In this document: one piece after another, positions 1-64,000 of the stretch | Layout of the letters: every line of letters begins with the position of its first letter | How positions within the stretch are numbered: position 1 is the first letter of the stretch | DNA from: Daucus carota subsp. sativus | Lineage: Eukaryota > Streptophyta > Magnoliopsida > Apiales > Apiaceae | Direction: 5' to 3' | Length of the DNA stretch: 64,000 nt | Assembly (NCBI RefSeq): GCF_001625215.2 | Contig: NC_030386.2 | Span: 23,220,545 to 23,284,544, forward strand | Program-made: the position numbers and the translations under genes | The notes under the pieces: model-generated | Seen by the model: only the letters and a program-made list of their open reading frames with translations | Told to the model about the DNA's origin: nothing | The model's database searches: none

Positions 1-277
1 TAACGACGACGCTACCAGAGTGCCGTGCCTTGTCCAAAGTTGATCTATTGTATGAAGAACCCCTTTTGTCTCACTCAGGCTAACAGAGAAGAGAAGTATG
101 TGAATAGGCAGAGGCCGGAAATCGTAATTAAGGTGGACTAATAACGGTAATTGATTTCTCGTCCTTGCAAAATACAGAATGTCGAAGATCAGTTGGACTT
201 GCTGGACCAGAAGCATTCAGCGGGGCCAACGAGGGTCTCTTTGCTATATTTCTTTTATATGGGAGTCTTAAGCAACG
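1..277. other. No gene recognised; flank upstream of tRNA
   Basis: I see no supported coding exon, RNA or transposon end here. The last bases before 278 contain a CAA-type motif (273-275, in AGCAACG), which is common just upstream of plant tRNA genes and probably belongs to the tRNA promoter context. Confidence 0.4.
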
Positions 278-348
278 GCACCAGTGGTCTAGTGGTAGAA
301 TAGTACCCTGCCACGGTACAGACCCGGGTTCGATTCCCGGCTGGTGCA
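278..348 (+). tRNA. tRNA-Gly (anticodon GCC)
   Basis: A 71-nt cloverleaf can be drawn directly. The acceptor stem GCACCAG (278-284) pairs with CTGGTGC (341-347). The D-arm contains AGTGGT. The anticodon stem GTACC/GGTAC (303-307/315-319) encloses the loop CTGCCAC, with anticodon GCC at 310-312. The T-arm has the internal promoter B-box GGTTCGATTCC (327-337). Length and sequence are typical of plant tRNA-Gly(GCC). No intron is present. The nearest long T-run is about 100 nt downstream, so the Pol III terminator is not obvious. Confidence 0.97.
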
Positions 349-1116
349 AAGCAATGAAGAATCTTAGCACTCGATTGCAGTTGGTAGGGTCCGCTGCTGA
401 TTCTGCATATTAATGCAGAAAACATGGTGCTTCTGAGCTTTAATATTTTTTTTACTTTTTTCGGCAGGAAAACATCTACCCACACTGGTATGATTAAAAA
501 TTTAAAACTTTACAAGTTGGTGAAGAATATTAGTATCTAGATTCTAGATCTATATTCCCCTTGTGACTGCACTTCCCAGTAATCTTGTATACATTCTCTG
601 GACATTTCCAAGATTCTTCTGTAACAACACACACTCAACACCTTACCAAAAAGAAAAAACAGGCTCTGAACTTACATATCAGCATCTGTCCTGATCTTGT
701 CCAAAACTCAACAAGAAAAAGAAAATAAAGCAGCCCGCATGTGACCCTTTATAGGTTTTCTAGTGCAATAAAAAATGAAGCTCCAATAGGGCTTTAAACT
801 TTGCTGCTTTTAAAAGTTTTGTAAAAAAAACTTAACCTTTTTAGGTGAGAGCCATGAGATTGATAAAGGGTCTTCAATGGCTGCTGTTTGATTTCTTTTA
901 TGAGTTCTTTACTTCTTTAGCTTTAATGTCATAGATTTGCTAGAACTTCTCCCAGTAGTAAGTTTTATCCTAAATGTAATTAATGCAACTATTTTTTTTT
1001 ATATTTTTTTTGCATGCTTCTATGTTTTAACAGTTCTTGCTCAGACTTGGTTACATTCTGTGATCTTGTTCCAGGGTAATTTAGGACATTTGGGGTTTTG
1101 TGTTTTGGCATATGAG
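349..1116 (+). other. Upstream region and putative 5' UTR exon of DA1-like gene A
   Basis: No coding exon is supported. A segment around 740-844 resembles the segment before the second DA1-like gene (about 5838-5913). Both end in an AG|GTGAGA splice donor (exon ends 844 and 5913), which suggests a spliced 5' UTR exon in each gene. A 4-codon upstream ORF (775-789) lies in the first copy. A pyrimidine-rich acceptor (TTCCAG) near 1075 could open the exon that carries the start codon. Confidence 0.45.
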
Positions 1117-4100
1117 ATGGAGTATAACAGTGGATATATCGACGGAGGATATGGAGCTTTCACATTCAAGGTACTTGTAATTGTTCTTTGGTTAAATGTA
1201 TGTGATGCTTGAGTCCCAAAGATCAGCATGTCTTTTAGTGAAAATGATTTTGCTATACTTTCACTAAATTATGAAAGTGATTTTGCTATACTTCCATTAA
1301 ATTCCTACGGCTGAATGCAAGTTGTCTAAAGGTTAAATCTTCGTGAAATTGCACAGGACTTATATTTATTTAAGCTAATTGCAGTTATTTACTCATAGAC
1401 CATAGTAATTGATAAGTAATTTACCAATATGAGATTTAAGCCTTGGAGCACACCGTATAATTAGCTATGCAAACGAATCAGTTTTATTAATTCCCTATGT
1501 TCACTTGCTAGCCCATATGATTGCCCTTTGTTTACTTTCCATCACATTATATTTTGTTACAGATTAATCCAAATAGAACATTTGAACTCCTATGTGACCC
1601 AAATGTTGATTTCAGTAGATGGTGATTAATACCGACTACAGCATGCAGAATGTTCTATTTTTCACATTATTGTCTTTATTTTGTAGTTGATTTCCTGATA
1701 ATTAATTACTTTTCCTACTTGTTGCTGTGTGCAGAATCCACTGTCAGAGTACGAGAACGAAGATGTACACTATGCTGCTAATTATACTATCCCAGAAGCA
1801 AACAGTCCAGAAATGAATTCTGAGGGTGAGCAACTTATTGTTCGAACTGTAAGCTGAAATGTTTACTAATATGCAAGTAGGTCTTGATATTATTGTTTCT
1901 TGTTATATGTAACTTTAAACTTTCTTGGTGTGTCAAACATGTCATGTATCTTGAATCATGAACTTCCAGAATTTTTACCTCTAATATTGTAATGTTGACC
2001 GTGATTTAATTAATTCTTACACACCGTTTTGCTAATATGATGAGAATGTATAATATGAGTTGAATTCTATGGAGTACACTTATCTGAACTACTAACTGGA
2101 GACTTGGAGCCATCTGTGTCCTGCAACATGTTCATCTTTTGTTTTACAATATTTATATGCTTGAACATGTTGCAGGACATATTTGTATTGAATTAGTGCT
2201 CCGTATAAGATATTTCGCAATATTTGCAGGATATATATGTCTTGAATTAATATTCCACACATATAAGATATTTTGTAATATTTTCTATACAGAATATGTT
2301 GCAGGACGTATATTTCTTTAAGTAGTACTCCATGTAAGGTCCTTATCCATCATTCTAAGTTTTCACTTATGACGCAGAGTCTTCGTATACAGAGGAAGAT
2401 GAACAACACACGGGATCTATCCAAGGAAGTATGAAATATATAGATGAATCGATGAGGTTAAGGCGGTGCAAACCTTTATTTCTGATATCTACATTTTTAT
2501 ATTACCTGTGCATGCATTCTTGGAATATAAGTGAATTGTGAAGTACTTAAATGTTTGGCTCATAATAGATGAGTATCTGAAACATATTTGCACAGCATAA
2601 ATAGGTTTTTACTGGCAAAATATATCTTTTCAGGAAAACAAGCATGACTAAAGGAAAAAGATGGTGGGGAAAACTATTTAGCGGCCTAAACATCATCAAG
2701 AAGTTTAATTTGTTTGATGCGGCATCATGGTAATATTTATCCTGCATATGGTATATTCAACAGTCGAGAGACATCTCCCATTAGAATTTGATTGAGTCAA
2801 CCTTTTTACAGGGAATCTTCCACATCAAAATGGGATTATAACTGTCAAGCTGATAAAGTTTGTGATGTTTGTGAGGAAGCAGTAAGTTTTCTATGTTACA
2901 TGTTATTTATAAAAATTTTACGTGTACACCAATCAAACAATGTTTTCAGTTGACTACTAGGTTAGTCATAATGCAAAAGGCACAAAATTTGTCTGATACC
3001 TTTGCACTTCTCCAGTTTTTATCAACCAAAACATTGATAGAATCGATAACGTGGTAGCAACTGGTTCTGGCACTTATACTTTATGATCAATCTACAGATA
3101 CATTCTAGTTGGGTAACCCGTCCCTATTGGGGTCAGATAGTCTGTTACAAACATATATCAGATGGGACTCCGATGTGCTGCAGCTGTTTAAGATTCAAGG
3201 TTTGTGGTAGAGATTCTCCACTACACTAGAAATATACTTTGAATTGTTGAAAGCAGATATAATATACCTAGTTTTAATTTAGAACAAAAAGAGTGGTCTT
3301 CCGTCTTGTTTGCACATAGTTACAAATTTCCAGATGTATGTTTAAGTTGGAAGGACTCTTTTCCTTCCGATCTGTGAATGTGGTGTTTGCAGTGAGCAAC
3401 AGGTTTCCCAAACTTCTGCAAATTTAAGACTACTAAATCGGTTGTGTAAGTAGCTAGGACAAAAAAATGCCGAAAGTTATAGCTAAAAAATTAATCTTGC
3501 TTCTTTTCCTTTCTTCCATTGTTTCTTTTTAAAAATCATCCCATATTTTGAAATTATACTCTACTTGAGCTTTGCAGTTAGGGAACACGAGATATATCAA
3601 CCTCAGTGATGGTCGAAAACTTTGTTCTGAGTGTCACTCCACAGCAATAATGGATACTGAGACATGCATTCCCCTTTTTCAAGAAGTCTATAGATTTTTT
3701 GAAGGATTAAACATGGAGATCATCAAGGATATACCAATTTTCTTAGTTGATAAACATGAGATTAACAAGATTCGTTATGAATTTGGCGGAAAGGTGCATA
3801 CATGTTGTACTATGTTTGATCTTATAACAAGTGCATTGTTCTACATCTAAAACTTTGCTTAGTTTTTAATGTTGTTTAATCAATCATTACTGTGACAGGA
3901 CCATCCAGGATACCCATTGGGTATGGCCACATGTAGAGCAGGACTGGTTGTGCAGAGTGTAAGGATTTCATTGTTTCTCCTTTTCATATATTATTCTTTC
4001 AAGGAGCACGGAATAAGTTCAGGAAATGATAATATATACTTGTTTGTGTGCATGCTTTTTATATCGATACATAAGGTTTAACTAAATCATCACTCGTTGA

Positions 4101-5120
4101 GTCCTTGAAACAAGATCTTATTTTCTGCAAGAATTTAGGTAGCAAGATCCTTTCAGAGGGGGGATAACATTCATGTAGTGAAAGAAGTGCAATACATACA
4201 ACGTATTTATGAGGTGACATCCCTACTGCTTGTGTATGGTTTCCCCAGGTATATACTTCTTAGTTATCAAATTTAGTTTTTCAATTTCCCTTATCACACC
4301 GAAAATCATTAACATTCTAGAAGTTCCACTAAACATTTAACAATATGTAATTATAAGCCACACACTGTTTTCCTAAATTATGTTAAAAAGTACTTTACAT
4401 TCTAACTAGGTCTTTAAAATGCCTGAGCAGATAAGTTTATGAACCTAGCTAGTTCCAGCCACTGCATTTATAGCTCATTTAAGAGATAATGAAATCAATT
4501 GTGAAGTTCCAGACATGTTAAAAAATGTTAGATCAAAATTTGTACTATTCCCATCAAGCTAACTGCTTCAGAGAAGCTACAAACTTGACATGTTAAAGTC
4601 AGCAAAAACTTGAACTGAAGACCACTTTCTAACAATTATGTACCAACTACATTTCATAATTTCTACTATATGTGCATCCACATTGGAAGGTTAGCAATAG
4701 GCGCAACCTTGGCTCATGAGATGATGCATTCGTGGATGCGTATTGAAGGTAATTTTCCTGTTTCTTGGCCTCTCTAGTTGATAAACTAATCATGTCATGT
4801 TCACTGATCTGCTGTATATTTTGTGCCTGATTCTAATAGGATATAAAGGGCTTAGAGAAGAAGTGGAGGAAGGTATCTGCGAAGTAATGGCACACAGATG
4901 GTTAGATTGGCATGCATTCATCGGAGATGATTTCTTACACACTACGCCAGAACAAGCTCAGTTCCTGAGGAACTTGAAAGAGGTTTTAAAGAATGACATA
5001 GAAAGAAATTACTGCAAGACTTATGGTGGTGGTTTTAGAGATGCTAAATGGGCTATTGAGAGATTTGGGTTGAAGTATACAATGTCCCATGTGGCTCAAA
5101 CCGGAAACTTTCCACAATAA
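1117..5120 (+). CDS. DA1-like LIM/zinc-metallopeptidase protein, tandem copy A
   Basis: Eleven exons fit GT-AG splicing and phase: 1117-1170, 1735-1825, 2378-2465, 2634-2729, 2812-2881, 3098-3199, 3578-3793, 3899-3958, 4139-4248, 4690-4748, 4840-5120, giving 408 aa. The C-terminal half matches the DA1/DAR family of plant growth-limiting peptidases: a LIM-like zinc-binding region (about 127-200; CDVC, CYKH, CCSC, CSEC), the segment NLSDGRKLC, the catalytic HEMMH (about 305-309), EEG about 17 residues later, and a terminal TGNFP motif. Arabidopsis DA1 starts with ubiquitin-interacting motifs and a first LIM domain. Neither is visible here; residues 1-110 are acidic, then basic (KGKRWWGKLF). The start was chosen because the duplicate conserves the same MEYN opening. 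Known family role: ubiquitin-activated cleavage of growth regulators. Whether this short form acts that way is inference. Confidence 0.88.
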
Positions 5121-6025
5121 CAATAGTGAAATTAGTTAGAACTTTGGAAACACAATCAATACACTGCTAGAAGAAATGCAATATCTGAGAAATTTTATGC
5201 AGATAAACAGGATGCTTATGAATTATGATCGGCTTTAGTTTTTTGCTCAAAGACTTGGTCTTGTATATCCCATTTTTCTAGATGATGAACAAATATCTTA
5301 ATCAGACAAACATTAATGCTGAGATTATAAAATTGAGAACATACCTACAGGTGCATCTTTCTGTTAAACAAGCTTACTTCTCCTATGATCTGTGCGTTTA
5401 CTTGCATGTTTATATAATGATAGTATGAATATTATTGGATGTAATAATAGTTTCATATATGTATACTTGTATAGTTGTATTGTATCATGCAAACTGGTGA
5501 AGCTTATTTTACTTCTCAAGGCAAAATAACATAATTTAAATGAGCCCGGTTGACAGTATAACGGTAAATGGTTTATTCTGTTCGAACATCACTCATCCAG
5601 AGATTTATTATTAGAATTTAATATTAGTACTTGGATATCCATGTGATTGTCTTCTCAAGTTGCAATATTTTTGTTCCTTATTGCACTAGTATATAACATT
5701 CTCCACATCTCAACATTAAAATTTAAGGAACTGCTACATTTTCCACATCTCTTAATATTCTGCCCTTTTTAGGGGAAAAAATGAAGTTGACCAAAGAAAA
5801 TTAACAAGAAACAAAATGCATGAAAAGAATATTCCAGATGTGACCCATCATGGTTTGTTAGGTGCAATAAAATATGAATCTTCAAAAAAAAAAAATTGGC
5901 CTAACCTCTGTAGGTGAGATTCCTGTTGCTCTTTTAGTTACAGAGTTGCAGTATAATATGTTATATGAGATAACATACAAGAGCTTGTCTTTAGACATTT
6001 GTGATTTTGTACTTGAGCAGATAAA
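5121..6025 (+). other. Spacer between tandem DA1-like genes, including UTR exon of copy B
   Basis: About 0.9 kb. The distal part (from about 5838) resembles the sequence upstream of copy A, including a TGTGACCC block, GTGCAATAAAA and the AG|GTGAGA donor at 5913. The duplication unit therefore includes promoter-proximal DNA. No other gene is seen. Confidence 0.5.
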
Positions 6026-8960
6026 ATGGAGTATAACGATGAATATATGAATGCAGGATATGGAGCCTTTTCTTTTGAGGAGGTAACCTCAGTCCCCAGT
6101 TGTTGTGTTGTTGGTATCCAGAGATGGTGATTGACAATTTACTAGAGTGTACAGAATGTCTGTTTTTCGCATCATTGTCGTTATTTTGAAGTTGATACTT
6201 TATCAAGCGTATTCCCTTCTTGTTGTTGTTGCAGGATCCACTGTCGGAGGATGAGAACGAAGATATACACCATGCTGTTGAACATTTTATTTTTGAATCA
6301 AACAGCTCAGAATTGAGTTTTGAGGGTGAGCAACTGAAGCTAATTTTCAACTGTAAGCTGTATTGTTTTAGTATTTAGTATCTAGTTATAACTCAAAAGT
6401 AAGTTACTAATTTCTAAGTCTGTCGAATATGTTCTGTCTTCTGAATCATGAATGCCCCAAAATGTTACCTGAAATAGAGAATCATGTAGAATAGTAAATA
6501 CTGCTCCAGATGAACAAAAGAATGACATGTAAAATAGTACATTATCAAAGATGCTTTACTCAAGTTTTATCTTTCCAAATTTTTCTATGATGCAGAGTCT
6601 TCTTATACAGAGGAAGATGAACAACTCACCGCGCCTACACAAGGCAGTATGGAACATTCAGATGAATCCACGAGGCAAAGGCGGTCTGGAAACTTTCTTT
6701 CCGTATTAACATTTTTTATATCACTCATGCATCGATTCTTGAATGTAGAAAAAAAATGTTGTCACTCAAGTACATATCTGTCTAACAATAGGTGATTACG
6801 TTACATGTTTTCACAGCATTTAGATTTTACTCGCAAATTATATCTTTTCAGGAAAGGAACCCTGACAAAGAGAAGGAGCTGGTGGAGAAAACTATTTAGC
6901 AGCCTAAACATCTTCAAGAAATCTAAGCAGTATGATGAAGCATCATGGTAATATTCACAGCCTATTACTGATATTCAAGAGAAACCACCAGTTAGAATTG
7001 ATTGCGTTAACCTTCTTGCAGGGACTCTTCCTCATCAGAATCGGACTCCAACAGTCATGTCGATCAAGTCTGTGATCTCTGCGATGAAGCAGTAGGTTTT
7101 CTATTTCAGAAGATATTTACTAATATATTTTTTTAGTTTTTAGTGTATGATCCAATGGGACAATGTTTTAAATTAACTTTTAGATTAGCCATAATGCACT
7201 TATGCAAAAGGTATGAGATTTTCTAATTATCAGGCACTTCTCCTATTATTATTAACTAAACATACTGAGACTTGAGAATGAAGCACTAATTAGTTCTGCT
7301 ACTTACACTTAGTGATTTATTAACAGATGCCTTCTAATCGGTTATTGCCTTCCTATTGGGGTCAGAAAATCTGTAATAAACATGTGTCAGATGGGACTCC
7401 GATGTGCCTCAGCTGTCTCAGATTCAAGGTTTGTGGTGGTGATTCCCAGCAACACCAGCAAAATACTTTAAATTGATAAATAGAGATATATTATAACATG
7501 TTTTAGATGCCATTGTGTTTGAATATCATTATAAATTTGCTGAAGTTGGGTAAACTCTCTTGCTTTCACACTACTGATGGTAGTGTTTGCCAGTAAAAGC
7601 TTTAACAAACTTACAGGACATCTCAGATTAATGAATCGGTTTGCAAGTAGAACAAGAAGATGCCAGAATGCAAGTTGTAGCTGAGGAATTAATCCCGCTT
7701 CTTAGATATTTTAGTTTTTCCGTGTTTTTAATGCTAAAAATCATCCATTTCTTGAAATTAAACTTCACTTGATCTGTGCAGATAGGAAATATGAGATATG
7801 TCAACCTCAGTGATGGTCGAAAACTTTGTTCTGACTGTCATTGCACAGCAGTAATGGACCCCAAGACATTCATTCCCCTTTTACGCGAAGTCTATAGATT
7901 TTACAAAGGATTCAACATGCAGGTCATTGAGGATATTCCAATCTTCTTAGTCGATAACGAGGAGATGAAAAGAATTGCTCATGAAATTGGCGGAAAGGTG
8001 TGTACATATGCATCATGCATGTCTGATCTCAGAACAACTGCACTGTCCTAACTGTCACACTTCGAGTATTTGATGCTGATCAGTTAAACCCTTACTGTGT
8101 TATAGGACCAGCCGGGATACCCAGTGGGTGTTACCACATACGCATCAGGATTCGTTGTGCGGAGTGTATGTGATCCTGATAAGCCCTCCTCTTTTTCTTA
8201 ATTTTCTTATAAGGAACACAAGACAAGTTCAAGAAAATATGTTATATGAATGCTTTTGGTATTAATGAACAAGGCTAACTTATATAAAACTCATGTAGTA
8301 AAAATTCTCATGTTCAATTCTAATTCAGGTTGCGAGGTCATACCAGAAAGGGGAAAACATTCATGTTGTGAAAGAGGTGCAGTACATAGAACGTATATAT
8401 GAGGTGACATCAATGCTGATAGTGTATGGTTTCCCCAGGTCTACACATCTCTCGTGTTCGATTTCACTTCCCACTTTCACAAAGCACATCTCTTATTTAC
8501 TACAATTCTGTCATCCATGCTGACAGGTTAGCCTTAGGCGCAACCATGGCTCATGAGATGATGCACGCATGGATGCGCATTGAAGGTGATGTTCTCTTCC
8601 TTGGCCTCTCTAATCGGAAAAATAAAATGAATCAAGTTTGCTGATTATGATGTACAATTTGGATCTGAGTGAATAGGGTACAAAGCAGGACTAAGAAAAG
8701 AAGTGAATGAAGGTCTGTGTCAAGTAATGGCACATAAATGGATAGATTATTATGCATTTGTTGGAGATGATTTCTTACACACTACACCAGACCAAGCTGA
8801 GTTTCTGAGGAACTTGAAGGAGGTTTTGAAAAATGAAATAGAAATTAGAATGGACAAAATTTATGGTGGTGGTTTTAGAGATGCTAAATGGGCTATTGAG
8901 AGATATGGCTTGAAGTATACAATGTCCCATGTGGCTCATACTGGAAACTTTCCTCGATAA
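6026..8960 (+). CDS. DA1-like LIM/zinc-metallopeptidase protein, tandem copy B
   Basis: Exons: 6026-6082, 6235-6325, 6596-6683, 6852-6947, 7022-7091, 7327-7428, 7782-7997, 8106-8165, 8329-8438, 8527-8585, 8677-8960, giving 410 aa. Exon lengths are identical to copy A except the first (+3) and last (+3), so this is a tandem duplication with all introns kept. HEMMH falls at about 306-310, followed by a glutamate-containing NEGLCQVMAHKW helix. Zinc ligands are present in CDLC, CNKH, CLSC and CSDC. The UIMs and the first LIM domain of canonical DA1 are again absent. The donor of exon 3 (CG|GTCTGG) is weak but needed to keep frame with the conserved next exon. The frame is open throughout, so the copy looks functional. 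It probably has the same biochemical role as copy A. Confidence 0.88.
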
Positions 8961-10026
8961 CTTTGGTGCTGAACTCAGTTAGGACCTTGAGATTTTGCAA
9001 CAGCAAATTTATTGTGAATTCCTTAAAATTTTTGTCATGTCGCACACTGCATTTTCAAATAGATTGGTACGGTATTGTCGTCCGAATGTATTATATTCAA
9101 AAGATATTTTATTATTATTTTCAAATAATAGTTAGAGCAAGAAGTTCAAGAGCACCCAGCTCTTTAGAAGAAAAAAGAGGGTCACTCTAAACTCATGGGA
9201 GCACTATTTCTTCACATGGTTTTTAAATTTAAAATTAAGAGCTTATTTGAAGAGCTTTCTCGAAATGCTATAACCACCTAAAAAAGGAGTTCTAATCTTG
9301 TACCCAGAAGAATGTCCTATCATTCCTATAATTCTCAGTCCCACTGGCTTGTTCTATATTTCCAGTGCTAATTATTGCTTAAAAGGCAAAAACAGAGTTG
9401 CGCAAAGACCAAATGGTAACATGAAGAAACTAAGGGGTCGTTTGGCTGAGCTTAAAATAAGTGCTTTTTGCTTAAAATAAAAAAGTGGAGTAGAAGTCAG
9501 AAGCAAGTTAAGACTTATAAGTGATTAAACTGTTTGGGAAATAAGCAGAAGTCCTGAAACAAAAGCTAGTAATCCTAACTTCTTTTAAGTGCTTCCTGAC
9601 TTTTTACACAAACGGTACAAATAAGTGCTTATAACTTATAAGCCAAGAAGTCGACTTATTTATGTGATCCCAAACACCACCTAAATAACCATAATCTTTA
9701 GTTTCACGAATTTCACTTCATTCACTATTCCAAGTTCCAACCTATTACTGCACTCAAGACATCTAGATACAATTACTATAATAAAGAAAAAGAGTAATTA
9801 CAATATTCATTCTGTAAATTTACCGAGCCTATAGGAACATACAAAAGAACCTACAAAAACCTTTTAATCAGAAATATTTAAAACTAGCACAAAGTACAAG
9901 GACAGTACAACAAAATTGTCAATGTTTCTCTGCATCAACTCAATGGATTGTTATCAGTATCATCTATAGCACTTCCGTAACCAGACTTTGATCAAGTTGA
10001 TTGATTCGCCTATGATGCAATACTAT
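8961..10026. other. Intergenic region between convergent genes
   Basis: This stretch holds the 3' flank of DA1-like copy B, one MITE (9434-9681) and the 3' flank of the potassium transporter gene. No coding potential is supported; short open frames here do not resemble a protein family I know. Confidence 0.6.
9434..9681. mobile_element. Tourist-type MITE (PIF/Harbinger-like)
   Basis: The 248-bp element is flanked by TAA at 9431-9433 and 9682-9684, a 3-bp target duplication typical of PIF/Harbinger elements. The left end GGGGTCGTTTGGC and the reverse complement of the right end (GGTGGTGTTTGGG) match at most positions. The interior is AT-rich with blocks such as TTGCTTAAAATAA. A diverged, inverted relative lies at 25533-25761. 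Confidence 0.75.
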
Positions 10027-13000
10027 TCAAACCATGTAAGTCATGCCAACTTGAATCAGCTGCTGATGAGGCACACTCAAATTGGCAATCCCCCTTCTGC
10101 AATTCTTTCTCAAGAAAGCATAAAAGTAATTAATGATTAGCTTTTTGATGAACCATGAATCTTTTTTCGCTCTGATATCCCCGTGACCAAGAAGATAAAC
10201 CACCCCAGATTCTTTGGCTTTGCGTATAAATGACAGTTCCTTTTCTAGACTCTGCTCTGGATCGGACGCACTTGGGTCTTCCCGGTTGACCTCATCTGAA
10301 GTGCTTGCTTCTGTAAGTGACTGCATGGGGTCATTGTAGTCAGCCAAGAGAGGGATGCCAAGTGAATAGACACTGCCGTTGGGAGCAACAAGAACTCGTG
10401 ACTTAGAAGCTTCATCTTCAGAATCTGAATCATCGTCACCATCACTCTCCAACGACCGTTCCTGGGCTTCTCTACGGATGAACTTTTCAAGGCTCTCAAT
10501 CAACAACTGCTCAAAAGTCTGATGATTCTCTTTGCGAACATCCTTGTAGCCATATCTGTTCATGATTTCATCGAATTAGTAATATAAGGTACAACGCTTA
10601 ATATTTCTATCATAGAACATGATTAATGCACATAATAAATTTATTTAAACGTCGTAATATTTCAGATGATTTGATTTGGTGATAATTTAATCAATGGAAC
10701 ACATTTATACTACAGCATAGGCAGAGGACTGCCGAGAATAATTTTTCCCTACTTCTAAGCTGTGCCTCCTCACCTCTTTCCATCCACTCTTAAAAGAAAT
10801 GAAATTGTTGGGTTGGGCCTATAAGGAAAGAAAATACCGCTTTATTCATCTGGTGCTCTTACTAATTCCTCCTGTCAAAAACAGGATATACTATCTCACG
10901 CTTTGTTTAATCTCTTCTTCCTACCCATGATGCAAGTTGATCTCTACAATAATTATTTTTCTACCCACTTATATTTCTATTGACTCGGTACTTGTTGCCC
11001 ACAAATCAGTCAAAAGAACTACTTCAGAATTTCACACCAGATAATCAGAGAGTGCTCCAGTTTAAGAAATTTTACGCGCAATTTGTAGTTATGACCTCTC
11101 TAATGTGCGATGTGCCATGCATCATGACTTGGGTAATATTAGCAACAGCAAAAGATAAACATTTCTGCCTCTCCTAAAGGTATATAAGTACGACTAAAGG
11201 TATATAAGAACGGATGCAGTTACTAGTTAGGGAAGAAGTACTTAGTAATGTTTGAGAATTAAGGTCTTCCGGTTACTAATTTGATGCCTGACTTCCTGGT
11301 TTCTCTTAATTAATCACATATTACTTTGCCTACAGTTGAATAAATATAGAATAATTGCATACACTTTAAGGTTTTGCGTTGAATGAGTACAATTGAACGC
11401 ACTGCTTAACGCTCTTGTGTCTCAACTTAAGTAAGAAAGGCAAGTGAAGAAAAATTGTCATAATTAGAAGCATAGAGGATGATAGTATTACACTACATGG
11501 ACCCTTCAATATTCTAGACTGCATTATACTACAAGAAACCTTTACTCAAACTAGTGCGAGGATCATTTTCTTAGATACAATTACTACAAAGGATAAGAAT
11601 TGAAGAGCATTTCATTGTAGATACAAAGAGTAAATATGTATAGCTTAATATCAACTTGAGAGCAGGTACAGTTCAAAGAGATATCATAGAACCAACACAA
11701 TTAGTGAAACTAATAGCTCAGATCTGGTTTCTTGTGCAACGTGTAATCATAGAGGCGAGAGCTGTATATTGCCCATGTAATAGTAACTAAAGATCTAAGC
11801 CTAGTCATCACACAACTCAAACCATTATAGATTACCAAATTACAAATTTGTTATATGCCGAAGGAGAAATGATAAATAGCAAGCTCGTATATTAGGTTCT
11901 GGCACCATAAAAGCACAGATGTTTTATATATCGCTAAAAATCTACAAGGGAGGGACAGGTAGGCGGCAAACGTGATTACACTTACCTGGCAATGCAACGA
12001 AATATGTGATAGCTTTTGGAACAAACACGACGGAACAGGAACCTTTCGCCCTGTGGCACCACAGGAACAGGAACATACTTAACACAGACAAAAATAATCA
12101 TAGAATGAACAGCGGGAAGACTTGTCAAAAAATGCCCGAATATTGCTGGTACACCCTTCACCAACTCATTGTAGAGCAAACCAATGCCAGGGGCTCTAAC
12201 AGTTCCAAGATTGCAGCCAAGCTGCCGCATTAATTCCATGGACATCTTTTTCCTGACTTCAGTTTCATACTTAAGTTTACTTCCATAGTTCCAGATAAAC
12301 ATTATTAGGAACATAACAATAGCGAACACTAAAATAATCCAACTTCCGTCACCAATACTTGATAGAACTGATGAGAAGAATGTTAGTTCCAACCCCAGGA
12401 AAAAAGTAACAAAAATCAGCACAATAACAATGTTTATCTGCCATATAAGGAGCATTACGAGGGTAACTAAGATTGTGGTCATCATCATCACTCCGAGCTC
12501 AGCAATGACTGTTAAAAGATCACATAAAATAAATTAATATAACTTGCGAGATGCGGCAGTATGTGCAATCATAAAAAACCATATGCATTTCTCACTAATG
12601 TAGAATATACACGCAGACGTAACTTTAAAGTTGAAGTGAATCTTACCATATGCATTTCCAATCTCATATATGTTTGAGATAGAGCACACCAAAGCTATGG
12701 TGAATGCAAGTAAAAACCAGTTGAGGACTGGGATATAGATTTGACCCATGAACTTCCGAGAAGTATGAATGATTTTAAGCCGAGGAAAACAACCGAGTGC
12801 TGTGGACTGTCTAATGCAAGAGAAAGTTGCAGTTGTCATTGCCCGACTAGCAATTAGTGCGGCAACATTAGCAATAAGAAATACAGGCCAGAAAGCACCA
12901 CCTGCAGACAAACCAAAACCCTCAAATACAGAATTACATGCAAAGCTACAACTGCTAATATAAACCCCAAGTTTTGACATGTACAACATTCTTTCAACAG

Positions 13001-16000
13001 CTGATGCATGCAGCTGAGTAGGGACAAGCACAGAATCACAGGAAAAAATTTCACCCTGTACAGGCTAATAATGATAACTAATCAATTTTTTATTTGGGTT
13101 TTTTTTTTTTTTTTGAGAGGGGGGGGGGGGGGGGGGGGCATTTATGATAAAGAAATGCTTTAGGTAGCATATAACAAGTCCTCTAATTTAATCCAGATGC
13201 ATATGCATTCACTTATTCACATGATCCTGTATAGACGAGATCCTTTGGTATCCTTAGGCCCTGCTCCCGAGTTTTTTTAGGAGAGAAAGCAAGTGAAAGC
13301 TAATGTGCTTTCACTTTCATCCCACTTTTGGAGTGAAAGTATGTTATATTTGCATCCACTTTCACTTGTTTTCCTCCTTATAAAAATCTCGGGAGCACAA
13401 GCAGGAGTGAAAGTTACATGACTTTACTTCCTTTTCACTTGCTTTCCTCCCTAATTATAACTCGGGAGCAGGGCGTTACTTCTCTAATTTAGTATTCCAC
13501 TTCTTCTTTTTTAAATATTTAAGATGTCTAGAAATGCTTTAGGTAGCAAATAGCAAATCCTCTAATTTAATACACACGCATATATATATTTACTCATTCA
13601 CATAGTCCTGTATAAATGAGATCCTTTGGTATCTGTACTTTTCTTATTCAGTATTCCACTTCATCTATATAAAATATTTATGATGTACAATTGGGCCCTG
13701 TCTTTTACTGGTTTCACTTGGGCAATTATATGTTTCATATCTAATATCATAAAAAATGAGGAAAAAATTCCAAGATGATCAGGCCAAATTTTACATTTAA
13801 CAAGCCTTATGATTTGGTACCACAGACTACAGAATACATAAGCAGATTTTGATATTGAAAACAGAGATGAATCGGTGAAACAAAATAAAAGCTAACATCT
13901 TAAAACATACAAGTTTACTTGCTCAAGCGCTAAGATAGAAACAAACAATAATCAATTATCAACCCAAAGGTGCACTGAGAAGTACACAAATTAAGAAACT
14001 GTGTACAAATTATCTTAATTCTTGGATAGACTCAAACTTTGGAATTAGAGAATACATACTTCACTGTATACAAAAGAAATACCAAATAGAAGGAACAAAG
14101 TCTTTTCAGGAAGTGCCATTCATAACTCGGGTTTTCCTATCTTAATTTTGGAAACATATAATCAATTCACTAAAGAAATCAACTACTTAGCAATGAACAT
14201 GACATGATTTATTGGCTACCTACGAAATTTTTTAATTCCGTCAAAAATCTATTTTGCGGTATGTTCATATCATATACATGTAGTTTAGTTTGTATTAGCC
14301 AGCGATGATATGAACCTTACTTGGAGTAGAAGCGAAGAAAGCTTGAGTAGTGTCAGCGTGGTTATTCATAAGGTATGCAGCTTGGCCCAGGTACCCCAGC
14401 AAAAGGCAAGGCAGAACAAGTAACACAAAGGTAAGCTGCATATATAGTGGGCTGATTAAGAATATGTAGCTAATCAGAGCAGCAATAGATACAAAGAAAG
14501 AGAAGCATGACTCTATACATAATTGCTACTCCGTCCCACACGATTCTTAAATCTTTGTTCGGCACAAAGTTTAAGAAAAATGAAAAAAGGTAAAGAAAAG
14601 ATGAGAAAGTAGGTGTAAGATGGTGGGACCTATCAAAAATAATATATGTAAAGAATAACATTCTATTTTAAGAAATATTGAACATTGAATAGGACATCCC
14701 AAAATGGAAAGTGTTAAGAAATGAATGGGACGGAGGGAGTACTAATTAATATTAAAAGCAAGATGCAAACTGTTCCATCAACTGCCTATTGGCACTATAC
14801 CTGCACAGATCTAACAGAAAAATAGCAAAGATCAGCAAACATAGCCTCGGAGCCTGTGAACACATAACCAGTAAGTGAAAAATATCAAGCAAAGAATTAG
14901 AAAACATACATATATAACTAATTGTGTATATACATAGAGAAAAGTAAATAAAAAAATGAAAATGATGGTACGGAGAAGGTGTACACATAAGCAAAACATT
15001 ACAAAGTAAAAGTATCATAACAAGTGAATAATAACGAGTTTGTCTACACATCATGCATCTATAATAACAATAACCACGCAAGAGATCGTAACAAACTACG
15101 GTTATACTTGTAAACCTTTATCCACTGCATCAAACTAGGTCATATATGGAATGGAGACAGCATCTCCAAGAGACTCTTAAATGAGCTCTTAAATTGAAAT
15201 TTGAGGAGGGAGAAAGAATTTGTTGCTCCGAGAGACTCTTAGTAGCTCTTAAAATCACTAAGAACCTCTTGTTTCTCTCTCCTCTCTCCTCAAAGTTAAG
15301 AGCCACTGCATAGCTCTTAACTTATTTTTTTAAATAAAATATTCATTCCCTCCAATTGCATTTGAATTTTTGTAATATATAAGTCTAAACAAGAATAAAA
15401 TATAAACTTAAGAGCAAGTATAAAAAACATTGTTGGAGTTGAGGCTCTTGAATTTGTATTAACTTACTAGGAGTCTAATATTTTATATTATATTTAAGAG
15501 TTAACTAAGAGGCTGTTGGAGATGCTCTTATAAACTAGAAGACCAGAACACCTGGGCGTATAATTTTCCGGAAAGGGAACATACAATTTAGGGACAATTG
15601 GTAAAATATACTGGAAAACCATCGGCAAGATTCTTCTTGCAAAGATAAGATCCTTCAAAGTATCAAAGAAGAGCACACTTCACCTATATTTCCTTGTTTA
15701 TTTATGCATCCATTATATTACATCCTGTACATTAGCAGTATGCTGGCTTGAATTTTGCAATTTATTGTACTGGTGTTACAATATGATTATATAGGTCAAA
15801 AGGCTTCGTTTTTTAAATAAAAGGGAAAATGTGACAAGGCAAATATATTAACTTCTTAGAAGAAAGCTCAATTAATGAAGCAATAAAAAATATGAGATGA
15901 AAAGTATGCTTATAGACCTACAACTGTAAGATAAAGTGGCTACCTGTTGCACAAAGAAGGCAGCCTCCAAGGGAATACCAAGCCTTAGTTGAATTCCTCT

Positions 16001-19000
16001 TAAAATAATAATAGATGTGTACAGGGTTAAATGCCTTTAGGACACTAGAGTCATATATTACAAGGTTGTAGATGCCAATGCCCCCAAGTAAGCAAAACCA
16101 TATGAACAAAGCGGGACCAATTACTAGCCCCACTTTACTTGTCCCGTACCTCTGTAAACTGAACAAAACTATGAGAAAAGCAACTGATATCATCACTACG
16201 TGATCTGCATCAAAGGAACAAAAATATATTAACACGGAAATAAATTAAATGGTATGAGCATAAAATCGTGCACATATTGATGATAAAGATGGAGAGTAAC
16301 CCTAAATGCTTATGTTGTGAATTTCCTCTATTAGGAACCTCAATCCTGGCTGGTGTGAGGTAATTATATGGGAACTTTCTATGTATGCTATGTTAGTTAC
16401 AAGTATTTATAAGATGAAGAATTAATACAAACAAACCTATTAAGTTAGTTTTTGATTTAAATTAATTGCAAGCAGACAATTTCTGTTACAGACCATTAAG
16501 TTTTGCTGAAATTCAGCTGACAAAATCATAAAAATAAGATAGAACAAAAGATCTTACATACTATTTCCTAGTAATTTGTGATAATTTCTTTCTTTCTCTG
16601 TACTTCCTCCATCAATATACAATGAAGAGTTTGTGTTATATAAACACTGTTCAACACAAACTTGTCTGCATTTGTTTCATTACAGTATAGCCTCAAAAAC
16701 TCAGTGCCTCTCACAAATTCTATATGAATGTGCAGCAGAGAATTATGCTATTGTTGCAGATTGCAAATGCAACAAGTAGATCATGTCACCTTGTTCAATC
16801 CCAGGAACTCCGATCCTCAACCCACCAACAGCAGACATCACTGCAATCAGAGGACTAAGATAAGTTGACTACAAGATAATACTTGGTCAATCAATCTGCA
16901 AGCAATACTGCTAACTAAGTTCCTACTTAAAAAAGTAATGAAATTTGTCTTTCATTTTCCAATCCACACTATACTATCTTTTTCAAATATACACAAAATA
17001 CAATAAAGAACAGTATATGAATAAACGGATAAAAGAGAATTTTAAGTAGAATAACCTGACATCGTTGGCGTGACAACACCATCAGCAATGACCATGGAAG
17101 TTCCAGCAAGAACTAACATCAAAAGAAGTTTTTTCAGTGTCAAAGAAGATTCAAGTCGTTCCTTGATCTTTAATGACCTCTCAAGCTCTGGAGATGGCAC
17201 CTTCAGTCTAAAGCTTGAAATACGAGCATCGGATGGTAGTTGATTTGGTAGAAGACTAGCATTAGCATGTCTACATATCAATGAGTATAAAGCAAATGTA
17301 CCACCTGCAGCAAAGACACGGAGAGAAAAATGAACTGACTCAGTGGCACTACAAGACAAAGCTGAAGCATAATATGTGATCTAATACCATCATTAACATT
17401 ATACTGAAGGCTTGGTATAATATACTTCATACCTTCACCATCATCGTTAGCCAGAAGAACAATTAAGACATATTTTACTAGTGGAACCAAGAGCAGTGTA
17501 TACAGAACTAGTGATAGCGCCCCAAGAACATCCTCATTTCCATTTACTGGAGCCTTGCTGAACATCACACTGAATGTATATAATGGGCTTGTTCCAACAT
17601 CGCCAAAGACAACCCCAAGCGTCTGGAAGGCCAGAAGAATGCTCCTTCCCAGAGTGACATCCTGCATAGTATTTTACAATATCAATATCAAGCATCAACA
17701 GTTTATCCTCCCGATTTAAAATTCCAAATAATTTCATCCTCATTGCATGCGGCATGCCCGCCAAAATTTTAATCACCTCCTTCTTCCCCTCCCCCCACCC
17801 CTCGAGAGAATAGAAGATGCTTGACGGTTTGTTAAAAAATCACAAGTTGTATAACAAGACCTACCAACCAATAAGCAAAGAAACATCAAGAATAGATGTA
17901 GACGAAATCATAAACATGCTACTAGAGGTTTGATGTGAGCATGACAGGGTTCTTACAAACTAATAATTCTCATTTTCTAATATGCATGAACTAGAGCCTG
18001 GAACAATCTGGAGACTATATCAAGTAAATATCAATTAAAACCTACAGAGAGTTGTTCCAATATGTTTCCAGCAGTATGTTCTAGTTCTCCATAATATGAT
18101 AACTGGTACATGGTAATCAGAGGTTTCTGCTGGAGCTCCTGGGAGATATTGGCACAAAGTCTTCCAAATTCCAGCAAGCCTTCCTTAAATCATGGTTGAG
18201 CAGATCAAACATCGGGAAGTTTGGGTTCTTTAAAGATAATCTAAGTATTTCAACTTTTTCCTACTATTCGTCTCGCATGTTTATGTTCTCTGCTGCTTTC
18301 TCAAATATATATAATTATATATATGTGGTTTCTTACAACAAAAGTCCAAGTCCAACATTCCCATATGTATTTAATTACGAAAACAAATATATTAGTCAGG
18401 TCATCTGGTTTTTTTTGTCATTCCATATACATACACATATATGTGCTGCCTGTGCATATATATAAACAGACATGCATATATCCAATATGCTCACATGAGA
18501 ACCCAGATTTATATTATAAGATCTAATCCCAAGCACAAATATTTTTAACTACTTATAATATAATATAAGTGAATCCTTTAAATCTTATCACCTTCATCTC
18601 CTACCATCACACCTTCTTCCTCCTCACTCTTCCCACCTTACCATAACTTATGGCCAAGTCCACCGTCAACCTACAAAAAACTTCCCCACACCCACCGCGA
18701 GGCCGGCTACCACTAAAATGTGGCGAGTTTGGACGTGCATTTTGGTTATGGAATTTGTGTATATAACACCTGTATGTTCTTGGTGTAATTATAATTGAAA
18801 AAGTTGTCGTTGGTTGACTGACATTTCAACAATCAACAAGTCAACCTCTCCACTAGATTATCTAACAACTAGTTGCCCACACTGACAACAGTTCTTAAAG
18901 TTCAAAACTTCATATTTAAAGTATCAAAGTTCTTCCTTGGGTCCCTATCTCCCGGCCTTATCAAATAGAGTAACGAAATTCTATTTGAACAACTCTTGAC

Positions 19001-20453
19001 CAAAAATTCAATATTCATTAGAATAGTTGAAAGAGAACAGAAAAAATTCCAAAAGAAATTCGAAAAATTCACCCCAAAATCTTCTTCCCAAGATGATATG
19101 ATTGTGAGGGAAGTTCTCACATGACTTCTAGAAAAATTCCCCCATAACCTTTTTTTTAAAAAAATATCTCCTATTCCAATAAAAACTCAAGAGCATGCTA
19201 GAGAAAAAAAAGTATAAGGTTCTTGTTTCTTTTCTCTTCTCCTGCCTTCTTCTAGCATATTAAATTATCTGCAGTGTTTTAGCACTCCACTTCTTCAAAT
19301 GTTCCAAATATGACTCATACCTCTCTTCTAAAAGAAAATTTCTGTTAATATAACAAATAATTTGTACATCATTATAAAGTCATTGCACTTTATTAATTCA
19401 ATAGGGCTGTCTTATCTCCTAAATTAGTTTAGTTGCATACATCCTTCCTTACAAAGTTCTGTCACCAATTCTACAGGTTGTGTATAGTACATTAATGATT
19501 TAATGACTACTGTCTAGCATTAAAGGAAACCGTCTTGTACAACAAGCCACATGAAGGCATATATACTAGAAAACTTAATGTTTTAACTTACTAATAAAGA
19601 TCAGGTATCTATAGACCACATAAAATAGGCTCCTGTTTCCAAGGCTGTTTTTAACCTTCTATAATTGTTAGAACTTAGAAATTAAAAATCCACACTCACA
19701 CATGATAGTCTCTTGTACATCCCTCTTATTTCCATTGCTCAGTAAATAATCATTACATATATGAGATGATATATTATGTTGTATGAACTAGAAAGAAAAA
19801 TTTACTCTATTAAGTAGGTGGAGCCGAGCCACGCCATGCCACACCAAAAATCGTCACACTCAGCTCCTTTAAAAAGAACCTTGAGCTCGAGATTCCTAAA
19901 TTTTGAACTTGAAGATCAACTCCACTAAATCTCGAACAGACTTCAGGTTAGCTCAAAAACAAAATATTATGTTCATCTTAGTCCGAAAGCTCAAATCCAA
20001 TAATGAGGCCTATAGCTCTACTCAGATTAACATAGATATCATGTTTAAACTCAAGCCGAATTCACTTTCCAGAGTCCAATTTTTCAACGGATGAAGCTCA
20101 TAAACACTACACAGCGAATTATTCAAAAATAAACTCGTACAATTATCACAGTATGAAAACAAAATTTCAGAGTAGAAATCAAAAACCTCATAATATTCGT
20201 TTCGATGAGCGCCGGGAACATCAAGTGCTTCGACATCGAAAGAATCAACACGAGGACCAGTGCGAATCAGTCTCATCTCGCCATTATCATCCTCATCGGA
20301 ATCAATCACATCGTGAGGATGCAAATCTTCGTAATCGTCATCGTTATCGTTGTCGGAATTGTCGTCGTCGTCGTCGTCCTGGAAGACCCAGCGTGAATCG
20401 ATTGAATCCATAGACGAGCCTCTCTCTCTATCGGATCCTGTGAGTTCCGCCAT
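10027..20453 (-). CDS. KUP7: Potassium transporter, HAK/KUP/KT family (KUP7/POT7-like)
   Basis: Ten exons read on the minus strand: 20453-20187, 17661-17433, 17304-17056, 16840-16790, 16204-15944, 14853-14801, 14435-14321, 12901-12647, 12508-11986, 10555-10027. All have GT-AG borders and consistent phase, giving 843 aa, close to Arabidopsis KUP7. The N-terminus has an acidic Asp-rich tract followed by RTGPRVDSFDVEALDVPGA. Then come the signature GVVFGDVGTSPLY (about 105-117), a dozen predicted hydrophobic segments, GTSMVIADGVVTP, and a long cytosolic tail ending VGMTYMV. Family role: K+ (proton-coupled) uptake at plasma or endomembranes; KUP7 is linked to root K+ acquisition and xylem loading. 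The start at 20453 (MAEL) is preferred over an in-frame ATG nine codons upstream because it resembles the MAE start I recall for KUP7. Confidence 0.95.
13099..13138. repeat. T16 and G20 homopolymer runs
   Basis: Sixteen T (13099-13114), then GAGA, then twenty G (13119-13138), in intron 7 of the KUP7-like gene. Run length may be affected by assembly or slippage. Confidence 0.9.
13151..13690. repeat. Tandem duplication (about 165 bp unit) interrupted by a MITE
   Basis: The block beginning AGAAATGCTTTAGGTAGCA occurs at 13151 and again at 13530. Both copies run through TCTAATTTAAT, GATCCTTTGGTATC and AGTATTCCACTTC. The first copy is split at 13256/13476 by the 219-bp MITE; the second is continuous to about 13690. 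Located in KUP7 intron 7. Confidence 0.8.
13257..13475. mobile_element. Tourist-like MITE with 15-bp TIRs
   Basis: The terminal inverted repeats GGCCCTGCTCCCGAG and CTCGGGAGCAGGGCG are flanked by TTA on both sides (13254-13256, 13476-13478). The interior contains further complementary arms built on AAGCAAGTGAAAG/CTTTCACTTGCTT, so the whole element can fold back. No coding sequence. Confidence 0.88.
14529..14739. mobile_element. Stowaway-type MITE (Tc1/mariner-like)
   Basis: The left end CTCCGTCCCA and right end TGGGACGGAGGGAG are complementary and bounded by TA dinucleotides (14527-14528, 14740-14741). The CTCCCTCCGT consensus terminus is typical of plant Stowaway elements. It lies in intron 6 of the KUP7-like gene. 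Confidence 0.85.
15159..15526. mobile_element. MITE with AGCATCTCCAA ends
   Basis: The left AGCATCTCCAAGAGACTCTTA pattern is mirrored by the right TAAGAGGCTGTTGGAGATGCT pattern, with additional internal GAGCTCTTAA / TTAAGAGC complementarity. The target duplication could not be read clearly, so the superfamily is left open. Located in intron 5 of the KUP7-like gene. Confidence 0.7.
17662..20186 (-). other. Long first intron of the KUP7-like gene
   Basis: A 2.5-kb intron between the acidic N-terminal exon and the exon with the transport signature. I see AT-rich DNA without a convincing gene, terminal repeat or RNA. Confidence 0.6.
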
Positions 20454-20520
20454 GTCGTGTCTTCTCTCTCTAGACGACACTCACTCCATCTCTCTCTCTC
20501 TCTACGTATAGATGCAGGTA
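20454..20520 (-). promoter_or_regulatory. GA-rich 5' leader of the KUP7-like gene
   Basis: Immediately upstream of the chosen start the transcript strand carries GA dinucleotide repeats (TC repeat on the plus strand at 20489-20503 and near 20463-20471). Such GAGA/TC tracts are common in plant 5' leaders and core promoters. No TATA box is assigned. Confidence 0.4.
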
Positions 20521-22093
20521 TAGGTATACACGTATTGCTATTTGCACACCGTACTTTCGACTTTTCTTCAAATAATGGCATACTTACCGTATTTTAATTT
20601 TTTGTGGGGAAGAGTAAAATTCCCGATTTAACCGACTAATCCCCGATTAATTCACTGTAAGGTGATCGGTCGATTCGATTTTTGAAATCCGATCAATCCT
20701 TATAGAATTTTTTTAAATCAAAGTATATATAAAAATTTATTAAAATTAAAATTTTATATTGCTTTAAATTGAACAATTATAGAATTTATTAATATAGTAA
20801 ATATATATTTATAAATAAATAACTAATATAATAATAACTAAATATTAATAATATTTTAATATTAAAATATATCCAACTTTTACTTTGATTCATCCCCGAT
20901 TTTTCATTAATCCTGAATTGGTAGCTCAATCGATTAGTTCTGATCCCCGATTTCTGTAACACTGGAGAGGAGGTATAATACTAACCGTATACTCACTCCG
21001 TTTCATAATACATGTCCACTTTTGAACAAATTACGCATAGAACTATCAACCAAAAAATCCAATCAACTTGTATTTTTTTTGCCAAAAACCCTTTAACTAT
21101 CAACCAATAAACTTTACTAAATTTATGAAAAAATTAATCAGAGTTATTTATGATCGACATACACTAAACCATGATCAACAAACAGATACGAAATATACCC
21201 ACGTATACAGATTACTCGAACACAATCCCCGCCATGTGGTTGTACCATAAAATTTCTTCGTATATATAATTAACTTGTAAGAAAATAAACATATAGGAGT
21301 ACATGTATCGAATATAATATCATCCATTAATAACTGACAGTGTTACACAAGATGAACCCGCATCAGAAGTTGAACAAGATGATGATGATGATGATGATCA
21401 ATCCTCTTTGCAGTAGATATTGAAGTGTTTCTTGATTCAATGCGTACGTCGAGAAAGAATGTATTTCAATGCTGCGATCGTAACTCAACGGTTATCTTGC
21501 TTTCCTGACTTAAACGGTTTTTCGCGTCTGGATATCGGAATGGAATTTCAGTTATTCATCTTTGATATTTCACTGCCGGAATCCCCATGGGCGGAGAAAA
21601 TCTGCCTTTCGCTTTATCATTTTGCTTCTCGTTTGATCTCGAATCTTCGTTTTTATTTCACATTTCATTCCCTCTTCTTTTTCTTTTTCCATCTATATGT
21701 TTCATCATAACCCAAAATCTGTGACTCTCAATCATCAGTACCCATTTTCAAAAAAAATAAAAAATCTTCAGTACCTAGGATCGGTGGTAAGAAATCGACA
21801 TGACAGTTTAGACAGCAGTTAGTGTATTGCGGTTATTGCTTTGGAATTGCAGATAAAGGAGAATCGATGCATGGATTACACAAGCAGAACTTAAGTAAAT
21901 TAAAGAAAGTGTGCAACGGCGGTTGTTATCCGGTTTCATATCTTTCTTCAGATCCACCGGCTTCATTACGTCAACCATCATCGAAAATCAGGGACTATTT
22001 AGGTAAGTCCCGAGGTAAGTCCCGTGTCAAGAAGGCCATGGGCTAAGATATCATATTAATATCGTATCACACATTAATTATTTGTTGTGCACT

Positions 22094-22218
22094 AAGTCGG
22101 GGGTCTTCACGGAAATACCCACTCTACTTTAAGGGTAGGGGCATGGTCTGCGTACATCTCACCCTCCTCAGGCCCTGCTCTAAGCGCGATATACTGAGTA
22201 TGTTTGGTTTGGTTTATA
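22094..22218 (+). mobile_element. SINE-like 3' tail (TS/related plant SINE family)
   Basis: The segment has the order typical of a common plant SINE 3' region: a GGTCTTCACGGAAA block, AAGGGTAGGGGCATGGTCTG, CGTACATCTCACCCTCCTCA, GGCCCTGCTCTAAGCGCGAT, and a TTTGG-repeat tail. The tRNA-derived A/B boxes of a full-length SINE are not clear upstream, so this may be 5' truncated. The family assignment rests on memory of the consensus. Confidence 0.65.
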
Positions 22219-22558
22219 CACTAACCATGATCAAAATATATCTTATGTGGCAGCATGATTAAAATTAATCAAAAAATTGTAGAAATAATTAAAAAAAGTT
22301 ATTTTTGTGAAGATTTAATTAAAAGATATAAAATAAGTACAACTTATATTTTTGATGCAAAGTGTCCGTGAGTTTTAACAAGTAATCATGATGATTAAGT
22401 TGCTTACTTGACAAATTATAGTAGTTCAAATTAATATAATAAAAAAATGAGACCGGACAAGCACATCTTCACTTGTTTTTCGCTTGTTTTCATGTTTATT
22501 TTTAAATCAAATCTAACAAATATCATATTATAAATCTCAATCCACCAATTATTCTTAA

Positions 22559-22561
<3 letters not shown>

Positions 22562-22648
<87 letters not shown>
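22562..22648. repeat. (TA)n microsatellite, about 87 bp
   Basis: Uninterrupted TA dinucleotides. Likely variable in length between individuals. The open frame across it is a repeat artefact. Confidence 0.97.
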
Positions 22649-22651
<3 letters not shown>

Positions 22652-23540
22652 GTTGCACTCCACACAGAACACCATCATAACACTTCATTTTTCATAAAAA
22701 GATGATTTGTTAAGGTTATAATTACATAGTTAAGTAGTAATTAAACTTATCATATGAATTTTAACATCCAAACTCATCCAAATTACTAATATGAAATATT
22801 ATAAAATCCTAAACAGAATCAAGAATAGAATCATATAGATATATCTTTTGCAGGATTATTTCACATAGAATCATGTTATTTTTAATCTAAAATTTATTGT
22901 TAAACATGGTGAATCCTATTTTTATTCATAATAAAACGTTAATCAGCTTAAAATTTGAATTTAATTCAAGTTTTTGATGAGATTCTACATTTGATTCTAA
23001 AGTGTTATGTGTTGTTTTTTTAAGAGTGTTCTTTTTTAGCAATGGCCTCTATATATACAAATGAAATTGTAGAAGTTAGAGACTTAGACAGGATGATTAA
23101 TATAAATTAAGTTTAAATAAATTATATTTTCGAAATTCTTTTTAAAATAAATTATAAAAATGGTCAAAGCAATTTATTTTTTGGTATAGATGAACGGACC
23201 TTGATCATTATAATCCTCATCTCGGTAAAATTGCTAACTCTAGGCTCCTTTGAATGATGTAGCCATGCAGGGGATTACTTGTTACTGATTTATTCACAAA
23301 ACCATACCTCATGTTAACAGCTTACCACACACAATAGTTCATAAGCTAACGGCTCAAGTAGAGTTATGAATTAATATAAGTTACAAAATAAAATAGTTGT
23401 ATTAATTGATGCATAGGTTACAAATTCATCAACACATTGCTTATGCGTACAAATATAAGCCAAGCAGAACCTAGCATGGCATCACCAATACGGTACCAGA
23501 TCACTGTCACACATATTATTCTCATCAAAGCCCTTGAAAC

Positions 23541-23939
23541 ATGAGTCTCCACACGAGATATGTGCTTAGCTTGATCATAATATGCGTGTTGGTGATCACA
23601 CCAAAGAGCCAAGCCACATTGCAGCTGCTAGGTAATTGCCTGTCAACAATAGGAGATATACCTGGTTGTGCTGAAGAAGTGATCACATCTATATTAACTA
23701 TTCAGATAAGGATCGGGCCTCAATGCTGCAGGGCTGTGCTTGATGTAGAAGATAATTGCTGGGGCCAAGTTTTCCCTCTCATTACTTCTACATTTCCGTT
23801 GTCCATCCGGAGATATTGCACCAGGCCACGCTTTCACCAGCTGAACGGACAGCTGTCTGCTGAGTATTCGGCTTTTTCGCCTGCACCAACGCCTGAGATT
23901 GAAGATGCTCCACCAATGTCGAATGGAATGGATGCCTAG
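23541..23939 (+). CDS. Secreted prolamin-like / ECA1-gametogenesis-related cysteine-rich protein
   Basis: Single exon, 132 aa. Residues 1-25 form a signal peptide (hydrophobic LSLIIICVLVI, small residues before cleavage near SQA). The mature part has six cysteines at about 33, 43, 62, 63, 73 and 93 in the arrangement C-x9-C-x18-CC-x9-C-x19-C, with the family landmarks IPGC, IGPQCCRA and NCW. This is the prolamin-like (DUF1278) domain shared with EC1 and ECA1-type reproductive proteins, so secretion and a role in gamete or embryo-sac communication are plausible but inferred. The tail beyond residue 107 is Pro/Ser-rich (SPAPTPEIEDAPP). No neighbour suggests a partner. Confidence 0.85.
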   Translation: MSLHTRYVLSLIIICVLVITPKSQATLQLLGNCLSTIGDIPGCAEEVITSILTIQIRIGPQCCRAVLDVEDNCWGQVFPLITSTFPLSIRRYCTRPRFHQLNGQLSAEYSAFSPAPTPEIEDAPPMSNGMDA

Positions 23940-24588
23940 AAGATTATTAGAATATGAATTGTGCGATTGATTGATAATGCGACTCTTTATGTGATGATAG
24001 GGGGAAAGAATTACGAATAAAATTAGTGACATCAGGAAATTTGGTTGAGTTAATTTCTTATCCTCAGATAAACTGGCCTGATGTTCAAGTAGGCTTATCA
24101 AGTTCTATCATTGTGATGGAACAGGATGGAAAAGCTGCTCTATAATCGGGGGTAGATCTAATAAAAAGCACATGAGCAAACTGTTCTCCTAAATCCTTTT
24201 TATATATTTTTTCATCATTTTAAATTATATAAAATTATAAAAATCATTTTAAAAAAAAATTGAAATATATAAATATTATCTAAAAATTTACATGATCCTA
24301 GCCTGCGAATGAATGAAGTTATATCTTTAAGTTCTACCTTATAACAGTAAACGATATTAACGTCATTACACAGTCAAATCTTTACGGCGAGCTGAATCAC
24401 ATCTGACGTAATGCACACTCAACATATTAAATATGAAAAACTCAGGTTGAGATTTTTTGAGTTATGGTTGATTTCAGATTGACCAAAAAACAACCGAAAT
24501 TAAGCTATATGTATAATATAAATTGTCGAATATAACAAATAATTTATAACATTATTATAAAATTATTTAAAGAATTTGTCCCAGAAAA
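23940..24588. other. Intergenic, AT-rich
   Basis: 3' flank of the prolamin-like gene and AT-rich DNA. No gene or repeat end is supported. Confidence 0.5.
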
Positions 24589-24712
24589 TGGGCCTAAACT
24601 TTGAAATTGCTTAGGGAAATGGAACAAAATGATAAATGAGGCCCAAAGCATGTATAAGAAAAGCCCACCATATCGCCCACTATAAATAAAAGCTCCCAGC
24701 TCCAAGTTGTTA
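24589..24712 (+). promoter_or_regulatory. Promoter of snoRNA unit: site II elements plus TATA box
   Basis: Three TGGGCY-type site II motifs are visible: TGGGCC at 24589-24594, and reverse-orientation GGCCCA at 24640-24645 and AAGCCCA at 24661-24667. They are followed by TATAAATA at 24681-24688. A CTAGGGTCT sequence (24726-24734) near the expected start resembles a half telo-box. Site II plus telo-box plus TATA is the known promoter layout of plant snoRNA and ribosomal-protein genes (TCP-bound). Confidence 0.7.
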
Positions 24713-24968
24713 ACATCTCTGAAACTAGGGTCTATAGCTTTCTCTTCTCACGCCGCTCATTTCAAAGTATTTTCAATTCGACGAGGCTTCTCTATCTGGT
24801 CGGCAGAATTATAAGTTTCTGATCGACTCGTTCCCTTGAAGCAATATTCATTGTGCTGTTCTTTTCTTATTTTCTCTTTTCTCTCTTTTTTGATTCAGAG
24901 AACATTTGAACAGCTATATCCATAAATAATATTATGACAATTTCATTTCAAGAATTAAAAGCACAATT

Positions 24969-25053
24969 GGCAACGGTGATGAGTCATACAGACCTGTAAT
25001 GATGTGCGAAGATGATCGCAATTCATTATGAACATCTAAGGGACTGAGTTGTC
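24969..25053 (+). ncRNA. Box C/D snoRNA, predicted 18S rRNA 2'-O-methylation guide
   Basis: Box C GTGATGA (24976-24982) and box D CTGA (25044-25047) are enclosed by a terminal stem GGCAAC/GTTGTC (24969-24974/25048-25053, one G-U pair). The 12 nt just before box D (AACATCTAAGGG, 25031-25042) are complementary to the conserved plant 18S sequence CCCTTAGATGTT. An internal element ACAGACCTGT (24988-24997) is complementary to 18S ACAGGTCTGT, followed by an ATGA-like D' box and a C'-like AGATGAT. By the D+5 rule the modified base is the first U of CCCUUAG. The 18S sequences are from memory. Confidence 0.85.
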
Positions 25054-25133
25054 ATTTATAATACCTGTTTTTTTATTAATAGTGTTATGTTACTAATATT
25101 TTGAATTTTTAGAATCAATCGTATAGAAGAAGA

Positions 25134-25206
25134 AGAGTATGATGAAGAAATCATTCGGATTCCCAATGAATTATCCGTGTTTACTTACCAGCTACTTCTG
25201 ACTCTC
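25134..25206 (+). ncRNA. Box C/D snoRNA, predicted 25S rRNA 2'-O-methylation guide
   Basis: Box C ATGATGA (25139-25145) and box D CTGA (25198-25201) are flanked by AGAG (25134-25137) and CTCT (25202-25205), which pair to close the terminal stem. The sequence before box D (ACCAGCTACT, 25187-25196) is complementary to the conserved 25S segment AGTAGCTGGT, and D+5 would place methylation on the A of GUAGC. An internal TCGGATTCCC (25155-25164), followed by an AATGA D'-like box, is complementary to 25S GGGAATCCGA. It lies 80 bp after the first snoRNA in the same orientation, consistent with one polycistronic precursor. The U80-type identity is a guess from the target. Confidence 0.82.
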
Positions 25207-25532
25207 CCTTCTATAATTATCATATCGATTTGATTTATTCTCCTTGTACCGATGCAAACGAGTAACGGTGGGCAATGGTTTATTTACTGAAATTTTGCTT
25301 ATAAAAAATGTGATACGTTGGACAATACACTAATGTTTTAGAGCGTTGCTCGAGAGAAATTCATGTTATATAATGATAAATTATTTATGATGTAATTTAT
25401 TAATGAAATTTTAATTTTTAAAAGAGAAGTGATATACTTTGACTAATGTTGTAATGGTTGATTTCTAGTTTTTTAGTTACTCACAGCTCATATAATAATC
25501 CCTTTTATCGAGCAAGAAGCTATGTTATTGTG
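25207..25532 (+). other. Region after snoRNA pair
   Basis: No third snoRNA is convincing. A CTGA at 25288-25291 lacks a good box C and terminal stem upstream. The rest is AT-rich. Confidence 0.4.
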
Positions 25533-25761
25533 GGGCTCTTTGGCAACGGTTTAAAAGGATTTTTGAGTTTAAAAATTAGAAGCACTTATTTTGTACTATT
25601 TGTGTAAAAAGTCAAAAAACACTTCAAGTTAGGAACGCTAGCTTTAGTTTCAGGGTTTCTACATTTTAATCACTTATAAATCTTAACTTAATTTTAATTT
25701 TTACCCCACTTATTTATTTTAAGCAAACATTTATTTTAAACTCACACCTAGTATGTGCCCC
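25533..25761. mobile_element. Degenerate MITE related to the 9434-9681 element
   Basis: Read on the minus strand it shares ordered blocks with the element at 9434-9681: TTGCTTAAAATAA, AAGTGG, AAGTTAAGA, TTATAAGTGATTAAA, GACTTTTTACACAAA and AATAAGTGCTT. The GGGGCTCTTTGG left end survives; the right end is altered and no clear target duplication remains, so it is an older copy. Confidence 0.65.
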
Positions 25762-26234
25762 TTCAAAGCTGAGAGCTAACAAACCACGATTAAGAGGTGT
25801 CAGAATGGACTCAAAACCACAAATCTAAACTGATCCCAATCAAAATTCAGGATATGGATTAATATGGATTTAGACGTGAGTGTCACTTATCATGAGTGAT
25901 GAGAATATGAGATGTGGGTCAGGTTGAGTATTCAGATATTATTTTTATTAATTCTTATGGATTGCATAAAAATATATTTTAAATAAAAAAATAAAAATAT
26001 GCATTTACTTTCTCATAAAAATAAAAAAGTTTGTAACACTAAAACCGAAATTACGAATATTTAAAAAATTGAAAATCCCTTACAATCTCCCATATTAAAA
26101 AAAAAAAGGAATTTCTTTTATCTCATCTACTCTCTCCCTTTTTAATCTCCAATATTAAGAAAAATAAAAAAGCGTTTTTATCTCATGTTAATCTCTCCAT
26201 ACCTAATCAATGTTTAGCAGAAACAGTAGAAGTT
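25762..26234. other. AT-rich flank before the copia element
   Basis: No coding or RNA feature is supported. Short A-rich and pyrimidine-rich runs only. Confidence 0.4.
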
Positions 26235-26239
26235 GTTTT

Positions 26240-26644
26240 TGTTATAAAATAATATATTAAGTGATTGTCAAAAGCTTAGTCAAGAAGACTCGCAAATCTT
26301 ATCAAGTAAATTTGGTGAAACTTACTAAGGAAGACTCGCAAAGCTTATCAAGGAAGTCTGACGAAACTTACTAAGGAAGACTCGCATAGCTTATCGAGGA
26401 AGACTTACGATACTTACTCGAGAAGAATCGTAATACTTAACCTAGAAGTATTGCAAATCTTAGTTAGGAAGATTCATCAACCAACTTTTATAAATAGCTG
26501 GTTCAGTTGAAATGAATTCTATTCTGAAATATTCCGAAATACAACTACTTTCTCTCTCCATCTTCTATTCTCTTTATACTTTCCAGGATAGTTTCCTTTA
26601 TATTCTTGTGTAGTTTAATAGTATACTTTACAAGATTTACAACA
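26240..26644 (+). repeat. 5' LTR of the copia element
   Basis: Contains internal near-repeats of GGAAGACTCGCA and a TATAAATA box (26489-26496) that probably starts element transcription. The following ACGTTATCAGCACGAG is in the primer-binding-site position. Confidence 0.95.
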
Positions 26645-26974
26645 CGTTATCAGCACGAGACTCTGCCGAACTGAGATAAGTCAAAAAAGGACTCTGTCAA
26701 ACTGAGAGAAGCCAAACAAGGTACATCATAAACAGGTACAATCTAACCAACTCTAAAATTGCGACTTTCACAGAAATAAGGTACGATCTATCTCTACTCA
26801 CTTTACAATTATTACTATCGGTATTGCTTATGAATTTACGATTGCTTGATTTGTTAATGGCGGCAATGCTGTTAAAATCTTTTAGTTATATCATACTGTA
26901 TAAATATTATATTGTTTGTGTATTAACTTGAAATATTGATATGTCATGTTTTATATATTTGTTTTACATTCAGA

Positions 26975-27775
26975 ATGATGAACCTTGTAAAATTAGAGTT
27001 TGTTGCCTTGGATGTTTCCAAGAATAATTATCTGTCTTGGTTCCTTGATATGATATTACACCTTAGTGCTAACAGCCTAAAAGACACTATTGACTTAGAA
27101 AATAATCCCCTCACCCTTTGGAATAATCTCAAGGATAGATTTGATCACCAGAAACCTATTCACTTACCATCTGCCCGTTCTGACTGGTTGATTTGAGGTT
27201 ACAAGATTTCAAATATGTAGCTGAATATAATTTTGCTCTTTTCAAGATAAGCTCAAATTAATTTTGTGTGGTGAAAATAATATTGATGCTGAAATAATTA
27301 AAAAGACCCTATCGACTTTTCACCAAAATATTATGATTCTGGCACAACGATATGGAGAGCGTAGTTTCCAAAAAATATGGCGCGCTGGTATCTCTCCTTC
27401 TTGTGGCTGAAAAGAATAATGAGTTGCTATTGAAAAACCATCAGATACGTCCCATAAGCTCTGCCCAGTTACCTAAAGTACATAACACGTCATTCCTGAA
27501 GAATGAACGTGGGAAAGGGCATAGAGGAGGACGAGGTTATGGACGGAACCATGTACGTGGAAATTTCCGTAGTCGGTTTCGAAATATATATCATTGTGGC
27601 CAACTGAAGTGGCAACGTGATGGTTACAACTCAGGCCACTAGAAATGGCAACGTGAAGTGCCAAAAGAAAGGCATCCCAAGAAGGAGAGAACCGATGCAT
27701 ATGTTATTGGTGTGGATCTGAGGGACATTAGCAATGTACCTATCGCACACCTAACATCTTGTTGATCTTTATGAG
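26975..27775 (+). pseudogene. Copia gag relic
   Basis: The frame starts with MMNLVKLEFVALDVSKNNYLSW, typical of plant copia Gag, and ends early at 27196. Later blocks in other frames keep an RG-rich basic stretch (about 27500-27580) and a CCHC knuckle relic (CYWCGSEGH then a stop, about 27695-27740). Several frameshifts and stops make it non-functional. Confidence 0.8.
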
Positions 27776-28806
27776 TTATCCAAATGGAATAATGGAAAGA
27801 AAATGGAAACAAACTTTGTTAACTATAATCTAGTTGATGAACCAATAAGGTCTCAAATGAAATAGATACTGGTGCTAACCTTTATTATGGTTGAGAAGAG
27901 TAGACTTTATATGTATTGTCTTGCTTTACTTATTTCCTTTATGTTTTACATTTTTTCTTTATCTGCTTGTTTCATGTTGTTATTTAATATACGCGGTGTG
28001 TTTTTAAAAGATGTTTTTTATTAATATATGTAAAGAGGTGGAAGATATATGCATCATTGTTTGCACAACCACACACACTATTTTACAAAGTTAGAAATAC
28101 TTTTATAGTTGACTAATAAAACCAACTCACATGTCTGGACGGTATCAGGTACATCATATATAATAGAGGGTTTTGAGAAAGCTAGTTTTATTCTGCCAAA
28201 TAAGACGCACATAAGATGCTCTATACTCTAGAAAGGCAACTAGAAACCTACTAAGGTTTAAAGATACTCGTTTGTAATGGTTTCGCGTTGAAACTACTGA
28301 TGAGAATGAAAAAGAATATCTTCTTATCACCTCAAACATCGTTTGACAATAAAAAAAGGTCCCAGAAAAATTTCACTCAATTTCTTCAGGATTATATGTT
28401 ACAAGAATAAGTGTTATTTGAATCTCATAGTGTCAACATTCCCAAAGTCACAAAACCAAAACTACTTTTTCCTTGGCACGAAAGTCTTGGTCATCTAGGA
28501 ATATCTATGATGCATCATATTATTGAAGATTTTAGAGGACATCCTTTTAAAACCCAAAAGGTAATACCCCAAGATGAACTTCCTTGTTCAGTATGTTCCT
28601 TAAAAAATTTTGATTGTCTGATCATCCTTAGTTAAGCTTCAAACAGAATCTTCGAAATTCTTAGAAAGAATTCAAGGTGACATTTGTGGTCCTATTCATC
28701 CATCTTCTGGCACATTTGAATACTTTATTGATGCGTCAACTCGATAACCTTTACCAAATTACTTGCCTAAATAATCAATAGAGTAAAGAGCTATGTGACC
28801 TACAAT

Positions 28807-29831
28807 TAGGGGAGAGCGGATGCGGGTTCGGTGCGGTTTTTGGATAAAACCGCACCCGGAACCGCATACCCTCGGTTTTAAAAATCAGAAACCTCAACCG
28901 CAACCTCATCGTCGGTTTCGGTTTCGGTTCGAAAACCTCGGATTCGGTTTCTATCGGTTCGGTTTCGGTTAAAAAACCGCATGAAAAAAAGGATGAATTA
29001 TTATACTTGAACAATTAAAATTTAATTATAAATATACATCAATCCAAAATTTAAACAAATGAAAAACATAAAAAAAATATGAAACAGAAGTCTGGATAAA
29101 TATTAAGTCTAGTCTACAGATTAAACAAGAGGGATTCAGCTTTCATGCTACAACACTACTGCAAGGCTGCAAGTACGCAACTATGCCATATAACAAAACA
29201 GATTTAAATTTTGGTAACCAACAAAACTAAATCCAGATTTAATAAATAATAATTTCTCACTGGAACTATGAGCTAAACAATTGAAGCTAACCAATTTTGC
29301 TCATTTGTGTAAACTATCATTAATAGGTTTGGCATCACAGGCTTCTGGCAATTCTTTCATACAAGTCTAGCGGCCAATTTCTATCATGATATTGAATAAA
29401 AGTTTATTGTGGAACAAAAATGATACTAAAAGCAGATTAAGAACTAGTCATATATCTTAAAACTATTATAATAGCAAGTACACATCAAGTTCTAGAATAT
29501 TAAATAAATAAATAAATATATATATATATAAATAAATATATATATATATATATATATATAAATATATAAATATATAAATATATATATATATATATACACA
29601 CATATAGTATATATATATATATATAATATTATAAATATATTTAAAAATCGGATCGGTTCGGTCTTTTGCGGATCGGTTTCTAGCTATAACCGGAACCGAA
29701 TATTCGGTTTCGGGTTCGGTTTTCAAATTTTCGGTCCCGGTTTCGGTTCGGTTTTATACGGATCGGTTTTTAGCGGTTTTTAGCGGTTTCGGTTTCGGTT
29801 TCGGATTTATTCGGATTTTTGCTCACCCCTA
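28807..29831. mobile_element. Non-autonomous hAT (Ac/Ds-like) element nested in copia
   Basis: A 1025-bp insertion with terminal inverted repeats TAGGGGAGAGC and GCTCACCCCTA and an 8-bp target duplication CCTACAAT (28799-28806, 29832-29839). Both subterminal regions hold dense arrays of the GGTTCGGTTT motif and its complement, typical of hAT transposase-binding regions. The centre is AT-rich with a TA microsatellite (29516-29640). No transposase frame is present. Confidence 0.9.
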
Positions 29832-30457
29832 CCTACAATTATTTAGTATCTTGTCAAATAGTACTTCATTAATAAAATAAAATCGAATCATATGATTGTC
29901 ATATCTTTTGGTTGACTGGTCATTAAAAGGATTTTAGAGATACTAGTGGTGGACTTTTGATAATTAAAGAATGTGCCCTTATTGCATTGTCACAAAGAAC
30001 TACATTGAGGCACAATTAGTATATATGTTGGTTTTGATTCTCCGTTTAATATAAGGTATCTACAACCATTAACTGGTGATATTGTTTTCTGCTCAGTACG
30101 CTGATTGTCATTTTGGTGAATCTATATTCCCTAAATCAGGGGGAGAAAATATTTTGCATAAATTATGTGATATCTTCGAATGCATCAGTTTTAAATTATA
30201 TTGATCTACTAAAAAATATGGGTCATAACTTCAAAGAGTTATTTATATGCAAAATATTGATAATCAAATGCCGAATTCTTTTAGTGATTTTTAGACATAT
30301 TATCACACATACATGCTATTAATGCTTTGGTAAGGATTGACATCCTGATTTATAAATCAATTTTTGAAGAATTGGTTAGAGTATAATAAGCACGCCGGAA
30401 GCGTGGGAAATCTATTCGTACATAGGATATTGTACTGTGAAATTACAAATTGATTGT

Positions 30458-30840
30458 ACTTGCCCCAGAAGCGGCAAGCTTTTTGATATATACCCTAAAA
30501 GCGGTATTACCCCTTGTAGAGGTTATTGTATTATGCAACGGAAATTAATTAGACTTGCCAAGAAGTGGCAACCATTCCATAATATACCCCAGAAGTGGTA
30601 TTACCTCCTGAAGAGGTTTGAGCCCCTGAAGTGGCTGAAACAAAATACTTAGAAATGGGATTTTCTTTGAAAGATGATATTGTCCCAGAAGTGACAAATA
30701 CATACCCCAGAAGTGGTATTGCCTCCTGAAGAGTTTCAAGCCCCTGAAGTGGCTGTAACAAATCCTCATGAAGAGGAAATTGCCCCAGAAGTGACACATG
30801 CCCCAGAAGTGGCAAATGCCCCAGAAGTGGCAAATGCTTC
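30458..30840 (+). repeat. Coding mini-repeats in copia pol linker
   Basis: Many variants of a 12-18-nt unit around CCCCAGAAGTGGCA follow each other. In one frame they encode APEVAN-like repeats; the complement reads LLGHLPLLG. Unit length and sequence vary. The unit is itself partly self-complementary (GCC...GGC). Confidence 0.8.
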
Positions 30841-32483
30841 CATAAAAGCAAAGGTACCTGAAAATTATGAGATCTCAATGAGTTATGTACATAGAGGAAA
30901 ATTAGTGGATCGTGAGAGTACTCAGATTGATGATGTGTATGTTTTTCCGTGATATGTGATATTATTATGAACTCCGATCCTGAACCACAAAGTGTGGAAG
31001 AGTGTCGACAATGATATGATTGGCCAAAATGAAAATTTGCAATCGAGGAAGAATTGCAATCCTTGCGCAAGGGAAATATATATGGACCTATAATTTAAAC
31101 ACCAGCTGGTGGCGTCCCTGTTGGGAATAGATGAGTATTTGTATGAAAATGAAATGAGAGAAATGAAATTGTGAGATATAAAGCTTGGCTGATAGCCCAA
31201 GGATCCTCTCAGAGACCTGAATTTGATTATCAGGAAACATACTCTCCTATAAGGGATAAAGTCACTTTTGTTTCTTAATGGGTATAACTTTAATCACCAG
31301 GAAATATACTCTCCTGTAATGGATGAAGTTACTTTTCATTTTCTAATGAGTATGGCTTTGGAAACACGTCTGATGGACGTTGTGATAGCATACTTTTATG
31401 GATCACTTGATAGTGATATTTTATAAAAATCACTTAAGGATTAGAGATAGAGGACACTAAGCCTCGACCATTATATTATGTTATATCCCAACGATTATTA
31501 TATGGTTTGAAACAATTTGGTCGTATGTGGTACAACATGCTTGGTAAATAATTACTGAATGATGGATATGTTAATAACCAGGTATGTCTTTGCATTTTTA
31601 TTCAACGTTCACCAACCGTTTTTGTTATTATTGTTGATATGTGGATGCTTTGAATATTATTGGTACTTTTGAAGATATTACTGATGCTATTAACCATTTG
31701 AAAAATGAGTTTTGAAATGAAAGATCTCCGAAAGACAAGATTTTGTTTAGGTATACAGGTGGAACACTTATCTTCAGGCATATTTGTTTATCAATCAAAC
31801 TACACTGAAAAGGTCCTTGATCGGTTCTACGTGGACAAAGCTCATCCACTAACCACGCCAATGGTTTGTCAATCACTCGAGGTTGAAAAGGATCCCTTCC
31901 GTCCTAGAGAACAGGATGAATAAGTACTCGGATCTGAAGTTTCCTACCTTCGTGCAATTGGAGCCCTTATATTGCATTTGTTGTGAACCTGTTGGCGAGA
32001 TTCAATTCTGGCCCAACTAAAAGATGCTGGATACATGTCAAATCTTCACTTTGGGCGATCACAAACAAAGTTACTGGAAATTTATGAAGCAAGCAAATGA
32101 TGTATTTGGTTAAGACAACTCAAGGAAAGACATGTCTAAGGAGATCGAACAAAACACATATTGTCAGAATTCTTCCATACTCATGAGTTTCAAGAAAATG
32201 GTGATATTGATGTACAACAAGTTCGTTCATCCGATAACCTGGTGGATAAAACTGCAAAGTCATTACCGACATCAACATTTGAGAAGTTACGAAGTAATAT
32301 GGGTATATGGAGATTAAAAAGTCTACTGGATCAAGATGTCGAAATGTGAGTAATTTAATTCAGGGGGAGACTGTACTCTTTTTCCTTCGACAAGGTTTTT
32401 TTATCCCATTGGGTTTTTCCTTGCAAGGTTTTAACGAGGCAGTCAATCTCTATGATAACTCGCATTTGACAATCAAGGGGGAG

Positions 32484-32887
32484 TGTTATAAAATAATATA
32501 TTAAGTGATTGTCAAAAGCTTAGTCAAGAAGACTCGCAAATCTTATCAAGTAAATTTGGTGAAACTTACTAAGGAAGACTCGCAAAGCTTATCAAGGAAG
32601 TCTGACGAAACTTACTAAGGAAGACTCGCATAGCTTATCGAGGAAGACTTACGATACTTACTCGAGAAGAATCGTAATACTTAACCTAGAAGTATTGCAA
32701 ATCTTAGTTAGGAAGATTCATCAACCAACCTCTATAAATAGCTGGTTCAGTTGAAATGAATTCTATTCTGAAATATTCCGAAATACAACTACTTTCTCTC
32801 TCCATCTTCTATTCTCTTTATACTTTCCAGATAGTTTCCTTTATATCCTTGTGTAGTTTAATAGTATACTTTACAAGATTTACAACA
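32484..32887 (+). repeat. 3' LTR of the copia element
   Basis: Matches the 5' LTR except for two T/C changes near 32730, one T/C change near 32847 and a missing G near 32830. Confidence 0.95.
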
Positions 32888-32892
32888 GTTTT

Positions 32893-34792
32893 TATATTGA
32901 TATCGAATTCAAAGAGACCGATATTTACGTGTATCAAGTATCACGTCCACCCGCAGTCGATGAGTCCTGACAATGATTATCAAATATAATGCTCAAGCGT
33001 TGAAGAATCTTCACAAAGAATCCTGACACATAATGATTGGGATGAGATTCATTACTCTTTTAACCACAAAAAACTCGATTTCATTTCAGGTGAAAATGAG
33101 ATTCATCATGTTTTAGCCACAAAACATTTGATTTTCATATAGGTTGCACGCGTAACCAACCTGATGTTAACATTCATGACCTACTATAAATAGAAGGCAT
33201 TCTTGTAAAATCCATGCGGATTTAAGAAAATATTTCGAGTTAGATAAAAAGTAAAAACAAAAAGAAGGGACTTGGAAGAAAAAGGTGACCAGTGGTCAGT
33301 GGACCTGCAAGGTCCCAAATGGATTGTCTTTTTCGAATTACTCGTCCATACGGAGTATCACATGGAACCTACAAAAAGTTTCACTAATAGCTAGCTATTT
33401 TGAACAACTCGATAATTTTAGTTTGGCAACAGATCACTAAATTTGGGTGATCTGCCCAGCTCAATGATACGTGAGGCCCTTACAAAATTAAATAATAAAT
33501 TTTAATCTTATTGATATATTTGGAATAAAAAAAATAAAAATTAACATTAATAATATCTAGCAAATTAATGTAGAAGGCACCAAAAAAATAATTAAATTTA
33601 AAATAAAATTCTAACATAAAAATATATAATATCAATTTATAGTTATACAATGATAATAGTAAGAGTGATTGGCCAATTGCAAAGATAAAATTATCACGGG
33701 TTCAAAATTGAGGGTCATTCAAATTTTTTGAGGCCCCTGGCAGCCCTGCTCTGTTTCTCACGTTCTGTAAATAACCAGGACATTGAGGAATATCCGGAGA
33801 GGTTTTTCGATAATCAGTTTGATCCTATCTCTATGCATTTTATTTAAAGAAAGGAAGGACCCCAAAGAACAAAATCTCTTTTAGTTAATGAAATAAGAAA
33901 CTGAACAATTTCACTTTGAAAATTTCCAAAAAACTAATCATGGCTTCTACTCCCCATGGGAAGGTTTAAATCTTTTCGGGAACAATATTCAGACTTAACA
34001 TAAAGCAATGACTTTCAGTTCACTTCTGTGATTTATCATCAGCCACAAATTTGCTAATCTAGTTTGTGGTCTTTTTAAATAAAATATAATAACCATGCAT
34101 GAACCACAAATGACGAGGCTCACAGGTGATCTTAATTTTCATCTGCCTCATGTTGCTTGATCTGGCGAACAAAAACCGACTTTTTATGGTGAACTTATAT
34201 GAGCTATCAATTGAACTTATACAAGAATCGGAACAACTGTTGGAACACTCAATTGCAAAGATGCAACAAAACAAAATTTTGATTGAACATAAACTCACAT
34301 GTATGTATGCTACTGTTACCACCTTAAACTCTGAGAGCAAACTGCATCAAGACTTGATACTAACCATAATTTTCTAATTTTAACACAGTTGGAAATTTGA
34401 AGACTAAAGCAAGGACCACCGTGACCCGGAAATAGAGGAAACACTAGCTTCATGTTTATCTTTCCTACAGAGCCTTTTTTAGATCACACAAGAAACAAAG
34501 ATGGCCTCACCAAAACATTCTCGAGCTCGGATTGTTAGTACAAAGCCTATTGATTCAACGTGGATTCACCTCCCTGCACTTCTTCCCACGCCATTGTTCC
34601 CTCATTATATGTATACCTAAAGCAATAAGCATATAAGTCACCTTGAACAAATATAAATATACAAACAGTTGACTACCAATACATAAAAAAATAGATAAAG
34701 ATATTTATGCTAATAAAGGCATTTTTTCAGGCAATTTCTTTCAGAAATTCTGCAAGCACGATACAGAACACGGACAGAATAGGTGGCGCCCA
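32893..34792. other. Intergenic region between copia element and CD2BP2-like gene
   Basis: No recognised gene. An 83-codon open frame (34126-34377) has heptad-like Leu/Ile spacing but no family I know and no duplicate. The last 400 bases are probably 3' UTR of the minus-strand gene. Confidence 0.45.
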
Positions 34793-37700
34793 TTACCATT
34801 GTCCAGAAGCTGAACAGTACAATCCTGAAGATGGGTCATAGTAGTAACCTGTACTGCTGCTATAGTAGTACCTGAAAAAATAGACATCAAGATAATGAGC
34901 GGAAAACAATTTACTTGTGTGGAGGTAATATGATAAACAAAGAAGTGTAAAATGAGATACAGCAGTGCGAGCAGATCATCTGCTACATCTTACTTCAAAA
35001 TGTAACACGAAAGAATACAAATATTTTTCAGCTTCAATGTGTATATTTTTTCATATGGAGAGGGAAGAGATCAATTGAGAGATAAATACCCAGAAGATTC
35101 ATCATAAACATAATCACTTTGCAAGGAAGCACCTACAAGGAGAAGTAATTCCAAGACAATTAGACAATAAATTGCTAATATAATTTACATGGTATTTCTA
35201 CAGTGGAATTAGGAGCATTTCAGGTTATTAAACTTACTTTCAGAAGGTTGATTGTTGCCATTACTATTAGAGCCAGAAACCAAATCACCCTCGCCAGAGG
35301 CAGGGTTAGCATTAGCCTTTTCATCATCTTCAGCAAACATATCAAGTTCATCATCAACCTGTTCCGAATTCACTGATGTACCTTCACCTCTTAATTGTGC
35401 TAACTTTTCGTATCCTTCTGTAAGAGAAAAGCACAACTTAGTGACTAAGCAACCCAATTTCAGGACTCTAATGCACATAGCAAAAGAGAAAACTGATAGC
35501 TACAACAGGTTACATAGATCCAGTTAGTTCTTAAAAAATATGCCTACGAACTAGAAAATTGAGATGCTTCCTCAATTTGGAAACTGATACCTCTTGCCTT
35601 CTTTGTGGAGTATCTTTCGACCAATACATAAAACAGAGACAAGATAGTAACTTGCCAGAATTCTTCAATTGAGAAATAAAAGATTATGTGACAGTTCACC
35701 AAAGCGTGTGTAGTGCAAAAAGGTTGTATGTAACTATGGAAAACACAAGAAAAGGTAAGATTAAATTATTCACTACTTCTAATTCTATTCGCTCAAACCA
35801 AATCCAGACAAAGAGCAAGAATTACAGGTCCGCGAGATGAGCACAGACGAACAAGTTTCACAATTCTAAAAGAATGAATACATTTTAATAGACTACTTCA
35901 AAAAAAGTATCTAGTAGAAGAATCACAAACCTGCCTCTCTTTGGAAAACCTCCTTATTTTCATCATACACATCTGCAAAGAAAATGGGGACAAAAAACAG
36001 AGTTGAGTTGAAGATCTCATATGCCATTCATATTAAAGTGCTGAAGACGAAATAAACAATCTTAACTGTAATCGCCATTTTCCATAAGCCTCATGGCATC
36101 TTCCGTTAACTGATCAAAAATTACTTTTGTTTCTGCAGACATCTTTTCCTTCTTGCTAGTGGAACTTCCTTTCAGTCTTCTCAGAGCTTGCAAAACCTTA
36201 AATGTGACAGAAAACCATAGTTAGTTAAGACCCAGCAAGAAGATGTGGTTAGTGAGAGAAAAGCTCTCGTTACCACATGGAATTTAATTACTGTGTACAG
36301 CTACAACACAGATATCGAGGTACAGTGACAGAGAGAGTAACACGAAAGGATTGAATCTCTGTCTCAACAAATCCTTGTCCTAGACATAAATGTGAAAGTT
36401 ATATAGGAGCAAAACTACAAGATGTGATAGTTATAGGGGATATGCCCTGCACTAACATCACCAGTTAGTTGCCTGCTATACTGATGTGAAACAAGAAATT
36501 AACATATTAATTTATATATATTAGTATATGTTATTATATAGGAATGAAATTGATTGTGATTAATTAGCTATAGTATGTGTATTATCGGGGACAAAATTGA
36601 TTATAGTAGTAAAATAATAAAGAATTTGTTTCCTTTAATTGATTATGGTAGGAGATATTTATAAGGATTTAATTGTCCTAGGAAATTTTTTGGCTCCCAA
36701 ATAATTAATTGTCTATATAAATTTTTTTAGTCATTCATTACTTAAGGGAGATGAATTACGAATTGATATTTTTAAATAAATCTTATGATTTATCTGTGAC
36801 ACCACAGATATTCTGCGGAGATAGGTAATTTACATGTTTGGGTACAGAATGAGCAGTGTTTGCCCCTTCATGTGTTGTTGCAGTGTACTTTAGCAAAATG
36901 TGATGCAAGCTTAATAGACTATTCAGGAGACTCTACTCACTTTTAGTAGTATTTTAGCAAGCAAACGATCTGCACACTCAAATATGCACAAACTTGCTAC
37001 AGTCCTATTATTGCAGTCTACTACTTGAAAGCATAATTCACCTAGGGGCTAGGAATAAAAACATCTACCAGGGATTAGGTCATTAGAAGAAACAGCCAGG
37101 TCGAGGCCAATTTAAAGATGAGTTCTGACACGAAGCATCTCACAAGTATATAGTATAATCCAAGTAAATCTATTCAACACTAACAATTGTTGGCAGGTTG
37201 CTTTGATAATATTATCCTAAACATCCAAAGTTTACACACTGGGAGCCGGGAGGAGACAACAGTTGGACACTCAAGACAATAACTAACAAGGCTGGACTAC
37301 ATAACAAATAAGATGCACAGGCAATGAAGTTACTATTTGAAAATTGAAAGCTTACAGTTTCACCAGGTAGAAGAACATCTGCCATCCGTCTCTTCATTGT
37401 TCCAATTTCTTTAGATGAAAGTTCAAAGCTCTCTTCCTCGTCAGCTGTTTCTATTCTTTTACCAGCCAATTTCGGATCAATATGAGTATCATCAACATTA
37501 TCAAGCCATGCATCCTGCATGAAAAAAATAAATTGAAACGCAAGTTTATTATGTAGCATATGATCAACCCTTCCAGCAGTAGTCAATAGTTAGACTAGTA
37601 CCTTGATCTGTTTCTCATTGACGTACTCAACATAATTTCCAGTCTCATCAAAAAAGCCTTCTTTGTTCTCTTTCTCAAGATTAAAAGGCTCTATGTTAAC

Positions 37701-39401
37701 CCCATCATCAACAAAAGTGTCATTATCCTGCCAAAAGTACAACTCATCACTGCCAATCCTTTTCCCGGACCCAGTAACAAACAAAAAGAAATTATATTCA
37801 ACTTAAGCAAAGATGTAGGCCCTGTAAAGTAAGCAGTCCAAGTCGTATATTACATACCGGTGAAGAAGATGCATCGCTCCATAACCACGATAGTTAGACA
37901 TATATATCAGTTTCGTTAAAAAAATGCCATCACACCTATATCTTAAATAGCTAAAGACCTACAGAGTGCATAAATGGACAAGAAACTTAACTTTCCAGTA
38001 GGAATTGACTTGATAAAATATAAAACAGGCTACTAGCCTACTACAACTTTAATAATAGACGAGTTTGCCTGCCGAGTACATTTTACTTATACTATTATGG
38101 TGCAATATGTAGTCATACTTAATTAATCTTTTGTCACTTGTGAATCAAATAAACAATCAGTCTCATTAATTTTGAAACTTTGGTATTAGTAAATCCCATG
38201 ACACTAACAAATACATTTGCATTTTGCAGTACTCATTGAGAAACAATGCTTCAACGTTTGATTAAAATTTTATAGAACAGAAATTTACAATATATCAGAC
38301 CAGTGGCTATTAATTCAATCCTAGGTAAAGAAGCCTTGCTAACTTTATAGTGATCAAACAAGGATCCTCAATTTCATTTAATGACTTGAGGCTACCTTCT
38401 TATTTAAATTTAAAATCTAAAATCAAGTTCTAGAAGGTAAAATTTAGAGGGACTAGTATGTACGGAAAACACTAGAAGTTATTACAGTTGTGCAACTAAC
38501 CATAGAATTTGAAGAACAAACCTGGTAACGAACTTCAGCAACTGATATGTCATGCAACATATCGGTGTCCTCATCAGCAGGAATGTTCATTTTACGACGC
38601 AAAGCACGCTCTCTAGCAGCAATTTGAGCTTCTGTCTCGGGCTCGACATCCTTCTCCTCCTCAGCTGGTAGTTGAACAACTGGCACTTGATCCTCTGGCT
38701 TCACCTTCTTCCCTTTTGGAAATCTCACCCGTTTTTCCCTAAAATTAATCACCGCACCAACTATTAGTCAAGAACTTTAAAATCAGTTTAATAGACTTTC
38801 GACGCAGTTAGGTAAAATTCATATAAACATGCATAAAGACTTCCAATAAATGTTACATGTACAAAACCAATTTAAAAACCGATCTTGTCTGTCTTATGCA
38901 CCACATCTTCAATTTAACTTTATCCCAAAACAATAGCAATTATAATTGGATTCTATCTTGTAACCCACAATACTAGTATCGAATTTATATATGTGTAGTC
39001 GAGCATTATACAATATATTAATGCGGCACAAATACTCAACAGGTTCCCCCGGTAAATTATACTAAATTTTCATACCAACTAAAACCTAATTTCGACATAA
39101 GAAGCCCCAACAGTTAAACAAGGCTAATACACAAACAAATATGAGCATCAGCAAGTAATTAAACATAAAATCAACTGCTACAACTACAGTCCCAACATCA
39201 ATTTGAAGAGAAAAGTTTATTTAATTTACAGCAATCGAAATTAGGGTTTGAGAATATTAAACGAATTAGCAGAACAAGTAGATACATACAAGTGATTGTG
39301 CGTGTAAATACAAGGGGGAAGAAGACATACTGTTGTTTGGGTTTGTCGAAAAGATCAAGATCGTCGGGGAGCTTGCGTTTTTTCGATGAATTTTCCGCCA
39401 T
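34793..39401 (-). CDS. CD2BP2/LIN1-like U5 snRNP-associated protein with OCRE-like C-terminus
   Basis: Nine exons on the minus strand: 39401-39331, 38738-38522, 37727-37602, 37514-37356, 36196-36067, 35972-35931, 35417-35238, 35132-35090, 34871-34793, all GT-AG and in phase, 348 aa. It opens with a basic KKRKLP nuclear-signal-like stretch. Family landmarks are EKRVRFPKGKK, FNLEKENKEGFFDETGNYVE, DAWLD, MKRRMADVLLPGET and LRRLKG. CD2BP2 (yeast Lin1) is a U5 snRNP component that leaves before tri-snRNP formation. Human CD2BP2 ends in a GYF domain; none is visible here. Instead residues about 310-348 hold aromatic repeats (DESSGYYYSS, TGYYYDPSSGLYC) like an OCRE domain. The N-terminal fit is strong; calling the tail OCRE is inference. 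Confidence 0.88.
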
Positions 39402-39572
39402 TTTTACACCACCCTCTGAGCTGGGACTATTTTCCCCTGATATATCAATGGAAAATCGATGAATTCACCGTAAGTAAAACTTGGAGGTGAAAGGGGGTAA
39501 ATTATATACTTATTGATAATTAGTTTTCACTTTTCGCATTATCGTCCGTTAGAACAAATAAAAGGAAAATTA

Positions 39573-39574
<2 letters not shown>

Positions 39575-39608
<34 letters not shown>
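39575..39608. repeat. (TA)n microsatellite
   Basis: Short uninterrupted TA run just upstream of the CD2BP2-like gene. Confidence 0.95.
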
Positions 39609-39611
<3 letters not shown>

Positions 39612-39639
39612 GAGGATGCGGGGTCTCTAAAATTGTTCG

Positions 39640-41790
39640 ATTCAGTGTTCTGATTTTCTTAAATTTTGGATAGAAAATATAGTTATAATTCAAAAAATCA
39701 CGTTCAAGAATTCTAAAAGTAATACAACTCTTTTCTTATCGAATTCTAAAGATGATACAATTCTTTTCTTATTTACAAATCTTAAAAGCAATAGGATTAC
39801 TAGCAATTATTGATAAAATAAAATTCATATTTAAAATTTGTAATGTAAGTTAATACAATTTTTATTTTCAATTAGCTCATCGTCACCCTCTTGTATTGCT
39901 TGCAACAAAAAAATAAGCAAGGATGGCACTGTGTTCTATTTATTCAATTAACAATTATTGAACAAATATAATTTAAAAATACAATTCTTATTAGCAAAAG
40001 TTATAAAATTTATAATTTTATTATATTAATTTTTTTCAAATTATATATCTAAAAAATAAAAACCAGCATATTTCAGAATCTCAAATTGTCTAAACAAGTT
40101 TGCACTAAACTCATGTCGTTCCATAATGGTCAAGAAGATAGTATCTCTATCAAGAAAACATCTTTTAAGATCTTCACGGCCTCATTCAAATAGTATGCAT
40201 GGACTTACAACCAATCTCGATAATAGTTGGATTCAATCTTATAATTTTTTTAAATTTTGAATGAAAAATAAAATTATAATTCAAAAAATCAAATTCACGG
40301 ATCTTAAGGGTAATACAAATCTTTTTTTATTGGATTGTAAAAAAGTAAAATTCTTTTCTTATAATTTTCTTAAATTTCGGATTGAAAATATAATTATAAT
40401 TTAAAAAATCAGGTTCAAGGATTCCAAAAGTTAATACAATTCTTTACTTTTTGGATTATAAAATTAATACAATTCTTTTCTTATATGGGAATCCTCAAAG
40501 GAATAGGATTATATTTATTTAAACTAACAATCCTAGATAAAATACAATTTATATTTAAGATTTGTCCGATGCGTACAATTTTTATTTTCGATTTACTCTT
40601 ATAATTTTCTTAAATTTCGAGTAGAAGATAAAGGATTGTAAAGATAATAACCATTAAAAAATAATAGCAAAAAAATTTAGAACCATAAAAGAATAATATT
40701 TTTTAACTAAAAAATAGGAATTATAAAATAAAAATAATTAATAAAATAAAATAGGATATATAAAATAGGAATCATATATTGATTTTATGATAATGTAAAT
40801 AATTTTTCATTAGTATTGTGTTTGTCGGCCACGGGAGGCGGCCTAAACTGATTTTTATCTAGATAATAATAACTTTTCTATTAGTATTATGTATCATGGT
40901 AAAATGGCTAAAATAATTTTTTTTCTATGTTGTAATATATTTTCTTATTAAAACGGGACTACGGTTCAAAATAATTTTCATCCAATCATAATCTTTAATT
41001 TTATCATAATTAGAATAATTTTTATATTTATTTAAACTAACAATCATAGATAAAATACAACTTATATTTAAAATTTGCAAGGTAATACATACAATTTTTA
41101 TTTTCGATTTAGTCTTATAATTTTCTTAAATTTCGAATATTATATAAAGGATTGTGAAGATAATAATCATTAGAAAAAACTAATAGCAAAAAAATTAGAA
41201 CCATAAAAGAATAATTATTTTTAACTAATAAATAGGAATCACAAAATAAAAATAATTAATAAAATAAAATATGATATATAAAATAGGAATCATATATTGA
41301 TTTTATGATAATGTAAATGATTCTTGATTAGTATTGTGTTTGACGGGCACGGGAGGCGGCCCAAACTAATTTTTATCTAAATAATAATAATTTTTCTATT
41401 AGTATTATGTTTGACGGGAAAGTGGCTAAAATAATTTTTTTATCAATGTTATAATATATTATTTGTTAAAACAGGACCACAGTTCAAAATAATTTTTATC
41501 CAATTATAATCTTTAATTTTATCATAATTAGAACAATTTTTATTAGTATTGTGTTTGACAAGAGAGCGGCTCAAACTAATTTTGATCTAAATTATACTGT
41601 AATATTTAATTTTATCATAAAAATAAAAATTATGGATTATTAGTATTGTGTTTGACAGGATGACCACTTAAAAAAAATTATACTAATTATAATATTTTTT
41701 TATTAGTGATATGTTTAACCGGAAAATGACTCAAAATAATTTTTATACTATCATAATATTAATTCTTATCAAAATTTATACAAAATTTAT
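39640..41790. repeat. AT-rich block of diverged direct repeats
   Basis: Two long copies about 515 bp apart (about 40505-41015 and 41020-41530) share ATACAATTTTTATTTTCGAT, TTTCTTAAATTTCGA, ATAGGAATCATATATTGATT, and a GC-richer island GGCACGGGAGGCGGCC(T/C)AAACT in the first and second copies. Partial units occur before (39780-39860, 40230-40500) and after (41530-41760). No coding sequence. It may be the body of a Helitron that ends at the hairpin below, or an older satellite-like array. Confidence 0.65.
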
Positions 41791-41796
41791 AACGCC

Positions 41797-41820
41797 GCCG
41801 CGAAGCGCGGCTTTATTCAC
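41797..41820 (+). mobile_element. Helitron-like 3' hairpin
   Basis: A perfect 6-bp stem GCCGCG/CGCGGC with AAG loop (41797-41811), preceded by AT-rich DNA and followed by TTTATTCACTAT. Helitrons end with a GC-rich hairpin about 10 nt before CTRR. Here the terminus reads CTAT, so it is degenerate or the call is wrong. Confidence 0.4.
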
Positions 41821-42602
41821 TATTTTAGAGTAAAAGATAATACGTGTACCTGTAGTTTCACTCATATTCGATTTGTGTATATGGAGTTCTATAATAGCAA
41901 GATGTGTACATGGACTTTGGATTTGTGTGCGGAACGTGTATTTCTTTTTACTGGACGTTTGTTCCGTTAGTTCCGTTTGCACCGTTTACAGATCTTCTCA
42001 AACACTTAGCTGTTGTATATGTAATTTAGCAACCAATGGCTATTTTAAAATGAAAATTCAGTAAATGTTTTAAAAATCAAAGTAAGTATTAATTTACATC
42101 AGTATTATTTATTGAAAAATAAAAATTTATATCAATATTTATACTAACAAATAGATATTTATCTTTAAATATATCATCAAATCATCAAAAATTCATTAAT
42201 TACTTTATCTCTCTTAAGAAATTTAGAGAAATTATTACTGGAGAATTTGATTATTAATATAAGATTCACATAAATATAATAAAAGATGAAATAAAATTTA
42301 AAGATTTGTTTATAATTATATTTGAATCTTCATTAATGTATTTGAGTTTTCTGTGTGAATAAAATAAAGTTTAAAATTAGAGAACACCATAAATAGAAGA
42401 TTTATCTTTTATTCTGAATTGAAAACAATTTTTTTTAATTTTCAATATTTTTTGTCCTACGAATTAGAAATTCAATATACAATAGATTTTTATAATTAAA
42501 ATAATTTTAAATTTTCTTTCAAAAGAAATAAAATAGTTTATATTTTTTAATAGGAAAAATTAATTTTAATAAAATATTCATACAGTGCCAAGCCAATTCA
42601 AA

Positions 42603-43162
42603 GCCTTGTTTGGGAATTAGAGGTTAGCGGTTAGCTGGATTGAATTAGATGTTTTGACTAACTGATCGAAATAGATGTTTTGACTAGCGGATTAAATTAG
42701 CGGTTTTCTGTAACATTGTTTGGTAAATAGCTGTTTTATTAGTTTTTTACTCCCTCCGTTTCAAAATACATGTCAACTTTAAAAAAAAAGTTCGTTTCAA
42801 AATGCTTTTTCACTTCAACTTTCAATGTAAATTTATATTTCCAAAATCAACTCTCCTTCACATATTTCAAATTTATATTTCCAAGATCAACCATATACCA
42901 CATATTAGGTTCAATTAATGACTAATTACACCTCTTTTTTTTCAAAATCCACTTTTCTTAAACTATGTGATTTTTTGAAAGTGGACATGTAATTTGAAAC
43001 GGAGGGAGTATGACATATATCAAAACCTCTAACTCAAAAAACTCCTTAAGTAGTTTTTTGAAATTAACTTTTTAAATTCAAACCAATACTATTATTAGCG
43101 GATTGTAACGGTCAAACCTCTATCTCACCCCAAACCTATAATTTTTCCCTTCCAAACACTGC
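42603..43162. mobile_element. Nested TIR element carrying a Stowaway MITE
   Basis: The left end CCTTGTTTGGGAATTAGAGG and the reverse complement of the right end (CAGTGTTTGGAAGGG) share the GTTTGG core common to plant hAT/PIF MITEs. Internal GTTAGCGGTT and GCGGATT motifs recur. It sits inside the long inverted-repeat element and is itself interrupted at 42750-43008. Confidence 0.5.
42750..43008. mobile_element. Stowaway-type MITE
   Basis: Perfectly recognisable ends CTCCCTCCGTTTCAAAATAC and its inverse GTAATTTGAAACGGAGGGAG, extended by ACATGTC/GACATGT, with TA on both sides (42748-42749, 43009-43010). Innermost of three nested elements. Confidence 0.92.
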
Positions 43163-43410
43163 CAAAGTCCAATTAGAGGACAATAGCAGCACAGTTACGT
43201 GTAATAATAACCGAGGGTGTCATTAAAAGAGTTAAAATATCAGTGGCTATGCAACACTTAAATTTGAGAAGATATGCAAACGGAGCAAACGTCAAATACA
43301 CGTTCCACACACAAATCTAAAGTCTAGATACACATCTTGCTATTATGAAACTCCATGTACACAAATTGCATATGAGTGAAACCACAGGTACACATATTGT
43401 CTTTTACTCT

Positions 43411-44000
43411 TAATTCTAAAGTCTCTAAACTACACTTTTTTTTCTAGGTCCCTGAACTATAAATGTCAATTCATAAGTAATTCAACTCTTGTTTTTTTCC
43501 TACCTGGGTCCTTCCGTTAGATCTGTTTTGACGCTGTTAGTTTTTCCGGCGAACTTGGTCGGAAAAGCTCAAATCCGGTGAGCTCGAATTTTCCGACGAA
43601 GCTAATTTGAACATTAAAAATCACGAAAATTATATGAACATGCTCATAATCACACGATCTATCAATCTACATCATTATAATTCGAATAAAAACTATTAAA
43701 ATGAAAACTAATATTCAACTCAAAATTCGGAAATTACCAAACTAAATTTTGATGGTATAGATGGATAGGGGATTGAAAAACGAGCAATTTGATTACTCAA
43801 GTTTCAAATTTGGATACCGGAATCACCTTCAAAGTTATCTTTGATTCTCATGAACTTAGGAAGAACTAACGACGTCAAACCAGATCTAACGGAAGGATCC
43901 AGATAGGAAAAAATCAAGAGTTGAATTACTTATGAATTGACATTTATAGTTAAGAGACCTAGAAAAAAAAGTGTCTATAGTTCAGGGACTTTAGAATTAA
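43411..44000. mobile_element. Inverted-repeat element adjacent to the previous one
   Basis: The left arm (43411-43555) and right arm (about 43867-44000) are inverted copies. In arm orientation both have TAATTCTAAAGTC, a TTTTTTTCTAGGTC block, AACTATAAATGTCAATTC, ATAAGTAATTCAACTCTTG and CCTTCCGTTAGATCTG. About 590 bp, no coding region. Long TIRs suggest a non-autonomous MULE-like element. It abuts the 41827-43410 element almost exactly. Confidence 0.72.
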
Positions 44001-45404
44001 TTTTCCCAACAAATAAAGCACAGTTAGATTTAACAAAATTATATTTTATTCTACTTCCATATTTATGATTTCTTTTCTTAATCTAAAATAATATCTACCT
44101 TTCATATGGTTATAATTTTTTTTAATTCAAAATAAATATTTTTTATTAGTTTTAATTATAGAAGCATATAAATCACATCGTCACAAAATTATATTTATCT
44201 AATATATTTTTTTAAATAACATACTAAATAAAAATAATATTATACGCAATATTAAAATTAATAAGCCGAATTTATGTGAGGAACGAACACAAAATCATTT
44301 TCTTAATCCAAAACAAATTTTACCTTTTACTTGCTTGCATGTTTATGATTTTTTTTCTTAATTCAAAACAAATTATGTTTACCAATTTTAATATTGGAAT
44401 CATATTAATTTTTAGAAAAATAAATCAGGTGCCATGAGTTTAAAATCACACCTACGATGTCATCACAATTTACAACCGGAGATGATCTTTCCTTAGTTCC
44501 TTGTATCACATATATATACCACACGACGCAAGATTTGAATATCTATAGATGTCTAAGTTTATATGTGAAACATAAGAGAAACCCATAAAAATTTATTCGA
44601 CTGTCTTTGACAGATGCACGTGAAGTTTTTCAGATAGTAAGGTGCGAGAAGCTTATCGTTTGTAAATTGCTTGATCATCTCCATCTTCTTTTATTTAATA
44701 TTTTGATATCTCTGTGTGTTGATAAAATAAACAAAATCATTCGGATACGCTATCACATGAAAAACTAAAAAAATTAGATGAATACTTCTGAAAGATGCCA
44801 TGTCATCCTCCTAAGAACCTCTTTTATATATATACATATAAATATACATATAGATATAGATTATTATCAGGTCAAATCTCTTCTTTTTCTTTATTAGATT
44901 TTGCAAGTCCATTTATCATTTTTATTCTCGACTGATTGATTAATGAAATCTTAAGCTGATTACTTTTCTTATCATTTTTTCACCCAGATCAATTAGTTAG
45001 TGGTGTCAAGATTTCGACTAGATCAATTAGTTGCAGTGGTTTTACGACTTTAAGTTGATGAACATTTATATAGTGGTGGTTTTAATCTCAAATACGACAA
45101 TAAATTAATTCAACTCAGTTAATTTGTTAGTTAGTCATGACTCGACAGAGTCATCTCGAGTGAAATATCACACATGAATTAGAGGATTCGGTTAATTTGT
45201 TAGCTGATCACAACGAGTCAGTCTCAATTTATAATTAATGAGATATCACACGTGAATCGGTGGACACGAGAGTTTTATATAGCCCATGGATTTTCCTATA
45301 ATTTGACGTTTGACGAAAAAAATAATTCACTTTTTTCCCTTGTTGGTAGAGGCCTCTTAACTTAATTAGTAATCAAGAATATAGATAAAAAAGAGTTATC
45401 CGAC
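44001..45404. other. AT-rich intergenic DNA
   Basis: No supported gene. Repeated GATCAATTAGT and TTAATTTGTTAG phrases around 44990-45240 look like diverged short duplications. Confidence 0.4.
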
Positions 45405-45426
45405 TTTTTTTTTTTTTTTTTTTTTA

Positions 45427-45786
45427 CAATTTAGATCTTATGTCAACAAAGAAACCCCATTCATATTCGTTTTACTTGGATTCTAATAAACGAATTACTT
45501 GTTTGCTACAATTAAAAAGGAGCTTAATGCTCTATTGAATTTTTATTCAAATGAAAGAAAGTGTGGAGCTGAAATAACTCACTCAGAACGCTTTTTAAAA
45601 GATTACGTGGTACGATTAGATCGAATAAGCTCTTTTGGAATAAATATTCAGCCGCCTGTGAAACTTCAAGTACTGTTTTATTCAATATTTGTTTAATTAC
45701 TCCTTAACCCGCAAATGCAATATAGGTGTTGGGTTCGGCAATAATAATATCTCCCAACATACCAAAACTAGCGGTCACCATTTGAT
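45427..45786 (-). pseudogene. accD: Chloroplast-derived insert (NUPT): accD 3' end and downstream spacer
   Basis: The minus strand encodes the C-terminal part of the plastid acetyl-CoA carboxylase carboxyltransferase beta subunit: [16 protein letters not shown], then [24 protein letters not shown], ending at the native stop 45524-45526. The plastid 3' spacer continues to about 45427. An in-frame TAA (45704-45706) replaces the residue after AFAG. The match to upstream accD stops near 45786. The fragment lacks the rest of the gene and a nuclear promoter or transit peptide, so it is a dead nuclear copy. A T20-type run borders it (45405-45425). Confidence 0.9.
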
Positions 45787-46246
45787 ATTTTCTGAGAATC
45801 AACAAGCTCATTCCCACATTATTCACAAATTTCTTATTTCTTTATCCGATTATAAAAATTAATATAAAACCTAGGATTAATAAGGACCGAACTTTATAGA
45901 TGGCTTTTGTCTCATCGATACCACAAACAATAATAAACATGCGATCCAATCAAAAATTGACCATTCATGGGCACATGATTAAACACATATGATTACTACT
46001 ACTAAACTAAAATTAAAATAATGTAAAGGACGGTGCTAGAAGCATTAGCTCAACACAAAACCATAAACAATCAGTTAATCAAAGACTAATTATAACACCG
46101 CATTAAACCGGCACGTAACGGTTACAAACCAAGAAAAGCATACGTGGACAAATAAAAACACAGTAACTGATCGGATCTACCCGATCTTTCCCGTCCATGA
46201 CTCACTATATTCAACTCGCCACAGCCGTCCTCATTTTGATCTCCTC

Positions 46247-46256
46247 GCCACGTGGC
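46247..46256. promoter_or_regulatory. Perfect G-box (GCCACGTGGC) upstream of LNK-like gene
   Basis: A 10-bp palindrome with the CACGTG core, about 0.9 kb upstream of the start codon and probably near the transcription start. G-boxes bind PIF/HY5-type factors and are common in light- and clock-regulated promoters. The assignment to this gene is by position. Confidence 0.6.
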
Positions 46257-46379
46257 TCTCTATTTTAGATACCTATTTTTTAAGTACACAAAAATAACTA
46301 AAAAAGAAATTCACTAGTGCTGAGCTTGCCTTTTCTCTCTCTTATCCAAACACATACAACTATCTAGATTTGTGTGGAA

Positions 46380-47109
46380 ATTTAGGGTTTTTGTTTTACT
46401 TTTTCAACTGTTGAGTTCGTGTAAAGAATGTAATTTTACAGGCGGGTTCTTGATTTTGAGGTGAGTTATGTGTTTATATGTGTGGATCTTTGGTTATCTG
46501 ATTGTTTTGGATGGTTCTTGATGTGGGCTGTGTTTGGTTTTTGCATTTTTGGGCTGTTTAGTGTTTTTGATGGTGATGAGGTGGGTGATGAAAAAGCTTG
46601 GGTTTGATTAGTGGGCTTTGATTGATTTGTGGTTTTGTATGATAAAAATGGTGGATGTTTTGTTAGTTTGCTGATTTTTTGATTAGTTTTGCTTAGATTT
46701 GGAGCTTGACTTTTGATATTTGTTGTTTGTATGGATGGTTTAGTACTCTTGATGCTCAGCTTTTGAATTATATATACATAATGTTTGTGTGTGAATTGGG
46801 CTAACAGGCTATAGTATAAATGTTATCAGAGGAGCTGGTGATTGTATACATATGTTTACATGTTGTTCATTCAACTAGATATGCTATGTTTTGTTAATTG
46901 TTTAGCTGTGTAGATTAATCGTCAACATGTATGGGTGGTGAAACATGAGTGCCTGTATATATGTCCACTAATATTATTAAGCAAGAAATGGTTGTAATGA
47001 CGTACCCTGATTGATAAATTTTGATTTTAACTTTTTTTGTTTGACATATGATTGCCTTTTGTGTTTCTTGATTACTTACAGAGTCACGACAGAGATTTTT
47101 GTTGAAAGT
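46380..47109 (+). other. 5' UTR with intron, LNK-like gene
   Basis: A plausible leader exon ends at GATTTTGAG|GTGAGT (about 46459). A T-rich intron runs to TTACTTACAG|AGTCACG (about 47081). TG-rich intron composition fits a plant leader intron. Exact transcription start unknown. Confidence 0.5.
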
Positions 47110-47154
47110 ATGACATCAGATGGTAAACTTTCGTGTTTGTTTGGCGCTGGGTAG
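47110..47154 (+). promoter_or_regulatory. Upstream ORF (14 codons) before the LNK-like start
   Basis: An ATG at 47110 opens a 14-aa frame ending TAG at 47152-47154, 11 nt before the main ATG at 47166 and in the same predicted exon. It could dampen or gate translation of the main frame. Confidence 0.55.
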
Positions 47155-47165
47155 GAGTAAAGGGA

Positions 47166-50100
47166 ATGTCAGACGTGAGCAATTACGAGGTTAGAGCTTC
47201 TTTTAATTAACTGCACTTAGATTTGAGGTTTGCTGTAGACTATATACTCTAGCTCTGTAATTGTTTATTGGACAAGTAGTAGTTGGCATTCTAATATCTT
47301 CTGTAATAGAAAACCTTTGTGACTTAAGTAGTGAATGAAGCACATACTTGGAAATAAAGGTGCAGAATTTGTCATGAGTGATAGTGGTCTTAATTTCAAA
47401 AAATTAGAATAGAACAAGGTGAAATGATAATTATCTCCAGCTCTTTGATTCTAGTTCAATTTGTTTTAGGTCAGAATGAAGAGTTGATGGGAATATTAGG
47501 ACCAAATCCTGATAGAATTAGGGACGCAACGTAGGGAGATTGAATTTTATTAAAGACTGTCATAAAGAAATTTGTAAATTCAAAGTGTTGCTGATGATAG
47601 CAATGATCAAACCATCTAGTAGCGAAAAAGAAAATTGTGAAAATAGGAGAGGCCAATTTGGCTACCAGGCTAACAATATTAAGTTGTGCATAACCACTTT
47701 GATACTGTTTAACTGACTATCGAGATGATTAGCTACTAGTCCTTACTAACAGTGTACAATTTTGTGTTCTTTTGATCGATTGGCAACCCAAGAAGGCAGT
47801 CTTTGACTCTTTATGAGATTGAAATGTATAAATTCTTGTCTATGCCAAAGTATGACCCTTTGATTTACTTGTGAATTATTTATTTATCTATTTATTGTTC
47901 ATTTTTGTGAATCTGCTATCAAATAATATCCAGTCTCACTATAGGATGTTCTTCTTGATGAAAAATTACTATGATATATAGTATTTGCTTACATCTATGA
48001 TGGATAGTGAAATGTCTTGTATAAGTTGTATAAGATGTCATATTCTTAGTACCATATATTGACACTTTCATTATGATACACATGTTACCACAATATAAAC
48101 CAATTTACAGTTTAGCTCTTATTTTCTTCTACAGATTCTTTGTATTATGCAATCTGCTCATAGCTGAACCGTTGTAATTGGCTCTGCAGCTTGAAGACTT
48201 TATCTGGGATCAATTCCGTCATATTGATGATCATATAGTTCCTCATTCTAGAGACGAGAATGCCCGTGGACATGCATCTCAGCCAAAAAGCATTAATAAA
48301 TGTCGAATTGAAGTAAGCACCGCTGCTGAAAAGAGTCCTGCCAAATGCTCTAGTCAGAAAAAGGAGGCGATAAACTCTTTTACAGTAAAACCACCAAGAT
48401 TAACAATGTCGGAAAGCGAGATGTGGACTTATCGACCTGATGGTACCTCTTCCGCAACAGGTGATGGTGATCCAACAAAAGAGCTGGCAACCATAATGAC
48501 TACTAATGCTAAGACGTCAAGTAGTTTCTTCCATAGTAACAATAATGCTTCCCTAGGTGATTTATATTCAGATGATCCTATCGTCAGCAGTAGGTCCACT
48601 GCAGTTCACTGTAGCTCTTATACCTATCCCCTACATACTTCTCAAGGAGAGAATGACTTTAGCTATATGGATATTCCTGAGGATGAATCTAGTGATCTCT
48701 TATACTATAATTGGGATGATATAGGATTCGAGGATGTCTTTAGGTTATTCCGAAACTCTGATGATATGGTTTATCTTTTCCAATACTCCTTGTGTTGATG
48801 CGAATACAATTTCTTGTATTAACTCATTTCATATAATTTATTTTTTCAGAAACTGTGAATCATTGTTTGAACTTCAGAAGAAGAGTAATGATGATGAGAC
48901 TGATTGGTTGTCAGCATCTAATGCTATCGAGGGTTCTGAATCTGCATCAAGAACCGAATTTGCATCTAGTGGTCCTCATGCAAACGCATTAAAAGGTCCA
49001 ACAGAAGATCTTGAACATCCAAAACTGAAAATCGAGTGTTCATCAGCCAATGATACTACCATGACAGGTGTACCTGCCAGTGACAAAACCAGTCCTCAGT
49101 TGTCGGAAGTTGAAGACACTGCCTTGCTAAGTTCTATTTCTGTCGCGAATATGTCAAATGAAAATGTTGAATTCAAAGATAACATTGTTATCAAAAATCA
49201 GGTCAGTAACACAGTAACACTTGCTTAACAGGCTGCTTCTTGCATGATACTCTTAAATTTTTTTGTTTTTATTTCTTAATTTGAAGTCTAAACCTCTATC
49301 TTCATCAAATTTTGTGTGAAAGCTGTTCTCAGGTTTGTTGTCGGATTGTGGACACCTCACAGTACATGATCATTCTCATAAATTCAAAAACGATCAAACT
49401 TCAAAGTATAAATTAATACACATCTATTCTATCTGCGCTACATAATAATAGCCGAAACTTAAAAAGTTTTGGTTCGTCAGTACTTGGCCCGGGTTAATAC
49501 CAATATTGATCATTCAGTCTTTTGGGTCATCTAAAATACATAGGCTTTTATGATGAGATGTTAGATATAGTAAATTTAGATTATTTATATTATAGTTGGT
49601 AAGTAGGCTGAACTAATAACAATATAGATAGATTATTTGGTCTTTCTGGTCAGATTAAATGACTTGCAAACAAGGGCTCGCTAAAGTATGATGTTAGACA
49701 GTATCAACTCAAACTGAATTTGTTTTATACTTAAATTGTTATATTATGATACGAGCCCGTGCCACGCATGGGCTTCGTAATGCTAATATACATGTTACAG
49801 TACATGTTATAAGCATGAAAATATGTTCATGTAAACTCACCATATGACTGAAGTTTATTGGGTGGGTTAGTTATAATTTTAAAGTACTACTGTAGGCACC
49901 TGCAATATTACTGCTTTCGCATATAGCTTGTGTTGAATGTTGAGCGGGTCTGCTGGTCACACTATGACTCTGGGTCCAGGGTCAATATTGGTGGGACTGT
50001 GGTCTGTCTTCTAGTGTTTGAGACAACTGTAGCATGTCCTGTCTTAGCCATAAGAGAACACAATGATAAACACCGGTTTTCTCTTATAGGCTATTGGGTC

Positions 50101-52612
50101 CTGAAGAAGGCATGATCTTGAGCAAGTTGGAATATGAATACTAGATCTGAGTCATTTGAAATTGTAATTCTGAGTTGGATTGGCATGTTTATACTGCTTC
50201 GGCTGTAATGCCTAACTACCTACATTGAACTGATCTTTGGTTGATCAAGCTAACCCACTTGATGTCCTTGGGGAGAATGAACTTGATTGTCGGTAGGGTT
50301 GTAAACTTATACCTGGTATTTAGTCCTTGTTCGTTTCATGTCAAGGTCAAAGATTAGGCAAATAAAATTTCATCAGTTCTTATGATAATCATATGTTGTT
50401 TTTGCATATTTACCTACCACAAATATATGTAACCTTACTGATACATTTTCATATACAGGGAAGGAAGAAAAGAGAAGGAAGCAAAAATGACCGACATGTA
50501 GAAGATGGCGATACATTACGTTATCCCAGTGACCTTGGGATAGAAGGCAGATATCTTTCTTCTGAGGATACCTCCCATAATGGTCATACAACCATATGTG
50601 TCAAACAGCACAAGGAAAACCTAGGACCTGGTACCTCCCATCACCTCCTTGCTAATATATCTTGCATTCAATCGGACTGCCATCGGCCTTCGGACCAAAC
50701 CACAATTAGTCCATCATTATCTGAGACCAGATTAGAGAATAACACTGCAACATCTCTTCCTCCTAAAGGGTCATCCCTTTCGTTTGAAGGGCTACAGGAC
50801 AAGGACTCCAGTCAAGATTTGTCATCTATGATAATTGATGTTGCACCCGATGGTCGAGATAACCCTAGCCTCAATCAAGGACTACCAGCATCTTTCAATA
50901 GTAATGCAGAAAACATAGATGTGGCTTCTATATGCAATCCTTTCCCAGTGCAGGCAAGTATTGAATTGGAAAAGCACAATGATATTGAAGGAGCTAGCAA
51001 TGGTTTTCCTGCAAAAGTGGGACCTTGGTATGTACAGGACAGCCCTACTGTTGATGCCGGGTTCAACGAGGCTTCTTTAGAAGCAACTAGTTTTCGCCAG
51101 CTCCAACTTGTCATGGAACAGGTATAATGGAGTTGTAGATTTCTCTTTTCTTTTTTATGTACTTCTGTCTTAAAGGATCTTATATTGCATTTATATTGCA
51201 TTTATAATGCACTAGCTGATCAAGATTTTTATCTATATATTTTTAGATCTGTTTTCTGCTTTTCTCTGTTTTGAGTATGTTCTTTTGTTCTATTTCACTT
51301 TAAAATGCACGTAAAATGTTTTTCTGTTTTAGGTTTATCTTTGTTTTCATATGTTCTGTAGTGTACTTACTCTTACCTGATGACCCTTAGCTACTTGAAA
51401 GTAACTAAGCTGAACATGCTGTTTGATAGTTGGATTTGAGGACTAAGCTATGCATCAGAGACAGCCTTTACCGCTTAGCTAGGAGTGCTGAACAACGACA
51501 TCATAACAATGGTGGCCTGGGAGGCGATAGAGATGCCAGAACATTCATGGATGATGGAACAACTAAGTATGTTTTCATATTTTCTTTTAAATCTACGTAC
51601 TTAAAACTTCTGAATACATTTTATTACCTCAAACCTGTTAGTTTTCAGTACAACTACACAACTGTTTTCTGGTTCGAAGTTGTGCAATTCGTATGTTATG
51701 ATCTTTTATCCCCCTTCTTACCCAGTTGAATGCCGAGTTTTACTACACATTGATCTCCCACCTAGTTTTTACACAAGAAATAGTGGTAAAAAGAGTGTTC
51801 ATATTACTTTCATTTCCTTGGACTTTTTAGTTCTAATATCATGGGCTTTTTATATTTACTTTATAATCAAATTATAACATAGTTTGAGTTATATTTCACT
51901 ACTTTCTTTTAAATCTACTTAGTTAAAACTTCTGAAAACATTTTATTACCTCAAACCTGTTAGTTTTCACTTTTCAGTAAAACTACACAACTTATTTCTG
52001 CTTGGAAGTTGTGCAATTCATACGTTATGGTCATTGATCCCCCGGCCCCCCCCCCCCAAACTCAGTTGAATGCTGAGCCTCGCTACACGTTGATCTTCCA
52101 CCTAGTTCATACACAAGAGATAGTGGTCAAAAGAGTATTCCTGTTCCTCCCATTTATTTGAACTTTTAAGTTTTAATATAATGGGCTCTTGATATTTACT
52201 TCATACTCCAATGATAACATAAAATAAATATATATCAATATAATTCTTTCTCGCGTAACACTGACCTCAGCATTATAAGCATGTTTTAATTTTCTTTGGT
52301 GAATTTTTATCTGTCACATTATTATGGCTCCTTAATCGATGTGTGATTTATGTATCAGGTCTAGTGGATATATTGACATCGAAGCTGATACAAACCCTAT
52401 AGACAGGTCTGTAGCACATTTATTGTTCCACAGGCCGTCATTGTCTCTTCCATCAGAATCCATTGTAAGTCCTCATATCTTTGGTTGTCATATCCATATA
52501 AGACCATGTTTGTCAATTTTGTAAAGTTTTCTTATTTCTGATTCAACAACAGATTCCTGCTCCTCCCTTTGCGGCTGAGAAATCTAGTAATAGAAAACCT
52601 GCTCAGCAATAG
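47166..52612 (+). CDS. LNK1/LNK2-type night light-inducible, clock-regulated coactivator
   Basis: Seven coding exons: 47166-47189, 48190-48743, 48850-49201, 50459-51121, 51430-51566, 52359-52464, 52553-52612, giving 631 aa, in the range of Arabidopsis LNK1 and LNK2. The N-terminus MSDVSNYE-LEDFIWDQF with DDHIVPH, the YNWDDIGFEDVF block, and the C-terminal LDLRTKLCIRDSLYRLARSA and ADTNPIDRSVAHLLFHRPS are LNK family signatures. LNK proteins have no DNA-binding domain; they are recruited by RVE8/RVE4 MYB factors to activate evening genes such as PRR5 and TOC1. The middle is low-complexity Ser/Asp-rich. The exon 2 donor at 48743 is chosen by phase and intron length; the excluded bases would encode RLFRN-like residues, so alternative splicing is possible. 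Confidence 0.9.
49754..49786 (+). mobile_element. Helitron-like 3' terminus in LNK-like intron 3
   Basis: A 9-bp stem AGCCCGTGC/GCATGGGCT (one G-T pair) with loop CAC at 49754-49774 is followed after 8 nt by CTAA (49783-49786) and then T, matching the Helitron hairpin-CTRR|T rule. No 5' TC end was identified, so element length is unknown. Confidence 0.45.
51581..52222 (+). repeat. Tandem duplication (about 320 bp) in LNK-like intron 5
   Basis: Copy 1 (51581-51882) and copy 2 (51903-52222) share long blocks: TTCTTTTAAATCTAC, TTTTATTACCTCAAACCTGT, GAAGTTGTGCAATTC, CAGTTGAATGC, CCACCTAGTT and ATAGTGGT. A poly-C stretch (about 52044-52057) interrupts copy 2. Intronic, non-coding. Confidence 0.85.
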
Positions 52613-53445
52613 ATCGAAAGGTTGCCAAGTTCTGATGGTCAGTAACAACAGTTGTTAGCCTAACTACCATGAGATTAAATTAAAAAATTTGGAGACATGC
52701 AAAGTCAGGTGCTGGACTAGATGCCGGGCTTGGATACATTAAGTGCTCGTTTGTAATCCATGTGATGTATATATCTGTATCATCTTCTACGGTGTACTAT
52801 TTTGTTTTCCTCTTTGGCCTAGATTTTCTGAATGTGAATGAGTATATACATAGTTGAGTTTGAAAGTGTTCAAGATTCAGATCTATTTCCTAAGTGTATA
52901 CTGCCAAGTGTTGGTCCTTTTCCACTTCTATAATGATGGCTTTGCGCCATGCAAAAATTCTACTTACCTCTGCTTCTATGATAATTGCATGATTTTTAAC
53001 ATTTAGTCGGAAAGTGGGATCTTTGCAAAGATAGGCAATAAGCTTGTTTTCCAAGGCCTATTTGACCGTAAATTTGAATCAAATATGCATATACTTCAAT
53101 GGTCACTTGATTCTTAAATTAGAAGAATAAAACAACTTTGCAAAACATGAAAAAAATAATCCATTAAAGGCTTGTTTACTGCTACAGAAGCCTAGTACTG
53201 TATTGCTCTTGCAAATCACATCATGATTAATGACATTACATCTAGTATATCACTATAAAACACAGAACTAACACCTGATTCTGCTAGGGGGGTGATTGCT
53301 TTGGTTTAGCAGACACATTACTTAAGTTACAGTAGCAGGTGAAAATGTGGAGCGCCTCAGAAGCAAAAATGTTCTTCTCACTTAATGTCACGTTGCCTAC
53401 AGCTAACCTTGATGTCTCAGCAATCTTGGCTTTGGTTGCGTCACT
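52613..53445. other. Intergenic between convergent LNK-like and ERGIC3-like genes
   Basis: Contains the two 3' UTRs tail to tail. No further gene is seen. Confidence 0.6.
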
Positions 53446-56400
53446 TCATATGAATTTGCCGATTTCTACTTTCTTCTTCAATGCCTTTTGGCCATGGTAA
53501 ATAAATGAATCTACTATCCCTGCCACTGTGAAAATACCTGAATGAAACAAAATTTGAGTTAAGGTGTCAGTTGTGAAAGAATTAATCAGGGTAGATTCCC
53601 GGTGTGAGAAAAGATGAGAACTAAGAAATTCCAGATACCTAGAAAAAAGGTATAGGTATGTATCAAGTTATTCAAAATTTAATAAAATAATTACTCCCTG
53701 GGAACATATTACAAAACTGTGAATGGATTAATTTTAACATATCCACTCAGCAAGGGTGCACATGGTCTTTCAAACTCCATGAAGCTAGGATGAACCAAGT
53801 TTCAGCAGATATAAAGTAATGATCAATTTTTTAAATAAATATAATCTAGTTAATTTTATAAAATAGTATTGATAATTAGTAGCATATCCAAACTTCAGAG
53901 AACTATAAAAGAGAGTAAGAAAGATAATACTGTCTATACACATATTCACACACACACACACACACACACACGCATGCGGGTGCACACACATGAACAAAAA
54001 GCCAGACACACATAGTAAAACAAGTATAGATAATCAATATTTTCAAACAAATATATATAATATGTAGACAACTGTCAGTACAATTCGATTATTACTCAGC
54101 TATAACAAAACCACCAGCTCCTATTTTTCTTAAGTTTTGAGTTTTCGATTATTTTATTATGGTTTCAGTTTTATTTCTCACACCCTACCTCCACTACCAA
54201 ACACGAATTACCGCTCTTCATTGATTAGGAGTAAGAACGGGATGGATTTATTAAGTCATATTTTTCATTCCTCCTTCCATTCCCACAGGTATAAACTATT
54301 GTGCATTCCTCCCTATTTTAAAACGAACACCCATTTTACTCATACTCGACAGAATAGTCACAAATATTAACATACAAATTCACTCACATTTTGTAAGCTA
54401 TCGTATTTTACAATTTTCTATTTCACCTTTCATTTTCTACATATATCCATTTTATATTCTTAGTCCATTTAACTTTTTCCCTACAAACAAAATCACTCAC
54501 ATTTCCTTAGCTTTTGCATTTTACATCTTTCTATTTCATCTTTCATTTTCTACATATTCCCATTCTATACTTTTGCTCCATTCAATTTTTTTTAAAGAGG
54601 CGAGCTTATTTGTTATAACGATATTACAAATTACACAGTGGCAGCAGAAACACTCAAACACGTATTGACCATCCATGCAGCACTAAGGACGGGGAAGTCC
54701 AGGACATAACAATTGCAAGCAATTTGCCCACACTGCATAGAAACATCATTTGCTTAAGAATGAACAGTCGTAGGGCATGGTTGTTCTATAGCCCACATAC
54801 CCCCCTGTTACCATATAAGTAACCAAGTTGATATTTATCTTCACCCCTGTTCAGGATACTCTGTCCCAAAATTAGCACCCTAATTATATTTTTAACATTT
54901 TAGAACAATTACTTTTTCATCCTATTTCCCTTTTGCATTGTTTATGTACTCTGAATAAATACAATGATTACAACTCACAAATTTGTTAACCTTTTACTTT
55001 TCCTTCCAATTAGCAGGCTCTCTCATGCAAGTTCCATTTACATGCAAATTCACTTCATGAAACACCTGTACCATGTCTTGCATGCAAATACTTTCTAATT
55101 CATCAACAAAAGCAATTAAAGTAAAAAATTACCTCCAACTATTGCACATATATGTGTCAAAAAGTGCAAAAAGGATGTGCGCTCTTCGTTGAAAGTCACC
55201 TGCAATCGACAACAAATTTATAAAATTAAGGAACTTACCTCTCAAATTCAGACTGGAATTATGAAAATGCAAATCTACTAATACGCATGCCATCATATAG
55301 CTAATATCCATCATATGTGCCTTCACCCGTAGACAGGCCAGCCAATAGTACAAATTGCAAAAGCAACCTTTTAACAAAAATGTTAAGAAAATAAATACTT
55401 GATCAAAACAAAAGATGAACCCACCTTTATTGGAGAAAGATCGTAGAAAAAGAAGACACCAGGAAGGGACTGAGACCGGCCAAATTCGGCACTTTTAAAA
55501 TGCTCTGTCGCAGAGAACTGTTGAACAAGATGTCAATATAAATGATAAACAAGAACAAAACTCATCCTCAAAAGATTTAGTCTTGCCTGGTTAGAACTAA
55601 TAGTGTGCCCTTTGATATCCTTGTATATAGTAGGGACCACCTGCAAATTGGATAGCAAGATACTCAATTTAGTTATTATATTTTTTTCACCAAGCTAGGT
55701 ACTTCATGCACGCTGAAAATATGATGAAAGTAAATGTCTTTCAATCACTGTACAAACAGAAAATTTAACAATATTAATTTAACGTTATCCCCAACCGCAA
55801 TTTTGACAATATATGACAATGATACTGATCGGAGAGATCCATAGAGGAAATAATAATCTAAAATGCGGGTTAATAGCATATATGAAAATTGATTATGTGC
55901 TTATACATGATGCTTAATGGGGACGACAAGCGAAATCCCCAAACATACAAGTGTACTAAGTTTACATAAAAGTATAAAACTTATTGTCATTAGACTTTCT
56001 CAATGCAAGGAAATTCACCTATAGTTACATATGAAATTCGACCAAAAGACATTTTATTGTACAACATCCTTCTCATTCCTTAGTCGCACACTAACAGAAA
56101 GATGAAGCAAAAAAAAGGAAATGACCAGTAACCTTAAGAAAATACTGGTAAGTTCCATGTTCTTTGCCTTGAATCCATGTCACCCTATATGAAAAAATTG
56201 GAAGAGAAATCTTAGCAAAAACAAATTTTAGCATAAGCAGAAGAAGAAGTAGCTCTAGAAAGAAAAGGGAAAATACTTACCCATCAAGAGGATTAACATT
56301 CCCAGGATAATATTTACCAAATGATAACTTGTTGATCTTGTGAGTTATCTGCATAATGCATAATTAAGCCAATAAAGTGAAAAACACTTACTAAAGTCAA

Positions 56401-59400
56401 TTTGTCCTGAAAGAAAAGGATATGCGACTGTAGTTTGAGATCTAATATTATTGTAAGTATTGAAAGAGTATGTCTTACATTATAATTATCCATTTGAAAG
56501 GCCAATAACTCAAGCACATGGAAGTTCGCCTGATGAAAGCTTTTTCCTGGGGCAAAATGGAAGTTTCCAGCCACTTTATTAACCTCAAGAGTTCCTTCAA
56601 TATTGCATCCTTCACCTTGTTCATCTTTGATCCTTTGGATGAAATCTTCTCTTTTGCACTACATCCCAATAATATATCATACCAGAAACTTACTGTCAGT
56701 ACTATTTTTTTTTATAAAAATTAATATCAAATTAAATATTATATTGGAATGATGTTGAGCAACTCCAAGACACAAGCTATACGATCTCCTGAGTCAAAAT
56801 TTAGGGAATATGGTACAAAATAGTGCTCCAACAGTTTCTTAGTGGCTCCTTGAATAATTAGGACGTAGGAATGTTTTCTCAATCCTCATTTTAAGAAGCC
56901 TAGAGCCCTTTCTTATTTTCATTTCACCAAAAAATGATTCATTTCCCTCTCTTTCTAGACTTCTTTTCTACATTACTTTATTGCATATAGGTAGGGTTTT
57001 GGAGTTAAAGCCCTAAATCACTTGGAGCCATAATGTTCATAATATTCTTAAGGAGCACACTAGAAGCTTTTGGAATTGTTGGCCTAGAGTTGGAATACAA
57101 AATTTACTATGGACTGTAATTATAGTAGTGCATTGGCATGTGACTGCATTCCATCCCCCCGCTGCTCATTAATTAACAGCTAAACTATTTCACAAAAGAC
57201 ATATGAAGAATAATTAGGAAGTCAGAGGACATATGAAGGGGGCAATGATGCAATTTATGGACTCATGGTGTAAAACATGAAAAAACTGAATCAATATATT
57301 ACTTAAGGCAATGATAGTTAGCAATAGTCAAGTAACTGTATCTTATTGTTCTTTTTTGCTTTTAAAATCAGAATTGTCAATTGACGGATCAAGTTAAACG
57401 TTTTGTTCCCTAGATTGCGTTTAAGCAGTTGTAACTTCTTATCATGAGAATCTACACTAGCAAATCAGTGTTCAGTCTAATTAATTTTAATATAGCAAGT
57501 TGGATCTGATCAACCAAAAAGCTTGTCTTCTAGCAATGGGCAGAAAGGATACAGATTTTTAAAGCTTCAACAAAGACCCCAAGTGATTAACAACATGCTC
57601 AAATTTGCATTGAAACATTGATAAGTGCAAGTAACACCCAGGAATTTAAATATAATATCAGTATGAGTTCCACCAACAGCATAAAAGCAAAGAGAAACTG
57701 ATACAAATGGTTTCACAGGGACAGGTTCAACCTGGTCAATCAAGTCAGGATTTGTTACACCCCAGCCTCTTTTTCGATAGGCTTCACGAACTTCCTCACA
57801 TGAATTGCAACAGTCCTCTTCTGACTGTCAAAATAAAGATAATAAACTATAAAACCAGAGATGAGCTTTCATGAGGACTATATATATAATGTAAGGGAGA
57901 TGGTTCTAGCAATTGATTGTTGGCAACAAACTATCCGCTATATTTTACTGTGGAAAGGGAAAAGACTAGAGTGGGGGTCTAAAGCGCCGATGGGCTGCTG
58001 GGCCCACTGCATGCACACAAGAAATCTAGGGTTACTATCTTTCCTCTATAAAATAACAGCGGATAGTTTGCTGCAACAATAAATTGGCATGGACCCAGAC
58101 CCATAATATAATTAAGAAAGTAGCGATTTACATCGATCCAGAATCCGGGAAATAAGATCATAGTGAATAAAATTAACAAGTCAAGTAAGTGTGAAATACT
58201 GATAAGCATACATGATGCAAAGTCAAATCAATATACCAGGTACTTATATATAATGAAATATTGCCGAGTTTGTAGAATAAAGTACATTGGTCAAGGACAT
58301 ATTTGGACACAGTTTCAAAGCCATTTCTCACAACTTTCAGCAACGTTTTGCATAATTTATGATATCATGTTTCATCACCTAAAATTTATTATTGATCAAT
58401 TATAAATTATATCAATGTGACCTCTATACTTCTGCATATCACAGTGAAGGGAGCCCTGAAAAAATCCATCAAAAAGGGTTCATGAAAATTGTATTGTTAC
58501 ATCAACAAAAAATCAGATACATGAAAAGAAAAGTATAAGACGTAGTTTTTGTGATATAATGGCACAAGCATATCTCAACGTTTCACATTCGTGATGTTTA
58601 GTGCCACTTGTTAAGGAGTAAACAAATATTTAAGCATGTAGCACAAAAGTGTACCATTTCTGCACCAAAGCATGAACCACAATATGTCTCATCTTTCTCA
58701 AGCCTGCCGCCATGTTTCTGCAAAGGCTTCTCAACCTGCGCATAGTTTGGCAAAATAGGAAAGAGAGAAAAAGAGACAATAAGCGCACACAAGAAATTAA
58801 CGGGTAAATGGAAGTCTTATTAAACTTCTATGGAGCTAAGAACATGAAATCAGAATTCCTATCATGAAAAGAGATACTAAAAGGACACTGAAAATTGAAA
58901 TGGAGTCTGATATATCCCACTCACAAAAATAGTGATGCACAGTACTTCAAGTATCAAATTGCATGTTATTGACATATTAAGATTATTAAAAAGAACGTCA
59001 CTAAATCCAAGCCAAACAATGTATTGCAGTAGAGCAAAAAGGTAAGTAACTGAAATCGTATATACATGAAAGGTGCACAATTTCAGAAGAGATGCGCACA
59101 AAAAAAAAACTTGTGCAACAAAGTTGGCAAATTGCCAACTATTAATATAGATCAATTGACATGACGAAACAGGTCCACCCGCCAGATCTTTCACATGCAT
59201 AAGAGGCCACTGGAATACCATGCTCTAATGAGTCTAATCTCAACAACACCTCAGCAAAGAAGAAAGTGTTTCTAAACTGTAAAGCATAAGCCCAACAGTA
59301 CACATGTTCTCCTACATGCTGTGTCACTAGAGCTTTGAGTAGGAAATGCATTATTGAGTTTTACCAGATATACAAGAGTAATCAAAGTTTATATACGTCA

Positions 59401-62400
59401 AACAGAACTATAAGATTCAAATTCTAAAGAACAAAACTTGCTGATTTTAGTCTGCAAGACTTTAGACTGGCAGATACCTTCCTCTTGGTAACAAAAAGTT
59501 AAAGGTTCATCTCTCTATAGAGGCACGTCACATGTGTGTGTTTGAGTTTTTAAATTTCTGTAACATAATAAGTAATAACAGCTTTGAGACTTCAAGAAAA
59601 CACAAAAAGCAAAGAAGTGAATATTTGCTTCATAGTTTGACCATCCGAATGAAGCAAAATAAGTAATAATGTGCACGCCTCAACTGACATGAAACTTGTG
59701 CAATTAAGGAGGCATACAAGAATGGAACTACACATGGTACTGTGTTACCTTTGTATGGCCAATTCCATCAGGTCTGACTTCTATAATATTACCATTCGCA
59801 TCAATTCTTTTCTTCTGTATATCGTGTCTCTGCAGATTTTATAAAAAAGAATTGCTCACTGAAATATATAACCAGGCAGCAAAAGGGAACCAAGGGAAAG
59901 ACACTTAAAATTGGTAAAGTGACACAGGAATACAGTGGCATAAAGCCAAATCTTGCAGGACATACTATGTCAAGATGTTGTTCTCCGCTGATATCCATTG
60001 CATCTATACTGAGCAACGAACATGGAATGGCAGGGAAAGTGACATCGAACTGCATTATTAGGAGAGGAGAGAAATTAGCAAATATATACCCAACTCAGCT
60101 CAAATGTTTCCTTTTTAAAGTTCTAACCCAAACTAGTTGAAGAAAGTTAAATTTGCATCTAGACGTAAACATATAGATATTTTTACAATCTGAAGGAGCT
60201 GACTGTAAGACAAAATCAATTGATATCTGATGCCTATCTTCACGCATAAAAACACTGTTATCAGTAAAATTACTCTTGTGGAGTAAAGATCGAGTACCAA
60301 AACGGTCCCACTATCCTGCTTGAAATATGTTTTTTTACTTTTAATTGTATATTAAAAATATTAGGATTGCAAAGCAAGAATGTACTTGTAAAATTCTTTG
60401 AACTTAAAACCTTACTCAACACCATTAAACAACTACATCTGCAGAACAATAGTATCATAAAAAATGTTGCTAGTTAAAATCACAGGACTACGGTCATTCC
60501 ATAATCCGGAATCTCTATGGAGTATAAACAAACAATAATATATACATCAATATGGAGCTGTTCCCCCCTTGAAGTATCTACGACAAGCTTTGTCTCAGTT
60601 ACTGTGTGCAAATATAATCCTGCAACAAGTTAAAGCAGAAGTATAAGTACCACACGAAAGACTGAATGTCAGCATCTTATGTGAAGTTGTTTAGAAGAGC
60701 ACAGCAAAATTTGTGACATATAAGACACAAATTACTTTCTGTGAGATGTACAAGTAATGGCCAAGTACAGACAAAGAGCATTCTTTTGTGAAAAAAATGG
60801 TTGCCAAAGTTTGACACCACCACCATTAACTACAATCTTCGTGACATTTTAGGTCCAAACTCTGCCAGGAAGAAAAACTGAAACAGAACACTTTTTGTCA
60901 TTTCCTTGGTGTAATGCTACTCAATGAACTTTGGACAGGGACATTATTAGTATCAAAAGTCATCAAGTGAACCAATTGGGCAAGGGGGGCAACTTAAGCT
61001 TATGAAAAAATATTTTTCTTACAGGTCCTTTTCTTGTTCTACATATTGTATCCTTTTGAAAGTTGGATAAATAAATACAACTACCCTTGATGGTACTTTA
61101 CTTGCATATAAATCCCAAGTAGAAGTAAGAATGTACCTAGGTACATGGATAGGTATATATTTGAACTAAGAAATGGACTTATAATAAATGCCAACCAACA
61201 CTGAGTACAAATGTCAAGCTAGGAGATTCTGCAACCTTTCATCTATATTGATATCTTTATCTTCAGGACATTTATAAAAAGAGAATTCCGTGACACTTTA
61301 TAAAGTGGGAACACTCTAGAATTGACTGAGCTGAACTTCAAGTAAGCTTAATGATACTCATCTTTTAAGTTAAGTCTTCAGTTTAGGTTTTTATGACGAA
61401 GATTATATTATCTCAAAAGAAATGATTGCTAAACTGCAAGTCACATACAGGTTACAGATCCCTGTACCCTACCCTTTTCATATATATAATAAGATGGTAT
61501 GCCTACTACAGATTGGTAAGACGAAATATATATTGGCAAGGATAAAGGCAAAACAGGGGTCGACAAGCTTCCTTATATAATGTTATTTGAATAGATGACA
61601 TTTATACAATCGGTTTTTCTATGATGTGCCCATGGGCACACACTAAGCACCAAAATTTATGAATTTAGATGGTTTCTATTGGCTTAGCTTCTTTAATAAC
61701 GGTGGACCCCCCTGCAGTTGCAACAACCACACCAATCAAAACTCACCAATTTTATAAATGTTAGTGCTTAGCATGTGCCCATGGGCACATACAATTCCTT
61801 AACAAACTGGGCAAGTTAATAATTAATTAAGAACTCTCCTCACTTTGTCCATAGGAATATAGAAGTCTGACAAGTTGCGAACCAGGAGTGGTCCAGAGGT
61901 GACAAAGCTCTCTTACTGCTACATGATGTGTATAGTATAATAAACACCACCTCCCTACATCTCCCCCCCCCCCCCCCCCCCCCCCCCCCCTCGTGCAGTT
62001 AAATCAATGCACTGAGAAAAACCTCCTCCAGGTTTAGCTAAATCTTATGCATGAAAATACGTACCAAAAAAGGTAATCAGTTGCTCATAATTTTATGTAA
62101 ACAACTTTTTTCTCTATATATAATATATGATCCTCTGTTGAGAGGTTGATAGCCTACATAGGTTAAGCCCCATACAGAAACATTACTCCCAAAAAGTACT
62201 GTCCCTGAACTGATTGACATCATCAACAACAATGTTTCCCCAAATCAGCACAGTTTGGTAAAATCCCATATATTTCACACCAGTGTTATTAATGCGATTT
62301 TGAAAACAACAAAAAGCGCTCAAGAAGTGCGCTTAAGCACCAAAAAGCACTAAAAGCAGTAAAAAACTAAAAAGCGCTCAAGATGGTCAAAGAAAATATA

Positions 62401-63952
62401 CCCTTAAAAAGGGAATAAAAGAAACCCCATCTTCAAGTCTTGCACTGTAACACCCCAGTCCCACATCGAGAAGTGTGAAGACTTAAGTTCAGTTTATAAG
62501 CATAAATACTACTCACCAACAAATCATGATCTTTTGGGGGCCTGTGGTGGGCTTGTGGATTACCCAAGTTGTTGCAGTTGGGCCAGTTTATTTGGGCTTA
62601 TTTTAGGATTCGGATTTCGGGACTTGACCCGATTTCGAAAAAGGCTCGGGATTTGACCCGGGTTGTTTCATATGGTATCAGAGCGAGGTTCTCGAAAGCT
62701 TGATTCGTCAAGTTGCCGGAGGTGGGGACACGAAGGCTGGTGGTATTATCCCGCAATGGACAGAGATCCGGAGGCGGGGACACGAAGCCAGCCGGTATTA
62801 TCCCACAATGGCTAGAGAGGTTCGATCTGGGCCTATGGGCTATCCGTTTCGGCCTGACGAGGACGTCAGGAATTTAAGTGGGGGAGTTTGTAACACCCCA
62901 GTCCCACATCGAGAAGTGTGAAGACTTAAGTTCAGTTTATAAGCATAAATACTACTCACCAACAAATCATGATCTTTTGGGGGCCTGTGGTGGGCTTGTG
63001 GATTACCCAAGTTGTTGCAGTTGGGCCAGTTTATTTGGGCTTATTTTAGGATTCGGATTTCGGGACTTGACCCGATTTCGAAAAAGGCTCGGGATTTGAC
63101 CCGGGTTGTTTCATGCACAAAGAAGAGGCGGCTGTATAACAAGTTTCAACAGCTCTTGCGAAATTGAAATAAATGACTCTGAAACTTTTTATTTATTAAA
63201 CATCGATGATTATCAAAAAAAAAAAAAACATCGATGATTGATGCTTTTTATTGATAATTTTGATATATAAGACATGTTTAGCTATATTTGAAAGTTAAGA
63301 ATCTAATAAGTAATATATTTTTATTAAAATCTATAATCTTATTTTGTTTTCGGCAAAAAAGGGCGCGATTAGCAATTAATGGCGCTTCGCGCTTTTTATA
63401 AAATTGCGCCTTAAATAACCCTGCACACACAGACACTTTAACCTCTTCAAGTTCTCCTCGCATCTTCTTAACCAATTCGCTCAATTAGAAAATCCCACCC
63501 GAGAGGGAAAAAAAGTTACATCCTGTGTTCTTAATTTCACTCACAAATTCAGTAACCTCTAGTATCAGGTCTTAGACATCCCCACTTAGCAAAAACATCA
63601 AAAAGCTTAGATTTTGATCAACAATAGACCAAAAAGATCAGACTTTTACCAACAAAAAGTCAAAAAGACTGTATTTTGATCATCAAGAAACTAAAAAGAT
63701 TGATTTTTGATCAATTAAACACACATATCAACAAGAATACAATTCAAAGAAGCACAAACAAACAGAAACAAGTGAAAATCAAAGTGGGTATATACAAAAA
63801 AAAGACTTACTGAACTCAGAGACGAAAAGCAAGAGCATGAGAATTGAAGAAATCAGGGTAATAACCCCCCCAGAAATCGACCTGTTGTAGAAATCTTCAT
63901 TAATTTTAGGGTAAGCATCCAAATTTCGAAGCCTGCTGACAAATTTATCCAT
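53446..63952 (-). CDS. ERGIC3/Erv46-type COPII vesicle cargo receptor
   Basis: Thirteen exons on the minus strand: 63952-63811, 60619-60546, 60049-59966, 59829-59749, 58735-58655, 57824-57732, 56658-56479, 56348-56281, 56184-56133, 55640-55587, 55517-55425, 55199-55133, 53537-53446; 386 aa, the usual family length. The N-terminus RLRNLDAYPKINEDFYNRS is followed by a membrane segment (about 26-45). The lumenal domain carries FDVTFPAIPCSLL, MDISGEQHLDI, TYCGSCFGAE, CCNSCEEVREAYRKRGW and NFHFAPGKSFH. A second membrane segment (LHFLTHICAIVGGIFTVAGI) precedes a short basic tail, KKKVEIGKFI. The family cycles between ER and Golgi as a receptor complex with Erv41/ERGIC2. Intron 10 uses a GC donor. 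The start is preferred over an in-frame ATG eight codons upstream because the family begins MDK-type. Confidence 0.94.
53949..53972. repeat. (CA)n microsatellite
   Basis: Short uninterrupted CA run in the last intron of the ERGIC3-like gene. Confidence 0.95.
54378..54596. repeat. Imperfect tandem repeat, about 107 bp unit
   Basis: Two successive units share TCACTCACATTT, a CTATTTCA(C/T)CTTTCATTTTC block, TACATAT and TCCATT(T/C)AA. Intronic (ERGIC3-like intron 12), non-coding. Confidence 0.65.
57917..58079. mobile_element. Short TIR element (MITE)
   Basis: The left end TTGTTGGCAACAAACTATCC (continuing GCTATATTTTA) is mirrored by the right end TAAAATAACAGCGGATAGTT (continuing TGCTGCAACAA), giving about 30-bp inverted repeats around a GC-richer core. 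163 bp. Located in ERGIC3-like intron 5. The superfamily is not assigned. Confidence 0.75.
61624..61790. mobile_element. MITE with 43-bp TIRs and palindromic tips
   Basis: The left arm (61624-61666) and right arm (61748-61790) are inverted copies with most bases matching. Each starts with the self-complementary ATGTGCCCATGGGCACA, followed by CTAAGCAC and AATTTAT-type sequence. 167 bp in total. Confidence 0.8.
61963..61990. repeat. C28 homopolymer
   Basis: Twenty-eight consecutive C in ERGIC3-like intron 1. The exact length may be uncertain in assembly. Confidence 0.9.
62446..63113 (+). mobile_element. TRIM (terminal-repeat retrotransposon in miniature)
   Basis: Two 225-bp LTRs (62446-62670 and 62889-63113) begin TGTAACACCCCAG and end GGGTTGTTTCA and look identical base for base. 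A 5-bp target duplication TGCAC flanks the element (62441-62445, 63114-63118). Just inside the left LTR is TGGTATCAGAGC, the initiator-methionine tRNA primer-binding site. A polypurine tract GTGGGGGAG precedes the right LTR. The 218-bp interior contains two copies of a roughly 55-bp unit (GGGGACACGAAG...ATTATCCC) and no coding frame. The size (668 bp) and layout are those of a TRIM. It must be mobilised by another element's proteins. The LTRs lack the 5S rRNA-like segment that defines Cassandra. Confidence 0.96.
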
Positions 63953-64000
63953 CCTCCACACAAGATCAAAACCCAAAAACTAAAATAGCATTGAATGTGT
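63953..64000 (-). other. 5' flank of the ERGIC3-like gene
   Basis: Immediate upstream sequence, with an in-frame ATG at 63976 that would add eight residues (MGFDLVWR). The promoter lies beyond the window. Confidence 0.4.

Follow-up and report, generated by a model that had tools for sequence, protein, structure and literature searches.

DA1 is a regulator of organ and seed size whose peptidase remains latent until UIM-dependent ubiquitylation. For the Arabidopsis protein, one study describes that ubiquitin binding depended on UIM2 and that, with both UIMs mutated, BB was left uncleaved in vitro and complementation failed; the same study reports a lower peptidase activity of DA1(R358K) and interference of da1-1 with DAR1 (PMC5322733). 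Arabidopsis DAR3 (AT5G66640, 450 aa), DAR4 and DAR5 are tabulated in another paper as DA1-like proteins without UIM (PMC9400066). A cotton study lists six DA1-like proteins without UIM and mentions, second-hand from Li et al. 2008, rice and maize DA1 proteins without UIM and LIM (PMC8173226). Nothing on point was found for published carrot DA1 work among the matches listed and, beyond one DA1 paper, the matches listed for a bacterial origin of DA1 held nothing relevant.

The window analysed here (64,000 nucleotides; all coordinates are window positions) contains two short DA1-related genes in tandem, the upstream gene A and the downstream gene B (Table 1). Their PF12315 scores (153.8 and 148.5 bits, respectively) exceed the cut-off of 25. 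Internal stops are absent from both spliced models, and GT-AG borders were found at 20 out of 20 introns (ten per gene). Nine of the eleven exons are equal in length, the differences being confined to exon 1 (54/57) and exon 11 (281/284), and the homology between A and B spans the gene bodies including the introns, which are 54–72% identical. These observations bear out the original prediction of an intact tandem pair of short DA1-like genes that arose by whole-gene duplication, with the same exon lengths except in the first and last exons; both copies also possess the expected HEMMH motif and one LIM-like module, in which all four CxxC/H pairs are kept. No third tandem copy on C6 was found among at least 41 matches in the same genome, and the search of this genome revealed at least seven loci with partial B-like copies. 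Among PDB sequences, three matches to B were obtained (best E 0.25), none of them meaningful.

Table 1. Features of the tandem genes A and B, in window positions
Feature	Positions	Strand	Details
Gene A, short DA1-related	1117..5120	+	11 exons, 408 aa; PF12315 E 5.5e-45
A exon 2, UIM1 exon with decayed core	1735..1825	+	Ala of the motif retained; Thr in place of Ser
A exon 3, UIM2 exon with decayed core	2378..2465	+	Ser of the motif retained; Ser in place of Ala, His in place of Leu
A exon 4, basic, cysteine-free, in place of first LIM1 exon	2634..2729	+	no recognisable source
A exons 5-7, LIM-like zinc module and start of peptidase domain	2812..3793	+	C127 C130, C149 H152, C160 C163, C183 C186
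A exon 8, place of lost plant motif PETRGLCLSEEQT	3899..3958	+	Leu at inferred R358 place
A exons 10-11, zinc peptidase site and C-terminal domain	4690..5120	+	HEMMH-x16-E: H305, E306, H309, E326
Gene B, tandem copy	6026..8960	+	410 aa in 11 exons; identity with A 68%; PF12315 E 2.3e-43
B exon 2, UIM1 exon with decayed core	6235..6325	+	Ala of the motif retained; Phe in place of Ser
B exon 3, UIM2 exon with decayed core	6596..6683	+	Ser of the motif retained; Pro in place of Ala
B exon 4, basic, cysteine-free, in place of first LIM1 exon	6852..6947	+	no recognisable source
B exons 5-7, LIM-like zinc module and start of peptidase domain	7022..7997	+	C128 C131, C150 H153, C161 C164, C184 C187
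B exon 8, place of lost plant motif PETRGLCLSEEQT	8106..8165	+	Val at inferred R358 place
B exons 10-11, zinc peptidase site	8527..8960	+	HEMMH-x17-E, one residue longer; invariant Glu is E328

Three canonical DA1-type paralogues from the same genome, at C7, C5 and C3, served as the reference set, and exon homology was assessed by the number of shuffles, out of 2000, that scored as well against each of them. For exon 2 compared with the UIM1 exons of C7, C5 and C3, 0, 27 and 49 shuffles were equal or better in gene A, and 4, 66 and 49 in gene B; for exon 3 compared with the respective UIM2 exons, the counts were 1, 0 and 80 in A, and 1, 2 and 52 in B. Exon 2 (91 nt, the length of the C7 UIM1 exon) runs from phase 0 to 1 as do the UIM1 exons, and exon 3 shares the 1 to 2 phase of the canonical UIM2 exons. 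This similarity, together with the matching intron phases, identifies exons 2 and 3 of both genes as UIM1 and UIM2 exons with decayed cores. Pfam searches detected no UIM or LIM in the whole A and B proteins (E 1) or in their N-terminal 133–134 residues (E 10), whereas the same library recovered LIM in all three canonical paralogues and UIM_2 in all three (above the curated cut-off in one). Where the canonical type carries two functional UIMs, A and B have the exons with changed motif residues and no Pfam match, and neither copy contains a functional-looking UIM, as had been proposed. Both proteins may carry a different ubiquitin-binding surface beyond the reach of motif search.

The first LIM domain (PF00412) has a match in each of the three paralogues and none in A or B. 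Exon 4 in these genes runs from phase 2 to 2, compared with 2 to 0 for the canonical LIM1 exon. When exon 4 of A was compared with the LIM1 exon or canonical exon 1, 136–1442 of 2000 shuffles scored as well or better; for exon 4 of B, the best of six comparisons gave 41 of 2000 (exon 1 of C5) and the others gave 426–1590. Three candidate sources or roles of this exon were rejected, including a copy of canonical exon 1 with its MGWLxKxxKGS motif (41–1358 of 2000 shuffles as good in six comparisons), a decayed LIM1 exon (426–1799 of 2000 in six comparisons), and an amphipathic helix (ordinary hydrophobic moment; the best 18-mers were matched by 307 and 572 of 5000 shuffles). The possibility of an overlooked upstream exon encoding UIM or LIM1 was likewise rejected, since a genomic search of 9.8 kb upstream and window positions 1–9000 yielded a best E of 0.58; with canonical N-termini as queries, the top matches in this region were the third exons of the two genes themselves. 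A LIM pattern scan of the same region also returned nothing, with a weak control that recovers one of the three canonical LIM domains. As judged from these comparisons, LIM1 is the sole canonical N-terminal domain that is truly gone, and exon 4 alone has no recognisable source. The proposal that about 110 residues had replaced both the UIMs and LIM1 thus holds for the absence of LIM1 but not for the UIMs, whose exons decayed in place. Since a functional-looking UIM and the first LIM domain are both missing, A and B are probably under different control, as initially suggested.

The core of the proteins was aligned with 13 bacterial relatives (out of 14 loci, L012–L025) and three canonical plant relatives. 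Of the 24 positions conserved in these 16 family members, 23 are kept in both A and B; HExxH, the Glu that follows it and those of the 24 that are zinc ligands are all retained. The HExxH-to-Glu spacing is 17 in B versus 15–16 in the remaining 17 alignment rows. The idea that B is catalytically dead through an HEMMH-x16-NE arrangement was weakened by the finding that just three of the 13 bacterial relatives have Glu as the first residue of the EE pair; the second Glu is invariant there, with a spacing that varies between 15 and 16. The plant motif PETRGLCLSEEQT, in which the da1-1 residue R358 is inferred to lie, is missing from both copies, and Leu or Val at the inferred R358 place means that their peptidase activity could be low. 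In the same alignment, Arg is absent from this place in nine of the 13 bacterial relatives, suggesting that the fold does not need it. By these conserved positions, the catalytic core is intact in both copies at the sequence level.

For the A–B pair, dN/dS is 0.41 (bootstrap 0.29–0.56), and the peptidase domain is the lowest region by point estimate (0.31, bootstrap 0.19–0.52), with intervals overlapping across the three regions; differences at codon positions 1, 2 and 3 number 30, 18 and 62. The proposed coding constraint on both copies is upheld for the pair but not for B alone, whose private changes (11 nonsynonymous to 6 synonymous, small numbers) do not depart from neutrality (p 0.23). 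Per site, the ratio is the same for the B-private changes (0.51) as for the older ones (0.50). Since the older changes do deviate from neutrality (p 0.003), the null result for B may only reflect low power. The shared A/B branch carries 1.28 changes per column versus 0.07–0.10 for the canonical tips, and the tip branches are 0.29 for B versus 0.062 for A. At outgroup-constant core columns, 14 private changes were counted in B and 6 in A (chi2 3.2, not significant), and a looser count gave 16 to 9 (chi2 2.0). The A/B lineage is fast-evolving and under overall constraint.

The reading we favour is that A and B are putative zinc peptidases freed from UIM-coupled activation, forming a tandem divergent DAR pair (probability about 0.58). 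As the comparison with the three paralogues shows, their ancestor was an 11-exon DA1-type gene, in which both UIM exons decayed in place and the first LIM domain was lost; at the sequence level, the zinc peptidase site is retained, as is the LIM-like zinc module. The two proteins would cut other proteins in the DA1 manner and would not be recruited or switched on via UIM-coupled ubiquitylation by BB, DA2 or other E3 ligases of this kind; their control would have shifted to how strongly they are expressed, to partners or to a different trigger. Different substrates are suggested by the changed motif in exon 8 and by the loss of the serine-rich stretch. More tentatively, the pair might have shed the whole eukaryotic ubiquitin latency layer (UIMs, LIM1 and the R358 motif) and become constitutive or otherwise switched, with the UIM exons as fossils; this would be a return to a LIM-like module plus peptidase core, as in some bacterial relatives. 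Because this naturally occurring form combines a retained catalytic core with UIMs that decayed one exon at a time, it lets one ask directly whether the core itself or the UIM/LIM1 portion is the seat of latency.

Alternatively, A and B could be weak or inactive competitors that blunt the three canonical DA1/DAR proteins by dimerising with them or using the same partners, similar to the reported effect of da1-1 on DAR1. The loss of the inferred R358 place and its motif in both copies is consistent with this scenario, given the reported lower activity of DA1(R358K) and the reported da1-1 interference (PMC5322733), as is the retained LIM-like module. We consider it unlikely, because the preserved catalytic and zinc positions and the lowest dN/dS in the peptidase domain are unexpected for a pure decoy, most bacterial relatives also lack Arg at that place, and candidate partner surfaces (LIM1 and the UIMs) were lost. 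Equally unlikely are relaxed genes heading to decay, with B further along than A. The long shared branch, the longer B tip, the non-significant excess of private core changes in B, the B-private counts, which do not differ from neutral, and the partial B-like loci point in this direction; intact frames and splice sites, the pair dN/dS, the 23 retained family positions and the match between the B-private and the older, non-neutral ratio argue against it. A defence-related free-standing form, acting as a guarded target or decoy, is the least probable of the scenarios: rapid evolution and tandem duplication would fit it, and the UIM-less DA1-like domain fused to a TIR-NB-LRR immune receptor in DAR4 provides a precedent, but no specific tie connects A and B to the DAR4/5 subgroup.

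The favoured pair of UIM-uncoupled putative peptidases can be placed among described relatives as follows. With the canonical DA1/DAR1/DAR2 type (C7, C5 and C3), A and B share the LIM-like module and the PF12315 peptidase with HEMMH or HELMH-x16-E; their 11 exons correspond one to one with those of C7 and C5, with equal phase at nine of ten introns (the exon 4/5 intron differs), whereas C3 has one extra 5' exon. They differ from this type in the decayed UIMs and in the missing LIM1 and PETRGLCLSEEQT, and also lack the serine-rich stretch present in C7 and C3; shared-core identity to the canonical three is 33–40%, compared with 68–79% among those three. The bacterial LIM and DA1-like peptidases (L012–L025) share with A and B the combination of a LIM-like module and a peptidase, here with HELMH-x15/16-E (13 of the 14 loci aligned), and an AlphaFold model of one of them (L016, with eight others) has a mean pLDDT of 89.6. 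Unlike A and B, most carry, by eye, additional LIM modules and an N-terminal segment that is hydrophobic, whereas L022 has, also by eye, the LIM-like module and no other, suggesting that the core can exist alone. Among plant proteins, Arabidopsis DAR3 is, by its published description, short and UIM-less like A and B, whereas DAR4 carries an immune-receptor part. The six cotton proteins resemble A and B in UIM loss with a kept DA1-like domain and differ in keeping the LIM domain. A melon family survey dropped candidates without UIM and LIM domains (PMC12864510), and a filter of this type would exclude genes like A and B, a blind spot of such surveys. With UIM-less DARs already in print for Arabidopsis (DAR3–5) and cotton (six genes), the architecture of A and B is precedented, and the two genes are divergent new DAR members of a known family.

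Genes A and B, the two neighbouring short DA1-related genes, are both matched by PF12315 far above the cut-off and share 68% identity over their full length. The window that holds them corresponds to C6:23220545-23284544 of the assembly. Nine of their eleven exons are equal in length, while the first and the last are each one codon apart, in agreement with the original prediction of two intact genes. The whole-gene duplication proposed there is strengthened by the introns, which also align (54–72% identity), and the duplication therefore occurred at the genomic level.

Coordinates of the gene pair and of other features in the window and elsewhere in the carrot genome
Feature	Sequence	Position	Strand	Description
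Gene A	window	1117-5120	+	11 exons, 408 codons, GT-AG introns, 0 internal stops
Gene B	window	6026-8960	+	11 exons, 410 codons, GT-AG introns, 0 internal stops
tRNA-Gly(GCC) gene	window	278-348	+	about 0.8 kb upstream of gene A
Long reading frames	window	10030-17673	-	presumably a HAK/KUP potassium transporter gene, which they resemble
C/D box snoRNAs	window	24969-25206		SNORD25 and snoR12, adjoining
Exact direct repeat	window	62446-62671 and 62889-63114		226 bases
Low-complexity insertion	L009 (C7 paralogue)	3858-4137		Glu-Pro repeat before UIM2
Low-complexity insertion	L011 (C5 paralogue)	2656-2986		Gly/Asn-rich repeat after UIM2
Unit around L036	C8	about 2648512-2656995		B-like exons on both strands
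Unit around L037	C9	about 28120312-28129946		B-like exons on both strands

Besides A and B, a PF12315 search of the carrot genome (441 Mb, 11 contigs) revealed 15 exon matches in three loci, on C7, C3 and C5. Gene models of these canonical DA1-type paralogues, built by hand, encode 528, 507 and 526 aa, respectively, and contain no internal stops. A Pfam LIM domain scored above the cut-off in all three, and UIM_2 matches had E values of 1.7e-4 to 3.7e-4, one of the three being above the cut-off. Neither Pfam LIM nor UIM was found in A or B at E 10 (N-terminal 133–134 residues) or at E 1 (whole proteins); since the same search scores both in the canonical paralogues, the missing hits do not reflect an inability to detect such domains.

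The exons of A and B correspond one to one with the 11 exons of the C7 and C5 paralogues, with the same phase at nine of ten introns. Exon 2 (phase 0 to 1 in all four genes) measures 85 nt in C5 but 91 nt in the other three genes. Its alignment with the UIM1 exons of C7 and C5 is equalled by 0–66 of 2000 shuffles, and that of exon 3 (phase 1 to 2 in all four) with their UIM2 exons by 0–2. Against the DAR2-like C3 paralogue the numbers are 49 (exon 2) and 52–80 (exon 3); with the pairing swapped, so that exon 2 is set against UIM2 and exon 3 against UIM1, they are 51–1947. Judged by sequence and intron phase, the UIMs of A and B are thus decayed rather than replaced, contrary to what had been predicted. 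In the alignment, the Ala of the UIM1 motif is retained in both proteins and its Ser is changed to Thr in A and Phe in B, whereas in UIM2 the Ala is changed to Ser in A and Pro in B and the Ser is retained. Dong et al. changed these Ala and Ser residues to Gly to break the UIMs of DA1, and the text of that paper reports that ubiquitin binding was abolished by mutation of UIM2 but not of UIM1 alone (PMC5322733). The C3 paralogue itself has Asn in place of the UIM2 Ser, which counsels against over-reading the changes in A and B; the UIMs of DAR2 are disputed, with none according to the text of PMC4246497 and one listed in a table of PMC9400066.

Exon 4, which stands where the canonical genes have their first LIM1 exon, is cysteine-free and has no source recognisable by shuffle-tested exon comparisons; the sole intron with altered phase lies between exons 4 and 5. 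The predicted absence of the first LIM domain holds, as LIM1 was found neither in A and B by Pfam nor in the 9.8 kb upstream or window positions 1-9000.

Searching bacterial and archaeal genomes yielded 14 relatives, all from bacterial MAGs; 13 of them (leaving out the fragment L021) were put into one alignment with A, B and the three canonical paralogues. With A and B set aside, 16 rows remain, and 24 columns carry the same residue in 15 or all of these. Both A and B keep that residue in 23 of the 24 columns, the one change being Leu to Val. Among those kept are HExxH, the Glu downstream of it and seven of the LIM-like module's zinc ligands. At the eighth ligand position the plant proteins, A and B included, have Cys where most of the bacterial ones have His. 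By this alignment the catalytic core of both copies is intact, with zinc site and LIM-like module kept as first proposed. The HExxH-to-Glu spacing is 17 in B, 16 in A, all canonical paralogues and 9 of 13 bacterial proteins, and 15 in the other four, which suggests a tolerant loop. The 13 bacterial peptidases come from several phyla and are probably exported, since in most of them, by eye (L023 being partly masked), the N-terminus is hydrophobic and one or several LIM modules precede the LIM-like one.

The da1-1 residue of Arabidopsis DA1 is R358, and C274 of that protein belongs to the third CxxC/H pair (PMC5322733, section 10). The canonical paralogues all share just one Cys–Arg combination with this distance of 84 residues, formed by the final Cys of CCSC and the Arg of PETRGLC, so this Arg is most likely R358. 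At this place A has Leu and B has Val, and the surrounding motif is lost. Arg was read off the alignment in 4 of 13 bacterial rows, and the residue would therefore be characteristic of plants, not required for catalysis. The serine-rich stretch of the peptidase domain is present in C7 and C3, short in C5 and missing in A and B.

The dN/dS between A and B is 0.41 (NG86; bootstrap 0.29–0.56). By region, two methods gave 0.31–0.34 for the peptidase, 0.47–0.68 for the N-terminal part and 0.61–1.07 for the LIM-like module, with overlapping bootstrap intervals (0.19–0.52, 0.29–0.87 and 0.28–1.45, respectively); the canonical C7/C5 peptidase value is 0.07, at dS >2. The A+B branch is long (1.28 vs 0.07–0.10 for canonical tips), with no resolved joining point among the canonical three, and B (0.29) exceeds A (0.062); relative-rate counts in the core were 14 in B vs 6 in A (chi2 3.2, not significant), or 16 vs 9 by a looser count (chi2 2.0). 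Changes were polarised over 621 coding sites with seven partial genomic copies as third reference. Those that fall on A or on the older stem of B (58 nonsynonymous, 32 synonymous; p 0.003 against neutral) show that the lineage of A and B is under constraint, whereas B-private changes (11 and 6; p 0.23) neither show nor exclude it for present-day B; the two sets have the same per-site ratio (0.50 and 0.51). The prediction of coding constraint on both copies thus stands for the lineage but not for B alone.

Partial B-like pieces, introns included, occur at seven loci (L034-L040, on C8, C5, C8, C9, C5, C1 and C7). They cover exons about 4–10, are 84–100% identical to B, in some cases with gaps or stop codons, and look like dispersed gene fragments. 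Around L036 and L037, a unit of ~8.5–9.6 kb occurs on two chromosomes, inverted in one relative to the other, and its aligned pieces are ~99% identical; it holds a frame resembling, by eye, a subtilase fragment, carries inverted TCTATGGAGACC near both ends, and has a 77-base end recurring at at least 27 places (79–100% identity). The unit resembles a gene-capturing transposon.

According to the text of PMC5322733, DA1 is a latent peptidase turned on by UIM-dependent ubiquitylation via BB and DA2, and UIM-mutated DA1 fails to cleave BB. With the same catalytic core and no working UIMs, A and B would not be switched on in this way. The most economical reading is that they are peptidases under other control, where we infer both catalysis and control from sequence, and their substrates probably differ from those of DA1. 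Three rivals are retained, namely that A and B are genes in decay, that they compete with canonical DA1/DAR proteins, or that they represent a defence-related form.

In the text passages searched of open-licence papers, we found no description of a gene that combines UIM exons decaying where they stand with a lost R358 motif. Forms lacking UIMs are known: a table of PMC9400066 lists DAR3 (450 aa), DAR4 and DAR5 of Arabidopsis without UIM and DA1, DAR1, DAR2, DAR6 and DAR7 with it, and the text of PMC8173226 describes six such DA1-like proteins in cotton and, citing Li et al. 2008, forms in rice and maize that lack UIM and LIM. The structure of A and B agrees with that of the foxtail millet DA1/DAR genes, for which the text of PMC6470693 gives 10 or 11 introns.
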